Notes under the pieces: model-generated
The model's database searches: none
The model's input: only the letters and a program-made list of their open reading frames with translations
What the model was told of the DNA's origin: nothing
Part shown: in pieces, positions 1 through 64,000 of the stretch
Numbering within the stretch: position 1 is the first letter of the stretch
How the letters are laid out: each line of letters opens with the position of its first letter
Position numbers and translations under genes: made by a program
Source: Actinomycetota bacterium
GTDB lineage: Bacteria; Actinomycetota; CADDZG01; WHSQ01
Assembly: GCA_009377815.1 (NCBI GenBank)
Contig: WHTI01000002.1
Location: forward strand, 28,030 to 92,029
Reading direction: 5' to 3'
Length of the DNA: 64,000 nt

Positions 1-331
1 TGTCCAATGCGTTCAGGGCCTGTAACCCCTCCACCAGATAGAAGGCAGCCGTCTTCTCCTCCATTGCCAAGCTTCGGCATTGTGAAGACGTGAGTGGCGC
101 CCGTGACCCGGCTTCTGGCATCCATCTTCCCTGGTCGGTGGCCCTAGACGCTAACTTTCTAGGAGCTGAAATTATGTCAACTGCCGAGTTGTTTTGCTTG
201 CAGGAATCATGTCGACCAATAGTCGATGGCCGGCCGCATCCCATTGATAGTCGGATTCTCTAGGTTCCCACACACCCCGTGAGGGCATCAGTCGGCCACG
301 CCCTAAAGACCTCCCAGATCGGGTTCGGTGC

Positions 332-1429
332 CTATGCGCCTGCTCCGTTACTTCGATTCCCATGACCGGCCGATGAGAACAGGTCCAACGCGATCGGGAT
401 CTGATTCAAAGAGGCTGGTCGGATCAGGGGCAATTTGACTCCGGCTCTCCGGTACTGGTCGACCCTTGCTTTCACATCTCGTGGCGCCCCGCTTGCCGTG
501 AGTCCCTCAACGAATCGGTCAGGGATGGCCTTTACGAGTGCAGCTTCCCCCCCCGTTTCATAGGCAGCTTCCAGCCGAGAAATATCGTCCTCCGTTATGG
601 TGGGCTCGCCGACTCGCATTCTTGGCCGAACGACGAAAGGAAGTTGAACTGGGTTGAAGTTAGTGGCAATCTCCCACCTGATTGCATCAAATGCAGCGTC
701 CTTGTCTTCTGAGATTGAGCAGTTCACCAGCTGAGCGACTTCGAACTCATCCCAATCGCGTCCGTTCCTCGTTACGGCTTGACGGAGAATCGAGATTGCA
801 TTTGCCGAATACTCAGGTGAGGAGATTGAAGTCAGAACGACTCCATCGCCTATCGCCGCTGCAAGTTCAAGGCCGGTTCGACTGATGGCGGGAATCAGGA
901 TCTTCGCTTCCTTGAACCGAGGCTCATAGCCAAGCCCGACCTTGTTGAGTTTGACGAACTGGCCGTCGTAGGTCACTTCTTCCCCTGTCAGAAGAAGCCG
1001 AATAGTCTCCACCCATTCCGTGAGTGTTCCTGGTGGGTCAAGATGGGGGAGCGAGTGTTTGACTGCGTGAGATCTGGTGCAGGCGCCCACCGCGACGATT
1101 GTCCTTCCGTTGCTGATTTCGTTGAGACTCGCAATGGTTTGGGCCATCACAATCGGGCTCCTGAGACGGGCGATCATGGTGCACCCGAGTTGCATTCGGT
1201 TTGTAGAAAGGGCAAACGCCGTCATGGAGGTGGGGGCGTCTCGGAGAAGCTCGATCGTCTCGGAAAAGAAGCCGACCTCATACCCCAATCCGTCGGCTCT
1301 CGACATGTACTCGGCCATCTGTCTCGCTCCAAGTGTCCCGTCGTAGCCAGTGGCAAACCCAGTCCGCTCCACATTGCTCCTTTCATCCGCGTTCACGGAT
1401 CCCCCCTTTGGCATCGGGGCCCTTGGCAT
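332..1429 (-). CDS. LLM-class (luciferase-like, probably F420-dependent) oxidoreductase; true start probably slightly downstream of 1429
   Basis: Bacterial luciferase-like pattern (FFSETIELLRDAP, LGCTMIARLRSPIVMAQTIASLNEISNGRTIVAVGAC, EPRFKEAKILIPAISRTGLELAAAIGDGVVL). Confidence 0.85.
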   Translation of the reverse strand: MPRAPMPKGGSVNADERSNVERTGFATGYDGTLGARQMAEYMSRADGLGYEVGFFSETIELLRDAPTSMTAFALSTNRMQLGCTMIARLRSPIVMAQTIASLNEISNGRTIVAVGACTRSHAVKHSLPHLDPPGTLTEWVETIRLLLTGEEVTYDGQFVKLNKVGLGYEPRFKEAKILIPAISRTGLELAAAIGDGVVLTSISSPEYSANAISILRQAVTRNGRDWDEFEVAQLVNCSISEDKDAAFDAIRWEIATNFNPVQLPFVVRPRMRVGEPTITEDDISRLEAAYETGGEAALVKAIPDRFVEGLTASGAPRDVKARVDQYRRAGVKLPLIRPASLNQIPIALDLFSSAGHGNRSNGAGA

Positions 1430-1458
1430 CGGGGCCTATTAATAGTAATCATTAGACT

Positions 1459-2217
1459 ATGATGGAGGAAAGGGTGGCGTTCGTAACAGGTTCCGGCTCC
1501 GGACTGGGTCGCGCCGTAGGAAACCGACTTGTCTCGGATGGGTGGAAGGTCGTCGGTTTCGACCTTCATGATGACGGACCTTGGGAACTCTCCTTCCAGG
1601 GAGATGTACGCGATGCCAATGCGGTCTCAGCCGCATTGGATACCGTCAACGAGAGATTATCGACGCCGATAGGAGTTGCTCTATGCGCCGGGGTGTTCCA
1701 GCCAATGGTCGGGCCGCTTCATCAGCTGGACTTCGAAACATGGGAGAAGACAATCTCAGTCAATCTCATGGGAGCGGTCACTGTTGCGGGGTGCTGTCTT
1801 CAACGCATGGCGAAGGGAGCACTCGTATTTGTCGGATCCGCCGTTGGTAAGCATCCACAGGCCGGAGCTTCGGCATATGGCGTCTCGAAGGCGGGTGTGT
1901 CCGCGCTTTCACGCTCGATCGCAATTGAGTACGCGGGGCGGGGTATCCGTTCGAATGTCGTGAGTCCAGGCTGGATGGACACCCCCATGGCTCAGGCGAT
2001 AACCGGGGATGATAGGAGGCGGAAACGGGTTGAGGACCGTATCCCTCTTGGACATATCGCGGCTCCGGAAGAGGTTGCGAGCATCATCGCGTTTCTCTTG
2101 TCTGACAACGCCGCCCAGGTGACGGGGCAGGACTTGACCGTTGATGGAGGAGAGGGTCTGGGCTCCTTCACCTCTTCTGATGACGTAAGACGAATGTGGG
2201 GGTGGGCAGCGAAGTGA
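1459..2217 (+). CDS. SDR family NAD(P)-dependent oxidoreductase
   Basis: TGSGSGLGRAVG nucleotide-binding motif, YGVSKAG catalytic YxxxK, DGGEGLGSF C-term. Confidence 0.9.
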   Translation: MMEERVAFVTGSGSGLGRAVGNRLVSDGWKVVGFDLHDDGPWELSFQGDVRDANAVSAALDTVNERLSTPIGVALCAGVFQPMVGPLHQLDFETWEKTISVNLMGAVTVAGCCLQRMAKGALVFVGSAVGKHPQAGASAYGVSKAGVSALSRSIAIEYAGRGIRSNVVSPGWMDTPMAQAITGDDRRRKRVEDRIPLGHIAAPEEVASIIAFLLSDNAAQVTGQDLTVDGGEGLGSFTSSDDVRRMWGWAAK

Positions 2218-2279
2218 AGTCACGTCGTCTCGCTCCAAGTTGAACGCACGTACCGAGGTTCGTTGCGAGGGGAGAGTGG

Positions 2280-3308
2280 ATGAAGTTTGTTGAGGTATCT
2301 CCTGGAGTGGCCCAAGTTCGTTCGGGCCCCCTTCCAGAGCTTAGGGAAGGAGAGGGAAGGGTTCGTGTACTTGCTTGCGGGTTGTGCGGTACCGATGTGC
2401 ACCTTTTCAAGGGGATGCAACTTCCACCGAACGCGACGTACCCGGTACGCCCCGGACACGAAGTAGCTGGGATCCTCATCGAGGCGCGCGGCACGACCAG
2501 TATTGAATTGGGAAGCCTCGTAGTGCTCCACATCTTCGAGGTGTGTCAGGAGTGTGATGCTTGCCTCAGCTCGAACGAACAGAGGTGCGAGAGTCAGCGA
2601 ATTTTAGGGATTCACGCTCCCGGAGGGATGGCGGACAGCGTGACCTGGCCGCTTTCTCGAATGGTCGCGGTTGGTGACATCGACCCTCTTTCAGCAGCTC
2701 TGCTGCCCGACGCTGCAGCAACGGCACACCACGCTCTTCGTCTGGCTGATCCCGGAGACGGACCGCTCTGCGTTATCGGCGCAGGTGGCGTGGGATCAAA
2801 CGTCCTAAGGCTTTCAACGATCCTGTATCCCGAGGCAGTGTTGGTTGCGATTGTGAGGCGCCCGGAGAGTGCTCTGGCGCTTGAGAACCTCGCCAAGACG
2901 GTGATTGGTCTCGAGGGGTCGGCAAAGCAAGTCAAGAAGGTAGTTGGAGAATGTGCGGCGGTAGTCGATTTCAGCGGCAGTGCTTTGGCTGCGGCCGAGG
3001 GGGTCAGGATGCTGAAGAGAGGGGGGCGCTTGATCTTGGGCTCGGTGTCCGAAGAGCCGTTGGATATCAGGATGCCAGTGGTTGGGGTGGTTTCGAGAGA
3101 GCTCGACATCATGGGCTGCTATGGATCGACTATGAAGGATCTTCGAACCGTCTGCTCTCTGGCTGAATCAGGATCTTTCGATGTCGGTTCCTCAGTATCG
3201 TCGGTGATCGATCTTGCCTCCGTCCCTAATGTTCTGAGGGCCCACGCGGAAGGCTCAGCAGCTGGAGGTCGGGCTGTGATCGTTCCTGATCAGGTATCAT
3301 CAGTGTAA
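2280..3308 (+). CDS. Zinc-binding alcohol dehydrogenase (MDR family)
   Basis: CGLCGTDVHLFKG, GHEVAG, ECDACLSSNEQRC structural Zn site, GAGGVGSN Rossmann motif. Confidence 0.9.
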   Translation: MKFVEVSPGVAQVRSGPLPELREGEGRVRVLACGLCGTDVHLFKGMQLPPNATYPVRPGHEVAGILIEARGTTSIELGSLVVLHIFEVCQECDACLSSNEQRCESQRILGIHAPGGMADSVTWPLSRMVAVGDIDPLSAALLPDAAATAHHALRLADPGDGPLCVIGAGGVGSNVLRLSTILYPEAVLVAIVRRPESALALENLAKTVIGLEGSAKQVKKVVGECAAVVDFSGSALAAAEGVRMLKRGGRLILGSVSEEPLDIRMPVVGVVSRELDIMGCYGSTMKDLRTVCSLAESGSFDVGSSVSSVIDLASVPNVLRAHAEGSAAGGRAVIVPDQVSSV

Positions 3309-3336
3309 TCAATCCCCCCGAAGCCGGAGGACCTCA

Positions 3337-4122
3337 ATGGGCGAGCACATCCTGTACATGGTGGACCGCAGTGTCGCCACAATCACGATCAATCGTCCGA
3401 GGGCATACAACGCCTTCAATAGCGAGACATTGTCGAAGATGACAGAAGCATTTCACGCTGCTGGAGGCGACCGGAACGTCGGAGTTATTGTCCTCACGGG
3501 GGCGGGGGACAAGGCATTCTGCGCGGGGGGGGACGTCAACTGGGAGAAGGAAGGCGGCCTGGTTGACGGACAGGCCGAACATGAGATGAAGGTGCTGTAT
3601 GAATCGATGAGAGCCACCCTCAAGCCCGTAATCGCTCGGATCAATGGTTACTGTATCGGCGGCGGTCACCACCTAGCTTACTTCTGCGACCTATCGATAG
3701 CTGCGGACCACGCGATCTTTGGTCAAAACGGTCCGCGCGTCGCAAGCCCCGCTCAGGGTTGGCTCGTCTCCTACCTTGTGAGAGTGGTGGGGGCGAAGCG
3801 CGCGAGGGAAATGTGGATGCTTTGCAGACGCTATCCAGCCGCCAAGGCTCTCGAATGGGGACTTGTTAACGCGGTCGTTTCGCCGGAGGAACTCGATGCG
3901 GAGGTGAGAAAGTGGTGCGATGAAATTCTGGCGCTTAGCCCTACGGCGCTGAAGGTGCTGAAGCGGTCCTTTGACGAGGAGTATTCGTCACTAAGGGAAG
4001 CCCAGGACAATCACGACTTCCTTGATGAGATCAATCCGGATTTCTACAAAGACGGCGAGCAGCAGGAAGGTGCTGCGGCATTTCTCGAGAAGAGGATTCC
4101 TGATTTCTCCCGTTGGCGGTGA
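3337..4122 (+). CDS. Crotonase-fold enzyme, BadI/MenB-like (candidate 2-ketocyclohexanecarboxyl-CoA hydrolase-type ring hydrolase)
   Basis: INRPRAYNAFNSET, LTGAGDKAFCAGGD, YCIGGGHHLAYFCDLSIAADHAIFGQNGPRV, EGAAAFLEKRIPDFSRWR; pattern resembles BadI/MenB. Confidence 0.8.
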   Translation: MGEHILYMVDRSVATITINRPRAYNAFNSETLSKMTEAFHAAGGDRNVGVIVLTGAGDKAFCAGGDVNWEKEGGLVDGQAEHEMKVLYESMRATLKPVIARINGYCIGGGHHLAYFCDLSIAADHAIFGQNGPRVASPAQGWLVSYLVRVVGAKRAREMWMLCRRYPAAKALEWGLVNAVVSPEELDAEVRKWCDEILALSPTALKVLKRSFDEEYSSLREAQDNHDFLDEINPDFYKDGEQQEGAAAFLEKRIPDFSRWR

Positions 4123-4337
4123 GAAAGCTGTACGTGGCATGATGGCAGCATTCTTGGATCTTGCGTTTCGTCGGTGCTCCCTGTCCTCTGACTTCTTGCA
4201 AGCCGCGTCGCTGATCAACCGCGGGGTCTTAAACCCCTCCGCGCCGCTCGCTGCGCGTGTCATAGCCAACTGGTAGTTGACGTTCAACCTCAGTCTTGCT
4301 AAATTTTCGCTTGAGTATAATGAGTATAAGGATGCCA

Positions 4338-5480
4338 ATGAACATAGAGGTGAGCGAAGAGCAGATCGCCTTTCGCAAGAGCGTTAGGGATTTTGCCGAA
4401 CAAGAGATTGCCCCGTTCTCAGCCGAGTGGGACCGGAGCGAGCAGATGGATCGCTCAATCGTGAAGAAGCTGGCGAGCGTAGGTCTTCTTGGCGGCACTC
4501 TCCCTGAATGCTACGGCGGTATGGGCATGGATAACATGTCCTATTGCCTCATGATTGAGGAACTAGGTCGGGCAGACTCCTCCGTTCGTGGTGTTGTCTC
4601 AGTGAACGTAGGGCTTGTCGGGAAGACAATACTCAGATGGGGAACGGAGAGTCAGAAGGAGCAGTGGTTGCCGAGCCTTTGCTCGGGTGATGGGATCGGA
4701 TGCTACGGGTTGACGGAACCGGATGCTGGATCTGATGCTGCGGCTCTACGAACTAGAGCAGAGAGGGTCGGGGGAGACTGGAGACTCAATGGGTCCAAGA
4801 TGTTCATCACAAACGGAACATGGGCTTCATTTGCGCTGATCTTTGCGCGCACCGGCTCTGAAGAGATTTCCGCGTTTCTCGTGCCTACCGAATCTCCTGG
4901 GTTCTCTGCCAGGCCGATTATGGGCAAACTTGGTCTGCGAGCAGCCGATACGGCTGAATTAACGCTTTCGGATGTATTGGTTGCGGACGAGAACAGGCTG
5001 GGAGAAGTAGGTGAGGGTCTCCGAGTGGCCATGTCCGCGCTAGATAACGGAAGGATGTCACTCTCCGCGGGCTGCGTCGGTCTAGGGCAAGCTTGCCTTG
5101 AGGCTAGCCTCTCCTATGCTGGCGAAAGAAGGGCTTTCGGGAAACCCATCGCTGGATTCCAACTGATCCAGGAGTTGATAGCTGAGATGGCGATGGATAT
5201 CGATGCATCGCGATTGCTCACTTGGCGGGTGGCCGCACTTGCGGATGAGGGGAAGCCCCACAAACTCGAATCGTCATTTGCCAAACTGTTTGCCAGCGAG
5301 GCTGCAGTGAAGGCGTCCAATAACGCGCTGCAGATCTACGGCGGCTACGGGTACATAGATGAGTACCCAGTGGGACGGTTGATGCGAGACGCAAGAGTCA
5401 CCACCCTTTATGAGGGGACGAGCCAGATGCAGAAGCTGATAATCGGCAGAGCCTTGACGGGCCAGTCCGCATTCTCTTAG
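4338..5480 (+). CDS. Acyl-CoA dehydrogenase
   Basis: ORF 4296-5480; start at MNIEVSEEQ likely. GCYGLTEPDAGSDA, MFITNG, LQIYGGYGYIDEYPVGRLMRDARVTTLYEGTSQMQKLIIGR. Confidence 0.93.
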   Translation: MNIEVSEEQIAFRKSVRDFAEQEIAPFSAEWDRSEQMDRSIVKKLASVGLLGGTLPECYGGMGMDNMSYCLMIEELGRADSSVRGVVSVNVGLVGKTILRWGTESQKEQWLPSLCSGDGIGCYGLTEPDAGSDAAALRTRAERVGGDWRLNGSKMFITNGTWASFALIFARTGSEEISAFLVPTESPGFSARPIMGKLGLRAADTAELTLSDVLVADENRLGEVGEGLRVAMSALDNGRMSLSAGCVGLGQACLEASLSYAGERRAFGKPIAGFQLIQELIAEMAMDIDASRLLTWRVAALADEGKPHKLESSFAKLFASEAAVKASNNALQIYGGYGYIDEYPVGRLMRDARVTTLYEGTSQMQKLIIGRALTGQSAFS

Positions 5481-5512
5481 CCAGCCAAGTGTCATCCGCA
5501 GATCCCTCGAGT

Positions 5513-6685
5513 TCACGCGAGCTCGAGGATTACCACGCTTGCTACCGCTCCAGGTCCGCCGAGGGTATGGGCGAGTCCACGTTCGGCGCTGGTGACCTGA
5601 TGACCTAGTGCGCGACCTTGAAGCTGCATCGTGACCTCAAAGATCATCCGACAGCCGGTTGCTCCCACAGGATGTCCGAAGCTCTTCAAGCCGCCGGAGG
5701 GGTTCACGGGCAACTCTCCATCAGATGCAGTGAGGCCACCCTTCACGAGGTCCACAGCAGTTCCACTTTCGCACAACTGAAGGTCTTGCATGTTGAGCAG
5801 TTCAGTAATGGTGAAGCAATCGTGACATTCCAGGAAGTCGATCTCTTTGCGTGGATCAGAGATACCCGCCGTACGGTATGCGCGCTTGGCCGCTTCAACT
5901 GTTGCGGGGAAACCCAGATAGGTCGATGCTTGATCGAACTGTGGGTAGGCTGTCGCTGTAACGGTCTCACACGCACTTACCAGTACTCCAGGGTGTGGAG
6001 AATGCAGTCTCTTAGCAGCAGCCGCGCTGGCGAGCACGATGGCAGAGGCACCATCCGATGTTGGGCAACAGTCGAATCGACGTAGAGGCGAGGAGATGCT
6101 GGGTGCTTGCATCGCCTCATCCATGGAAATCTCCCGTCTGAAATGCGCTTTTGGATGCCTCGCTCCGTTCTTGTGGTTCTTCACCGCGACGCGCGCAAGG
6201 TCTTCCTCGCTCCATCCCCATACGTGGAAGGCGCGTGTTGCAGCCAGAGCGAATAGCCCGGGGGACGAAGGACGCATCCTTGCTGGATCCATCGGAATGA
6301 TCGGAGGCAGTCCCGTCGCAGGATTGTCGGATAACTTCTCTACCCCACATACCAGGACCAGATCGTATGCTCCTGCGGCGATTGCGAAACATGCGTTTCG
6401 GAAGGCATCCATTCCAGACGCGCAGTAGTTCTCTACGCGCGTGATCGGGATCTGGTGAATACCAAGGGCGTCCGCCATGGAGGCCCCCCCCACTCCGGAG
6501 GTGGAATAGTAATTGCCGATCCACGCCGCCTCAATGTCTTTCCGATCCACTCCAGCATCGTTTAGGGCTTCGGCTGCCGCTTCTCGGAGAAGGTCGGCCG
6601 GGCCTAATCTCCAGCGTTCACCGAACGTAGTGCATCCAACTCCGGCAACGGCAACCCGCCCATTTACCCACGCCCTAGCGCTCAC
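5513..6685 (-). CDS. SCP2/archaeal-type thiolase (acetyl-CoA acetyltransferase family)
   Basis: VENYCASGMDAFRNA nucleophile Cys region, ECHDCFTITELL, NPSGGLKSFGHPVGATGCRM. Confidence 0.88.
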   Translation of the reverse strand: MSARAWVNGRVAVAGVGCTTFGERWRLGPADLLREAAAEALNDAGVDRKDIEAAWIGNYYSTSGVGGASMADALGIHQIPITRVENYCASGMDAFRNACFAIAAGAYDLVLVCGVEKLSDNPATGLPPIIPMDPARMRPSSPGLFALAATRAFHVWGWSEEDLARVAVKNHKNGARHPKAHFRREISMDEAMQAPSISSPLRRFDCCPTSDGASAIVLASAAAAKRLHSPHPGVLVSACETVTATAYPQFDQASTYLGFPATVEAAKRAYRTAGISDPRKEIDFLECHDCFTITELLNMQDLQLCESGTAVDLVKGGLTASDGELPVNPSGGLKSFGHPVGATGCRMIFEVTMQLQGRALGHQVTSAERGLAHTLGGPGAVASVVILELA

Positions 6686-8087
6686 GGCTGTGCTTTTCCT
6701 GCTCTTGAATTGTGGGGGATTCAGAAGAACTCAGTATTTCGGATTTCCACACGTAAGGCGTTTCCGAGGTATTTCTCGACGCCTTTCGAAGCACCAACCG
6801 CACCTTTGCCCCCACATACGCCACTCCGTCGTTGACTACGGACGTGAACATTCGTGTGCCGTCTTCAAGATCGATAACGCATCGGGCGGTTCCTGTATCG
6901 TCGTAGGTGCCATCCTCGATGTGATCTTGTGTGAAGGTGTAGACGGTTCCGGCGTCGCCGCTCCGCTTGTGGATGATCTCTTCGCTCCCACATCTGACAC
7001 AGAGCGTGGATGGTGGATAGCTCCTCTTGTGGCACTGCGCGCACTCACCGCTGGTGCGTCTGAGTATCGCCTTAGAGTCTCTCCAGTATTGAAGTGCATT
7101 GAAGTCTGAGGATGATCTCGCCGCGGAGCTAGGACGCGAAGATCGAGTTGGAGCCCCAGAAAGACTTGATGCTTCGAGTTGCTGGGCCAACCGCGGGCCA
7201 GGGAATGGTGCTTCCATGATGATTGCGACCGCGCTGACCCCGTCTCCGACAGTTGTCAGAAGAAGATGCCCCCCTTCAGTGCCTTTCTCAAGAAGCCCAA
7301 TGAGCCTGAGAAGTGGCGTAACCGTCCCCGCTTGGAGCAGCTCAGTGTGAGATTCCAGATAGACCTGATCTCGAAGCAGAGACAGAGCGCGGCCCGCCTT
7401 GAGGCAGGCCGTTGGTGAGGCGTTCCCGAGTGAGAAGAGCTCTATGTCGTCCACGTTGGTTCCCGTCTCGGCGACGACTTGCCGACAGAACTCCTGAAGG
7501 GACCCATCAAGAGCTGATTCGAGTTCAACCCGCGAATACCATTGCGGATCCGCAACTCCTTGATGATTCGAGCTCGCGGGACTTACTTCCGACCATGAAC
7601 GGGCGGCCTCGATCCTGGCGTAGCCCTGGTGGTCAAGGAGGATTGCCACCCCGATTGCAGAGTTTCCTCCCGGGGAGGATGCCGATGCTCTCCCATCATG
7701 ACTAGCAATCAGGAGTCCCTGAGATGTAGGCTGCCGGCTCATCATGAGGGCTGCTGCCTCAATAGCCTGGTGGGGGGCTCGCGCCGAAGGCACTATATGT
7801 AGGACGCTCACTCCTTGGTCCAAGTCGAGGGCGTCGATGATCACACCTAATGAGGATGGTTGGTGAGACTGGCCCTCCAGAACAAGGATGAGTACTTGGA
7901 TCTTCGGCGGACTATCCAGCCCGTTGAGGCAACGACGGGCAGCCTCCACCCCCAGCGTCAGAGCATCCTCATCCTCATCGCAAGACGCGAGAGCCCCTTT
8001 GGTTTGCTGTCCAGATTGGTTGACTTGAGGTGAATCGGATCGACCACAAGGAAGATAAAGTCCTATACTCCTGATTTTGGTGACCAA
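6675..8087 (-). CDS. Fusion of HMG-CoA-synthase-like (thiolase-fold) domain and C-terminal Zn-ribbon/OB-fold DUF35 domain
   Basis: N-term IRSIGLYLPCGR as in HMGCS-like proteins; C-term CAQCHKRSYPPSTLCVRCGSEE Zn ribbon then GTVYTFTQDHIEDGTYDDTGTARCVIDLEDGTRMFTSVVN OB-fold; overlaps the thiolase gene by 11 bp. Confidence 0.8.
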   Translation of the reverse strand: MVTKIRSIGLYLPCGRSDSPQVNQSGQQTKGALASCDEDEDALTLGVEAARRCLNGLDSPPKIQVLILVLEGQSHQPSSLGVIIDALDLDQGVSVLHIVPSARAPHQAIEAAALMMSRQPTSQGLLIASHDGRASASSPGGNSAIGVAILLDHQGYARIEAARSWSEVSPASSNHQGVADPQWYSRVELESALDGSLQEFCRQVVAETGTNVDDIELFSLGNASPTACLKAGRALSLLRDQVYLESHTELLQAGTVTPLLRLIGLLEKGTEGGHLLLTTVGDGVSAVAIIMEAPFPGPRLAQQLEASSLSGAPTRSSRPSSAARSSSDFNALQYWRDSKAILRRTSGECAQCHKRSYPPSTLCVRCGSEEIIHKRSGDAGTVYTFTQDHIEDGTYDDTGTARCVIDLEDGTRMFTSVVNDGVAYVGAKVRLVLRKASRNTSETPYVWKSEILSSSESPTIQEQEKHSRER

Positions 8088-8175
8088 ACCGCGTTACCTC
8101 CGTTTGTCGTGTCAGGTCAGAAAGGGAAGCAGGCCTAGTGTCTGGGACGCCTCCAGATTTCGAATCGAAGAGGGG

Positions 8176-8937
8176 ATGGAACTGAAGATGCCCAATGAGA
8201 AGCCAAGGTCTCGGCTGCCCAAGGCGTCAGATATCTTGGCAGACCAGATTAGGGGCAGGATCCTCGGAGACGGGTTGACGCCAGGGACCAGCCTTCCCTC
8301 TGAGGTCGACCTGATCGAGGAATCTGAGTTCAGCAGGAGTACCGTTCGTGAGGCTCTGAGGCTCCTGGAGGCTGAGGGTCTTATCGAGATTCGAAGAGGC
8401 CCACGAGGCGGTATCAAGGTTCGCCATCCGGATGCAGGCCACGTGGGCCGTTCTCTGGCGCTAATGATGACGCTTTCACAAGCACCCCTGTGGCAGCTGT
8501 TTGAGTTCCGGATGATCGTGGAGCCGGAGGCTGCAGCGGCCGCTGCGGTGCGACTCACCCCCAAGGAACGCAAGGAAGTTCTCAAAGCAATCGACGAGGA
8601 TATGGACATTGTTGAGTTTCACCGACAGATTGGTATCTGGTCCGGTAACGAAATGATGAATGTCGTTCTCGCCGCCGTTCACGACGTTGTGCGATGGCAC
8701 GTCCTCCGAGAGGCTCTCACGGAGGAGGACGTCGCCGCAACGAAGGCGGTGCACATAAAGATTGCTCGAGCTATTGCCGAGGGAAAAGGGCGCCTCGCCG
8801 CCACCCACATGCGTAAGCATCTTGAGAGTTTCCAGCGCCTGATGAAGGAGCAAGGCCGGCTTGACAAACCGATTGTTCCTAGGCAGACCTGGCAAAGGTC
8901 GTCCTCGGGAGCTCATTCCGACGGGCACCCGTACTGA
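8176..8937 (+). CDS. GntR/FadR-family (FCD) transcriptional regulator
   Basis: ILADQIRGRILGDGLTPGTSLPSEVDLIEESEFSRSTVREALRLLEAEGLIEIRRGPRGGIKV wHTH; FRMIVEPEAAAAAA FCD domain; ORF 8077-8937, probable start at 8176. Confidence 0.9.
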   Translation: MELKMPNEKPRSRLPKASDILADQIRGRILGDGLTPGTSLPSEVDLIEESEFSRSTVREALRLLEAEGLIEIRRGPRGGIKVRHPDAGHVGRSLALMMTLSQAPLWQLFEFRMIVEPEAAAAAAVRLTPKERKEVLKAIDEDMDIVEFHRQIGIWSGNEMMNVVLAAVHDVVRWHVLREALTEEDVAATKAVHIKIARAIAEGKGRLAATHMRKHLESFQRLMKEQGRLDKPIVPRQTWQRSSSGAHSDGHPY

Positions 8938-9035
8938 CTCGCTCCTGTTGGATTTGATGTTCCCCAATTGCTCCCACCCTCCTAGAATAGTAGATTCATC
9001 ATAAAGATTTGATGAATCTGGCACAAGGAGAAGGT

Positions 9036-9845
9036 ATGCAGCTCTCTGGGAAGTCCGCCATCGTTACGGGCGCTGGGGGAGGGATAGGGCAGGCTGTTGC
9101 TGAGGCTTATGGACGAGCGGGAGCATCCATTATTGTCAACGATATCTCGAAGGAAGCGGCGCACGAAACTGCGATGAAGGTCGAAGCAGTTGGAGCGAGA
9201 GCAGTTGTGATCCTTGGTCCCGTGGGTGACGAACTTGTTGCTCAGTCTTTAACCGAAGCGGCCGTAAGCGAGTTCGGTCATCTGGACATCCTTGTCAACA
9301 CCGCAGGAATTGTTCGCGACCGGATGATCCACAACATGGAGTTTGAGGAACTCGTTGACGTATTGACCGTTCATCTAATTGGCACATGGTGCAATTGCCG
9401 TGCCGCTCTCCGGCATTGGCGTCCGCTCATTAAGCAGGAAGATGCGGTCTTGGATCCGGCCAATGCTCGTTTCCGCAAGATCATAAACGTTACGTCCCTT
9501 TCCGGTCTCCGTGGGAACGCCGGGCAATCGAACTACGCGGCCGCTAAGGCGGGGATAGTAGGGCTGACAAAGACTTTGGCGCGAGAAGCAGGACCTCTTC
9601 GAGTGAACGTGAATGCCATCGCCCCCCTTGCTCGAACGGCTATGACAGAGAGTAATGACTATGGTCTCCATCTTCCCCCGGGTCCACCGCGGGAGGCATT
9701 CCTTAAAGCACGACTGGAACGGTCCGCCCTTCGCTGGATCGCAGAACCCGATCAGGTGACAGGCGCTTTCCTCTTCTTCGCATCGCCTGCATCGGACTAC
9801 ATCACTGGTCAGGTCTTGAACGTTGATGGAGGCGCAAACATCTGA
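9036..9845 (+). CDS. SDR family NAD(P)-dependent oxidoreductase
   Basis: MQLSGKSAIVTGAGGGIGQAVAEAYG, NTAGIVRDRM, YAAAKAG, TGQVLNVDGG; AAGGAG-like RBS before ATG 9036. Confidence 0.92.
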   Translation: MQLSGKSAIVTGAGGGIGQAVAEAYGRAGASIIVNDISKEAAHETAMKVEAVGARAVVILGPVGDELVAQSLTEAAVSEFGHLDILVNTAGIVRDRMIHNMEFEELVDVLTVHLIGTWCNCRAALRHWRPLIKQEDAVLDPANARFRKIINVTSLSGLRGNAGQSNYAAAKAGIVGLTKTLAREAGPLRVNVNAIAPLARTAMTESNDYGLHLPPGPPREAFLKARLERSALRWIAEPDQVTGAFLFFASPASDYITGQVLNVDGGANI

Positions 9846-9853
9846 AACCTCCC

Positions 9854-11032
9854 TTGAGAAAACCGCCCCTGTCGAACCTAAGGGTCCTAGACCTTTCTAG
9901 GCTCGCGCCAGGTCCTTTTGCGACGATGCTCCTGGGAAGACTTGGTGCCCAGGTGATTTCCGTCGAGCCGCCGCGTGCTCTTCGAGAAGAATCGTCACTT
10001 GACCGCCTCGAGGGACACGGGGATGCAGCAAGCAGGCGTCTGGGCACATCCCCCCTTTTTTCACATAGGCGCAGCTTGGTTGTCGACCTTAAGTCGGCCG
10101 TCGGCGTATCAATCATAAAGAGGATGGTTCCCACCGTTGATATCTTCCTGGAGGGTTTCCGGCCAGGAGTAATTGAGCGATTGGATCTCGGATACGAGAC
10201 TCTCTCAAGCATCAATACCGGTCTCGTGTACTGCTCGATTACGGGTTTCGGTCAGAGCGGGCCCTCGAGTCAAACACCCGGGCACGACCTCACCTACCTC
10301 GCTGAAAGTGGAATCCTTTCTGCTGCGACACGTCCCGGACAGAAACCTGGAATTCCACTCAATGCACTCGCCGACTTTTCCGCAGGGGGGTTGCTTGCGG
10401 CCTTCGGTGTGATGGCGGCGCTCCACGAGCGGACATCTAGTGGTCGAGGAGCGTTCGTCGATGTATCCATGTATCAGGGTTTGCTACTAATGGCTAGCCA
10501 CGCAAGGGACTGGATCGAGAGCATCGCCGAGGATAATTCGTGGGGCGGAGGGTTGCTGACAGGCGAAGCACCTTTCTACGACTGTTATCTCGCCAAGGAT
10601 GAACGCTGGGTCGCGGTCGCTGCACTCGAACCCAAATTCTTCCGGAGGTTCTGCTCAACTCTCGGTTTAGACGACCTGACCGATTCCCAGAACGATCGCG
10701 CTCGATGGCCTGAGATGAGAGTCCGTTTCTCGGACGCAATCGGATCGAGAAATAGTCACGAGACGCTTGCCCTCCTGAAGGAATCTGATGTGACCGTAGC
10801 TCCCGTGCTGTCCCTTACGGAGGCGTTCGAGGAAGCTGTTTCGCGCGGCGTTGTTGGAGATGCCTTTTCTCTCGGTCCGGTTCCCCGATTCGACGCCTTC
10901 TCGTTTCCACCAGTGGACCGGAGCCCACTGCCTGGAGCGGACACATGCACCATTCTTCGCAATTTTGGGTTCTCGGCCTTAGAGATCCGCGAATTCCTAT
11001 CCGACGGAGTTGTGGAGCAGGCAGAGTCCTAG
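9854..11032 (+). CDS. CaiB/BaiF (family III) CoA-transferase
   Basis: LRVLDLSRLAPGPFATMLLGRLGAQVISVE, DIFLEGFRPGVIERLDLGYE, CSITGFGQSGP. Confidence 0.93.
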   Translation: MRKPPLSNLRVLDLSRLAPGPFATMLLGRLGAQVISVEPPRALREESSLDRLEGHGDAASRRLGTSPLFSHRRSLVVDLKSAVGVSIIKRMVPTVDIFLEGFRPGVIERLDLGYETLSSINTGLVYCSITGFGQSGPSSQTPGHDLTYLAESGILSAATRPGQKPGIPLNALADFSAGGLLAAFGVMAALHERTSSGRGAFVDVSMYQGLLLMASHARDWIESIAEDNSWGGGLLTGEAPFYDCYLAKDERWVAVAALEPKFFRRFCSTLGLDDLTDSQNDRARWPEMRVRFSDAIGSRNSHETLALLKESDVTVAPVLSLTEAFEEAVSRGVVGDAFSLGPVPRFDAFSFPPVDRSPLPGADTCTILRNFGFSALEIREFLSDGVVEQAES

Positions 11033-11094
11033 CCGTTGACGAGCCTTCATCACATCAGTATATTCTTCATAATCTTTAGCCTCGAAGGGGATGG

Positions 11095-13137
11095 ATGGGT
11101 ATGTGGCAGATCGGCGTGGACACAGGTGGAACCTTCACTGACGTCGTAGCTATCGATCACGAAGGTCGACGCAAAGCGGGGAAGGTTCCCTCTACGCCCC
11201 CGCACTTTGAGGAAGGAATCATTGAGGGCATCTCGAAGCTTGGCTTAGCACCCGACGAGGTTAGCGTCATCTTCCACGGGTCAACGGTCACAACTAATGC
11301 GGCGCTGACGAAATCGGGGGCATTGACCGCTCTCATCACTACCAAGGGATTCCGGGACGTACTCGAGATCAGGCGGGCTCATCGAGAGGATCTCTACGAC
11401 ATCCTTTGGGACCCGCCCGCGCCTCTCGTTCCGAGATTCAATCGTTTGGAGGCGGACGAGCGGACCAACTATGCGGGAGAGGTCCTAAAGGGAGTTGACG
11501 ACGCCGAAATCAGGGAGCTCGCACAGGTGTTGAAGAAGCGAGGCGTCGAAGCTGTCGCAATTTGTTTTCTCCACTCATATGCCAATCCCTCCAACGAGTT
11601 GCGTGCGAAACAGATAATCCAAGAGGAGCTACCGTCAGTCTTCGTATCAGCTTCTGCCGAGATTCTGCCCCAGCCACCCGAGTTCGAGCGTACGTCCACC
11701 GTTGTTGCGAATGCATATCTGGGCCCTGTGTTGGCAAATTATGTTCGAAAGCTTGATAAGGGTCTCAAGAACGTCGGTTTCTCTTGTGACGTTCTCTTGA
11801 TGCATTCTGCAGGTGGGGTGATGACTCTTGAGTCCTCAGCACTCTTGCCCGTCCGAACCGCTGGCTCGGGTCCTGCTGCGGGAGTGATGGGGGCCGCTGC
11901 GATAGGCACTGCCGCTGGGCGGAGCAATCTGATATCGATGGACATGGGCGGTACCAGTTGTGACGTTTCGGTTATTGTGGAGGGGACGCCCCACCTTTCC
12001 AGGCAACATCAGCTGGAATGGGGACTTCCCATCATGTTCCCAAGCATAGACTTCGCGGCTATCGGCGCGGGCGGTGGTTCGATTGCGTGGATAGACGCCG
12101 CTGGTTATCCAAAGTCCGGCCCCGAAAGTGCAGGAGCTCGCCCTGGTCCAGCATGCTACGGAGAGGGCGGTATCGAACCGACGACTACTGACGCGAATCT
12201 GTACCTCGGTCGGCTTAGCGAAGAGAATTTCCTGGGTGGGGACCTTTCGGTCGATCGAAGCCTGTCTGAGGCGGCGATCCGAGGGCGTCTTGCTGATCCC
12301 CTTGGCCTCAGCCTTGAGGAAGCTGCGGCAGGTGTGGTCCGAATAGCGAATGCCAACATGGCCTCGGCCGTCCGACTCGTGACCATCCAAAAGGGTTTTG
12401 ATCCGCGGGAATTCTCTCTTGTCGCTTTCGGCGGAGCTGGACCACTTCATGCGGTCGAGGTGGCTAAAGAACTCGGAATTCCTGAGGTGATCATTCCACC
12501 TCAGCCTGGACTCACATCTGCTCTGGGTCTTCTCTTCGTTGACCTCATGCACGATCTCTGTCAGTCGCTTGTTCTCAATGCGGATGAGTCGAGGTTCTCT
12601 GAGGCGGAGAAGATCTTCGCCGGATTCGAGGATGAGCTGAGCAAACGATTGCAGAACGAGGGGGCAGACCCATCCGATATCCAACTGACGCGTTTGGTAG
12701 ATATGCGCTACGCCGGGCAGCTGCATACGATCACAGTCCCCATTGGACCAGCTCCATTCGATGCAAGTGTTGTGCCGGTGGCTACGAAGAGTTTTCATAA
12801 GGCACATGAACGCGAGTATCGCTATTCGCGTGCGGAGTGGCCTGTCGAAATCTCGGTCCTGAGAGTTGAGGCACGGGCCGCAACGCCGAAACCCTTATTG
12901 AAGCTCAACGTCTCAGCGTCACCCCAAGAGAAAGTGGAGCGTGAGGTCTATTTTGAGGACGAGGGCTGGGTTTCCACGAGCATTATCAAGCGCGAGGGAT
13001 TGGGAGTCGGCGATGTTGTTGTGGGTCCAGCCATTGTCGAGGAGTTCGACTCTACTACCCTGATTCCATCTGGCTTCGTTGCTGAGGTCGACTTGATGAG
13101 CAACCTACTAATCAGTGCAGAGCGCGCTGATGCCTAA
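11095..13137 (+). CDS. Hydantoinase/oxoprolinase family protein, HyuA-like subunit
   Basis: IGVDTGGTFTDVVAID, FHGSTVTTNA, GSGPAAGVMGAA, DMGGTSCDVS, GFDPREFSLVAFGGAGPLHA. Confidence 0.95.
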   Translation: MGMWQIGVDTGGTFTDVVAIDHEGRRKAGKVPSTPPHFEEGIIEGISKLGLAPDEVSVIFHGSTVTTNAALTKSGALTALITTKGFRDVLEIRRAHREDLYDILWDPPAPLVPRFNRLEADERTNYAGEVLKGVDDAEIRELAQVLKKRGVEAVAICFLHSYANPSNELRAKQIIQEELPSVFVSASAEILPQPPEFERTSTVVANAYLGPVLANYVRKLDKGLKNVGFSCDVLLMHSAGGVMTLESSALLPVRTAGSGPAAGVMGAAAIGTAAGRSNLISMDMGGTSCDVSVIVEGTPHLSRQHQLEWGLPIMFPSIDFAAIGAGGGSIAWIDAAGYPKSGPESAGARPGPACYGEGGIEPTTTDANLYLGRLSEENFLGGDLSVDRSLSEAAIRGRLADPLGLSLEEAAAGVVRIANANMASAVRLVTIQKGFDPREFSLVAFGGAGPLHAVEVAKELGIPEVIIPPQPGLTSALGLLFVDLMHDLCQSLVLNADESRFSEAEKIFAGFEDELSKRLQNEGADPSDIQLTRLVDMRYAGQLHTITVPIGPAPFDASVVPVATKSFHKAHEREYRYSRAEWPVEISVLRVEARAATPKPLLKLNVSASPQEKVEREVYFEDEGWVSTSIIKREGLGVGDVVVGPAIVEEFDSTTLIPSGFVAEVDLMSNLLISAERADA

Positions 13138-14902
13138 GGTAGACCCCGTCACTTTTGAGGTCCTGCGGAACGCCCTCGTTTCCGCGGTGGACGAAATGGG
13201 ATTGATGCTGGAGAAGGTGGCTTTCTCACTAGTCGTAAGCGAGGGGAGGGACTTCAGCACGTCCATCAGCGACAATGATGGAGATCTAATTGCGGACGGA
13301 ACACAGGATCTTCCCGGTCACGTCGGGACGATTCCCTTCACAACGAAGGCGATCATCGAGGCTATTGGGCTCGAGGGACTGAAGCCCGGTGACGTGATCA
13401 TCATGAATGATCCTTATCTCGGTGGGACTCACTGCCAAGACGTTCGCACTGTCATGCCAGTCTACTGGGATGACGAACTCGTGAACTTTGTGCAGGTTTC
13501 TGCCCATTGGCTAGACGTTGGAGGTCGAGTCCCTGGGAGTTTCCAAATCGATGCGGCATCGGCATACGAGGAGGCTCTCTACATCACCCCGATCCATCTC
13601 GTGAGAGAGGGAGCACTTGACAACGAAGTCCTCAATCTCATCTTGAGGAACATCCGCGTCCCAGAAATAACGCGTGGTGACGTGGTCGGAATGATCGAAG
13701 CATGTCGAACCGGTGAAGAGAGGTTGCATGCTCTTTATCTCAAGTATGGGCGCTCGCTAATGTTCGCCCAGATGCGCGAGCTCAAGGAGCACTCACGAAG
13801 ACTGCTTGAGCAGCACTTCAGAGATCTGACCGAGGGCACGTACTCATTCACGGATTACGTCGACTACGACCCGGGATCCAGTAGCCGAGAGCCGATTCCG
13901 ATCCACCTCGACCTGACGATCAGAGATGGCCGTCCTCTTTTTGATTTCTCTAAGTCAGGACCACAAACGCTAGGGGCAGTTAACATCTCGAGATCTCTGC
14001 TCTGGTCGGGGATTCTCGTTGCGACGAAGGCAATCTTTCCCGATGTCCCGGTCAATCAAGGAGTGTTCCAAGCGGTTGATTTGGTCGCGCCCGACGGGCT
14101 GGTCGTTACGGCTCAGTTTCCGGCCTCCACAAGTGCCGGCTTCTCGAATAGCTACGAGAAGGTCACCGCTTGCATACTCGGGTGCTTCTTGGAGATCCTG
14201 CCAGAGCGATCCATGGTCGGTTCAGGGAACATCGGTAATTTCGTTTTGGGGGGAACTGATCCGAGAACGACCCCTCCAACTGAATTCATCATGTACGACT
14301 GGACAGCCGGTGGCTACGGTGCTCGACCTGGCAAGAAAGACAACCACAGTGCCATCAGCTTGTTTGCGTCAGGAACACAGAATCAGCCAATCGAACCGAT
14401 GGAACGGATGTATCCGGTCCTCTTCACGGAGTATGGGTTCCTCCCCGACTCGGGCGGCCCTGGAAGACACCGTGGGGGGGTCGGTATCTGCCGCAGCTTC
14501 CGGCTCATGGAGGGGGCGGACGGAAGCATCTCTGTGACGGGAGATCGAGAAGTCATTCCCGCTTGGGGATTTAAGGGAGGAGCATCTGCCAACGCTGGAG
14601 ACGGAATGGTTTGCATCGTTGATGGAAGCGAGGTGAGCATCGGGATGAAGAAATCTGGTGTGCCAGTGAAAGGCGGATGGACTCTCCGCTACTGGGAGGG
14701 CGGGGGCGGCGGTTACGAGCCGCCTTGGAAGAGACCGACTGACTGGGTTCTAGAGGACGTCGTTAACGGGCTAGTGACCGTGGAGGGAGCAAGAAGAGAC
14801 TACTTCGTGGTTGTCAACGTATTGGATGAAGACCTACTTGACTACCGGGTGGACGAGGAATCAACACGTTCGGTCAGAGCCACTGCAGAGGCCTCTGCAT
14901 GA
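13130..14902 (+). CDS. Hydantoinase B/oxoprolinase family protein, HyuB-like subunit (copy 1)
   Basis: DPVTFEVLRNALVSAVDEMG, NDPYLGGTHCQDV, GYGARPGKKDNHSAIS, PDSGGPGRHRGGVG; ATGCCTAA overlap with HyuA stop. Confidence 0.95.
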   Translation: MPKVDPVTFEVLRNALVSAVDEMGLMLEKVAFSLVVSEGRDFSTSISDNDGDLIADGTQDLPGHVGTIPFTTKAIIEAIGLEGLKPGDVIIMNDPYLGGTHCQDVRTVMPVYWDDELVNFVQVSAHWLDVGGRVPGSFQIDAASAYEEALYITPIHLVREGALDNEVLNLILRNIRVPEITRGDVVGMIEACRTGEERLHALYLKYGRSLMFAQMRELKEHSRRLLEQHFRDLTEGTYSFTDYVDYDPGSSSREPIPIHLDLTIRDGRPLFDFSKSGPQTLGAVNISRSLLWSGILVATKAIFPDVPVNQGVFQAVDLVAPDGLVVTAQFPASTSAGFSNSYEKVTACILGCFLEILPERSMVGSGNIGNFVLGGTDPRTTPPTEFIMYDWTAGGYGARPGKKDNHSAISLFASGTQNQPIEPMERMYPVLFTEYGFLPDSGGPGRHRGGVGICRSFRLMEGADGSISVTGDREVIPAWGFKGGASANAGDGMVCIVDGSEVSIGMKKSGVPVKGGWTLRYWEGGGGGYEPPWKRPTDWVLEDVVNGLVTVEGARRDYFVVVNVLDEDLLDYRVDEESTRSVRATAEASA

Positions 14903-14936
14903 GAGGTTTTGGCAGCGTCGCTACCAGAGAGAGGGT

Positions 14937-16190
14937 GTGAGTGAGGTGGCTGGAGCAAGAAAGTGGTTCGCTGTTTTTGCGCTTGTTTCCCTGCTGACTG
15001 CTACTGCAGCATGTTCGGATGACAAGTCCGACAACTCTGGAAACACAGAAACGAACGAGAATGGCAGCTTGAGCGACCCAATCATTATCGGCTACGTCCT
15101 GGGGGCAACTGGATGGATGCGCTTCTATGACGGCCCCGCGCTTGACGCGGCTCGCTTGGCGGTTGACGACATCAACTCAGCTGGGGGGGTGCTCGGCCGC
15201 CCTCTTCAGCTGCTTCAATATGACATGAAGACAGATCCACCTCTGGGCGTAAATGGTGTCTTGGAAATGATCGATAAGGGCGCTGCGGCGTTGATTGCCC
15301 CTGGTGACTACGACACCGCCGCGCCCGCACTGACAACGGCCGAAGAAAACCAGATTCCGATCATCTCCGGCTTGGGATCCGACTACAAGCTTGGACTTTT
15401 CGGGCCCTATTCATATTCGATGGGATTGGCGAGCAACGTGCAGGGTGCAGCTGGAGCTGAATGGGCCTTTGAGGAACAAGGATGGGATTCAGCCTATGTC
15501 CTGACGGATGTAACCATCGAGATTACAAAGACCGCTGGACAGTTCTTCTTGCAGCGTTTTGACGAACTGGGCGGCGAGATTGTTGGAGCGGATACCTTTC
15601 TGAATGACGATGCGTCGATCGGCGCGCAAATCACTTCGCTGCAGAATGCCTCGTCTCAGCCGGACTTCATCTACATGTCGTCCTTCATCCCCGGCAGTGC
15701 CAGTGCAATCAAGCAGATAAGGGATGCGGGCATCGATTTGCCGATCCTGTGTCAGATCTCATGTGGGGAAGGTGTGGAATGGGTGAAGGGTATCCCTGGA
15801 CTCTCTAACTTCTTCTACACGAACATGGGTTTCGTCTATGGCGAAGGAGACCCAAACGCGAAGGTATGGGAGCTTGCTCAACGCTTTGAGCAGGCTTATG
15901 GGTCGCCGATGGAGCTGTCCTTGACGCTCGGAGGTTACGCGTCGGTTGAGATGTTGGCCTATGCCATCGAGGAGGCCGGTTCAACAGATTCCGAGGCGAT
16001 TAAACAGGCTCTAGATGGTGCCCAGGGAGTCGATACGGTTCTTGGACCAGTCAGTTTCACTCCAGAGTTCCACATGATGTACGACATCGCCGTACGCATT
16101 GGCTCAATCGTGGATGGAGAGCAGACTTTCGTTACGACGTGGACTCCCAACGAGGTGAACCTCACAGGCGAGAACCTACCTGAACCTTAG
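14937..16190 (+). CDS. Branched-chain amino acid-type (LivJ/K-like) ABC transporter substrate-binding lipoprotein
   Basis: Lipoprotein signal LVSLLTATAACSDD; IIIGYVLGATGWMRFYDGPALDAARLAVDDINSAGGVLGRPLQLL; GTG start with purine-rich RBS. Confidence 0.88.
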   Translation: MSEVAGARKWFAVFALVSLLTATAACSDDKSDNSGNTETNENGSLSDPIIIGYVLGATGWMRFYDGPALDAARLAVDDINSAGGVLGRPLQLLQYDMKTDPPLGVNGVLEMIDKGAAALIAPGDYDTAAPALTTAEENQIPIISGLGSDYKLGLFGPYSYSMGLASNVQGAAGAEWAFEEQGWDSAYVLTDVTIEITKTAGQFFLQRFDELGGEIVGADTFLNDDASIGAQITSLQNASSQPDFIYMSSFIPGSASAIKQIRDAGIDLPILCQISCGEGVEWVKGIPGLSNFFYTNMGFVYGEGDPNAKVWELAQRFEQAYGSPMELSLTLGGYASVEMLAYAIEEAGSTDSEAIKQALDGAQGVDTVLGPVSFTPEFHMMYDIAVRIGSIVDGEQTFVTTWTPNEVNLTGENLPEP

Positions 16191-16206
16191 AAAGTCCCTT
16201 GACATA

Positions 16207-16248
16207 GGCTGGTGTGGCAGCGGGTCGAGACTCATTGCCACACCAGCC
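16207..16248. promoter_or_regulatory. Perfect 13-bp inverted repeat (GGCTGGTGTGGCA/TGCCACACCAGCC), intercistronic hairpin
   Basis: Arms 16207-16219 and 16236-16248 read directly; lies between the substrate-binding protein and livG-like genes; no U-tract follows. Confidence 0.85.
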
Positions 16249-16287
16249 CCCCCCTTATCTCTTGCGTCGGAAGGGAACATTGCAACG

Positions 16288-17004
16288 ATGAGTCGCAGTT
16301 TGGCCGTCGAGTCTGCAACAGTTTCGTTTGGAGGCGTGGACGCCGTGCGATCGGTGTCCCTGACCCTTCACCCTGGGGAGATTGTGGGCCTAATTGGTCC
16401 CAATGGAGCGGGGAAGACGACTCTAATGAATGTTACTAGCGGACTTCAGAAGGCCTCATCTGGTCGAGTCCTAATAGACGATGTGGATGTGACGTCCTGG
16501 CCTCCCTTTCGCCGTGCTCGGCATGGATTGTCACGAACTTTTCAGGATGTTCGGCTTTTTCTTTATCTCACGGTGTTCGAGAACGCGCATGCGGGGGCTT
16601 TGGGTGTTGGGCAGGATCCAGTTTCCGCCCTCGACACAACGAGCGAGATGCTTAAGAGGTTTGGATTGGAGGCTCTCGCCGACGATCTGGCGGTTTCGCT
16701 CAATCACGTCGAACAACGCCGACTCGCAATTGCTCGAGCCCTCACGGCCAGGCCGAGCTATCTGTTGCTTGATGAACCGGGGGCCGGTTTGAGCGAGGGG
16801 GAGACAGATGACTTGTTGAACAGCCTGGTCAGCGTAAGAAACGACCTTGGCTGCGGTCTTCTCGTTATCGAACATGATATGCGCCTCATCATGCGCCTCT
16901 GTGACCGAATTCAGGTTCTGAACGACGGTGCGACGATTGCCATAGGGACCCCAGAGCAGATCCAGGCGGATCCTCAGGTTCACTCCGCCTACCTGGGGGT
17001 TTAG
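16288..17004 (+). CDS. ABC transporter ATP-binding protein, LivG-like
   Basis: GPNGAGKTTLMNV Walker A, LNHVEQRRLAIARAL, LLLDEPGAGLSEGE. Confidence 0.93.
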   Translation: MSRSLAVESATVSFGGVDAVRSVSLTLHPGEIVGLIGPNGAGKTTLMNVTSGLQKASSGRVLIDDVDVTSWPPFRRARHGLSRTFQDVRLFLYLTVFENAHAGALGVGQDPVSALDTTSEMLKRFGLEALADDLAVSLNHVEQRRLAIARALTARPSYLLLDEPGAGLSEGETDDLLNSLVSVRNDLGCGLLVIEHDMRLIMRLCDRIQVLNDGATIAIGTPEQIQADPQVHSAYLGV

Positions 17005-17013
17005 GAGATTGGA

Positions 17014-17748
17014 TTGCTAGAGACAACGGGTCTGACCGTCGACTACGAACGGATAAGGGCGCTTCGTGATGCCGACCTTCGTGTCTCCGAGGGAGATATC
17101 GTCGGAATCCTCGGTCCTAACGGGGCTGGAAAGTCGACTCTTCTTTCGGCCATCGTTGGGTTGGTTCGACCCAGTTCAGGAACAATCTCTTTTCAGGGCC
17201 AGTCCTTACTTGGCATGAAGACTGAAGACATCGCCAGGCTTGGCGTGGCACTGGTCCCCGAAGGACGACATGTCTTTCGGAGACTCTCTGTGATTCAGAA
17301 TCTAATGCTGGGAGCCAGCGTCAGGAGGAGCGACCGAAGCGTGTCCTCCGATGCTGAGGAGCTCATGGATCGGTTTCCCGTGCTCGCGAAGAAGAGGAAC
17401 GACTCCGCTGGCTCGCTATCGGGCGGCCAGCAGCAGCAGCTCGTAATCGCCAGAGCGCTTCTCTCTAAACCTCGTTTGCTGGTCCTTGACGAGCCATCTC
17501 TGGGACTTGACCCGAAGATGGTCCACCTCGTCTTTGACATTCTGCGAGAGCTTGGTGAGGAGGGACTGGCTCTGCTTATTGCCGAACAGAACACCGTTCG
17601 AACACTCGGTATCACCCAAAGGGTTTACGTACTCAGGACTGGTTCCGTTGTTTGGGCAGGGCCTTCCGACGATCTGGAGGCTCAGCTTGACTTCAAATCA
17701 GAGTATTTGGGAGCAGAATCCGTTGTGAAACGGCTGGAGGATCAGTGA
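17014..17748 (+). CDS. ABC transporter ATP-binding protein, LivF-like
   Basis: GPNGAGKSTLLSAI, PEGRHVFRRLSV, LSGGQQQQLVIARALLSKPRLLVLDEPSLGL. Confidence 0.93.
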   Translation: MLETTGLTVDYERIRALRDADLRVSEGDIVGILGPNGAGKSTLLSAIVGLVRPSSGTISFQGQSLLGMKTEDIARLGVALVPEGRHVFRRLSVIQNLMLGASVRRSDRSVSSDAEELMDRFPVLAKKRNDSAGSLSGGQQQQLVIARALLSKPRLLVLDEPSLGLDPKMVHLVFDILRELGEEGLALLIAEQNTVRTLGITQRVYVLRTGSVVWAGPSDDLEAQLDFKSEYLGAESVVKRLEDQ

Positions 17749-18635
17749 GGTTTGTACAGTACGTCCTTGATGCCTTAAGTCTAGGAAGCACATTTGCACT
17801 TGCGGCTCTTGGAATCGCGTTGGTCTTCAGTTTGATGCGACTTATCAACTTCGCCCATGGCGAGATCATTGTCGCAAGCGCCTACGCGCTCTGGTACCTC
17901 AGATCCGAATGGGAACTTCACTGGTTCTTAGCCACCATCGGAACAGTATCGGTGGGGATAGCGGTGGCGTTGATCATGGAGCGTCTGGCTTTTCGCCCCC
18001 TCCGGCATGCTGGCCCAACGATGCTGCTTGCAAGCTCGTTTGCGGTGTCCGTGACCGTCCAGAACTTCCTAATCTTGTCAATTGGAGATGATTTCCGCTC
18101 TGTTGCTTCTCCGAGCTTCATTACAGGAACTGTCACGTGGGGTTCACTGCGGCTTCCCAAGGTAAGCATCCTGGCCCTGGTGGTGAGTGTGTTGTTCATG
18201 ACTGGACTTGCTCTATTTCTCAGACGGACTCGTCTTGGTCAACAAATGCTTGCAAGTGCGGAGGACTTCGACATGGCACGACTTCTCGGAGTGAGAGCCA
18301 ACGGAGTGATCGCTGCGGCCTTTGCCATCAGTGGACTACTGGCAGCGGTGCTCGCACTAATCTTGGTAGCGCAGCAGGGATTGATTCACATAAGGATGGG
18401 GCTGCCTCCCCTACTCATTGCGTTTGTTGCAACTGTGATTGGCGGGATTGGCAGTCTACCTGGAGCGGTCGCCGGAGGACTGATACTTGGGGGAGTCGTC
18501 ACGGCTCTGCAAGTAGCGCTTCCCATTGGACTCCTGCCTTTTCGCGACGCCTTCACTTACTCGATCGTCATTGTGATTCTCTTGGTGAAGCCTGAGGGGT
18601 TGTTTGGATCTCGGACGAGAGAGAGCAGGGTATGA
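17745..18635 (+). CDS. Branched-chain amino acid-type ABC transporter permease, LivH-like
   Basis: ALGIALVFSLMRLINFAHGE, GGIGSLPGAVAGGLILG; ATGA-type overlap with livF-like gene. Confidence 0.92.
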   Translation: MRFVQYVLDALSLGSTFALAALGIALVFSLMRLINFAHGEIIVASAYALWYLRSEWELHWFLATIGTVSVGIAVALIMERLAFRPLRHAGPTMLLASSFAVSVTVQNFLILSIGDDFRSVASPSFITGTVTWGSLRLPKVSILALVVSVLFMTGLALFLRRTRLGQQMLASAEDFDMARLLGVRANGVIAAAFAISGLLAAVLALILVAQQGLIHIRMGLPPLLIAFVATVIGGIGSLPGAVAGGLILGGVVTALQVALPIGLLPFRDAFTYSIVIVILLVKPEGLFGSRTRESRV

Positions 18636-19699
18636 AGGGCAGAAAGAGTCTCCGTTTCCACGGACTTTCGTATCACCTGCCACTAGTTGTCTCTTTGCTT
18701 GTCGTCCTTCTGGTTGGTTTGTTGGGTGCGGCCTTCGCTCCCTTGGTACTCCAGAGAACGGTCACGAGCATGATGATCGCCGTTGTCTTGGCGGTTGGGC
18801 TCTATATCTTCAGTGGAAACAGCGGAATCTTGTCCTTTGGCCACATGAGTTTCATGGCCGTTGGCGCTTACGTCACCTCTTGGTTGACGATTCCTGCCAA
18901 CCTTAAGGCACTCTTCTTTTCGTTTCCCGGCCCTTTGGACTTTCTCTACACGCTTAATGTCCCACCCTGGGCCGGGCTGCTCGCGGGCGTCTTCATTGCC
19001 GCAGTGGTGGGATTGGTTACCGGGTCGATATTGATGCGATTGTCAGATATCGAAGCCTCCATCGCCACCCTGTCGCTATTGCTCATCGTCAATGTCGTGG
19101 CTTCCAACTGGCAGGGGGTGACGCAGGGACAACGGACGATGGTCGGCGTTCCGCAAGTGGTTGAGATTGGCAACTCTATGGTTTGTGCGATCCTGGCGAT
19201 TCTGATTGCCTATCTATATCAGCGGTCTCGATCTGGGCAGAGGTTGAGGGCTTCCCGCGAAGATGAAAATGCTGCTGCGGTATTGGGTGTCAGAGTGAGC
19301 CTGGAGCGTCTCGTCGCGTTCACGATCAGCGCCGGCGTGGTCGGTGCGGGTGGGGTGCTATATGCCCACTTCTCATCTGGGTTCAGTCCGAACCATTTCT
19401 TTCTTCAGAGAACCTTCTTGATCGTTGCAATGGTAATTGTTGGCGGAAGACACAGCCTTCCGGGTGTCGTTACCGGGGTGTTTGTGATCACCATAGTGGC
19501 GGAGGTTCTGCGCAAGGTGGAAGAGGGCGTGGTGCTCTTTGGAGTTTCGATCAATGCTCCAACTGGAATGGGTGATGTCGCGTTGGGTTTGTTCCTGCTC
19601 GCGGTTCTGGTTTGGAGACCAGAGGGGATTATTGGGCCTGCGGAGATAAGATGGCCCTCTCGCAACAAAGGCGCTGCTCGTGAGGTCGAGACGAATTAG
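18632..19699 (+). CDS. Branched-chain amino acid-type ABC transporter permease, LivM-like
   Basis: GNSGILSFGHMSFMAVGAY, SREDENAAAVLGV, VGGRHSLPGVVTGVF. Confidence 0.92.
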   Translation: MKGRKSLRFHGLSYHLPLVVSLLVVLLVGLLGAAFAPLVLQRTVTSMMIAVVLAVGLYIFSGNSGILSFGHMSFMAVGAYVTSWLTIPANLKALFFSFPGPLDFLYTLNVPPWAGLLAGVFIAAVVGLVTGSILMRLSDIEASIATLSLLLIVNVVASNWQGVTQGQRTMVGVPQVVEIGNSMVCAILAILIAYLYQRSRSGQRLRASREDENAAAVLGVRVSLERLVAFTISAGVVGAGGVLYAHFSSGFSPNHFFLQRTFLIVAMVIVGGRHSLPGVVTGVFVITIVAEVLRKVEEGVVLFGVSINAPTGMGDVALGLFLLAVLVWRPEGIIGPAEIRWPSRNKGAAREVETN

Positions 19700-19954
19700 G
19701 CGATGGAGGCGCCATACTCTCTGGGAATATTGAAACTCACAAAGCTAGGCCCGACGAGATGGGACGCTCACAACTCAGCTAAGGGCCAGCCGAATTTACG
19801 TAACTCCATCAACCGAGCAAGACCAGCTCTATCGACTCCACAAGAAACCACAGAGTGACCTCCATCGATGGCTCGATACGGACGTTGTCGCGATCGGCGC
19901 CACGTCGATAGTCCTTGATGTCGATGTGATCGAGAGGCCTCGCGATCAGGTCAA

Positions 19955-20293
19955 TCACGATACAGCCTGTACCGGAACCTCCCATTCCTCGACAGTGACG
20001 GCGACGGATTCCTTGGTTGTTGGTCCCATGAAGTTCTTCTCGTCACCTAGTACGACTTCCCACTGGGGGGAGGTGACGGCGGTTCTAAGCGCCTCCAGGC
20101 TGTCGAACCAAACCTCTGCCACTCCATCGTAGGGGGGTTCTTTTCCTGGTATCTCAACGGGGCAGTTCTGCACATACCTCTTTACTCCAGGGAGACCCAG
20201 GACCAAAGGGGCGTGGTTGTGTCGCCAGTGTTCGATGAACTCCTGGTGCGACATCCCATCTCTTCTCTTCAGCACCACGATAGATTTCACCAT
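19955..20293 (-). CDS. EthD-domain protein (dimeric alpha-beta barrel)
   Basis: MVKSIVVLKRRDGMSHQEFIEHWRHNHAPLVLGLPGVKRYVQN. Confidence 0.88.
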   Translation of the reverse strand: MVKSIVVLKRRDGMSHQEFIEHWRHNHAPLVLGLPGVKRYVQNCPVEIPGKEPPYDGVAEVWFDSLEALRTAVTSPQWEVVLGDEKNFMGPTTKESVAVTVEEWEVPVQAVS

Positions 20294-20350
20294 TAGGGCT
20301 TCTATTCCTTTCTTGTCACGTTGAGTTAGCTTCCGGAGTGTTGCGTTGTC

Positions 20351-22237
20351 CTATGACCCAGCGCGTTGCTTCGAACGAAGATCTTCGGTTGCTTCTTGAT
20401 TGATGGAGTACTCCATTATGCGTTCGTCGGTCGTCTCTATGACTGTGGAGTAATCTCTCTTGGCTCCCTCAACAGTCACATACCCGTTTTGAACATCTTC
20501 GAGGACCCATTCAACGGGTCGACGCCAAGGCTCTTGGTAACCACCTCCCCCGCCCTCCCAGTACCGGATCTTCCAGCCTGCGGCGACAGGGAAACCTGAC
20601 CGTTTTACCCCCACAACCACTTCGTCGTCGGTCCCGGCCTTGTAGAGGAGCCCATCGCCTAGATTGCCTGGTTGGCCGCCGTCGAATCCCCAAGCAGGAA
20701 TCTCTTCCCGATCTCCCACTACGGAGATCACGCCGTAGGCACCATGCGTCAGCTCAAAGGATCGGTAAATCCCCATCCCGCCGCGATGCCTCCCGGGTCC
20801 AGGGGAGTCGGGGATGAATCCATAACCATCAAAGATGACAGGATAAGCGCGTTCCATCATCTCTATCGGCTGGTTACGCGTGCCGGAACACAGAAGGCTC
20901 ATGGCGCTATGGTTGTCTTTCTTCCCAGGTCGAGCACCGTAGCCGCCGGCTGTCCAGTCGTACATCAGGAACTCACCACCTCGGCCGGGGCGAGGATCAA
21001 CGCCTCCAAGTACGAAGTTGCTGATGTTGGCGTTGGCTGCCATCGATCGCTCAGGAAGTACCTGGAGGAAGCAACCCAGGATGCATCCCGTGACTTTCTC
21101 ATAGCAGTTGGACACTCCTGCGCTAGTTGCTGCTGGGAATGCTGCAGTCACGATCAAACCATCTGGAGCGACTACCTCTACCGCGTTGTAGATGCCCTGA
21201 TTAACCGGCACATCAGGAAAGATTGCTTTGGTAGCGACTACGACGGCAGACCAAAGCAACGCTCTTGGAATGTTCACGGCCCCCAGGGTCTGGCCGGCTG
21301 ATCGCGAGAAGTCGTATATGACTCGATCCTTCTCCACAGTCATCTCCAAGACGACGGGAAGTCGTTCTCTCTCGTCAGCCTCGACTCCGGGATCGTAGTC
21401 GATGAAGTCGGTAAAATGATAGGTGCCCTCCTTCAACTTACTGAAATGCTTCTCAAGAAGGGAACGGGAGTGATTCTTGAGTTCCTCCATCTCAGCAACC
21501 ATGAGATCTCGACCGTACTTTGCAAAGAGAGAGACCATTCGAGCTTCGCCAGTTCGACAGGCCTCAACCATTGCAGTGATGTCCCCAACGCTTACGTCCG
21601 GAACCCGAATGTTCCTAAGTATTAAGGCCAGAACCTCGTTGTCCAGGACGCCCTCTCTTACAAGATGAATCGGCGGAACGTAAAGCGCTTCCTCGTAAGC
21701 GGACCGGGCGTCGATTTGGAAACTGCCGGGGACTCGACCTCCAGCATCCGACAGATGGACCGAGGAGTGGACCATCGCGATTAGCTCACTCTCCCAGTAG
21801 AAAGGCATCACCATCCGGAAGTCCTGGCAGTGGGTGCCTCCCAGATATGGGTCGTTCATGATGATTAGGTCGCCACGCTTTAGATTGGCTTCCCCGATTT
21901 GGTCAAGGATCGCTCGGATCGCGAAGGGAAGCGTTCCCACGTGCGTAGGAAGGTCCTCAGTGCCATCTGCGATCAGATCCCCAGCTTTGTCGCTTATCGA
22001 AGTGCTGAAGTCCCGCCCTTCGCTGACCACCAGTGAAAAGGCGACCTTCTCTAACATCACGCCCATCTCGTCAACGGCGGCCACGAGAGCATTTCTGAGG
22101 ATTTCGAAGGTTACGGGATCGATGTCTGCAGACAACTCAGGTGTGCCTCTCAAAGGAGTGCTCCATGGCATGTCCCTCTTAGTTAGATGCCGATATTCAG
22201 GATAAAAATCATACCCATTGAAGTAGTCTCCGGTCAA
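20351..22237 (-). CDS. Hydantoinase B/oxoprolinase family protein, HyuB-like (copy 2, without adjacent HyuA)
   Basis: Same motifs as 13130-14902 (NDPYLGGTHCQDF, GYGARPGKKDNHSAMS, PGPGRHRGGMG); start may be internal. Confidence 0.94.
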   Translation of the reverse strand: MTGDYFNGYDFYPEYRHLTKRDMPWSTPLRGTPELSADIDPVTFEILRNALVAAVDEMGVMLEKVAFSLVVSEGRDFSTSISDKAGDLIADGTEDLPTHVGTLPFAIRAILDQIGEANLKRGDLIIMNDPYLGGTHCQDFRMVMPFYWESELIAMVHSSVHLSDAGGRVPGSFQIDARSAYEEALYVPPIHLVREGVLDNEVLALILRNIRVPDVSVGDITAMVEACRTGEARMVSLFAKYGRDLMVAEMEELKNHSRSLLEKHFSKLKEGTYHFTDFIDYDPGVEADERERLPVVLEMTVEKDRVIYDFSRSAGQTLGAVNIPRALLWSAVVVATKAIFPDVPVNQGIYNAVEVVAPDGLIVTAAFPAATSAGVSNCYEKVTGCILGCFLQVLPERSMAANANISNFVLGGVDPRPGRGGEFLMYDWTAGGYGARPGKKDNHSAMSLLCSGTRNQPIEMMERAYPVIFDGYGFIPDSPGPGRHRGGMGIYRSFELTHGAYGVISVVGDREEIPAWGFDGGQPGNLGDGLLYKAGTDDEVVVGVKRSGFPVAAGWKIRYWEGGGGGYQEPWRRPVEWVLEDVQNGYVTVEGAKRDYSTVIETTDERIMEYSINQEATEDLRSKQRAGS

Positions 22238-22346
22238 ACCTCTCGTGACTCATGGAGAATCCATATATGGAAATCCTCATGAAGAGTATGATAAATAAGA
22301 GGACTTAGATTAGGAGGACTTAGATCGAGCCGGGCTCTGGAGAAAT

Positions 22347-23936
22347 ATGACTGCGAACGCGCTGCTCAGCAAAGAGGCGATCGAAGGCTACCGCCAACAA
22401 GGTTTGTGGAACGCGGCAACGCTCGTCGAGCTCGCTAACCAAGCTCGAGGACCTCATCCCGCCGTTGTTTGTCAGCGCAACGGAACTATCACGTACTCCG
22501 AAATGAACGAGGAGGCCTCTCGCCTGTCACAAGCGCTGGCGGACGAAGGAATCGGACCGGGTTCCGTCGTCTGTCTTCAGATCCCCAACTGGTATGAATT
22601 CGTCCTGTCTCATCTGGCCCTCACTCACCTCGGCGCCGTCACTCTTCCAGTCCTCCCGAGCTTTCGCAGTAAGGAACTGGAGTACATCATCAACACCGCC
22701 CAGGTTTCGGCGGTCATAGGTTCACCCACCTTTGGCTCCAGTCCCGAGTTGTCCTTGTATATGGAGCTGGCTGAACGCTGTCCTTCGCTTCGCTTCTGGT
22801 GGGCCGCGGAGGATCCCGAAGAGGGAGTCAGGCGGCGAGCAGGCGCGGCCAGTGATCGCACTCCCGACGTCGTGAACTTCGATGACCTTACGATCCTGGT
22901 AGCCACCTCCGGGACTACCGGAGATCCCAAACTCGTGGGCCATTCCCACCGGAGCACCCTCGGTGGTGTCTTGGGCAAGATCGCACGGGAGATCGTCGGC
23001 CTCACTGAGGATGATGTCATCTTGATGCCTTCCCCCCTTTCTCACATGACGGGGCTGCTCTACGGCGTGAGGATGACGATCCTCCTAGGGGCCACTCTGG
23101 TCTTGATGGATAGGTGGGAGCCGGAGCAGGCAGCCGACTTGATGGAGAGACACCAAGTGACCTACATGCAGGGAGCGACTCCTTTCCTCTTCGACCTGGT
23201 GCGGACCGATCCCAAACGAACCGAAAGACTCGCCAGTCTGAGTTACTTCACTTGTGGAGGAGCTCCGATCCCTGAGACTCTGGCGCAAAGCGCGGTAGAG
23301 CGTTTCCCGCAGATTTCCTTGATGGCAGCATGGGGACTCAGTGAGACTGGCACTGTCACTCTTGTGCGCCCAGATGATCCCATTGGGAAAGTCACGGGAA
23401 CGGATGGCGCCACGGTTCCAGGGTGGGAGGTCCGGATTGTGGATTCCGAGGGTGAACCGGTCGAGGTCGGCCAAGAAGGAGAGATCGAATGCCGAGGTGC
23501 TGCCCTCTTCCACGGCTACTACATGAAGCGCGACTTGACAGAATCGGCGATGCGGAACGGCTGGTTCCGAACTGGAGACCGAGGTCGGCTCGACCAAGAC
23601 GGTTACTTGAGGTGCCTCGACAGACTGAAGGACATCGTGATCAGAGGTGGCCTGAATATATCTCCAATCGAGATTGAGGAACTTCTGAGACGTCATCCGA
23701 AGGTGAAGGATGTTGCGGTCGTTGGAACTCCTGACGACCGGCTGGGAGAGAGGATCTGCGCGGTCGTGGTGCCGGATGGAGTTGCTCCGTCATTAGACGA
23801 GGTCGTTCAGTTTCTGACGAAGATGGGCCTTTCTAAGCAGAAGCTACCAGAGAGCATTGTGGAGGTCGGTGAGCTCCCGACTTCTCCGACGGGAAAGGTT
23901 CAGAAGTTCCTACTTAGAAAGGGGCTGGCGGGTTGA
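22347..23936 (+). CDS. AMP-forming acyl-CoA synthetase (cyclohexanecarboxylate-CoA ligase-like)
   Basis: ILVATSGTTGDPKLV AMP-binding motif, WGLSETGTVTL, GWFRTGDRGRLDQDGYLRCLDRLKDIVIRGGLNISPIEIE, PTSPTGKVQKFLLR. Confidence 0.92.
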   Translation: MTANALLSKEAIEGYRQQGLWNAATLVELANQARGPHPAVVCQRNGTITYSEMNEEASRLSQALADEGIGPGSVVCLQIPNWYEFVLSHLALTHLGAVTLPVLPSFRSKELEYIINTAQVSAVIGSPTFGSSPELSLYMELAERCPSLRFWWAAEDPEEGVRRRAGAASDRTPDVVNFDDLTILVATSGTTGDPKLVGHSHRSTLGGVLGKIAREIVGLTEDDVILMPSPLSHMTGLLYGVRMTILLGATLVLMDRWEPEQAADLMERHQVTYMQGATPFLFDLVRTDPKRTERLASLSYFTCGGAPIPETLAQSAVERFPQISLMAAWGLSETGTVTLVRPDDPIGKVTGTDGATVPGWEVRIVDSEGEPVEVGQEGEIECRGAALFHGYYMKRDLTESAMRNGWFRTGDRGRLDQDGYLRCLDRLKDIVIRGGLNISPIEIEELLRRHPKVKDVAVVGTPDDRLGERICAVVVPDGVAPSLDEVVQFLTKMGLSKQKLPESIVEVGELPTSPTGKVQKFLLRKGLAG

Positions 23937-23979
23937 GGCGGTCTTGCGGTTCGACTCTCTCTGCGCAGGGAATCTTCCA

Positions 23980-24777
23980 ATGAGCCAGAGTCTTTGCACC
24001 GATCTCGTTGGAGGAGTGCTCACACTTCGCTTGAATCGCCCTGGACAGATGAATGCCCTTGATTCGGAGTTGATTGCCGCTTTAGGCGACGAGATTGCCT
24101 CTGCTTCGCTGAACCGTGATGTGAGGGTTCTGTTGCTGACGGGCAGTGGTTCAGCGTTTTGCGCGGGCGCAGACTTGGACGAGGCCCGGGGTCTATCAAA
24201 GGATCCGAAAGACTTCGAAACCTGGCTCTACTCATGGAAAAAGACCTTCTCCCGATTGGAAACGATTGGCAAACCGACTTTGGCGGTCGTGGACGGGTGG
24301 GCTTTGGCGGGTGGTCTGGAGCTGGCTCTCGCATGTGACATCGTCATCGCATCTGAGTCTTCTCGTCTCGGTGACGTTCACATACGCCACGGCCTGGTGC
24401 CGGGTGGTGGGGGCACTGTACGGCTTCCGGATGCCGTTGGTCGCAGAGTCGCTAGGTGGCTGATGTTCACTGGAGCGATCATCACTGCACGCGAAGCAAT
24501 GGGGATCGGTCTGGTCCAAGCGGTGTTCTCCGATGACGAGTTCAACGTCAAGGTCCAGGAACTGGCTGCCGGAATCTCTAGAGCAAGTGCTCCTGCTCTG
24601 GCTTTCATGAAGGAAATGACTCGAGTGGGGGGAGATACGAGCGACTTGCTCAGTGCTGAGATCGATCAGGGTGTTCTGATTCTCTGTGGAATCGACGCCA
24701 AGGAGGGACTGGAGTCTTTCGTCGGGAAGCGCACTCCGCGGTTCTCAGAAGCACCTCTGTCCGTGGAGCTTCCCTAA
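23980..24777 (+). CDS. Enoyl-CoA hydratase/isomerase family protein (BadK-like position in cluster)
   Basis: LRLNRPGQMNALDSELIAALGDEI, LTGSGSAFCAGADL, GWALAGGLELALACDIVIASESSRLGDVHIRHGLVPGGGG; ATG 23980 inside ORF 23857-24777. Confidence 0.9.
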   Translation: MSQSLCTDLVGGVLTLRLNRPGQMNALDSELIAALGDEIASASLNRDVRVLLLTGSGSAFCAGADLDEARGLSKDPKDFETWLYSWKKTFSRLETIGKPTLAVVDGWALAGGLELALACDIVIASESSRLGDVHIRHGLVPGGGGTVRLPDAVGRRVARWLMFTGAIITAREAMGIGLVQAVFSDDEFNVKVQELAAGISRASAPALAFMKEMTRVGGDTSDLLSAEIDQGVLILCGIDAKEGLESFVGKRTPRFSEAPLSVELP

Positions 24778-24788
24778 AGGAGGGCTCG

Positions 24789-25556
24789 ATGAGCAACGAC
24801 CAACAGATTGAGGGTCTTTCCCTCGAGGGTAAGACCGCTGTGGTAACGGGTGCAGCGGGAGGTATCGGTTCCGTAATTGCACAGGATCTCGCCAGGCTTG
24901 GGGCCCAGGTTGTGGTTTGTGACATCAGGGTCACTAGCGCTTATGAGGTCGCTTCGAACCTGCCAAATGCTTCGGCAGTTGAAATCGACCTCGGAGATCC
25001 AGGCAGTGTGGCGTCGGCGATTGGAGTTATCAAAGAGAACGTAGGTTCCGTGGACGTTCTTGTGAACAATGCGGGTTGGGATCAGGTCGGCCCTTTCCTC
25101 GAGTCAGACCCCGCTGTATGGGAGAAACTGGTCGCCATCAACCTGAAAGGACCCATTCAACTGACCCACGGTCTTCTTCCAGACATGGTTGAGGCGGGTT
25201 GGGGCCGGTTGATCTTCATCTCATCCGATGCAGCAAGAGTTGGCTCCAGCGGGGAAGCCGTGTACTCGGCCTGCAAGGGCGGGATCATGGCCTTCGCTAA
25301 GACTCTCGCGCGGGAGACGGCTCGATCAGGGATCACTAGCAATACTGTTTGCCCAGGACCTTCCGACACCCCCCTGCTACGGGAGATAAGCGAAGGAAAC
25401 CCGAAGTTAGTGGAATCGCTGAAGAGAGCAATTCCTATTGGGCGACTAGGTGAACCTAAGGATATCTCGGGATTGGTCTCTTACTTGTGCTCCCCGAGGG
25501 CCGCTTACATCACCGGCCAGACCATCAGTGTCAGCGGTGGCTTGACGATGGCTTGA
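24789..25556 (+). CDS. SDR dehydrogenase, BadH-like (2-hydroxycyclohexanecarboxyl-CoA dehydrogenase-type)
   Basis: NNAGWDQVGPF, SSDAARVGSSGEAVYSACKGG, VCPGPSDTPLL, TGQTISVSGGLTMA; pattern closely resembles BadH. Confidence 0.85.
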   Translation: MSNDQQIEGLSLEGKTAVVTGAAGGIGSVIAQDLARLGAQVVVCDIRVTSAYEVASNLPNASAVEIDLGDPGSVASAIGVIKENVGSVDVLVNNAGWDQVGPFLESDPAVWEKLVAINLKGPIQLTHGLLPDMVEAGWGRLIFISSDAARVGSSGEAVYSACKGGIMAFAKTLARETARSGITSNTVCPGPSDTPLLREISEGNPKLVESLKRAIPIGRLGEPKDISGLVSYLCSPRAAYITGQTISVSGGLTMA

Positions 25557-26539
25557 TGGCAACCACCCGCTCTCTCTTATTGGACTCCCCCTTAAGCATC
25601 AAGGCGATGGGCAGCCTCGCTGGGCGCGCCGAGAAGGCGGGCTTCGACAGGATCTGGATCGCCGAAACGGATGGCCCAGATGCCTTGGTCACGGCAGCGC
25701 TTGTTTCGATGAGAACTAAGCGCGTGCAGATCGGAACTTCGATCGTTCCGTCCTATTCGCGTACTCCGGCCGTTCTCGGCATGGCGGCAGATACTCTCGC
25801 AGGCGCGTTGGAGAACCGTCCATTCATTTTGGGGATCGGCACGGGGGGACAGGCAATCGTCGAGAGATGGCACGGTCTTGCCATGGTGAAACCACTCAAG
25901 CAGATCGAGGAGAGCGTCCAGATCTTGCGGTCTGTTTTGGCGGGGGACAAGACAGATTTCGTGGGGGAGGCCCTAACATCCCGCGGGTTTCGCCTCCGCA
26001 GACAGGGAGGTGAGGGTGTAAGAATATTCTTGGCTGCGCTTGGCCCGAGAATGCTCTCGCTGGGAAGTCGCATCGCGGATGGAGTAATTCTCACCTTAAC
26101 CCCTGCTCGCCACTTACCCGAGGTTGTCGATCGCATTCGCAAGAAGGTGACAAAAGCAGGGCGCGATCCAGACGCAGTGGAGATCGTCTGTCGAGCGCCC
26201 GTTGTCGTCGACCCGAACGAAGATTCTGCGTCTGAACGTGCCCGAGCCCACTTGTCCTTCTATCTTCCTTCACTTCCTTACAACCGTTACTTGAGCTCTC
26301 TTGGCTACTCAGAGGAGTGCGCTCGGTTTCTTGAAGCGTTCAGTGTGGGTGATCGTGTGGCATCGCGAGCAGCGATCAGTAAGAGGATGCTCGACGATCT
26401 AATCGTGCAAGGAAGCAACGAGGAATGTCGCGACCGTCTATCCGACTACCTCAGTGCCGGGATAGACGATCTCATGGTTTCCCCTGTCTTCAGTGATCCG
26501 GTGTCTTCGGAAGTTGACGTGTCAGTGCTCAAACCTTAG
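25556..26539 (+). CDS. LLM-class oxidoreductase
   Basis: MATTRSLLLDSPLSIKAMGSLAGRAEKAGFDRIWIAE, PFILGIGTGGQAIVERWHG; TGATG stop/start overlap with preceding SDR. Confidence 0.87.
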   Translation: MATTRSLLLDSPLSIKAMGSLAGRAEKAGFDRIWIAETDGPDALVTAALVSMRTKRVQIGTSIVPSYSRTPAVLGMAADTLAGALENRPFILGIGTGGQAIVERWHGLAMVKPLKQIEESVQILRSVLAGDKTDFVGEALTSRGFRLRRQGGEGVRIFLAALGPRMLSLGSRIADGVILTLTPARHLPEVVDRIRKKVTKAGRDPDAVEIVCRAPVVVDPNEDSASERARAHLSFYLPSLPYNRYLSSLGYSEECARFLEAFSVGDRVASRAAISKRMLDDLIVQGSNEECRDRLSDYLSAGIDDLMVSPVFSDPVSSEVDVSVLKP

Positions 26540-26553
26540 AGAGGCGGAGACAA

Positions 26554-27750
26554 GTGGATGCTCAGGCGATCCTCCAAAGTGAACTAGTTCATCAGCAGGC
26601 AGCGGACTTTGTTGATGTCTCGTCGATGTTGACTGATGAGGAGCGGGACGTCCAAGTCTCTGTTCGAAGATTGATGGAGGACAAGTGCAAGCCGAACATA
26701 GCGGTTCACTTCGAGGAAGGAACTTTCCCGACTGATCTGATCGACGATCTTGCAGCTCTCGGACTCCTGGGCATGCATTTGACCGGCTACGGCTGCGCGG
26801 AGTCGAATTCGGTCTCTTATGGTCTTGCCTGCCTTGAGCTCGAGGCGGCCGACAGCGGGCTTCGCAGTTTCGTGTCTGTCCAGGGCTCTTTGGCCATGTA
26901 CTCAATTTGGAGGTTCGGTTCTGACGAGCAGAAGGCGATGTATCTCCCGCAAATGGCGCAGGGAAGTCTTATCGGATGTTTTGCCCTAACAGAACCAGAC
27001 CATGGCAGCGATCCAGGTGGCATGACGACAAAGGCCATTCGCAAGAACGGGAGATGGACGCTTAATGGCACGAAGATGTGGATAACGAACGGTGGCCTTG
27101 CAGATGTCGCAACAGTCTGGGCGAGGACAGAGGATGGGATACAAGGCTTCTTGTTGCCGATGGATCATCCAGGGGTAAAGGTTCACGACATCTCTCGGAA
27201 GCTGTCACTTCGGGCATCGGTCACGTCCGAGATCGTCTTTGACGATTGTGAGTTAAGAGATGAGTTCGTTCTTCCGGGAGCCAAAGGACTTCGTGCTGCG
27301 CTCTCCTGTCTGGACGAGGCACGTTTCGGGATCGTCTGGGGCGCCTTGGGTGCGGCGCGCGATTCTTTCGAGTGCGCTCTCGCCTATGCGGGCTCTCGAA
27401 CCCAGTTCGGCCGTCCGATAGCTTCGTTCCAGCTGACCCAGAAGAAACTGGTGGAGATGGCAATAGAGCTGAACAAAGGCCTGCTCTTGGCTTTGCACCT
27501 GGGAAGGTTAAAAGACAAAGGCCGGCTAACCCCCGAACAGATCAGTCTTGGGAAGCTCACCAACGTGGCCCAGTCTCTTAAGATATGCAGAGAGGCACGC
27601 TCAATTCTCGGCGCAAGCGGGATAACACTCGAATACCCGGTCATGCGTCATATGAACAATCTGGAATCAGTAGTTACCTACGAGGGTACCCATGAGATGC
27701 ATACCCTGGTCGTTGGAAAGGGGCTGACGGGAATCGGGGCGTTTGCTTAA
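26554..27750 (+). CDS. Acyl-CoA dehydrogenase (glutaryl-CoA dehydrogenase-like subgroup)
   Basis: GCFALTEPDHGSDPGGM, KMWITNG, RSILGASGITLEYPVMRHMNNLESVVTYEGTHEMHTLVVGK. Confidence 0.92.
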   Translation: MDAQAILQSELVHQQAADFVDVSSMLTDEERDVQVSVRRLMEDKCKPNIAVHFEEGTFPTDLIDDLAALGLLGMHLTGYGCAESNSVSYGLACLELEAADSGLRSFVSVQGSLAMYSIWRFGSDEQKAMYLPQMAQGSLIGCFALTEPDHGSDPGGMTTKAIRKNGRWTLNGTKMWITNGGLADVATVWARTEDGIQGFLLPMDHPGVKVHDISRKLSLRASVTSEIVFDDCELRDEFVLPGAKGLRAALSCLDEARFGIVWGALGAARDSFECALAYAGSRTQFGRPIASFQLTQKKLVEMAIELNKGLLLALHLGRLKDKGRLTPEQISLGKLTNVAQSLKICREARSILGASGITLEYPVMRHMNNLESVVTYEGTHEMHTLVVGKGLTGIGAFA

Positions 27751-28190
27751 CCTGTCCTCGCTGTCTGAAGGAAGAGATGTAGCGCCCTTATCCCGAGCAC
27801 GTACGAATCCTTCCGGAAGCCAGCTATGACTCCCACTGATGGAATTGCAGTGTAGGAGATAGGGCCTGGTTCTCGGGCGTGAATGTTGGTCATGTGGACC
27901 TCAACAACCGGATAGTCCACGGCCGAAATCGCGTCCTCAATGGCTCGGCTCGTGTGGCAATACCCGCCAGGATTGATTACGGCTCCGACAACGGAACCTA
28001 TCGCCTCGTGGAGGAGGTCTACTATGACTCCCTCGTGATTTGACTGATGGATAGCGGTTTCGTAACCAAGCTCTTTCGCTTCCCGGACGATTGCCTCATT
28101 GACCTGGTCTAAGGTCGTGGTCCCATATGCTTCCGGCTCACGCGTCCCCAAGAGATTCAGATTCGAACCGTGGATCACCAGTATGTTCAT
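27747..28190 (-). CDS. aroQ: Type II 3-dehydroquinate dehydratase
   Basis: MNILVIHGSNLNLLGTREPEAYGTTTL, HQSNHEGVIVDLLHEA, INPGGYCHTSRAI, VEVHMTNIHAREP; ATG at 28190 inside ORF 27747-28448. Confidence 0.9.
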   Translation of the reverse strand: MNILVIHGSNLNLLGTREPEAYGTTTLDQVNEAIVREAKELGYETAIHQSNHEGVIVDLLHEAIGSVVGAVINPGGYCHTSRAIEDAISAVDYPVVEVHMTNIHAREPGPISYTAIPSVGVIAGFRKDSYVLGIRALHLFLQTARTG

Positions 28191-28200
28191 CACGCCTCCA

Positions 28201-29100
28201 CTAGTCGTGTTGCGGCTGCTCCAGGTCTTGAACGAATTCCCCCAGCCCTCGGCAGAACACCGCGGCCTCGCGGGACGCGGTGTAGACGGGATCAATGACG
28301 ACGTGACAACAGCCGATATTAGACAGTTCAGCCAAGCGACTGCGTAGCTTCTCCAGATAATCACGCTCCGCCCTCGCACCGATCCGCACTGTGAAACCAA
28401 CCCCTTCAGGGGAGCGCCCAGCTTTGGTTGCATGAGCACGCACGTCATTCATAAGCTGCACAAGCTGGGCAGTGTCTCTGACGGCTATCGCGTGCCAAGC
28501 ATCGCCCAAGCGGCCAGCCCTGCGGATTGCGGGGGGAGAAGTGCCGCCGATCCAGATCGGCGGCACTTCTGTTGGGCGGGGTTCCATCTTCAGCGCTGGA
28601 AAGCCCAGCCTCTTGCCAGAGAAACCGAAGTCCGATTCTCCCAGCAGGCCACGGAGTGCCTGGACCTGTTCGTCGAGCAGTTGCCCTCTGTGGGCGAAAT
28701 CGGCGTCGAGTAACTCGAATTCCTCCTTTAGCCACCCGGTTCCGACCGCGATGATTAACCGGCTTGGAGCGAGGAAAGCGAGCGAGCCCAATTGCTTGGT
28801 CGTTAGGAGTGTGTTGCGAAGAGGCATGACTAGGACGCTGGTTCCCAGTTTCACACTTTCAGTTCCGCCAGCAACCATGGCTAGGAGGACGACCATTTCG
28901 ATGAATGGAGTGGAGTACTCGACGGGAAACTTTCCGTCGGCGGAGTAGGGGTAACGTGAAGATTCCACGCTAGGGAATACGACATGATCTGAAACCCAGA
29001 CCGAAGAGAGTCCAGAATCCTCGGCCTCTCGGGCAAGATCCAGCACGGCGTCGCGGGAGGCTATCTGCCCGACTTGAGGTAGATGTATCCCTACTTCCAC
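28201..29100 (-). CDS. LLM-class F420-dependent oxidoreductase
   Basis: GLSSVWVSDHVVFPS, LIIAVGTGWLKEEFELLDADFAHRGQLLDE, PPIWIGGTSPPAIRRAGRLGDAWHA. Confidence 0.9.
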   Translation of the reverse strand: MEVGIHLPQVGQIASRDAVLDLAREAEDSGLSSVWVSDHVVFPSVESSRYPYSADGKFPVEYSTPFIEMVVLLAMVAGGTESVKLGTSVLVMPLRNTLLTTKQLGSLAFLAPSRLIIAVGTGWLKEEFELLDADFAHRGQLLDEQVQALRGLLGESDFGFSGKRLGFPALKMEPRPTEVPPIWIGGTSPPAIRRAGRLGDAWHAIAVRDTAQLVQLMNDVRAHATKAGRSPEGVGFTVRIGARAERDYLEKLRSRLAELSNIGCCHVVIDPVYTASREAAVFCRGLGEFVQDLEQPQHD

Positions 29101-29128
29101 TGCAGTCTTAACCTCGCAGACTCAACAC

Positions 29129-29151
29129 ATGATAATAAGTGTGATTATCAT
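29129..29151. promoter_or_regulatory. Operator-like perfect inverted repeat ATGATAAT-7 nt-ATTATCAT
   Basis: Read directly; just upstream of the minus-strand LLM/AroQ unit. Confidence 0.55.
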
Positions 29152-29310
29152 AGTCTAATGGTGAGGAGGCTGCAGGCCTTTGATGAGAAGCGCGGGACTA
29201 GACCAGAGGGCTCCTCGACGAGGCAATCTTCTCAAAAGAAGTGGGAGACATTCGACAAGGTGATTGCAGAATGTGAGTTCGCGGAGTCCGAGTCTCTTGA
29301 TCTCGATGGG

Positions 29311-29559
29311 TCGAGCCCACCGTCCGATTGGATGAAGAGGTTAGACAGTGGCGCGATGAGATGCTGGCCCCCAGCCGGACCTGCGCTTGAGGTACAAAAG
29401 CGTTCTTTCGACGAAGAATACTCGGGACTTCGCCACGTGTGGGACGCGCACGACCACCTCTCACAGATCAATCCATCGTTCTTCGAAAGCGGTGAGCAGC
29501 AGGAGGGTGCAAACGCTCTCCTTGAGAAGCGCCCCCCGGACTTCCTTCCATGGCGTTGA
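29311..29559 (+). pseudogene. Frameshifted C-terminal remnant of a BadI/MenB-like crotonase
   Basis: VEPTVRLDEEVRQWRDEMLAPSRTCA in one frame and LEVQKRSFDEEYSGLRHVWDAHDHLSQINPSFFESGEQQEGANALLEKRPPDFLPWR in the next align with the C-terminus of 3337-4122. Confidence 0.8.
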
Positions 29560-30455
29560 CGGACAGGGGTTTCGCTGCTCGTTTGCGAGCGGTGCACCCC
29601 ATCATCCTGTCTGGCTCGGTATGCCTGTTGTGGTCTTCGGCCTTCCTATCTGGCCGCATCGCCCTTCGCGAGAGTGATCCGTTCATCGTGGCGGGCGTGC
29701 GCCAGATGCTCGCCGCGTTCGCGACATGGGGTCTGCTTTCATTTTGGGGCTATCGGTTGTCGCTCATCCCGATCACCGCGTCCTACGTCACCTTCTTCTT
29801 GCTGGACGTCGTGATGTTGCATGGGTTCACATTGCTCGGCATATCGCTGCTGCCCGCGGGTGTGGGGGCCGGACTCCTCTACATCTATCCGGTATTCACT
29901 ACGGTTCTGGCGATCATTGTGCTGAAGGAGCGTGTGCGGCGGCGCTTCTGGGTTTCACTTTTCCTGGCAGCTGCAGGGGTCGTCCTCATTTCTCGAGTCG
30001 GGGCTCAGGGATTTCGACTCGGGCACCTCGCGTTCTTGATCGCAGCACTCTCGTGGGCGGCTTCGACGACGCTTTTCAAACGTGCACGATTGGGTGAGGA
30101 CATCGTCAGCCTTCAGATTTGGTCGATGTTCCTGGGCGGTGCCGTTCTTGCTGCAATCGCCCTCATCATCGGTGAGGGCCACATCGAACCGTCCGTTTCG
30201 TTCTTCCTCGCCTTGGCATGGCTCGTGATCCCGGCCGGCGCCGTCGCGATGGTGTTGTGGTACACGGCGCTGTCTGTGTTGCCCGCGCACCGCGCGTCTT
30301 TCTCCCTCGTTCCGGTCCCGTTTCTCACGCTGTTCTTTGGCCGGCTCATCCTCGGCGAGCCGATCACGTGGAGCGGCTTCATAGGCATCGTCTGCGTGAC
30401 CGTAGGCCTGCTCGTACTTCCGCGACGGAGGGCACGCTCAGCGCCGTTGACCTAA
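29550..30455 (+). CDS. EamA/DMT-family transporter
   Basis: About 10 hydrophobic segments; LWSSAFLSGRIALRESDPFIVAGVRQML, LGEPITWSGFIGIVCVTVGLL. Confidence 0.85.
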   Translation: MALTDRGFAARLRAVHPIILSGSVCLLWSSAFLSGRIALRESDPFIVAGVRQMLAAFATWGLLSFWGYRLSLIPITASYVTFFLLDVVMLHGFTLLGISLLPAGVGAGLLYIYPVFTTVLAIIVLKERVRRRFWVSLFLAAAGVVLISRVGAQGFRLGHLAFLIAALSWAASTTLFKRARLGEDIVSLQIWSMFLGGAVLAAIALIIGEGHIEPSVSFFLALAWLVIPAGAVAMVLWYTALSVLPAHRASFSLVPVPFLTLFFGRLILGEPITWSGFIGIVCVTVGLLVLPRRRARSAPLT

Positions 30456-30657
30456 GAAGCCGAACCTTAACGTAGGAAAGGTCATAGTGAGTATGTCTAT
30501 TGCTTAGATGGGCGAGGAACTCGGACGGGCAGGTCCTCGGACGGAGGAACCTGCTCTTAATCGGGTACCGATGGATCCCAATCTCCAGGGCATCCTCTCC
30601 TAGCGCGAAACGAATCAATAGATATAATCATCATACTGTTAATGAGTCGGGAGGTCG

Positions 30658-31782
30658 ATGAGTGTGAGCAACGTTCCGGGATTAGACGAGTTTCGCTCCT
30701 TCTTCTTGGATGAGGTGGAGGAGGCCGCGGAGGAGATCGAATCCACGGATGCCATCCCCGAGCGGGTCCTGAAGAGAGCCGCGGAACTGGGTGCCTACCG
30801 CCTCACTCTCCCAGAGGAACACGGGGGCTTCGACCTGAAACTCTCCGACTACCTTCCCTATCTGGAGGCTTCGGCAGAAGGCCCCGGGGCGGGTCGAATG
30901 CTCGTACACCTGACTAACGGTGTATGGCGTCCGATTGCCGAGTTCGGCACTGACGAACAACGGAAGCTGATCGCAGGTCTCGCAAGCGGAGACGAGGTCG
31001 TGGCCTTCTGCCTGACCGAACAAGCCGGAGGGACGGGTAGGGATCTGAGATCACGCGCCGTCAAGACTCAGGATGACTGGCTGCTCTCGGGCGAGAAGCA
31101 CCTGATCACCTTTGCCGACAGGGCAACGCATTTCCTGTTGGTGGTGGGAACCGACTCCGAGCACGAGGAAGCTTCTCTGACAGCGTTCCTGGTGCCGCGT
31201 GAAACCGATGGATTCGAGATTGATGTCTCGCAACCGACGATGGGCATCCACGGGACCGGGCATGCCTTCCTTAGGTACGAGAACATGCGCGTTCCGGACA
31301 GGTTCCGGCTCGGCGTTGTGGGCCAGGGCCTAGAAGTGGCACTTAGCTTTCTCGATTACAGCCGCATTTCGCTGTCGACGTGCATGGTGGGACTTGCGAA
31401 GAGGGCGATGGACGAGGCGGTGGCATTCTCCAAGCGGCGAGAAACCTTCGGAAAGCTGATCTCTTCACGGCAAGCCATACAGGGCCACATTGCCGACATG
31501 CATACTGATGTGACGGCGGGACGAGCCTTGGTACGCGCCGCCGCGACCGACTACGACGAGGGGCTTCCGGTCAGGATCATCGCGGCGACCGCCAAACTCT
31601 TCTGTCTGAATATGGTGGGTCGTGTCACGGACCTGGCCCTGAAGGTGCACGGCGGTTATGGCTTCACGAAAGCTGCGCCCATCGAGCGCATCTACCGGGA
31701 CGCCCGAGGATTCTGGTTCGAGGAAGGGACACAGGAGATTCAGCGACTCGTCATTGCTAGGGGAGTGCTGGACTCGGCTTGA
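30658..31782 (+). CDS. Acyl-CoA dehydrogenase
   Basis: AFCLTEQAGGTGRDLRS, KVHGGYGFTKAAPIERIYRDARGFWFEEGTQEIQRLVIARGVL. Confidence 0.92.
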   Translation: MSVSNVPGLDEFRSFFLDEVEEAAEEIESTDAIPERVLKRAAELGAYRLTLPEEHGGFDLKLSDYLPYLEASAEGPGAGRMLVHLTNGVWRPIAEFGTDEQRKLIAGLASGDEVVAFCLTEQAGGTGRDLRSRAVKTQDDWLLSGEKHLITFADRATHFLLVVGTDSEHEEASLTAFLVPRETDGFEIDVSQPTMGIHGTGHAFLRYENMRVPDRFRLGVVGQGLEVALSFLDYSRISLSTCMVGLAKRAMDEAVAFSKRRETFGKLISSRQAIQGHIADMHTDVTAGRALVRAAATDYDEGLPVRIIAATAKLFCLNMVGRVTDLALKVHGGYGFTKAAPIERIYRDARGFWFEEGTQEIQRLVIARGVLDSA

Positions 31783-31854
31783 TCCTTGCCTAGGAGTGTG
31801 GCCTCCACTATCGGCCTTCATTTCTCTGGCGGAACCCAGGAGAAAGGAGCTGGA

Positions 31855-32817
31855 TTGAAACGCAGGGAATCCGCCGGGGGCATGGGCACCGGGCTGGTTG
31901 CTCTGGGTGCCTCTCTGTGGGCGACCGACCTGATCTTCAGGCGAGGCCTGGCTCGTGACCTCCCCGCCGTCGAGGTCGTCTTCTGGGAACACCTGATACT
32001 TACGATCCTGTGCTGCCCTCTTGTCATGAGGAGCGTCCGTTACCTACGGAGCCTCGACCGTGGCGACTGGGTCGCAGCGATCATCGTGGGCGCAGGCTCA
32101 TCGGTCGTCGCGACGGTGCTGTTCACGGAAGCGTTCGCCGTTGCGCTTCGTGAGACGGGTAACCCCACGGAAGTCCTGTTACTCCAGAAGCTCCAGCCGC
32201 TGATTGTGGTGCTTGCGGCCAGGTTCCTCCTCGGCGAGCGCGTGATCCCGCGTTACTGGATGTACGCGATCCCGGCCATCATCGGCGCGTACCTCGTTTC
32301 GGTGCCCGATCCGCTCGAGTTCAGGATCTCCGAGCTGGTGCCCGCGGTGTTGTCGATTGGCGCCGCGTCGCTCTGGGGACTCGGCACGGTCCTCGGTCGC
32401 CGGCTGTCGTTCAAGATCCCGGCCATTCGGCTCTCATCGATCCGCTTCTGCGCTGGTTTTCCCGTGTCGGTGGTGTTGTTGTTGATCTTCGAGAGCGGAA
32501 CCAAGGCGACGATGAGCGAGGCTCCTGAGTTGCTCGCGCTCGCTGTCGTCCCCGGACTAATCGCGGTCTCACTCTATTACCGGGGGCTCGCGAGGACACC
32601 CGCCGTCACGGCCACCCTCGCCGAGCTGGCGTTTCCTCTCGCTACAATCGTGTTGTCTTACGCTCTGTTCGACGCGCCCCTCTTAGTATCGCAGTGGATC
32701 GGCATCGGGCTGCTCGCCGGGAGCATCACGGCGCTTGGTCTCGCCAGCCGGAAGGGTCCGAGTGAGGTCGGGATTCAACGCGAGCGGAGTGCCGGGCCAG
32801 CCGGGGCGCCTGTCTAG
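31855..32817 (+). CDS. EamA/DMT-family transporter
   Basis: Multi-TM, ASLWATDLIFRRGLARDLPAVEVVFWEHLIL, LLLQKLQPLIVVLAARFLLGERV; TTG start 31855 preceded by AGAAAGGAG. Confidence 0.82.
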   Translation: MKRRESAGGMGTGLVALGASLWATDLIFRRGLARDLPAVEVVFWEHLILTILCCPLVMRSVRYLRSLDRGDWVAAIIVGAGSSVVATVLFTEAFAVALRETGNPTEVLLLQKLQPLIVVLAARFLLGERVIPRYWMYAIPAIIGAYLVSVPDPLEFRISELVPAVLSIGAASLWGLGTVLGRRLSFKIPAIRLSSIRFCAGFPVSVVLLLIFESGTKATMSEAPELLALAVVPGLIAVSLYYRGLARTPAVTATLAELAFPLATIVLSYALFDAPLLVSQWIGIGLLAGSITALGLASRKGPSEVGIQRERSAGPAGAPV

Positions 32818-32862
32818 ATATCCCATTGCAGATCCGCTGCAGTGAGATGGATTCTCGAGGGG

Positions 32863-33075
32863 CTAGCCCGCGGCTACGAACCTCGCTGTTGCCCTGGGGC
32901 TTGGGACAGGTTCCTTATGAGCTCTGAGGGATTCGATATGGAGGCGAATCGCGTCCTTCATAAGGGCCTCGACTTCATCGAGGCTCTCGCCGGCAGCAAC
33001 ACAGCCCGGTAAGTCAGGGGAGTATGCCGAAAACGATTCGCCCTCGCCTTCGATAACAACAAGATACTCAGTCAT
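32863..33075 (-). CDS. hicB: HicB-family antitoxin
   Basis: MTEYLVVIEGEGESFSAYSPDLPGCVAAGESLDEVEALMKDAIRLHIESL; overlaps hicA by 8 bp. Confidence 0.88.
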   Translation of the reverse strand: MTEYLVVIEGEGESFSAYSPDLPGCVAAGESLDEVEALMKDAIRLHIESLRAHKEPVPSPRATARFVAAG

Positions 33076-33271
33076 CCTCGCTCCGTTGCTTTAGACCAGC
33101 CTGTCTCAGGATGCTCGCGAGTGTTCCCTTCTTGAGATCGGCTCCCAGTTTACCTGCTACCGTCACGGTCCCTGGTTTGTCAGGGTGGCGGTATTGACGG
33201 TGACTGCCGATCTGCCTGTCGATCGCCCAGCCATCCGCCCTCAACAACCTGATGACCTCTCGAACCTTCAT
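33068..33271 (-). CDS. hicA: HicA-family mRNA interferase toxin
   Basis: MKVREVIRLLRADGWAIDRQIGSHRQYRHPDKPGTVTVAGKLGADLKKGTLASILRQAGL. Confidence 0.93.
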   Translation of the reverse strand: MKVREVIRLLRADGWAIDRQIGSHRQYRHPDKPGTVTVAGKLGADLKKGTLASILRQAGLKQRSEDD

Positions 33272-33406
33272 CGTTACCTTTCTCCATGGAGGTGCACGAT
33301 GACGCTAGCGAGAGGGTGAGACATGAGCGCTGCCTAACAAGGTCTGCGAACCGAACCTCATCGTCCCTAGTTGATAGGCAGGTCGTAGTGCTCAGCGCTC
33401 GCCTTC

Positions 33407-34630
33407 TTACGCTCGACCGTCGCTCTCCTCGAACGTCGAGTCGGCTATCCGTAGCCACGCGGCGGTTCCCACGGCTATCGGCAGGAGCAGGAGGACCGCC
33501 ATCGCAGTGAGACTCGCCTTGGCCCCCCATCCCGTCGTGCCGACCACCAGGGCCACTACCGCGCCGGTCACCATCGCCTTCTGTGCCGAGCTGTAGAGCT
33601 TGCGGTGGACGCGGCGTTCCTCGAGCGTTTGACTGATGATCGCCATCGAGACGAGCGCGGCGGCGAGGGAACCGACCAGGAGCCAGCGGACCGTGTCCGG
33701 GAGGGGCTCCTCCACATGCTCGATCGTGTTCAGCACGCCTGCGCCTCCGGCCCCGATCGCGATCACCAACGGGAGATGCACGTAAACCCATATCTGGGTA
33801 AGGCGGGATACCGGGGGCCGGTGGGACACAAGGTCGAAGTAGATCCACCACAGTCCGATGGCGACGAGCATTCCAAGAATCCCGATCGTCACGCCGTTGA
33901 GCTCAAGTGGCTTGATCGCGGCCATACCGTTTACCGCACCGGCGACGACCTCGCCGAGGACGATGATCATGAAGAGGCCGATCCGCTCGATCAACGACGG
34001 TGTCATGGCGATGTTGGCGTCGCCTTGCTGGGTTGCTGGAGGCGTCCAGCGGAACGAAGCGATCACGTATCCCACAACTTCAAGAAGCAGGGCCGCGGCC
34101 CACACACGGTACTGGGCGGGCTGCTCGAAACCCACACTCGCGGCGAAGAGCAGGGCCGAGGCGAAGTAGCCACTCGAGTAGGGAACCGATGCCGGACGAT
34201 GCGTGGGGTCGTGAAGCCCCGTCCGGAACCACAGGATCGTGAGGATGAAGCCGTTGGTGGCGTAGGCGAGAGCGAAGCCGTCGGCGCCGTTGCCGGGAAC
34301 GTCTCCGACGTAGACGGCCATGATAGCCACGGCGAGCATCTGACCGAAGGTGAAGATACGCACGCTCACGTCGTTGGTCGTATGGAGGTCGTGGTACAGG
34401 GTGCCGTTGATCCACGACGACCACATCGCGTAGAACAGGAACACGAACCAACCGACACCGGACCACGATGGATGTTCGGCGAGACGGTGGGCCAGCTGCG
34501 CGAGTACGACGACGAAGACGAGGTCGAAGAACAGCTCGAGGAACGTGACCCGCCGATCCGAGGCCCGGTCTTCGAAGCGCGCCGGCGGTTGCCACAGGCG
34601 ACGGAAGGTAGATGTCCGGTTCTCAGTCAT
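33407..34630 (-). CDS. Low temperature requirement protein A (LtrA) family
   Basis: RRVTFLELFFDLVFVVVLAQLAHRL, WWIYFDLV, YVHLPLVIAIGAGGAG. Confidence 0.92.
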   Translation of the reverse strand: MTENRTSTFRRLWQPPARFEDRASDRRVTFLELFFDLVFVVVLAQLAHRLAEHPSWSGVGWFVFLFYAMWSSWINGTLYHDLHTTNDVSVRIFTFGQMLAVAIMAVYVGDVPGNGADGFALAYATNGFILTILWFRTGLHDPTHRPASVPYSSGYFASALLFAASVGFEQPAQYRVWAAALLLEVVGYVIASFRWTPPATQQGDANIAMTPSLIERIGLFMIIVLGEVVAGAVNGMAAIKPLELNGVTIGILGMLVAIGLWWIYFDLVSHRPPVSRLTQIWVYVHLPLVIAIGAGGAGVLNTIEHVEEPLPDTVRWLLVGSLAAALVSMAIISQTLEERRVHRKLYSSAQKAMVTGAVVALVVGTTGWGAKASLTAMAVLLLLPIAVGTAAWLRIADSTFEESDGRA

Positions 34631-34949
34631 CGGCTTGTGCAGCTAATCCGACCCCAGGTCCATGGCGAACATTTCAACACAACGGAGGCGCGGGCGTCGC
34701 AAGCACAGTCGCACCGTGGTAGTGCTGGGAACGGCTTCCTATCCTTGAGCGAGTTCTAGCCCGCAAGCCTGGGGTGGGCGGAATTGAGGTTCGGGTGGCG
34801 TAGTCACTCACGAGTGCCGACCCCCGTCAGGCGACCATCGCGACCCTGCCTCACGATGAGTTCCGGGGCCGCGGCCAGACGGATCCCTTTCTTACGCTCC
34901 CGGATCTGTCGAATGATCGTCGATCATGTGCGGGCACAGGAGGATTGAC

Positions 34950-34974
34950 GTACTTTCTTACTTTCGGAAAGTAC
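34950..34974. promoter_or_regulatory. TA autoregulatory operator candidate: nested inverted repeats GTACTTTC..GAAAGTAC and TACTTTC-G-GAAAGTA
   Basis: Perfect arms read directly, ending 14 bp before the antitoxin ATG at 34989. Confidence 0.65.
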
Positions 34975-34988
34975 GCTAAGGTACTGGA

Positions 34989-35261
34989 ATGGCTGATTCA
35001 CGTGTGAGAGCGAAAGGACAGGTCACGATCCCTCGTGAGATACGGGAGCTCGCCCACCTCGAAGAGGGTGATCCGATCGAGGTTGAGATGGTCCCGGAGG
35101 GGATCCTCCTTAGGCCTCAGAAGGTCGTCGATGCGACGCAGTCTTGGTTCTGGACGCCCAACTGGCAGGCGGGGGAGCGCGACGCGTCGGCCGACATCGC
35201 CGCTGGTCGCGTTGAGACGTTCGAATCTGACGAGGAGTTCCTCGACTCCCTGGACGACTAG
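34989..35261 (+). CDS. AbrB/MazE/SpoVT-domain antitoxin
   Basis: VRAKGQVTIPREIRELAHLEEGDPIEVEMVPEGILLRPQK. Confidence 0.9.
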   Translation: MADSRVRAKGQVTIPREIRELAHLEEGDPIEVEMVPEGILLRPQKVVDATQSWFWTPNWQAGERDASADIAAGRVETFESDEEFLDSLDD

Positions 35262-35272
35262 GCGCGCTCACC

Positions 35273-35566
35273 GTGCCGACCTACGGGAAGACCGAGCGAT
35301 TCAAGAAGGACTACGCGGACTTATCGCCCGAGGCTAGGAAGCGATTCAAGAACGCGGTTAAGAAGTTCGTCGAAGACCTTCGCGCGGGTCGCCCATTCCG
35401 AAAGGGTCTGCGAGTCAAAGGGGTAAAGGGCGCGTCTGGCATCTTCGAGATGACTTGGGCGGATGATGGGCGCGCCACCTTTGAGTTCGGAGATGAGGGG
35501 AGAGAGGGTGAGACCCACATCATCTGGCGTCGAGTCGGCGCCCACGACGTCTTCGGCGAACCGTAG
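35273..35566 (+). CDS. RelE/ParE-superfamily toxin
   Basis: Small basic protein after AbrB antitoxin; YADLSPEARKRFKNAVKKFVEDL, FRKGLRVKGVKGASGIFEMTWADDGRATFEF; GTG start. Confidence 0.75.
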   Translation: MPTYGKTERFKKDYADLSPEARKRFKNAVKKFVEDLRAGRPFRKGLRVKGVKGASGIFEMTWADDGRATFEFGDEGREGETHIIWRRVGAHDVFGEP

Positions 35567-35710
35567 GAGACGATCTTCTCCAGGCCCGACCCAATGCATC
35601 CGTGGGTCGGACTGCTGAGGCCGTTTGTGTGACACAGTGAGGCCGATCTGACGGCAGGCCGTCACCATCTCTACGCGCGGGTCGCCGTGCAGGATCGAAG
35701 GGAATGAACC

Positions 35711-36289
35711 ATGAGCGCTCCAACTGATGCCGCCTACCCGGCGAGATTGAACATCGATTACCCGGATCGAAGCCTGGACCGCTTTTCGACGTTCTTCCGG
35801 ATGCTCTTCGCCATCCCGATCATGATCGTCATGGCCGCCCTCGGTGGGGGGTTGGGGCCGGCCGTCGGGCTGATGATCGTGTTCCGCCAGAAGTACCCGC
35901 GGTGGTGGTTCGACTTCAACCTCGAGTACACGCGGTTCACCACCCGGGTGAGTGCGTACTTGGGTCTGATGAATGACACGTACCCCTCCACCGACGAGGA
36001 GCAGACGGTTCATGTGGAGCTCGATTACCCGGATGCGAAGCAGGGCCTCAACCGGTGGCTGCCGTTGGTGAAGTGGCTGCTCGCACTTCCGCACTACGTG
36101 GTGCTCGTGGTCCTGTTCATCGGGGCGTTCTTCGCCGTGCTCATCGCCTGGTTCGCCATCCTCTTCACCGGCCGCTACCCCCGAGGACTGTTCACTTACG
36201 TCGAGGGAGTTAACCGTTGGGGGCTCCGGGTCCAGGCCTACGTATCGCTCCTGATCACCGATCGGTACCCGCCCTTCTCGCTCAAGTAG
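35711..36289 (+). CDS. DUF4389-domain membrane protein (two repeats)
   Basis: RLNIDYPDRSLDRFSTFFRMLFAIP ... VHVELDYPDAKQGLNRWLPLVKWLLALPHYVVL ... FTGRYPRGLFTYVEGVNRWGLRVQAYVSLL. Confidence 0.88.
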   Translation: MSAPTDAAYPARLNIDYPDRSLDRFSTFFRMLFAIPIMIVMAALGGGLGPAVGLMIVFRQKYPRWWFDFNLEYTRFTTRVSAYLGLMNDTYPSTDEEQTVHVELDYPDAKQGLNRWLPLVKWLLALPHYVVLVVLFIGAFFAVLIAWFAILFTGRYPRGLFTYVEGVNRWGLRVQAYVSLLITDRYPPFSLK

Positions 36290-36317
36290 TAGGTCCGGGC
36301 GTTCCGGCGTGCTGCTG

Positions 36318-37298
36318 TTACTGAGGGTCGGTCATCCTGTAGATGTCCGAGCCCATCGGCATGCGCCGGCAGTTGACCTTCTCGTAGTAGATGACCGGCT
36401 TCTCGTTCTTATTCGTGAAGGCGAAGGTGTGCGAGGAATCGAACCCGCGCGGGAGCCGGAAGAGGATCTCCGACTTGTACGGCTGGAGCAGGGCGTCGCT
36501 CGGGCTGAAGCGGACCATCCTGACCTTCCTTCCGCACCTCTTCCCCGTCGCGAATGCGTAGACGGTTCCGTCGGGGAGGACGGAGGACGCCCAGAACGCA
36601 GCTTCGTTCTCGAGGTAGTCCCCGAGGAACTCGGTGCTGCCGTCGCTCGCATCCCAGAGGCCCAGCACCGAGAAGTGGGAGTAGTCCCAGTCCCACTCGA
36701 TCCATGTGACGAAGTCGCCGTTGATCTGCCCGGGTGAGATGTAGTCGAAGCCGGGGACCGATCGGATCGTCTGCGTTTCCCCAGTCTTGGTGTCGTAGAC
36801 CATGAGGTGCCGCATGTTGGTCTTGAAGTTCAGGCGACCGAAGACGATGCGGTTTCCGGAGACGTCCGGCAGGTACTCCCATGCATTCTTCTTGTCGATC
36901 GCACGCAGGCGCCGGCTCGTGCCCTCCCTTAGGTCGTAGGCGCGGATCTGAGACCATGCTCGCTTGCCGCGACTTCCGAACATGTCGTTGCCTTCGAATT
37001 CCTGATAGACGAGGACGCCATCCTTGATGCCGCCGAGAGCGGCCCCGGTTCCCGGGCGGTTGACCTTACGCACGTCGCCCTTCGGGGAGCGAACGTAAAC
37101 GCTGAGACCTCCGTCCCTGGATCGGCGCTCTCTCCAGGCCAGGTAGCCGTTGCCCTTGATCGCCGCAACCTCAGAAGCCTTGCCGTCGAGCAGGGGTGAA
37201 CCCTGAGCCGATCCGGCGTAGGCGAGATCAGACTCCCCTGAGGGAATCATCGAGACGGACACGCAGAGGAGAAGGCCCCCCACCCACAGTCTTTTCAT
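36318..37298 (-). CDS. Secreted hypothetical protein, probable beta-propeller (TolB/WD40-like)
   Basis: Signal-like MKRLWVGGLLLCVSVS; repeated GNGYLAWRERR, GNRIVFGRLNF, GDFVTWIEWDW blade-like motifs. Confidence 0.6.
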   Translation of the reverse strand: MKRLWVGGLLLCVSVSMIPSGESDLAYAGSAQGSPLLDGKASEVAAIKGNGYLAWRERRSRDGGLSVYVRSPKGDVRKVNRPGTGAALGGIKDGVLVYQEFEGNDMFGSRGKRAWSQIRAYDLREGTSRRLRAIDKKNAWEYLPDVSGNRIVFGRLNFKTNMRHLMVYDTKTGETQTIRSVPGFDYISPGQINGDFVTWIEWDWDYSHFSVLGLWDASDGSTEFLGDYLENEAAFWASSVLPDGTVYAFATGKRCGRKVRMVRFSPSDALLQPYKSEILFRLPRGFDSSHTFAFTNKNEKPVIYYEKVNCRRMPMGSDIYRMTDPQ

Positions 37299-37435
37299 GG
37301 TCGGAGGATTGGCTCCCCGACGGCCGATTCCTGCTCGAGCGCAGCCCTTTCGGATGCGTGATCGGGGTTCGGTTACCTCCAACTGATCGGCCTCGGGCGT
37401 TTTCTCCAAGAGTCATTCCTGGGGTGAGAGGGAGC

Positions 37436-38932
37436 TCAGCGATCACCGTCGAGTACGACGCGGGTGATTATCTTCCGGGCTTGAGGGGGGATGTCCTTAA
37501 CCGTGGTCTCGAGACCAGCGGCCCTGGCATCTTCCAGCAATCCTCGCAGAGCCAAGGCACCCGTGAGATCGACGCGGCCCAGGCCATCGAGGTGGATGAC
37601 GAGCTTCCTTGAGTCCGGATGAGCGACCAAGAGCTCGGTGAAAGTGCGTTCGAGGCCGGGGGAGGAGGCGAAGTAGAGAACCCCCTTAGGCGCGAGATGG
37701 AGTGTTCCATTATCGCTCACCCAAGAAGGTATCGAGAGCCGCAGCTCTCGCAATAGATGTGCCGCGGTCGCCAGGGCCACCCCGACGAGCACACCTCTCT
37801 CGACGTGCGGAGCGAAGGAGACGGTCGCTACGAGGGTTCCGCCCGCGACGAGGAACTGGAGCCGCGCGTACGACCAGTACTCGCGGAAGGGGCGCAGCGA
37901 AAGCATCTCCCGTACCGCAACGATTACCCCGGCTGCGAGCGCAGGTACCGGCAGCGAGGACAGCAGATCCATGAACGGGAGCATGACGAGGACCACAAGT
38001 CCCGTGATCCCTCCTGCCAGACGCGTGGTCGCACCGGCGTCGTGGACCACCGCACTTCGCGTGAACGAGCCGCCGACCGGAAAGCCCCCGCCGATCGCCG
38101 CTGCGAGATTCGCAACGCCCTGGCTCACGAATTCTCGGTTCGGGTTCCATCTTTGCCGGTCGATGGCTGCGTAGTGGCGCGCTATCGCCGCAGGCTCCGA
38201 GAATCCCACGACGGCGATCACCATCGCGGGGATGAGAAGGAGCGGGATCGAAGCCCACGGCAGATCTAGTGAGAGCCGTGGGAAGCTGCCGCCGATCTCT
38301 CCCACGGTGTGACCGGTGTACCCGCCGAGGGCGCCGTACAGCGTCGCGCCCACCACCGCGAGGAGGATCCCCGGGAAGAGCCGGTGGATGCGCTTCCCGG
38401 CCAGGACAACGACGACGGTCGCCATGCCGACGAACAGCGACTGCAAGTGCCACGAGCCCGGTTGCATCAGTGCATTCCATGCGGCCACGAAAGGGTTGGC
38501 GGCGCTACCGGTCGCATATAGAAGGTCGGGGATCTGCGACGCAACGATCACCGCAGCCGCCCCGGTCATGAAGCCCGTGATGACCGGCTGCGAGAGGAGA
38601 TAGACGATCGTCCCTGCGTGGAACGCGCCCAAGAGGATCCTCATAGTCCCTACTAGCAGGGCGAGGAGACCCGCCAGCGCGACGTAATCGAACGATCCCG
38701 GGGCCGCGATCGCGGTGAGCGCGCCCAAGGTCAAGAGAGATGTGATGGCCGTGGGGCCCGTACCAAGATAGGGCGATGACGCGAAGAACGCCGCGGCGAT
38801 GGGGGCCAGTGCGGCAACGTATAGGCCTCGAGCGGGCGGCATCCCGGCAAGCTGAGCGTAGGCAAGGGACTGGGGGATGAGGACGAAAGCTGCGGTGACC
38901 CCAGCCACAAGATCCCCTCGTCCTATCCGCAT
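37436..38932 (-). CDS. SulP family anion (sulfate) transporter with C-terminal STAS domain
   Basis: DLVAGVTAAFVLIPQSLAYAQLAGMPPARGLYVAALAPIAAAFFASSPYLGTGPTAITSLL; C-term KLVIHLDGLGRVDLTGALALRGLLEDARAAGLE STAS. Confidence 0.93.
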   Translation of the reverse strand: MRIGRGDLVAGVTAAFVLIPQSLAYAQLAGMPPARGLYVAALAPIAAAFFASSPYLGTGPTAITSLLTLGALTAIAAPGSFDYVALAGLLALLVGTMRILLGAFHAGTIVYLLSQPVITGFMTGAAAVIVASQIPDLLYATGSAANPFVAAWNALMQPGSWHLQSLFVGMATVVVVLAGKRIHRLFPGILLAVVGATLYGALGGYTGHTVGEIGGSFPRLSLDLPWASIPLLLIPAMVIAVVGFSEPAAIARHYAAIDRQRWNPNREFVSQGVANLAAAIGGGFPVGGSFTRSAVVHDAGATTRLAGGITGLVVLVMLPFMDLLSSLPVPALAAGVIVAVREMLSLRPFREYWSYARLQFLVAGGTLVATVSFAPHVERGVLVGVALATAAHLLRELRLSIPSWVSDNGTLHLAPKGVLYFASSPGLERTFTELLVAHPDSRKLVIHLDGLGRVDLTGALALRGLLEDARAAGLETTVKDIPPQARKIITRVVLDGDR

Positions 38933-38964
38933 CCGGGCCCCTTCGGCGATTCCACTTGGGGAGA

Positions 38965-39840
38965 TCAGCTCGCCTTGTGCTTCAGTACGTCACTCAACTC
39001 ATCGAGGAGACGAATCGTGGATGCGGCACGACCTCTCCAGAATCCTGAGATCACTGGGAATTGTTCGGCAAGACAGGCATGGATCCGCTCCCATCGAACG
39101 GCCTCCGATCGAAGCCAGCCGATGGTTGATCCGGAGTCTTGCTCCAACATCGTCTTGAGGATGAAGCGTCGCTCTCCCACGCGCAGCCCGACCTTCGACG
39201 ATCTGGCCCCGCGCTCCAGATCCTTGCGGGTAAGGATCATGCCGCTTCGCACCGGAGCGAGGATCGCGGAGACGCACTCATCAATCGAAGAGCCTTCCTC
39301 CACCTCCGTTGTGCTCCGCAACTGCAAGGGGAGGGCCGCCTGCCGGCCGATGCTTGCGGCCTCATCGGCCAGAACTTCCATCAAGAGCTCGGCCCAGGTC
39401 CGATAGAAATCGCCTCCGATCTCGCGGACCTTCGCCAGAAACGCCGGCATCCAGCTGAGTAGATGTTCCCAAAGGAGAGCATCGGCGGCTTGCTCTAGGA
39501 GTAGAGCACGGGCGGGATCGGACTCCTCCATCTGATCTGCCCGAAGCCCGGCATAGAGCCCAAGCAGTGATGCCGCATGATCGGATTCCACCGGAGGTGT
39601 TCGCCCGACCGCCTTCCAGAAACCCGCCACGCGATCGCGGGCTTCTCCTCCCATCATCCCTTCCTCCCCGAGATGAACCGAAGCGAACGGATAGATCTGA
39701 AGAACGAAGATGTTCGTGTACTCGATCCTGTCGGGCGAAGGACGCAGGCCGAGAACCCCGGCCATCGTTTCCTGTTCGCGCGACGGCTCTTCGACAAGGA
39801 CGGCCAGAGCCCTGATCAGCTCGACGCGTTCAGACGCCAT
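38965..39840 (-). CDS. TorD/DmsD-like molybdoenzyme maturation chaperone
   Basis: Cytosolic helical protein (IRALAVLVEEPSRE, LLGLYAGLRADQMEESDPARALLLEQAADALLWEHLLSWMPAFLAKVREIGGDFYRTWAELLMEVLADEA) overlapping the end of the molybdoenzyme gene. Confidence 0.75.
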   Translation of the reverse strand: MASERVELIRALAVLVEEPSREQETMAGVLGLRPSPDRIEYTNIFVLQIYPFASVHLGEEGMMGGEARDRVAGFWKAVGRTPPVESDHAASLLGLYAGLRADQMEESDPARALLLEQAADALLWEHLLSWMPAFLAKVREIGGDFYRTWAELLMEVLADEAASIGRQAALPLQLRSTTEVEEGSSIDECVSAILAPVRSGMILTRKDLERGARSSKVGLRVGERRFILKTMLEQDSGSTIGWLRSEAVRWERIHACLAEQFPVISGFWRGRAASTIRLLDELSDVLKHKAS

Positions 39841-42751
39841 GTTTGGGTTCCTCGTTGAGGAGGAAGACGTCTTTGGCAGGTTTCAGGGGACGCATCAGCC
39901 AGTACGGGCGACGGGTTCCGTCCGGAGAATGTTGTCGGGCTGACCGAGTGATCTCAAGCCAGCGCTTGAAGGTCTCGTGCGCCGCCTCGACGTCGACCGA
40001 GATGTCACCGTAAGCATCTCCCGGCTGAGCCTTGGTGACGCGTACGGCCTGATGCCAGCAGTGCTGTCCCGAGATCGGGTCGGGCTGCACGGGGAAGGTC
40101 AGATTCTGATGCACGCCCACGTCGCTCCACCACAGTCTCTTGGAGTCCGAGTCCGGGGAGTCGTACGGTTTCACATCCTCGGTCCGGCTCATCGACCATC
40201 TCTCTGAGGATCGATCGAGGGAGACGGTGGGCATTATCTGCCGCTGGCCCTGATCGCCGAGCTTCCACCGACCCATGTGGTGGCTGCAGGCGACTACACC
40301 GGGACGGATCCCCTCGGTGATCCAAGGCTTGAGCACGAAGTGACCGATTTCGGTCTCCACGCGGACGAGGTCGGTGGCGACGAGACCTAGGCGGCGTGCG
40401 TCGCTCGGGTGGATCCACAGGGGATTGGTGTGAGCGATCTCGTCGAGCCATTTCGAGTTCCCACCGCGCGTATGGATCTGGACAGGGAGCCGGAACGTCG
40501 AGATGAGGACCAACTGGTCGTCGTCCATCACCGAGGGATGAACATGGCTCCTCAGGTAGTTCGGGAGAGCGGCCTCCGCCCATCCCCACCGCGCCAGGGT
40601 GGTCGAGAAGAACTCAAGCCGACCACTCGGGGTCGGGAAGCCCTTCAGCACTTTCCCGTCGACGTTGACGCCAACGGGGCGACGCCCCTCGGAGTCTCCC
40701 TCTGGGGTGCCGACCGGAACGATGTTGGAACCGATCGGTGCTGGATCGGAGGTGAAGACTCGCCCGTGCGCACCCTCGTGGCTGCCGCGCAGCTCCTCCC
40801 TCGGAACGCCCTGTTCAAATACTTGTCCGACTCCCTTGGCGATCTCGAAGGCTCCGTAACGCCGCATGAACTCGAGCGGGGTCATGCCTTCGTTGGCCGC
40901 CCGCTCGGGCAGTCCCGGCACGGAGTTCTCGAACATGAACGAGTAGTACTCGTCGACCGAGAGTCGCTCGCCCGGCCGCTCAACCGATTCGTAATACTTC
41001 CTTATGCCCATCTTTCCGTCGGGATCGATGCGCCAGGAGAGCTCCATCCAGAACTCGTTTTCTTCCCACACCCCACCCGGGTTCACCTCGCGCGTGTCGT
41101 TCACCCGGACCCCGTCTCGTTCCCGCGCTGCCCGCATTACTGGTTGCCGGAATCCGATCCACATGCCGTCGTACTGCTCGTACGAATGGACATCGTGTCG
41201 CTCCGATCCGTGTCCCATGGGCAGTACGTAGTCAGCGAAGAACGCTGTCTCGCTCCAGGTGGGCGTGAGGGCGACATGGAGGCCGACCTTGTCGTGGTCG
41301 GTGAGCGCCTCAACCCAGCTGAACCCATCAGGGTTCGTCCACACGGGGTTATAGACGCGCGTGAAATAGACATCGAGCTTGCCCCTTCCTTCCTTCAAGA
41401 AGTGGGGGAGCAGAAAGGACATCTCATTGAGCGCGAGGGGAAACTCGAGCGGCCAGGTCATCTCATTCCAGTGGCGAGGATGTGCCGGTGTGTGGATCGG
41501 CCGGGGCACGTACTTGTTCCACGCATTGGGATGAACGCCGCCCGGGGTCGATACCGCCCCCAGCAGGGCGTTGAGGAGGAACAAGGTCCGGGAGACCTGC
41601 CAGCCCCCCAGGTTGCCCGCGGCTGCGGATCTCCAGTTGTGGGTCGAGAGGTGCTTGCCTGCGGTAGCGATCGTGGCGGCGATCTCTCGGAGGACGCCCG
41701 CGTCGACCCCAGACTCGGTCGCTGCGAACTCGAATGTGTATCCGGCATAGAGCTCCTTCAGGATCACCTCGAACTCTTCGAACGAAGCCTCCCGCTCCGG
41801 ATGGATCTCGTACATGTACTCATGCCAGTTCCACCACCGGCGTACGAACTCCCGGTCGTAGTGGTCGTTCTCGATCAGGTGATGAGCGATCGCCAGGTTG
41901 ATGGCTGCCTCACTGCCAGGATGAGGTGAGAACCAGTAGTCCGCGTGAGTGGCCGTGTTGGAGAGGCGCGTGTCGGCCACGATTAGCTTGGCGCCGTTCT
42001 GTTTCGCCTCCATCACTCGTTGGGCATGCGGATTGAAGTAGTGACCGGATTCGAGGTGGGAGCTAATGAGGTAGATGACCTTCGCGTTAGCGTGATCGGG
42101 GCTTGGCCGATCGATCCCCATCCAGTAGTGGTATCCGGCGCGCGCCCCACTGGAGCAGACATTTGTGTGGGAGTTGTGCCCGTCGACACCCCAGCTGGCC
42201 AGCACCCTCTCTGTGAAGCCGTCCTCTCCGGGTCGTCCGACGTGATACATGATCTCGTCGTGCCGCTCCTCCTCGATCGCCCGCCTGATCCTCCCGGCGA
42301 TGTCGTCGAGCGCCTCATCCCAGGTGACCTGCTCCCATCGGCCCTCTCCTCGGCCTCCCGCTCGCTTGAGGGGGTGCAGGATCCGATCGGGGTCTGTGAT
42401 CTGGTTGATAGTCGCAGGACCCTTGGCGCAGTTGCGCCCTCGTGATCCCGGGTGCTCTGGATTCCCTTCGAACTTACGGACCTCGAGCGTGTCCTTGTCG
42501 ATGTAGGCGAGGAGACCGCAGGCGGATTCACAGTTGAAGCACGTGGTCGGTACCAGCATGTACTTCCGCTCCACCCTCTTAGGGAAGGACTTCGGATCGA
42601 GCTCGACCCAGTTGTCCCATCTCTCCTTCGGTGGGTACATCGCGAGGTGAACCCTGCTGGGTCCGGGATAGAAAGTCTCTCCGCGAGCCTCCGTAGCGTC
42701 TCGGGCCGCGCTTACCCGTTCCCCTAGGTTGGTCAGATCTCGCTTATTCAT
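39830..42751 (-). CDS. Molybdopterin-dependent oxidoreductase, DMSO reductase superfamily; candidate SoeA-like cytoplasmic sulfite dehydrogenase
   Basis: CFNCESACGLLAYIDKDTLEVRKFEGNPEHPGSRGRNCAKG 4Fe-4S site; WEQVTWDEALDDIAGRIRR; TNVCSSGARAGYHYW; no twin-arginine signal at N-terminus. Confidence 0.85.
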   Translation of the reverse strand: MNKRDLTNLGERVSAARDATEARGETFYPGPSRVHLAMYPPKERWDNWVELDPKSFPKRVERKYMLVPTTCFNCESACGLLAYIDKDTLEVRKFEGNPEHPGSRGRNCAKGPATINQITDPDRILHPLKRAGGRGEGRWEQVTWDEALDDIAGRIRRAIEEERHDEIMYHVGRPGEDGFTERVLASWGVDGHNSHTNVCSSGARAGYHYWMGIDRPSPDHANAKVIYLISSHLESGHYFNPHAQRVMEAKQNGAKLIVADTRLSNTATHADYWFSPHPGSEAAINLAIAHHLIENDHYDREFVRRWWNWHEYMYEIHPEREASFEEFEVILKELYAGYTFEFAATESGVDAGVLREIAATIATAGKHLSTHNWRSAAAGNLGGWQVSRTLFLLNALLGAVSTPGGVHPNAWNKYVPRPIHTPAHPRHWNEMTWPLEFPLALNEMSFLLPHFLKEGRGKLDVYFTRVYNPVWTNPDGFSWVEALTDHDKVGLHVALTPTWSETAFFADYVLPMGHGSERHDVHSYEQYDGMWIGFRQPVMRAARERDGVRVNDTREVNPGGVWEENEFWMELSWRIDPDGKMGIRKYYESVERPGERLSVDEYYSFMFENSVPGLPERAANEGMTPLEFMRRYGAFEIAKGVGQVFEQGVPREELRGSHEGAHGRVFTSDPAPIGSNIVPVGTPEGDSEGRRPVGVNVDGKVLKGFPTPSGRLEFFSTTLARWGWAEAALPNYLRSHVHPSVMDDDQLVLISTFRLPVQIHTRGGNSKWLDEIAHTNPLWIHPSDARRLGLVATDLVRVETEIGHFVLKPWITEGIRPGVVACSHHMGRWKLGDQGQRQIMPTVSLDRSSERWSMSRTEDVKPYDSPDSDSKRLWWSDVGVHQNLTFPVQPDPISGQHCWHQAVRVTKAQPGDAYGDISVDVEAAHETFKRWLEITRSARQHSPDGTRRPYWLMRPLKPAKDVFLLNEEPKHGV

Positions 42752-42760
42752 CGTCGACTC

Positions 42761-44416
42761 TCAAGCGAGTGGGACGGCTTGGCCAGCTTGGACGTAGGCG
42801 TGCTCGTGTGCCAGTAATCCGAGGAGGGCGGCGATGGCCCCGATGGGGCCCAGCACCGATGTCTCCAAAGCGACGGCGCACAACACCACTCCAGAGGCGA
42901 AATACCAGCGGAAGCGACCACGCGTCATTTCCCACACCGCGAGAGAGCCATGAGAGGTTGATTCTCCGAGGGTTATCTCTCCCATCGTCATCAACAGATG
43001 TATCCCTGCGCTGACCGCGACGGTGAGGGCGGCCGCCGCACGTGCCCTGGATGGAAGGCCGCCTTGTCCCAGCAGGACCACGGCAGCACTTCCCGCCACG
43101 GTCATTTGAACGAGCAGGTGCGTCGGCAACAACGGGCTCTGCCACAGGTCCCGACCTTTCGATTGGGAAAAGAGGAAAGCGGTGTAGACCGCGGTCATGG
43201 CGCCGAACAAGAGGGCGGGGACCGCCAGGTACCGGATCCACTCGGGTTTGGACAAGATCGAAGCCGTCAGATGAGCGCCGAGTATGAGCCCATAAGCGGT
43301 GATGATGAACGCACCCCGAACCAGCCAGCTGCGCCACTGTGGGCGCGTGAAGATCATGTAGAAACGAAGTGGGTGGGTGAGGTCGGATATCAGGAGCGCT
43401 CCGGTGACGGCGAGGGCGAGAAGTGCCGCCATCGGAGCTACCCAACGAACGAGGTCGGCATCCCAGTCGATGAAGTCGAGAAGGGCAAGCGAAACCGCGA
43501 CGACGTATACGCCGGCGGATATCGACTTCGTCCAGGTGTAGAGGCTGACCCGCCAATCCCACGGCGCCTTGTGGGGGACGTCGTACGAAAGCACGGTGGC
43601 CGCACTCGAGTTCTGCCACGGACCGGGGTGGCCGGATTCAACCCCCTGGGATGATTTACCCTTTCGCCTCTGACTCCACATGTACCCGTCGCCTTCTGGA
43701 CGCCGGGCGGCGAGGGGATCGAGGGTCGTCTGATCGGCGCCCTTATAGAAGACCTTCGGCCGTGTTTCCTTTTCGGGCCGCCGAACCGCGACCGGCTCTC
43801 GGTTCACTATCTGTGAGACTTTCGAGTCGGGATCGTTCAGGTCTCCCACGATGATCGCCTCGACCGGGCACACAACGACGCAAGCGGGTTCCAAACCCAT
43901 GTCGAGCCGATGGGTGCAGAAGTTGCACTTCTCGGCCGAATGATCTTCCGGGTTGATGAAGATCGCATCGTATGGACACGCTGCGATACAGGCCTTGCAC
44001 CCAATACAGATCGACTTGTCGAAATCCACCAGACCGTCCGGCCGGCGATACATCGCTCCGGTTGGGCAGGCCGCCACGCAGGGGGCGTCATTGCACATCG
44101 AACACCGGGTGACCTGGAAGTTGCGTTTGGTCTGGGGGAAGAATCCCGTGTCAACCGACTTCACATAGGTCCGATTCACACCGACCGGTACCTGGTTCTC
44201 GGATTTGCACGCCGTTGTACAGGCGTGGCAACCGATGCAACGGGTTTGATCCAGAACCTTGACCCACTTGAACGGCCGCTCGAGAGTCCCGCCCAGACCC
44301 CCGCCCGAGAGCTCTATGGGGGTCGTGCTCACCACGATCGTCGTGTCATTGAGGCTATTGAGAACACCAGGCAGAGACACACAGGGAGATGATGCGTCTC
44401 TGCCTGGCTGGGTCAT
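42761..44416 (-). CDS. Fused 4Fe-4S ferredoxin-type (SoeB/PsrB-like) and NrfD/DmsC-type membrane anchor (SoeC-like) protein
   Basis: Four Cys clusters (CIGCHACTTAC, CSMCNDAPCVAAC, CIGCKACIAAC, CNFCTHRLDMGLEPACVVVC) followed in the same ORF by about 8 TM helices with LYTWTKSISAGVYVV, LTHPLRFYMIFTRPQWRSWLVRGAFI; MTQ start inferred at 44416. Confidence 0.88.
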   Translation of the reverse strand: MTQPGRDASSPCVSLPGVLNSLNDTTIVVSTTPIELSGGGLGGTLERPFKWVKVLDQTRCIGCHACTTACKSENQVPVGVNRTYVKSVDTGFFPQTKRNFQVTRCSMCNDAPCVAACPTGAMYRRPDGLVDFDKSICIGCKACIAACPYDAIFINPEDHSAEKCNFCTHRLDMGLEPACVVVCPVEAIIVGDLNDPDSKVSQIVNREPVAVRRPEKETRPKVFYKGADQTTLDPLAARRPEGDGYMWSQRRKGKSSQGVESGHPGPWQNSSAATVLSYDVPHKAPWDWRVSLYTWTKSISAGVYVVAVSLALLDFIDWDADLVRWVAPMAALLALAVTGALLISDLTHPLRFYMIFTRPQWRSWLVRGAFIITAYGLILGAHLTASILSKPEWIRYLAVPALLFGAMTAVYTAFLFSQSKGRDLWQSPLLPTHLLVQMTVAGSAAVVLLGQGGLPSRARAAAALTVAVSAGIHLLMTMGEITLGESTSHGSLAVWEMTRGRFRWYFASGVVLCAVALETSVLGPIGAIAALLGLLAHEHAYVQAGQAVPLA

Positions 44417-44441
44417 GAAGACGTCCCTCGAGCCGGGTCCA

Positions 44442-45725
44442 TCACCCGTGGGCGTTTTCGGAGGCGTACTTTTCGGTACGCAGTCGTGCCGTGATCTCGT
44501 GGCCAAGCATCTTCTCGGCCGCCGATAAACGCCCTGCCAGCCCTGCAGTGTCGGTGCTTCCACGCCGGTTGAGCCGATGGGTCGTCACGATCTTCAGGAA
44601 CTTGCTCACGCTCAGGCCGCCCGTGTACCGGGCCGCTCGACGGGTGGGAAGCACGTGATTCGTGCCTATGCATTTGTCGGAGTACACGACGGTCGCCTCC
44701 TCACCCAGGAAGATGGAACCGTAGTTGCGAAGGTTGTCGACGTACCAGTCCAGATCGTCAGTCTGGACCTCGAGATGTTCCGGACCGATCGAATCGCTGA
44801 TAGCGACGCTCTCTTCGCGGCTATCGGCGACCACTATCTGTCCATTCTCTCGCCAGGCGACCTCGGCGATCTCCTTCGTCGGCCAGTCTCTGAGGAGCTG
44901 CTCGACCTTCTCCAGGACCTCCTCGGCCAGCCTTCTGGAGGTGCTGACTAGCACGGCCTCCGATCGGGGGTCGTGCTCCGCTTGACCCAGAAGGTCCGCC
45001 GCGACGATGGAAGGATCGGCCGTTTCGTCGGCGATCACGAGGATCTCTGTGGGTCCGGCCAGGAGATCCACGCCGACCGTACCGAACAACTGACGTTTGG
45101 CTTCGGCTACGAATGCATTGCCTGCACCGGCGATGAAGTCGACAGGCTCGAGGTCGGCAAGAGCCCCATAGGCCATCGAGGCGAGAGCCTGAACGCCTCC
45201 GATGCAATAGATCTCCTCCGCTCCTGCGAGAAACATGGCAGACAGGGTTGCCGGGTTGATACCGTCGCCCCCCGACGGGGGACCCATAGCAATGACCTCT
45301 TTCACACCGGCGACACGCGCTGTACCGATGGTCATGAGGGCGGAGACGATGAGGGGGTAACGGCCACCCGGCGTATACGACCCGGCTCTCCCGATGGGGA
45401 TGACGCGTTGACCCAGCCACACCCCCGGTCGAACGTTCTCCTCGAAGTCCTCGAACTGCTCTCGTTGACGCTGTGCGAAGGCGCGGATATGCGAGAGAGC
45501 GAGTTCGATGTCTTCGAGCAGGATGCGAGAGAGTGACTTCAGCGCTCGATGGATCTCTTCCTGACTGACCCGGAAGGATGGAGGATCCCATTTATCGAAC
45601 TTCAGTGAGTAGCGTCGAACAGCGTCCTCGCCGTTCGTCCTGACGTCATCCAGGATCTCCGTCACCACTTGCTTGATATGAGAGTCATCCTCGTTGATCC
45701 GAGTACTCTCCTTCAGATACTCCAA
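44442..45725 (-). CDS. HisD-superfamily dehydrogenase, HpsN-like (sulfopropanediol 3-dehydrogenase candidate)
   Basis: PIGRAGSYTPGGRYPL, AGAGNAFVAEAKRQLFGTVGVDLLAGPTEILVIAD, QAEHDPRSEAVLVS, GPEHLEV, DKCIGTNHVLPTRRAARYTGGLSVSKFLK; no other his genes nearby. Confidence 0.82.
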   Translation of the reverse strand: MEYLKESTRINEDDSHIKQVVTEILDDVRTNGEDAVRRYSLKFDKWDPPSFRVSQEEIHRALKSLSRILLEDIELALSHIRAFAQRQREQFEDFEENVRPGVWLGQRVIPIGRAGSYTPGGRYPLIVSALMTIGTARVAGVKEVIAMGPPSGGDGINPATLSAMFLAGAEEIYCIGGVQALASMAYGALADLEPVDFIAGAGNAFVAEAKRQLFGTVGVDLLAGPTEILVIADETADPSIVAADLLGQAEHDPRSEAVLVSTSRRLAEEVLEKVEQLLRDWPTKEIAEVAWRENGQIVVADSREESVAISDSIGPEHLEVQTDDLDWYVDNLRNYGSIFLGEEATVVYSDKCIGTNHVLPTRRAARYTGGLSVSKFLKIVTTHRLNRRGSTDTAGLAGRLSAAEKMLGHEITARLRTEKYASENAHG

Positions 45726-45746
45726 GTTGCCCCCTCCTCAGTCGTT

Positions 45747-46523
45747 CTAAGAAATGGTCCATCCGCCATCGACAACAAGTGTGTGACCGGTGATCTGGCG
45801 GGCGCCGGGCGTTACCAGGAATCCGACCGCGTGAGCGATGTCTTCCGGTTCGGCCAGACGGCCCAGCGGGATGTGGGCAAGGATCTCTCGTCGGCCGCTT
45901 TCAGACTTCAGCGCGTTGGCCGTCAGATCCGTTTCGACGAACGTGGGTGCGACGGCGTTGACGGTTATGTCGTGGCGCGCCAGCTCGAATGCCAGCGACC
46001 TCGTAAGCATGATTAACGCGGATTTGCTGGCAGAGTAAGGAGCTCGGCTATCCAGTGCCACAAGTCCCGCTTGAGATGCGATGTTCACGATCGTGCCCCT
46101 GCACTCCGCCTGGATCATTGCGGTGGCGACAGCTTGGGACATGAAGAACGGACCCTTGAGGTTCGTATCCATGATCCAGTCCCAGGTTTCCTCGTCCACC
46201 TCGAGGGCCGATTGCAGACGATTTACCCCTGCGTTGTTCACCAGTATGTCTAGTCGTCCCTCGGCTGCGATCACTTCTTCGACGCATCGCTGCACCGAGT
46301 CGACGCTTCTAACGTCTAGCTCGTGAGGAACGGTGTCGAGATCCCGCGCGAGCAGGTCCGCTCGCTCCTTCTCTCGACTGGTGATCACGACGCGTGCACC
46401 TAGGTCGTGCAGTTCGCGCGCAACCGATGCTCCGATGCCGCGGCTCGCACCGGTGACCAGCGCCACCAAGCCATCGAGGCGCGAGTGCGAACGTGCCGTT
46501 TCGGTACTTGCCTGAGCTTCCAT
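45747..46523 (-). CDS. SDR family oxidoreductase (HpsO/HpsP-like candidate)
   Basis: GLVALVTGASRGIGASVARELHDLGA, NNAGVN, YSASKSALIMLTRSLAFELARHDITVNAVAP; start inferred at 46523. Confidence 0.85.
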   Translation of the reverse strand: MEAQASTETARSHSRLDGLVALVTGASRGIGASVARELHDLGARVVITSREKERADLLARDLDTVPHELDVRSVDSVQRCVEEVIAAEGRLDILVNNAGVNRLQSALEVDEETWDWIMDTNLKGPFFMSQAVATAMIQAECRGTIVNIASQAGLVALDSRAPYSASKSALIMLTRSLAFELARHDITVNAVAPTFVETDLTANALKSESGRREILAHIPLGRLAEPEDIAHAVGFLVTPGARQITGHTLVVDGGWTIS

Positions 46524-46622
46524 AATGCGGAAGAGTATTTCACCAGTGGGCAAGGTCGTGCAAGAGTGTTCCTGAGACATCGCGGCGGCGTCGGCTCAAC
46601 GAGCAAGGAGAGCGAGTGTTGC

Positions 46623-47567
46623 ATGGGTGAACTACTCGGGATTGCGTCCGGGATGTTCTACGGACTGAGTTCTGTTCTGTTCCGGATCGGTATGAGGCAC
46701 CGTAAGAACGACAACGGACTATTCATGGGTGTCTTCATGAACATCCTCCTTCTCGGTCCGCTCATGTTTCTATTCGAACGGAAGCCGGCGAACTGGAAAG
46801 GTGTGGTGCTCTTCCTGCTGGCCGGTTTGTTCGCTCCCTGGCTTGCCCGTGCGAGCATGCTGCGAGCGGTTCGTCTCATCGGTCCCGTTCGATCCAACGC
46901 GTTCATGCTCGGGGCGCCGCTCGTCACTGTTGCGATCAGTTCAACGTTCCTGGGAGAAGAAGTGGGCCTCCTGGAGGCGGTGGGCGGCTGTCTCGTTCTG
47001 GGTGGACTCGCGGTGGCAGGGCGCAGTGGACGATCGACCACTGCTGTGGGATTGGAGATCGAAGGCACAGCGGCGGTCGGCTCCGAACTTCCTGACGACG
47101 CGGGATCGATGATGGCTCGTTCCGAGGACTGGCCGCGGGGCCGCTTCTTCGCAGGGCTGGCCGCCTTCCTGATGGGGATGGGATTGGTGGTCCGAAAGAT
47201 GGGTCTGGATGAGTATTCAGATCCCGTGGCGGGGGCCTTTCTTGCATCTCTTGCCGCTCTCGTGATGATCCTCACCGAGACGACCTTGAAGGGCCGACTG
47301 GGGCAGTTGCGTAACGAGAATTTCTCCCCGATCCCATGGTGGTTCGTGGGGGCCGGATTTGCTGCGGCCGCGGCCATCTTGACTCAGTTCACCGCCATGC
47401 TCTACCTGCCCATCTGGATGGTGAGCGTGTTACTGAGCACGCATGGCCTGTGGACGTATTTCTGGAGCCACCTGCTTCTTCACGAGGATGAAGAGATGCA
47501 GGTGCGCGTGCTCGCAGCCATCTTGGTTTCCACGATCGGCATAGTCGTCCTCGCATGGCCCGCTTGA
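46623..47567 (+). CDS. EamA/DMT-family permease
   Basis: MGELLGIASGMFYGLSSVLFRIGMRH..., GAPLVTVAISSTFLGEEVGLLEAVGGCLVLGGL; RBS AAGGAGAGCGAG; ATG 46623. Confidence 0.82.
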   Translation: MGELLGIASGMFYGLSSVLFRIGMRHRKNDNGLFMGVFMNILLLGPLMFLFERKPANWKGVVLFLLAGLFAPWLARASMLRAVRLIGPVRSNAFMLGAPLVTVAISSTFLGEEVGLLEAVGGCLVLGGLAVAGRSGRSTTAVGLEIEGTAAVGSELPDDAGSMMARSEDWPRGRFFAGLAAFLMGMGLVVRKMGLDEYSDPVAGAFLASLAALVMILTETTLKGRLGQLRNENFSPIPWWFVGAGFAAAAAILTQFTAMLYLPIWMVSVLLSTHGLWTYFWSHLLLHEDEEMQVRVLAAILVSTIGIVVLAWPA

Positions 47568-47771
47568 TACGTCTGGGAAAGTTGGGGAAGGTCGGCCATC
47601 TTTCGATCGGCGAAGATGTTGACTCGTCGGATATCATGCGGTTGTTGGGATCCGTGGTCGGGAGCGACCGGTTCGGGAACGTGGCGTCCTTGACGAATGG
47701 GAGCGCCGCCGAGTCGGGGTTCTGCGACGATCCTGCACCTAGCCTTCAGTGAGCAGTCGGAAAGGTAAACC

Positions 47772-48578
47772 ATCAGGAAGACCGCTGCGAAATCCATAAC
47801 CAAGAGCGATTCCACACGGACCGATGGCACCCAGGCGATTCGCCGTGCCCTGTCTGTCATGGAACTCTTCATGCAGGGACAACCCGACTTAAGCATCAGT
47901 GAGATCGCCGGAACACTGAAGCTCAGCCCCAGCACGATTCATCGGATAGTGAGGGCCCTGGTAGCGCACGGGTTCCTCAATCAGGATACCCACACCGATC
48001 GCTACTACCTCGGTCGTTCTGCAGTTCTGCTGGGACAGATGGCGCAACACATCTTTGCCTTCGAGCGCATAGTCCCTCTCCTCGACCACCTCGCACAGGA
48101 GACCGGTGAGTCGGTCAATCTCGGTGTACGAGAGGGGAAGTTTGCGATGGTCATGTTCCGAGTCGAGTCGCTACAACCGCTGCGCTTCAACGAGCCGCCG
48201 GGCACCCTGGTCCCCTTGCATTGTTCCGCGATGGGCAAGGCGCTCCTCGCATCTAGCGAGGACCCGGCGGCTGAGGTGTCAGCGCTGACAACGCTCTCAC
48301 GACAGACTCCCAACACGATCGTTCGCAAGGACGACCTACTCGCCGAGCTCAAGCAGACCCGCCGCCGCGGATTCAGTCTCGACAACGAGGAGAGCTTCCC
48401 CGGTGCCCGCTGCGTCGGAGCCGCCGTGCCTAGGCCCGGTGAGGATGCCCGAATGGCCGTCGCGGTTCAAGCGCCTACGGTCAGGTTGTCCGTCCGTGAT
48501 GCAAAGCAACTGGGGCCGAGGGTTATGGATCTTGCCAAACGGATCGCCGAGATAATCCCGGCCGACCGCACGATATAG
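47772..48578 (+). CDS. IclR-family transcriptional regulator (SuyR-like position); start uncertain (47859 ATG or upstream non-canonical codon)
   Basis: QAIRRALSVMELFMQGQPDLSISEIAGTLKLSPSTIHRIVRALVAHGFL wHTH; LPHCSAMGKALLAS IclR effector-domain pattern. Confidence 0.88.
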   Translation: MRKTAAKSITKSDSTRTDGTQAIRRALSVMELFMQGQPDLSISEIAGTLKLSPSTIHRIVRALVAHGFLNQDTHTDRYYLGRSAVLLGQMAQHIFAFERIVPLLDHLAQETGESVNLGVREGKFAMVMFRVESLQPLRFNEPPGTLVPLHCSAMGKALLASSEDPAAEVSALTTLSRQTPNTIVRKDDLLAELKQTRRRGFSLDNEESFPGARCVGAAVPRPGEDARMAVAVQAPTVRLSVRDAKQLGPRVMDLAKRIAEIIPADRTI

Positions 48579-48781
48579 AGATCCGAAGCGGGTCTACAGG
48601 CTCTCCGTCCGACGCGGTTCATCGAAGGAATCGCTCCGGTGCTACAGGATCATTTGGACCGCTCCGTCGTTCACCACCAAACGGTTTCACGCGCGACTTC
48701 GATCTGACCTCTGTGTCAATCATCTTCGATCCTCAAACAACGGTAGACAACGGCCGAGCGATTGCCTATCCTTCCCACTAT

Positions 48782-49615
48782 ATGAAGGTGAGTTCACGAT
48801 ACGGAATGCACGCCGAGAGGGGATCGAACAGTCGCGCGGCAGCGGGAGCCGCCTGGAGATCCTCAAGGGGAATGCTGATAGCAGCAGTACTCATTGTCGT
48901 GGCGTGGGAGTTGGTCGCGCGCTCCAGCCTATTCAATGACCTGCTCTTTCCAAACATCGAGACGACCGCGGAAGCGTTCTGGGACTTGACAAGTTCGGGA
49001 GTGATGGTGAGTGACACCGTGGCGACGCTCGGTCGGTTGATTCTCGGATTCATCATCGGAGCATCCATCGGAGTCTTGTTGGGACTCGTCACGGGGAGAT
49101 TGAGCGTGGCCGAGGAGATGCTGATCCCCCTGGTTCTCTTGCTGCTTCCACTTCCTGCTCTTGCGTTGATGCCTCTCCTCACCATCTGGTTTGGCGTCGG
49201 CGGGACTGCGACCGTGATCCTGGTTGCCTTCTCCTCGGCTTTGCCGGTAGCTGTTAACACCTGGGGAGGGGTCAAAGGGGTGAAGCCTCTTCTGATCCAA
49301 GCTGCAGAGTCGATGCGCGTGAGGGGCCGTCCCTTGTTTAGGAAGGTCATCCTCCCTGCCTCTCTGCCATCGGTGATCACCGGTCTGCGTATCGGTCTGT
49401 CCACCGCGTGGAGGGCGGTCATCGCCGGTGAGCTGATCTCTGCAGCCTCAAGTGGCCTCGGGATCAGGCTCTTCAGCGCTCGGGAGTTTCTGAGGACGGA
49501 CAGGGTCTTCGCCGTGATGATCGTGATCGCCGTCATCGGACTCCTCGTCGAGCGAACGGTGTTCATCCGCATCGAACGAGCAACACTGGTTCGCTGGGGA
49601 ATGGTGAGCGACTGA
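48782..49615 (+). CDS. ABC transporter permease, SsuC/TauC/NrtB-like
   Basis: ELVARSSLFNDLLFPNIETTAEAFWDL, LPALALMPLLTIWFGVGGTATVILVAFSSALPVAVNTWGGVKGV. Confidence 0.9.
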   Translation: MKVSSRYGMHAERGSNSRAAAGAAWRSSRGMLIAAVLIVVAWELVARSSLFNDLLFPNIETTAEAFWDLTSSGVMVSDTVATLGRLILGFIIGASIGVLLGLVTGRLSVAEEMLIPLVLLLLPLPALALMPLLTIWFGVGGTATVILVAFSSALPVAVNTWGGVKGVKPLLIQAAESMRVRGRPLFRKVILPASLPSVITGLRIGLSTAWRAVIAGELISAASSGLGIRLFSAREFLRTDRVFAVMIVIAVIGLLVERTVFIRIERATLVRWGMVSD

Positions 49616-50478
49616 TGTGGAGGAGCGCGGTCGGGCGCTCGAAGGACCTCGCAAGGTCGCTTCGCGGCCCCCTTGCTTCCTTCGTCATCATCATTGTCTG
49701 GTGGGAGTTGCTCTCGAGGTCCGGCTGGTTCAATCCGCTGTTCATCCCGTCAGTCGGAGAGATCGGAAGCAGGTTCGTCGAGCAGTTGACGAGTGATGTG
49801 TTCTGGAACCACGTCTACTCCAGCCTGGTCCGCCTCGGAATTGGATTCCTACTGGCGGTGCTGGCCGGCGTAGTACTCGGCGCGGCTATGGGCCGTATCC
49901 GCTGGTTCGAGGAAGTGGCGAGCCCGATCGTCTCGCTGCTCTACCCGATCCCTTCGGTAGCGCTGATCCCGCTGTTCATGTTGTGGTTCGGACTCGGTGA
50001 CCGCACGACGCTGGCTCTAGTGATCTTCTCGTCGACCCTTCCCATCGCAGTGGTCACGTGGGCGGGGATCAAAGGCGTGGACCCGACGCTGATCCGCGCG
50101 AGCGAATCGATGAATGTTCGCGGGAGACATCTGGTACTCCGAGTCGTGATTCCAGGTGCACTACCCCAGGTCATCACGGGCCTAAGACTTGGCTTCGCTC
50201 AGGCATGGCGCGCGGTGATCGCGGGTGAACTGATCGCTTCAACCACAGCAGGCCTTGGGCTCCTCCTATTCACCTCTCGGAGGTTCATCGATATCCCGAC
50301 CATGATCTCCACTCTCGTCGTCATCGCGGCACTGTCCCTCGTGTTCGAAAGGCTGCTGTTTGCGCGGTTAGAGAGCGCCACGGTCATGAAGTGGGGAATG
50401 GTGAAATTGACCCGCCATACCGCTCGAGTTGTGGAAACCCCGGCGGCTGCCGGGAGTCAGGCGGGCGCTATGGGTTGA
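49615..50478 (+). CDS. ABC transporter permease, SsuC/TauC/NrtB-like (second permease)
   Basis: ELLSRSGWFNPLFIPSVGEIGSRFVEQL, IPSVALIPLFMLWFGLGDRTTLALVIFSSTLPIAVVTWAGIKGVDPTLIRASESM. Confidence 0.9.
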   Translation: MWRSAVGRSKDLARSLRGPLASFVIIIVWWELLSRSGWFNPLFIPSVGEIGSRFVEQLTSDVFWNHVYSSLVRLGIGFLLAVLAGVVLGAAMGRIRWFEEVASPIVSLLYPIPSVALIPLFMLWFGLGDRTTLALVIFSSTLPIAVVTWAGIKGVDPTLIRASESMNVRGRHLVLRVVIPGALPQVITGLRLGFAQAWRAVIAGELIASTTAGLGLLLFTSRRFIDIPTMISTLVVIAALSLVFERLLFARLESATVMKWGMVKLTRHTARVVETPAAAGSQAGAMG

Positions 50479-50590
50479 CTGCACCGCTGTCGCTTGTGGG
50501 TGGGTACTGCATCGCGGTAATGCCGGTTAAGCCGATAGGGGAGGCGAAGGAATGTCATTCATTCAGAGATCAAGAACTTGGTTTCGAACG

Positions 50591-51583
50591 ATGAGTAGGA
50601 CGGCGACTGTTCTGTTGGCAGTCGTAGCATTGACCGCAGCAGCGTGCGGTTCGGATTCGGACGGTGGATCTGGTGGGGAGGGTGGCGACGATCTGATCTC
50701 GATCAAGGTGGGTGGTCAGGCTTCGATCACCGGTTCCGTCGACATGATCGGGTTGGAGAAGGGTTTCTTTGAAGAGGAGGGGCTCGATGTCGAACTGATT
50801 CGCCTCTCCAGCGGCAAGGAAGTACGAGACGCGTTGATCTCGGGTTCCGTCAACGTCGGAGGAGTTGCCCCGGCGCCCTTCGCTGCTGCGGCGAGCAGTG
50901 GCGAACTCCTTGCGATAGCAACGTTGGGATTGATCGGTGATTCCGTGGCGGTACTGGCGGGCGCCGATTCTGGGATCGAAACCCTCGAAGACCTCAAGGG
51001 CAAGAAGGTGGGGTCGCAGGAGGGCTCTTCGTCAGAGCTGATCTTCCTCGGGAAGGTTCTCCCGAGTGTTGGCTACAGCGCCGACGACGTAACGATGGTG
51101 AACACCGAAGAAGCCGACCATCCCGCCGTCTTGGCGAGCGGCCAGGTTGATGCGGTCATTGCCAACGAACCGTTCATCAGCATCGCCGAGCAGGAGGGCA
51201 TCGGTTACATCGTGACCCCTTACACCCCCTTCGACCCATTCCCGAACCTGGTCCTCGGACAGCGAGGCTATGTTGACGACAATGGAGAGGCGGTTCAGCG
51301 CTACGTCACGGCTCACGTCAAGACGATGCAGTGGATGGCCGAGAACACGGAGGAGGCGGTAGAAATCATCGTGGCGGACCTGTCGGCTCAAGGGGTCGAT
51401 CTTGAGCCCGATATCGTCGCCAGCGCCCTCGGCAAGGTCAATCTCACGCCCGAGTTCCCGAGCGATCTCGCGGAGTATCTGAGCGAGACCTTCCAGCTTC
51501 TTGCGGGGGCCGGACAGGTCGAGGGCGATGAGCCGAACTGGTCGGACATGATCGAGCCCAAGTTCCTGGACGAAGCTCTATAA
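50591..51583 (+). CDS. ABC transporter substrate-binding lipoprotein, SsuA/TauA/NMT1-like
   Basis: LLAVVALTAAACGSD lipobox; VGGQASITGSVDMIGLEKGFFEEEGLDVELIRLSSGKEVRDALISGSVNVGGVAPAPF. Confidence 0.88.
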   Translation: MSRTATVLLAVVALTAAACGSDSDGGSGGEGGDDLISIKVGGQASITGSVDMIGLEKGFFEEEGLDVELIRLSSGKEVRDALISGSVNVGGVAPAPFAAAASSGELLAIATLGLIGDSVAVLAGADSGIETLEDLKGKKVGSQEGSSSELIFLGKVLPSVGYSADDVTMVNTEEADHPAVLASGQVDAVIANEPFISIAEQEGIGYIVTPYTPFDPFPNLVLGQRGYVDDNGEAVQRYVTAHVKTMQWMAENTEEAVEIIVADLSAQGVDLEPDIVASALGKVNLTPEFPSDLAEYLSETFQLLAGAGQVEGDEPNWSDMIEPKFLDEAL

Positions 51584-51585
51584 CT

Positions 51586-52428
51586 ATGGCTAATGCAAAG
51601 ATGGAAGGAGGCCGCTCGATGGGCAATCGCTCGATGGGCGAGCGACCGTCCTCCCCCGATGATCTGGTGGTCTCCATCGAGTCGCTGTCATTCCGGTACG
51701 ACGACGCGCTCGTCCTCGACAACATCAGCTTCGATGTCGAGAGAGGAGAGTTCGTCGCGATCATCGGCCCCAGCGGGTGCGGGAAGTCGACCCTGCTGGG
51801 GATCTTGGCCGGTTTCCTGCCCCTCGATAGCGAAACGGTGGCTATCGAGGGGCAGCGACCCAGCTCGCATTCTCTGAAGCGAGGCGTCGTTTTTCAAGAT
51901 TATGGACTCTTTCCGTGGCGCACCGCGGTGCGGAACATCGAGTTCGCGCTCGAGGGTACGAAGCGCGTCTGGACCGGTTCCCGAGCGGCGAAGGAGGAGC
52001 GGCGCGAGCGTGCGATGCAGTTGCTGAGCATGGTGGGCCTCGAGAACCATGCATCGACTTATCCCCATCAGCTCTCGGGAGGGATGAAGCAACGGGTGGC
52101 GATCGCTCGAGCACTGGCCTGCGACCCCGATCTGCTCTTGATGGACGAGCCGTTAGGGGCTCTGGACGCACTTACGCGTGAGTCCCTCATCGACCAGATC
52201 GGGAGCATCGTTCAAGCCAGCGACCAGACGGTCGTGTACGTGACTCACAACGTAGTGGAGGCCGTCACCCTTGCGGATCGTGTGGTGGTGTTTCGGGCCA
52301 ACCCTGGGCGGATCGAAGGCATCGTTGAAGTCCCCTTACCACGACCCAGGGACGCGCTTGCGGATGAAGTCGTGGAGTTGGAAAGAGAAATCAGGCGACT
52401 TCTCGGGGCAGGAGAGTCGTCCGCCTGA
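51586..52428 (+). CDS. ABC transporter ATP-binding protein, SsuB/TauB-like
   Basis: GPSGCGKSTLLGILAGFL, VFQDYGLFPWRTAVRNIEFAL, LSGGMKQRVAIARALACDPDLLLMDEPLGALD. Confidence 0.93.
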   Translation: MANAKMEGGRSMGNRSMGERPSSPDDLVVSIESLSFRYDDALVLDNISFDVERGEFVAIIGPSGCGKSTLLGILAGFLPLDSETVAIEGQRPSSHSLKRGVVFQDYGLFPWRTAVRNIEFALEGTKRVWTGSRAAKEERRERAMQLLSMVGLENHASTYPHQLSGGMKQRVAIARALACDPDLLLMDEPLGALDALTRESLIDQIGSIVQASDQTVVYVTHNVVEAVTLADRVVVFRANPGRIEGIVEVPLPRPRDALADEVVELEREIRRLLGAGESSA

Positions 52429-52476
52429 GGTTCGGTTTGATCACAGATCTTGATCAGATCCTTAGGAAGGAGAAGG

Positions 52477-52758
52477 GTGGAGCATTCGTTCTTGATCCAT
52501 CATGCAGGTGATCTCGTCGGGGTGGCGGTGAAGGACATCCCCGCCGATCAGGAGGTGGTCGGCGTCGAGATGGATACTGGCGACGTGGTCAAAGTCGTAA
52601 CGAGGGCGCCGGTGTTGCTCGGCCACAAGGTCGCCCTGGCGGAGATCAACAAGGGTGACGACGTCATCAAGTACGGGAAACGGATCGGGCACGCCACCGA
52701 GCCCATCAAGGTAGGAGACCATGTCCACACCCACAACCTGAGGAGCGCTCGGTGGTAG
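52477..52758 (+). CDS. suyA: UxaA N-terminal/SAF-domain protein; (2R)-sulfolactate sulfo-lyase small subunit
   Basis: HHAGDLVGVAVKDI, LLGHKVALAEINKGDDVIKYGKRIGHATEPIKVGDHVHTHNLRSARW; stand-alone small ORF paired with SuyB-like ORF. Confidence 0.85.
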   Translation: MEHSFLIHHAGDLVGVAVKDIPADQEVVGVEMDTGDVVKVVTRAPVLLGHKVALAEINKGDDVIKYGKRIGHATEPIKVGDHVHTHNLRSARW

Positions 52759-53906
52759 ACACGCTGACTGGATATCGCAGGGACAACGACAGGGTTGGTG
52801 TTCGCAACCACGTAGCGATCATCCCGGTCGACGACATCTCGAATGCCGCGGTGGAGAAGATCGCAGCGCTCATCCCAGGCACTCTTCCGCTGCCGCACGC
52901 TTACGGACGTCTTCAGTTCGGTGACGATCTGGAGCTGACCTTCCGCACGCTGATAGGGACCGGCGCGAACCCAAACGTGGGAGCCGCCATCGTCGTTGGG
53001 ATCGAACCGGTGTGGACTGAGCGGATCGCGGAGGAGATCGCCAAGACGGGCAAACCGGTCGAAGCGTTCGCGATCGAGCGTCACGGAGACCTTAGGACCG
53101 CGGAGGCGGCGGCCCGGTCGGCTCAGAAGATGCTGCAGGACGTGTCGGGGATGGCTCGTGTCCCCGTCGATCTGAACGAGATCTGGGTGAGTATCAAGTG
53201 CGGTGAATCCGATACGACAACGGGCCTGGCTTCGTGTCCTACGGTTTCGCGGGTTGTCGATAGGGTCGTCGAGGCGGGCGGAACCGTCTTCTTCGGAGAG
53301 ACGTCGGAGCTGACCGGTGGCGAGCAGTTGATCGAGCAGCGGTGCGAGACCGACGATGTCCGCGACCGATTCAAGAAGACTTACAACGACTACATCGCGA
53401 TGATCGAAGAACAGGACGCGGACCTCTTCGGATCGCAGCCGACAGAGGGCAATGTCCGCGGCGGCCTGACTACGATCGAAGAGAAGGCCCTGGGCAACAT
53501 CGCGAAGACGGGAACGGTTCCGGTGGTGGATGTGCTGGCACCGGCTGAGGCCCCCAAGAAGGCCGGCCTCAACTTCATGGACACCTCTTCGGCGGCCGCT
53601 GAGTGCGTAACGCTGATGGCCGCTGCTGGTGCGGTCATACACCTTTTTCCGACGGGCCAGGGGAACGTGATCGGGAACCCAATCGTTCCGGTTGTGAAAC
53701 TCAGCGGTAACCCGTTGACCGTTGAGACGATGAGGGAGCACATCGATCTCGATGTCTCTGGGTTGCTCAGTCGGCAGTTCGGCCTCGACGCCGCCGGAGA
53801 GCAGCTGCTCAATGTCGTCCGAGCGACCGCCAACGGCCGTCTAACCGCAGCGGAATCGCTGGGCCATCGAGAGTTCGTGATGACCAAGCTCTATCGGAGT
53901 GCCTGA
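52752..53906 (+). CDS. suyB: UxaA C-terminal family protein; (2R)-sulfolactate sulfo-lyase large subunit
   Basis: GYRRDNDRVGVRNHVAIIPVDDISNAAVEKIA, LPLPHAYGRLQFGDDLELTFRTLIGTGANPNVGAAIVVGIEP, KCGESDTTTGLASCPTVSRV, GETSELTGGEQL, GLTTIEEKALGNIAKTG, FPTGQGNVIGNPIVPVVKLSGNP, RLTAAESLGHREFVMTKLYRSA. Confidence 0.9.
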   Translation: MVDTLTGYRRDNDRVGVRNHVAIIPVDDISNAAVEKIAALIPGTLPLPHAYGRLQFGDDLELTFRTLIGTGANPNVGAAIVVGIEPVWTERIAEEIAKTGKPVEAFAIERHGDLRTAEAAARSAQKMLQDVSGMARVPVDLNEIWVSIKCGESDTTTGLASCPTVSRVVDRVVEAGGTVFFGETSELTGGEQLIEQRCETDDVRDRFKKTYNDYIAMIEEQDADLFGSQPTEGNVRGGLTTIEEKALGNIAKTGTVPVVDVLAPAEAPKKAGLNFMDTSSAAAECVTLMAAAGAVIHLFPTGQGNVIGNPIVPVVKLSGNPLTVETMREHIDLDVSGLLSRQFGLDAAGEQLLNVVRATANGRLTAAESLGHREFVMTKLYRSA

Positions 53907-53953
53907 TTGGGGTCTGAAACCCATCTAGAGCGGCGCGGTTCGGGGAGATCCGT

Positions 53954-54949
53954 GTGACGGACAAGGTGCGGCTGGCGTCGATCGGCCTCGGTTGGTGGGG
54001 GAACGAGCTGGCGAGCGCTGCCGGCCGCGCCGGCGTGGAGATCGTTTCGTGCTTCGCGAGATCCGCGGTAGCGCGCGATCGATTCGCTGAGACACACGGC
54101 TGTCGAACGGCCGAATCACTGGAGAGCCTCCTCGCGGACGCTGATGTCGAGGGCGTTCTGATCGCGACGCCCCATTCGACGCGCGTCTCCGTGATCGAGG
54201 CCGCCGCGGAGGCAGGCAAACACATCTTCGTAGAGAAACCGATGGCGCTCACCTACCGGGACGGAAGGGCCTCGGTGGACGTCGCCGATAGGGCAGGTGT
54301 GATCCTCCAAGTAGGGCACAACCGACGTCGGCAACCGGCGATCCGGAGGATCAAGTCGATGATCGACGGCGGCGAGATCGGGATCGTCCATCACGCCATG
54401 GCCGATCTCTCCTATGCCAAGGGGCAACGGCCCCGCCCCGGCTGGCGCGGGGATCCCGCCGAAAGTCCGGCCGGGGGCATGACGGGACTCGGAGTGCACA
54501 TGATCGACAGCCTCATCTATCTGTTCGGCGATATTCAGCGTCTCGCGGCCTTCAGTAAACAGATCCTGCAGGCAAGCCTCTTGGACGAGATCACGACCAT
54601 CATGCTCGAGTTCTCATCGGGCCCGCTCGGGACCATAGTGATATCCACCGTGACGCCCGAGAGAGCAATGGTTGCCGTCTTCGGGACCGAGAAGGCGGCC
54701 TGGAGCGAAGGCGACGGTACCCGTTTCCTCGTCCAGAGTGTGGCCGAGACCACTCCCACCGAGTTGCCGGTCGAGGTGGCAGACACGTTGCAAGAGGAAC
54801 TCACTGAGTTCGCACGGTGCATCCGAGACGGAACGCGTCCGGAAGTGGGAGGCGCCGAAGGACTGAAGGTGGTCCAGACCCTTGAAGCGGTCACGAGGAG
54901 TGTCCGCGACGCGCGGATCATCGAGCTAGACGAGATCGCGGCAGGTTGA
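53954..54949 (+). CDS. Gfo/Idh/MocA family oxidoreductase
   Basis: VRLASIGLGWWGNELASAAGRAG, GVLIATPHSTRVSVIEAAAEAGKHIFVEKPMALT. Confidence 0.92.
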   Translation: MTDKVRLASIGLGWWGNELASAAGRAGVEIVSCFARSAVARDRFAETHGCRTAESLESLLADADVEGVLIATPHSTRVSVIEAAAEAGKHIFVEKPMALTYRDGRASVDVADRAGVILQVGHNRRRQPAIRRIKSMIDGGEIGIVHHAMADLSYAKGQRPRPGWRGDPAESPAGGMTGLGVHMIDSLIYLFGDIQRLAAFSKQILQASLLDEITTIMLEFSSGPLGTIVISTVTPERAMVAVFGTEKAAWSEGDGTRFLVQSVAETTPTELPVEVADTLQEELTEFARCIRDGTRPEVGGAEGLKVVQTLEAVTRSVRDARIIELDEIAAG

Positions 54950-55110
54950 TTCGTCGCGGTTTCTTGGGCCAGAGAGTTGCACGTATGCGTGAATATGGAA
55001 TAGGCTTGCACGATGCGGGATGAGTCCGCTGAGCCACCATCTGTGGTTCTGAGACCTGAACCGAGCACGTTCGCACGACGCGAGCGTCCGATCGAAGGGG
55101 AGGATCCGCT

Positions 55111-55956
55111 GTGCCGATATTGCCGAACGTGAGATACGAAGACATGACTTGGCCCGATCTCAAGAAGGCGGCAGAGCAAGATGCAGTCATCGTTCAGCCG
55201 GTCGGGGCCATCGAGCAGCATGGTCCTCACCTCCCGGTTTCGACGGACACCATGCAGGTCAACAACGCGACTTTCCTCGCTTGTGCGGAGGCCGCCGAAC
55301 AGATCCCAGTTCTGCTTGCCCCGACGGTTCACTGGGGCTTCTCCACGATCCAGATGGACATCCCGAACGAGGACAAGGATCGCTATCCGGGCACACTGAC
55401 CCTCACTGCGCAGCTGCTGATGGACCTGTGCGTCCAGTTGAGCCAGTGTTTTGTACGCGCCGGGTTCAAGCGGATTCTCTTCGTCAACGGTCATGGCGGT
55501 AACTACCAGCCGCTCATGACGGTTGCCCGGACGATCAGGGATCTCACGGATGCGATGGTCGGAGTTGCTAACTACTATGGACTCGTTGAGGTTAAAGACA
55601 TGCTCGATGTCCCCCTTGAGGAAGCCTCGATCAAGCACGCCGGTGAGTGGGAGACATCCCTCGCACTCTTGTGGGACGCCGACAATGTGCGTATGGATCA
55701 GATCAAGAGTGAGCAGCGTGCGATCAACGCAATCAAGGTCAACTCCGAGTACGTCAGCAGGGATGAACTAGGTGGAAAGCAGTACTCCACAAAGGCATTC
55801 GTTGCCGAGAAGAACATCGACTTTTCGTTCGAAGGCGTCGTGGGGAACCCCGCTCAGGGCTCGGCGGAGAAGGGTCAGAAGTTCGCAGATCTCCATGTGG
55901 CCTCGATTGTCGAGTTCCTGCTCGAGTTCAAGAAATGGGAGTACGGAAAACTCTAG
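55111..55956 (+). CDS. Creatininase family amidohydrolase
   Basis: YEDMTWPDLKKAAEQDAVIVQPVGAIEQHGPHLPVSTDT, FVNGHGGNYQPLM, HAGEWETSLAL. Confidence 0.92.
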   Translation: MPILPNVRYEDMTWPDLKKAAEQDAVIVQPVGAIEQHGPHLPVSTDTMQVNNATFLACAEAAEQIPVLLAPTVHWGFSTIQMDIPNEDKDRYPGTLTLTAQLLMDLCVQLSQCFVRAGFKRILFVNGHGGNYQPLMTVARTIRDLTDAMVGVANYYGLVEVKDMLDVPLEEASIKHAGEWETSLALLWDADNVRMDQIKSEQRAINAIKVNSEYVSRDELGGKQYSTKAFVAEKNIDFSFEGVVGNPAQGSAEKGQKFADLHVASIVEFLLEFKKWEYGKL

Positions 55957-56052
55957 AGCTTCAAGTCTTTCCGGCATCTTGCTCCCACGAGGGGTTGCGT
56001 TTTCGGCGCCCGGATCTCAGTTACGGGCAACCAGTGAAGGCGGGAGAAACCG

Positions 56053-56808
56053 TTGTTACTAGAGAAGGCAGGTACGACTCGGCCGATCCTTGGCGGTTTC
56101 ATCAAGAGCAGTTCACCGTGGCTGGTTGAGGTCCTCGGAGTGCTGGGATTCGACCTGGTCATCATCGACACCGAACACGGGATGATCGGCCTGCGGGATT
56201 GCGAAGAACTAGTTCGAGCCGCGGATGCGACCCAGATCCTCTCTCTCATCAGGGTGGCAAGCGCGGACCCGATCAATATCCTGCGCCTCGCGGAGACCGG
56301 GCCGGATGGGATCGTCGTCCCGCGGGTACGGACGGCCGAGGACGTGAAGGAATCGTCCGATGCCGTTCGCTACCCGCCAGAGGGTGCGCGGGGACTGGGG
56401 AGATCCCGCGCTGCAAACTTCGGCGCCCAGGGTGCGCTCGGCGACTACGTCAAGGCGATAAACGCAAAAATGACGGTCACGGCGATAGTCGAGGACGCCG
56501 AAGGATTGGCGGCGGTGGACGAGATCGCAGCTGCACCGGGCCTGGACATGCTCTTTACGGGCAGCGTTGATATGTCGGTCTCCCTGGGGGTCCCGGGGCA
56601 GCTCGGTCACCCTAGCGTCCTCGACGCCAACAAGAAGATCGTCGAGGCCGGGAAGAAGGCCGGGAAGCTGGTTGGGGGCTTGGCGGCGACTTTCGAGGAG
56701 GTCACCTCTCTTTTGGACGAAGGCGACCTGGATGTGATCTGCGTGCCGACCGAAAGTATCGTGGTGGAGCACCTCAAACAGATTCGAGCCCTGGTTCCGT
56801 CGCGATAA
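56053..56808 (+). CDS. HpcH/HpaI family class II aldolase
   Basis: VLGFDLVIIDTEHGMIGLRDCEELVRAAD, PDGIVVPRVRTAEDVKESSDAVRYPPEGARGLGRSRA, GSVDMSVSLGVPGQLGHPSV. Confidence 0.9.
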   Translation: MLLEKAGTTRPILGGFIKSSSPWLVEVLGVLGFDLVIIDTEHGMIGLRDCEELVRAADATQILSLIRVASADPINILRLAETGPDGIVVPRVRTAEDVKESSDAVRYPPEGARGLGRSRAANFGAQGALGDYVKAINAKMTVTAIVEDAEGLAAVDEIAAAPGLDMLFTGSVDMSVSLGVPGQLGHPSVLDANKKIVEAGKKAGKLVGGLAATFEEVTSLLDEGDLDVICVPTESIVVEHLKQIRALVPSR

Positions 56809-57827
56809 TGCTCATGCACGCCACCGACGTCGATGGAGGACGGACCAGGTTTGGTCTCTACGTGAGGTCCCAGCATCCGCGTCATGAAGACAGATCGGCG
56901 TCCTGGGAAGAACTACTGCGAACCGTCGACCTCGCGGTGAACTACGGGTTCCAGTCCATCCTTGTAGGTGAGCATTACATAGCCCCTGGGGCTGATTGCT
57001 TCCCGCCTCTTCTTCTTCTCGCGCGTCTTTCCGCATCAACGGGGGAGATGACCCTCGGCACCAGCGTTGCCCTTTCGAACTTCCGTCATCCCATCGAACT
57101 GGCTTCGGCGGGTGCGTTCCTTGATCTCCTAACCAAGGGCAACTTCGTCCTGGGGGTCGGCACCGGTTTCCGTCGGGAAGAGTACGCAGCGTTCGGGGTG
57201 GATTTCGATACGCGCCTGCCGCGACTGGTCGAAGGGACGCGCCTGTTGAGGCGGTTGTGGTCCGAGGATGCAGTCTCTTCCACCGGAGGCCACTTCGTGG
57301 TGAAGGACGCGATCTGCAGCGTCAAGCCGTATCGCGCATCTGGTCCCCCGATATGGATGGGTGCCACATCTCCGAAAGGAGTACGAGTAGCGGCCGAGCT
57401 GTGTGACGCCTGGATCATCGATCCCCTTTCCGGCGATCTCGTCGTTGGCCAACTCCAAGCCATCTATCGGGAAGAACTCCGGAAGCTGGAGAAGCCACCA
57501 CCCCAGGAGATCCCCCGGGTGGTGGATGTCTTCGTGGCCCCCTCGCGGGAGCTGGCGCTGGAACGTTCGTTCGCCGTCCTCGCTCAGAAGAGGGGTGCGT
57601 CGATGAGGGCCCGAGGGGCAGAGGTGTCCGGAGAACGAGCGGTGGAGGGGGCCATCCTGGGATCTCCCCAAACTGTGATCGAGGGACTTCAACACCAGAT
57701 CGATTCGTTCGGAATCACGCACTTCAGCGTGCGGATGTCTGGGCCCGGCATCGATCCGAAGCATCTCAGAGAATCCGTGTTTCTCTTTGGGACTGAGGTG
57801 CTGCCTGGGTTCCGCGATCGATCGTGA
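56808..57827 (+). CDS. LLM-class oxidoreductase
   Basis: YGFQSILVGEHYIAPGADCFPPLLLLARLSA, LTKGNFVLGVGTGFRREEYAAFGVDFDTRLPRLVEGTRLLRRLW, PPIWMGATSPKGVRVAAELCDAWI. Confidence 0.9.
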   Translation: MLMHATDVDGGRTRFGLYVRSQHPRHEDRSASWEELLRTVDLAVNYGFQSILVGEHYIAPGADCFPPLLLLARLSASTGEMTLGTSVALSNFRHPIELASAGAFLDLLTKGNFVLGVGTGFRREEYAAFGVDFDTRLPRLVEGTRLLRRLWSEDAVSSTGGHFVVKDAICSVKPYRASGPPIWMGATSPKGVRVAAELCDAWIIDPLSGDLVVGQLQAIYREELRKLEKPPPQEIPRVVDVFVAPSRELALERSFAVLAQKRGASMRARGAEVSGERAVEGAILGSPQTVIEGLQHQIDSFGITHFSVRMSGPGIDPKHLRESVFLFGTEVLPGFRDRS

Positions 57828-59197
57828 CCGAGATCTGGGAGATGAGCGCCGCCGAACTGCTACGCGGTTACTTGGACGGTGGGTTATCTCCGGTAGACGC
57901 GGTTGATGCCTGCTTCGGTCGGATCGAGTCCCTCAACGACCGGCTCGGTGCCTTCACTGTCGTGACCGCCGAACGTGCCCGCGCCGAGGCCCTCGAGCGA
58001 ACGACCGAACTGGCCGCAGGGGATCTTCGGGGCCCGCTCCACGGGATCCCGATTGCGGTTAAGGAGCTGTTCGACCTTGCCGGGGTGGAGACGACCTACG
58101 GGTCCGACGTCTTCTGTGGCCACATCCCCGAACGAGATGCCTTTGCGGTGGCTGCGCTCCGGAAGGCCGGCGCTATCGTGCTTGGCCTCACCCGGACTCA
58201 TGAGTTCGCCTGGGGTATCACTACCGTGCACGAGACCCGCGGGGCGGCGAGGAACCCGTATGCGACGGACCGCATAGCGGGGGGCTCCAGCGGCGGGTCG
58301 GCGGTAGCGGTCGCAACCGGGATGGCTCCGCTCGCGCTAGGAAGCGACACCGGCGGTTCGATCAGAATCCCCGCCGCATTGTGCGGCATCACCGGGATCA
58401 AGCCGAGCTTCGGTTCCATCGACACCTCCGGAGTCTGTCCGTTGGCACCGACACTTGATCACATCGGAACTCTGGCACGTACCGTCGAGGACGCTGCCGA
58501 GGCGCTCTCGCTGATATCTGACATACGGGTCCCTCAATGGCGGGACGATCTCTTAGACGTGACCGTGGTGTGCGCACCCGACCTCCACGTCGTCGGACCC
58601 CAGAGCGACCACCTCACGGTTTTCGGTGATGCGCTCGCTGTGATCGAGGATCTTGGGGCGACCCTCGAGGAGCGGGGTTATTCAGGAGCGGAAACGATCT
58701 ATTCGGTCTATTCGACCCTCCAGGGACATGAGGCTTACGAGGCCCACACCGATCTGCTCGGGACCTTTCCGAATCGAATTGCCGACTATTCGACCGCTGC
58801 CCGCGGGAACCTCGAAATCGCGAGTGAGATCAGCGACGCTGACTTCATCGAGGCAGTCGCCGAGCGCCTCCGGATTCGGGAACGATTCCATGCCCTGCTC
58901 CGGGACGCGGACGTGCTCGTGACCCTAGTGGCTGGGGGCCCACCGTCGACGGTCGCTCGCCCGGACACCGGGACGCTCGAGGGCGCCGACATTTCCTTCC
59001 GGAACCTCGTGCTGCCCTACACCGTGCCTCAGGATATGACCGGCTTCCCTGCAGTTGCGGTACGTGCCGGGACCGACGACCTCGGGATTCCGGTCGGCAT
59101 ACAGTTCACAGCCCTGCAGGGAAGAGATGATCTAGCCATGATTGCCGCCCGAGCTTTCCAGCGTGCGGTTCCCAGTGGGTGGCCGTCGATCCATTGA
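57824..59197 (+). CDS. Amidase (amidase signature family)
   Basis: GPLHGIPIAVKELFDLAGVETTYGS, GGSSGGSAVAVATGMAPLALGSDTGGSIRIPAALCGITGIKPSFGSI. Confidence 0.94.
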   Translation: MTEIWEMSAAELLRGYLDGGLSPVDAVDACFGRIESLNDRLGAFTVVTAERARAEALERTTELAAGDLRGPLHGIPIAVKELFDLAGVETTYGSDVFCGHIPERDAFAVAALRKAGAIVLGLTRTHEFAWGITTVHETRGAARNPYATDRIAGGSSGGSAVAVATGMAPLALGSDTGGSIRIPAALCGITGIKPSFGSIDTSGVCPLAPTLDHIGTLARTVEDAAEALSLISDIRVPQWRDDLLDVTVVCAPDLHVVGPQSDHLTVFGDALAVIEDLGATLEERGYSGAETIYSVYSTLQGHEAYEAHTDLLGTFPNRIADYSTAARGNLEIASEISDADFIEAVAERLRIRERFHALLRDADVLVTLVAGGPPSTVARPDTGTLEGADISFRNLVLPYTVPQDMTGFPAVAVRAGTDDLGIPVGIQFTALQGRDDLAMIAARAFQRAVPSGWPSIH

Positions 59198-59223
59198 ACG
59201 CTTTGCGTGCCAAGCGCAACCGG

Positions 59224-59700
59224 TTATGAGGGCTTCGGCTTCTTCTTGAAGGGCTTTGCGATCAAGCGGAAGGGTGCACCGATCATGTAAAGGCCGGAGC
59301 GCATCGCCGAGTTCCTCCAGATGTTCTTGGCCCGCTTCCACTGGCGCTTCTTGTCGACGCAGACCGCCGTCTGGGAGAACTCAGGTGTGGCCGCGAAGTG
59401 GTTCGCCAGGGCCTTGAGCGTGTGCTCCCAGAACTTGTCTTCCTTGCGGTGGCCGCCGAGGGCCATCGCGACCTCGAAGATCGGATCGCTGGCCCGAAGG
59501 AGGATCTGGACCTGGGCGACCGTCACCCCGTCTTGCTCGAGCGCACTGAAGGTGATCCACGAGGCGAACATGTGGCCCTCGGGAGTCATCAGCATGAAGG
59601 AGTCGTCGTCGGCGTAGAGAACGAAGACGCCCGTGGACAGCTTCATCCCGCCGGGCATCCCGAGGTTTAGTACCGCCACGTCACCTGGTGCGATCCCGGT
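59224..59700 (-). pseudogene. Probable 5'-truncated gene (SRPBCC-like C-terminal part); N-terminal boundary near 59700 uncertain
   Basis: Coding-like MLMTPEGHMFASWITFSALEQDGVTVAQVQILLRASDPIFEVAMALGGHRKEDKFWEHTLKALANHF; the predicted N-term is antisense to a TPR-coding segment. Confidence 0.45.
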
Positions 59701-59704
59701 GATA

Positions 59705-60112
59705 CCACAGGCTCTGGCCCATGCTCGTAACCAACTCGGCATTCTCGAGAACGCCCGCGGTCGCTACGACGAAGCGGCGGTTCACCTCGAGGAGAGCCTC
59801 CGCGTGGCCGCGGAGCTCGACGATGCCGCGGTGCGCTCGGCGGCACTCAACAACTTTGCCCAGACGGCGCGCCTGCGTGGAGAGATCGAGAGAGCCCTCG
59901 ATCTGACCCGGGAGGCTCTCGAGATCTGTATCCAGCAGGGTGACAGCCATCACGAAGCCGCGATCCGCAACAACCTCGCCGACCTGTTGCACAGCACGGG
60001 TGACTCCGACGGGGCGATGGAGCAGCTGAAGACCGCCACCGCGGTGCTCGCCCGGATCGGCGACGAGCCCGCCGGCATGCTTCCGGAGGTCTGGAAACTG
60101 GGCGAGTGGTAG
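59705..60112 (+). pseudogene. 5'-truncated TPR-repeat protein fragment
   Basis: AHARNQLGILENARGRYDEAAVHLEESLRVAAELDDAAVRSAALNNFAQTARLRGEIERALDLTREALEICIQQGDSHHEAAIRNNLADLLHSTGDSDGAMEQLKTA; no start or N-terminal domain. Confidence 0.6.
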
Positions 60113-60134
60113 CCGGCCTTCTTGGTTCTCTCTT

Positions 60135-61544
60135 TCAGAGTTCGGGGATCGCGAGGATGGCTGCTCCGGCACGTCTGTATTCCTCGAGCTGCTCGATGGG
60201 CTCTTCGGGCCCCCGGAGTTCGGCAATCATGACGTGCGTGCGGGCGATCTCCAACTTCAGGTCTTCGGCTTCGTAGAGCTCGAGGGCCCGGCCGAAGTGT
60301 TTCTCGGCGAGGACCCGATCGTTGACCGCGAGCGCCAGCCCCAGCTCCCGATGGGCCCACGCTTCCAGCCGCGGTTGGCTGCCGGGCTCGATGAGATCGA
60401 GCGCGCCCTCCAGCCTCCTGGTCGCCGTCTTGCTTTTGCCTTCGAGGCGATCGACGCGGCCCAGTTCCATCTCGGCGTTGGCGTGTTCGGGAGCGTTGGC
60501 GGTCCCGGCGAGATGCTCGGACGCTCTGGTCAGCGCGTCACGGGCGGCCTGGAGCTTGTCGCTGCGCGCGTAGTTGTAGCCCCGGGCCAGTAGGGCGATG
60601 CCGGCTTCGTTGTTGAGCTCGAGCACCTCGAACAGTTCCTCGGCCTTGGCCAGCGAGACGTTGGCGTCGTCGTGATGGCCGCGTTCGATCTGGACGCCGG
60701 CGATGTTCACGTAAGCGGTGGCGAGGATCGCGGGATCGTTGACCCGCGGCATCAGACGCTGACAGGCTTCGGCCACTTCGTGTGCCTTGATCCGCGATCC
60801 TGCCGCGAAGTAGGCGAGCACCATGGCCGACTGAACGCGGACCAGCGACGCGGGAGACGCCATCTGCTCCTTCTTGAGGCGCTCGAGGTAACTTTCGCCG
60901 ATGAAGATCGCTTGGTGCGGATCGTTCATCAGTTTGTGGCACCGGATCAGCCCCGCGATCGCGTAGGCATGCGAGGTCGGGGCGTCGGTCCTGATGAGCT
61001 CGATGGCCTTGTCGTAATGACGAAGGGCGCGCTCGGTGTCGCCGCTCTGCTCCAAGGTCAGCGCGAGGATCTCGTGTCCCCGGGCCTCGACCCTGGGGAA
61101 ACCGAACTGGTGGGCCTCCTTGATGATCCGTTTCAGCTGCTTGGTAGCGTCCTCGATCCCGCCCCGGCTTACCTCAAGTCGGATCTCGTCGAGTTGTTTC
61201 CGGAACGATCCGGCGAGCCCGACGGGCCGACCAGTCTCGAGTTCATCGAGGTGCACACCGAGTTTCTGCGCCAGGAATTCCATCACCTGGTGCGACGGCG
61301 TCCTGCGACCGGATTCGATCGTGCTGATGTAAGCGTGCGTGTAACGGGGTCGCGCAAGCTCGGCCTGGGTGAACCCGCGCTGTAACCGAAGGCGCCGGAG
61401 ACGCGTACCGAACTCCGTATCGATGGCCACCGGTTCCTGCTTGGTCTCGCTCATCTGTAACTGCCGGTTACGGCGGCGTCGTCGTCGAGGGCTCTCAAGT
61501 GGGGTTTCTCCTTGTCGTCGTGGTGTGTTTTCGGAGTGTAACAA
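60135..61544 (-). CDS. XRE-type HTH regulator with TPR repeats
   Basis: GTRLRRLRLQRGFTQAELARPRYTHAYISTIESGRRTPSHQVMEFLAQKLGV then multiple TPR-like repeats; likely start at MSETKQEP, downstream of 61544. Confidence 0.9.
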   Translation of the reverse strand: MLHSENTPRRQGETPLESPRRRRRRNRQLQMSETKQEPVAIDTEFGTRLRRLRLQRGFTQAELARPRYTHAYISTIESGRRTPSHQVMEFLAQKLGVHLDELETGRPVGLAGSFRKQLDEIRLEVSRGGIEDATKQLKRIIKEAHQFGFPRVEARGHEILALTLEQSGDTERALRHYDKAIELIRTDAPTSHAYAIAGLIRCHKLMNDPHQAIFIGESYLERLKKEQMASPASLVRVQSAMVLAYFAAGSRIKAHEVAEACQRLMPRVNDPAILATAYVNIAGVQIERGHHDDANVSLAKAEELFEVLELNNEAGIALLARGYNYARSDKLQAARDALTRASEHLAGTANAPEHANAEMELGRVDRLEGKSKTATRRLEGALDLIEPGSQPRLEAWAHRELGLALAVNDRVLAEKHFGRALELYEAEDLKLEIARTHVMIAELRGPEEPIEQLEEYRRAGAAILAIPEL

Positions 61545-61613
61545 ACCCTGTTGATTCAGTTAAGTACCTAGCTACGCTCGTTCTACTAGGTCGGTGGACG
61601 AAGGGAGCACGGG

Positions 61614-62131
61614 GTGTCGCGGTTTCGAGCGGTTCTGCTGTTGGTGATGGGCGTGTTGGTCGCGGGTGCTATCTGGATCGGGGGTGCGGCTCCGTTCCCG
61701 GGCTGTTGCGGGTAAGGGGGCCGGGTTTCCTACTTGCGGGTTTCACCATCCAGGCGGTCGCGGGCTTCACGACCACCCCGCCCGCCTTTCTGGTTCTGGC
61801 CATGGGCCTGATCGCATCGTTCCTCTGGTTCAACCGGACCCACGTCGGCCTCCTGATCGCGTGCGTGGGACTCGTGGCCAACATGGCTGCGATCGGGTCC
61901 AACGGAGGCATGCCGGTGTCCCGGTCGGCGATGGCGCGCTCCGGGACGTCGGCGATCGGTGAACGAGATGCCCGCCACACCTACGCGGACGACGGCACGC
62001 GCCTGAGGTTCCTCGGGGACGTGATCCCGGTCGGCGGCAAGGTGCTGAGCCCCGGCGACGTCCTGATGGCGGCGGGACTGATCGTATTTCTCACCTCCTT
62101 GGGGAAACGGGTCCTTGTGAATCGTGGATGA
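61614..62131 (+). pseudogene. DUF5317-like membrane protein gene with an apparent frameshift near 61680-61715
   Basis: GTG 61614 opens VSRFRAVLLLVMGVLVAGAIWIGG in one frame and stops; RGPGFLLAGFTIQAVAGF...GDVIPVGGKVLSPGDVLMAAGLIVFL continues in another frame. Confidence 0.6.
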
Positions 62132-62211
62132 ACCCTCGGTCTATCGGCAGGACCGAGGGGGGCGGGGACGAATCGAACGGTGTCGGGTCCATTCGTCCAG
62201 GGAGATCTTCC

Positions 62212-63591
62212 ATGCCGCTCAGCAGGCGGGAATTCATGAAGACGGGGGCCGCCGCAGGCGCGCTTCTCGTGGCTCGTCCGTTGGGTGCGTTCGCTCAGAG
62301 TCTCGGGCCGACCGCCGAGTTCTCCGTCTCCCGTGAGTCGCGGCTGTTCCCGGGGACGCGCCTCGTCCATGCCGATCTCCACAACCACACCCTCTACTCC
62401 GACGGTGATGGCGATCCCGACCTCGCCTTCGCGTCGATGCGCGCCGCGGGACTCGATGTCGCGGCGCTGACAGATCACTCGACCGTCTCCTACGGGATGC
62501 CGATGGGCACGATCTGTCCCGATGGATGCGGAGCCGGGGGCCTGGCCGGGATCAACGAGAAGACCTGGGCCGAGTCCAAGGTGCTGGCCAACGGTGCCAA
62601 CGACGACGGCAACTTCACCGCGATCCGGGGCTTCGAGTGGTCGAGCCCGACGCTGGGGCACATCAACGTGTGGTTCTCCGAGAACTGGACCGATCCGCTC
62701 CACACGGCCGGCGCGACAAGTGGCGAGGGGGTGTCCCAGTTCGCGCACGACAACGCGGGGACTCCGGCGCCGGTGAGCCTCGCGCTCGATACCGCGGTGC
62801 GCGCCCTGCCGACCACCGGAGTGACCATGGTGCCGTTCTACGACTGGTTCAACGCCGACCCGTCCCGACCGGCGCTCGGTGGTGGACTCGATGGGATCGC
62901 CGGCTTCAATCACCCGGGCCGAGAGACCGGCCGCTTCGGCTACTTCCACTTCGAGCCGACCGCGCGCGACCGCCTCGTCAGCTGCGAGGTCTTCAACCGC
63001 AACGAGGATTACCTCTTCGAGGGCACCAACTCCGGTTACGGCTCGCCGATCAACGAGTGCCTCAACGCCGGCTGGAAGGTGGGACTCCTCGGAGTCACCG
63101 ACGAGCACGGAACCGACTGGGGCTATCCCGACGGCAAGGGTCGCACGGGACTGTGGGTCGATTCGCTCGATCGCGAGTCGGTGCGCGAGGCGATGGTAGC
63201 GCGACGCTTCTTCTCCACCCGCCTCCGCGGTCTGCGCGTCGACGCCTCGGCTAACGGAAAGCGGATGGGGAGCACATTGCACCACTCGAGCGGTCCGATC
63301 GACTTCGGACTCGACATCGATAGGGGGGAGGAGTGGTGGGGCCACACCCTCAACGTTCAGATCCTCCAGTCCGGGACCTTCATGCCCACGATCGTCGATT
63401 CCCTCGAGATCACGATCCCGACGCCCGACGAACCGGTTATCACCTTTGCCCGCGACATCGATCGAGAGGACGGTGACTGGGTCGTCCTGCGGATCACCGA
63501 CCCCGCGGTGCCGGCCGATGGCCGAGCGACCGGTGACTGGGCCTCACTCGGCAACGCGATCGCCTACACGAGCCCGTTCTTCCTGGCCTGA
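62212..63591 (+). CDS. Tat-exported PHP-type metallohydrolase (CehA/McbA-like)
   Basis: MPLSRREFMKTGAAAGALLVARPLGAFAQS Tat signal; HADLHNHTLYSDGDGDPDLAFASMRAAGLDVAALTDHS PHP motif; GFNHPGRE. Confidence 0.88.
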   Translation: MPLSRREFMKTGAAAGALLVARPLGAFAQSLGPTAEFSVSRESRLFPGTRLVHADLHNHTLYSDGDGDPDLAFASMRAAGLDVAALTDHSTVSYGMPMGTICPDGCGAGGLAGINEKTWAESKVLANGANDDGNFTAIRGFEWSSPTLGHINVWFSENWTDPLHTAGATSGEGVSQFAHDNAGTPAPVSLALDTAVRALPTTGVTMVPFYDWFNADPSRPALGGGLDGIAGFNHPGRETGRFGYFHFEPTARDRLVSCEVFNRNEDYLFEGTNSGYGSPINECLNAGWKVGLLGVTDEHGTDWGYPDGKGRTGLWVDSLDRESVREAMVARRFFSTRLRGLRVDASANGKRMGSTLHHSSGPIDFGLDIDRGEEWWGHTLNVQILQSGTFMPTIVDSLEITIPTPDEPVITFARDIDREDGDWVVLRITDPAVPADGRATGDWASLGNAIAYTSPFFLA

Positions 63592-63638
63592 ATCCCGTCC
63601 TAAAGCGGGGACTCCGAGGCGCCGAGATATCCAGCAAC

Positions 63639-63780
63639 ACGGTGCCTGGAGGACGCAACCGACGGCTAACTCTAAGACCGATGCTGAGGATGTAGACCGA
63701 AGCGTGATGACCTAGTCGATCGCCCGGCTCGTCCTCTTAAGCTGGCCTGACCAGCCATCGAGTTGGCCTCCAGGCACCGT
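63639..63780. repeat. 142-bp segment bounded by a perfect 14-bp inverted repeat (ACGGTGCCTGGAGG/CCTCCAGGCACCGT)
   Basis: Arms 63639-63652 and 63767-63780 read directly. Confidence 0.7.
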
Positions 63781-63805
63781 TCCCTCTCTCCATCTCCGCC
63801 CGGCG

Positions 63806-63825
63806 GGACCCCCGAGCGGGGGTCC
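63806..63825. terminator. GC-rich hairpin GGACCCCC-GAGC-GGGGGTCC, candidate terminator without U-tract
   Basis: Perfect 8-bp stem with 4-nt loop downstream of the PHP gene. Confidence 0.4.
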
Positions 63826-64000
63826 TCCGGTCCTCCGGGCCGTACCGGAGATAGGACCTTCGGGCAAAACAGGCAAAAAGAGTTGTAAACACCCTAAAAT
63901 CCTTGCGGCAAACCGGGCAAAACCCCTAGAATCCTTCCGAAATCTCTGGGTGCCTTGGGGGGACGAAAGGGTGAATGTCGCAGCACCACGCTCGGCATCC

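Follow-up and report, generated by a model that had tools for sequence, protein, structure and literature searches.

The 64-kb stretch of DNA analyzed here (the window) carries on its minus strand a gene whose single stop-free frame (42761–44416, translated to 551 aa) joins an iron–sulfur domain to an NrfD-type membrane anchor (Table 1). The gene is the third in a co-directional run of six that encode, in order of transcription, an SDR dehydrogenase, a HisD-like dehydrogenase, the fusion, a molybdenum-dependent A subunit starting 9 bp past the fusion gene, a TorD-like chaperone and a SulP permease, the last two 32 bp apart. A divergent group on the plus strand leads from an IclR-family regulator through an ABC transporter to the subunits SuyA and SuyB; the latter was located inside the window through its PF04295 match in a profile search of the whole genome.

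Table 1. Genes and protein domains at the locus (positions in the window)
Feature	Position	Strand	Remarks
SulP anion (sulfate) permease + STAS domain	37436–38932	−	Last gene of the co-directional run
TorD/NarJ-type chaperone, PF02613	38965–39840	−	11-bp overlap with A gene
A subunit, Mo-bisPGD oxidoreductase, 973 aa	39830–42751	−	Without Tat signal
BC fusion protein, 551 aa	42761–44416	−	4×[4Fe-4S] FeS domain + NrfD-type 8-TM anchor
NrfD/PsrC-like membrane domain	42764–43570	−	Residues 283–551, invariant Asp345 and Ser363
Interdomain linker	43571–43732	−	Residues 229–282, pLDDT low
FeS (PsrB/NrfC-like) domain	43733–44266	−	Residues 51–228, 16 invariant Cys
HisD-family dehydrogenase	44442–45725	−	46% to HpsN of Cupriavidus pinatubonensis; 25 bp upstream of fusion
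SDR dehydrogenase	45747–46580	−	39% to HpsO; 21 bp upstream of HisD-like gene
IclR-family regulator	47859–48578	+	Head of divergent gene group
SsuA/SsuC-type (sulfonate-like) ABC transporter	48713–52428	+	Two permeases, binding protein, ATPase
SuyA, small SAF-domain subunit, (R)-sulfolactate sulfo-lyase	52450–52758	+	
SuyB, large subunit, sulfolactate sulfo-lyase	52752–53906	+	58–68% to SuyB of known clusters

The preliminary description of this DNA had claimed four Cys clusters followed, without a stop, by about eight NrfD-like helices, and profile matches, Cys conservation and structure prediction all agree with it. A Pfam scan placed both domains in the same protein, Fer4_11 at residues 100–192 (E 4e-22) and NrfD (PF03916) at residues 283–517 (58 bits against a cut-off of 25.8), the anchor half matching NrfD and not DmsC. 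The cluster cysteines are residues 60/63/66/70, 105/108/113/117, 137/140/143/147 and 164/167/179/183, and none of these 16 ligands of the four [4Fe-4S] clusters varies across the 65 fused homologues compared. Matches in NCBIfam and PDB assigned the N-terminal half to NrfC/TtrB/PsrB/ArrB-like proteins; Foldseek likewise related it to PsrB and ArrB, and related the C-terminal half to ActC, an NrfD-family subunit, which together with the Pfam match excludes a C-terminal half unrelated to NrfD/DmsC. AlphaFold2, run on a shallow alignment of 20 sequences, predicted eight long helices in the stretch from residue 288 to residue 550, most of it with high pLDDT, and modeled the FeS half poorly. As the fusion is conserved only from residue ∼46–50, the exact start codon is uncertain. 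Covalent joining of B and C is predicted to fix their stoichiometry.

We scanned one genome per species for homologues and found 67 loci encoding the fusion, at best-segment identities of 47–71%, in at least seven phyla (Actinomycetota, Gemmatimonadota, Acidobacteriota, Chloroflexota, Binatota, Deinococcota, Myxococcota and others). The survey of homologues and their neighbors suggested in the preliminary description thus revealed a conserved and common family that is not peculiar to the source genome. Apart from truncated loci and a small number with frameshifts, B and C share one frame everywhere and A follows directly; across loci this A is the same molybdopterin subunit of ∼970 aa without a Tat signal, and 51 of the 67 include a TorD-like chaperone. 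The fusion is present in ∼38 of 397 genomes of the source phylum and in 49 of 193 genomes of the class that includes a Vicinamibacterales MAG discussed below, and it is plasmid-borne in Rhodococcus jostii RHA1, Thermomicrobium roseum and haloarchaea. The fused form is old and widely distributed among bacteria of soil and sea, and some archaea have it too; a limited search confined to open-licence literature returned no published description of it. The origin of the fusion in a sequencing error that removed a stop or start between the domains is excluded by these 67 independent loci and by further genomes encoding it. An assembly or frameshift artefact joining two genes retains a practically negligible probability: such errors do occur, since in a MAG from the genus of the source organism (L031, L075) the gene is frameshifted near residue 424, in its NrfD part, but the fused loci include isolates (Microlunatus, Mycolicibacterium, Amycolatopsis) and complete plasmids. 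We hold it nearly certain that the B–C architecture is real. One fused cassette, 64% identical, was found in a MAG titled Klebsiella pneumoniae (L005, CAMBFS010000094.1), an organism label that is probably wrong.

The A subunit has FeS-cluster cysteines at positions 71/74/78/108 and a putative molybdenum ligand, Cys199, all of them invariant in 59 sequences. The closest catalytic model in NCBIfam was PhsA, which scored far below its cut-off. No nitrate-reductase gamma subunit, a link to nitrate respiration, was found in the genome. Several actinobacterial and haloarchaeal cassettes (L013, L026, L027, L045, L064, L089 and L091) have an Mrp/NBP35 ATPase after the A or the TorD-like gene, possibly an FeS-insertion factor for the fused enzyme.

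That the FeS part faces the cytoplasm along with a catalytic subunit lacking Tat, also proposed from the sequence alone, was borne out across the family. A Tat-like motif was present in 0 of 58 A partners, and none was found in any of the fused proteins themselves. When the anchor loops were assigned for an N-in topology, the fused proteins had on average 11.6 Lys and Arg residues inside versus 1.9 outside; the excess inside was at least +6 in every fused member, as against −3 to −8 in all seven unfused anchors (TtrC, the ArxC-like protein, Sulfurovum and four from related genomes). With the narrower loop boundaries of the AlphaFold model, the separation persisted (fused mean +7.7, unfused −4 to +1). 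Among the unfused relatives, the A subunit is nearly always of the Tat type, with one exception (L110). Two further apparent exceptions were rejected: L109, seemingly fused with the opposite charge, consists of two genes in different frames, and the A subunit on the Sulfurovum plasmid only appears to have no Tat motif, since the gene is frameshifted and a different frame shortly upstream encodes an SRRSF motif. This unfused relative (Sulfurovum mangrovi plasmid, L105, 4093–9175) has separate B and C genes and a sulfate adenylyltransferase nearby.

Across these sequences, fusion goes along with loss of the Tat signal and with a reversed charge bias. Neither soluble part has an export signal, and the fusion holds the FeS domain to the anchor by a covalent link; the NrfD module is therefore very probably inverted in the membrane in comparison with PsrC, TtrC and ArxC. 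For SoeC, inversion has only been hypothesized, from the location of SoeAB (PMC8076601). The fused family provides comparative evidence that an NrfD module can take the opposite orientation in the membrane, a point that matters for energy conservation through its quinone site and ion half-channels.

SuyAB splits sulfolactate into sulfite and pyruvate in the cytoplasm. Sulfite is toxic, and it is made inside the cell when sulfonates or persulfides are broken down. The SuyA and SuyB genes of the window are adjacent, encode split SAF and GD_AH subunits of a predicted sulfo-lyase and are 39–48% and 58–68% identical, respectively, to those of Rhodococcus koreensis, Paracoccus seriniphilus and the hps-suy cluster of C. 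pinatubonensis. The last of these (SuyA 39%, SuyB 58%) has the order hpsRNOUPsuyAB (PMC11382572) and shares with our locus an HpsO-like SDR and an HpsN-like HisD-family enzyme; it differs in the motif of the latter, GRYPL in the source protein, and is itself without a sulfite dehydrogenase. The source genome encodes another SuyB, 79% identical, on contig C480 (L096), near a sulfate-exporter-like gene.

We then looked at the neighborhoods of the cassette in other genomes, using as an approximate control 40 random 16-kb stretches, all from the source phylum. Of 73 loci, 19 had a persulfide dioxygenase-type gene close to the cassette, versus 1 of 40 random stretches (P = 0.0009), and 13 had SulP, versus 2 (P = 0.046); DsrE (8 versus 1) and TusA (6 versus 0) were not significant alone. 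Any one of persulfide dioxygenase, SulP, DsrE, TusA and SuyB was present in 27 of 73 loci, compared with 4 of 40 (P = 0.0014). A recognized sulfur neighbor was seen in 20 of 49 loci of at least 14 kb, and most loci have none. Individual cases include the Vicinamibacterales MAG (L017) with the order TauE, Ldh_2, SuyA, SuyB and fusion, where the fusion starts 7 bp past the SuyB stop; R. jostii plasmid pRHL3, where genes for DsrE and TusA precede the fusion gene RHA1_RS43840 and the A gene RHA1_RS43835, with MBL-fold hydrolases, a rhodanese protein and ArsR also encoded in the vicinity; and a haloarchaeal copy with TauE and a rhodanese-domain protein upstream. Linkage of SuyAB to the fusion was limited to two cases, the MAG and the source window, in the latter at a distance of 8 kb and on the opposite strand. 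This linkage is the strongest functional evidence for the cassette.

These neighbors, the subunit types and the deduced orientation make it likely that the fusion and its A subunit form a membrane-bound, cytoplasm-facing (N-side) sulfite:quinone oxidoreductase working like SoeABC; that sulfite is the substrate has the same good probability. Cytoplasmic sulfite, which SuyAB would generate from sulfolactate at this locus and persulfide dioxygenase would supply in other genomes, would be oxidized to sulfate at the Cys-ligated molybdenum center of A; the complex, with its NrfD module upside down and its FeS domain cytoplasmic, would pass the electrons to quinone, and the sulfate might leave through SulP. 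We infer all three of substrate, quinone acceptor and SulP export. Counting against the sulfite:quinone reading are the few SuyAB linkages, the lack of a recognized sulfur neighbor at most loci, the Asp-type anchor and the ArxABC-like nearest cassette, the last two described below, and three other molybdoproteins of the SUOX family (PF00174) encoded in the genome on contigs C102, C481 and C228 (L097–L099), which could oxidize sulfite instead. One of the three (L098) has an MBL-fold/rhodanese-like gene close by, and a second route of sulfite oxidation is possible.

The complex could also be an ordinary SoeABC, orthologous to the enzyme of Allochromatium vinosum and Aquifex aeolicus, in which soeB and soeC are merely fused. 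The two agree in an A subunit that carries Mo-bisPGD and a single FeS cluster and lacks a Tat signal, a four-cluster B domain, an NrfD-superfamily anchor, a predicted N-side location, sulfite-producing neighbors and sulfite as the likely substrate. They differ in that soeB and soeC are separate genes and B and C are fused in all cassettes here, and in the quinone site. The TMH2 quinone-site residue of the fused anchor, Asp345, and Ser363 at the pocket entry are both invariant and align to TtrC Asp75 and Ser93, the Asp being shared by all 65 fused proteins; the published residue at this position, from which the difference is taken, is His65 in SoeC of Aquifex and DmsC (PMC8076601). The Pfam match to NrfD instead of DmsC points the same way. 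The fused form is also found chiefly in Actinomycetota, Acidobacteriota, Gemmatimonadota, Chloroflexota and haloarchaea, whereas a published survey of SoeC lists Proteobacteria, Clostridia and Aquificae only. An ordinary SoeABC is, on this evidence, unlikely. With its quinone-site Asp, the fused anchor is more like the Asp-type NrfD/TtrC/PsrC group than like SoeC, and the complex appears to be a fused, Asp-type variant, not simply a SoeC with a linker.

Somewhat less probable again is that the complex faces the cytoplasm and dehydrogenates thiosulfate, a persulfide/polysulfide, a sulfonate intermediate or some other sulfur compound. Neighboring genes for TusA, DsrE and persulfide dioxygenase would suit such an enzyme, as would PhsA being the nearest catalytic model, its low score aside. 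SuyAB and persulfide dioxygenase, however, share one product, cytoplasmic sulfite, which favors sulfite over other sulfur substrates, and the adjacency of SuyAB and fusion in the Vicinamibacterales MAG points to sulfite as well.

A periplasmic respiratory enzyme of the Psr/Ttr/Arr/Arx kind is suggested by sequence kinship. The nearest annotated unfused cassette looks like an ArxABC arsenite oxidase, its A subunit being 32% identical, and the B domain of the fusion is 44% identical to TtrB; these systems share the A–B–C module and the quinone-site Asp and Ser. They nevertheless have separate B and C genes, a Tat-exported A and the opposite loop charges and membrane orientation. The absence of Tat from A and fusion in every member and loop charges opposite to those of ArxC and TtrC make a periplasmic enzyme very improbable. 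The Arx-like genes in question, on plasmid pAZKH of Azoarcus sp. KH32C (L092), encode B, NrfD, A and TorD beside arsenite efflux genes. The fused group formed one clade against the sampled unfused sequences in the A-subunit tree (100/100), from which Sulfurovum was left out and in which the unfused branches were long; in the B-domain tree, the unfused Sulfurovum sequence fell at the base of the fused group and a single fused clade was not resolved.

Formate dehydrogenases have a His directly after the Mo-ligand (Se)Cys. The A subunits have Ser200 in this place in 59 of 59 cases, and the NCBIfam models of formate dehydrogenase scored far below their cut-offs on A. A formate:quinone oxidoreductase like FqoABC is similarly hard to sustain, even though Fqo has been reported from Actinobacteria and FqoC shares with the fused anchor the eight TMHs and the quinone-site Asp (PMC8076601), as FqoB and FqoC are described as separate subunits.

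Fusion within such modules has a parallel in Alternative complex III, which also has an NrfD-family anchor (ActC). There, ActB unites an A-like part with the FeS part and not B with C and has no molybdenum cofactor, and the function of the complex is another. It is conceivable, if on balance slightly doubtful, that the fused cassettes represent a second lineage of cytoplasmic sulfite:quinone dehydrogenases, distinct from SoeABC and descended from a Psr/Ttr/Arx-type enzyme through anchor inversion, loss of Tat export and B–C fusion, and that many Actinomycetota, Acidobacteriota, Gemmatimonadota and haloarchaea rely on it as their main sulfite oxidase. The disposal of sulfite by many soil actinobacteria and acidobacteria is poorly documented; the fused cassette is a candidate route, and suyAB next to it offers a testable genetic setting.

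The HisD-like dehydrogenase upstream of the fusion matches neither HpsN nor HisD. Identity with HpsN was ruled out by the motif, HpsN having GRY(A/S)H with the sulfonate-binding His126, and the role of the true HisD of the genome was rejected because a better-scoring copy lies on contig C377. The protein keeps a Lys next to the active-site Asp and represents a third class (GRYPL with SDK), neither canonical HisD nor canonical HpsN; our guess is that it acts on a related sulfonated alcohol. Similar proteins are found in Arthrobacter (L101) and Klebsiella (L100, annotated as hpsN). Downstream of SuyB, the plus strand continues (53954–59197) with genes for a GFO/IDH/MocA oxidoreductase, a creatininase-family protein, an HpcH/HpaI aldolase, a luciferase-like monooxygenase and an amidase, which look like a catabolic group.
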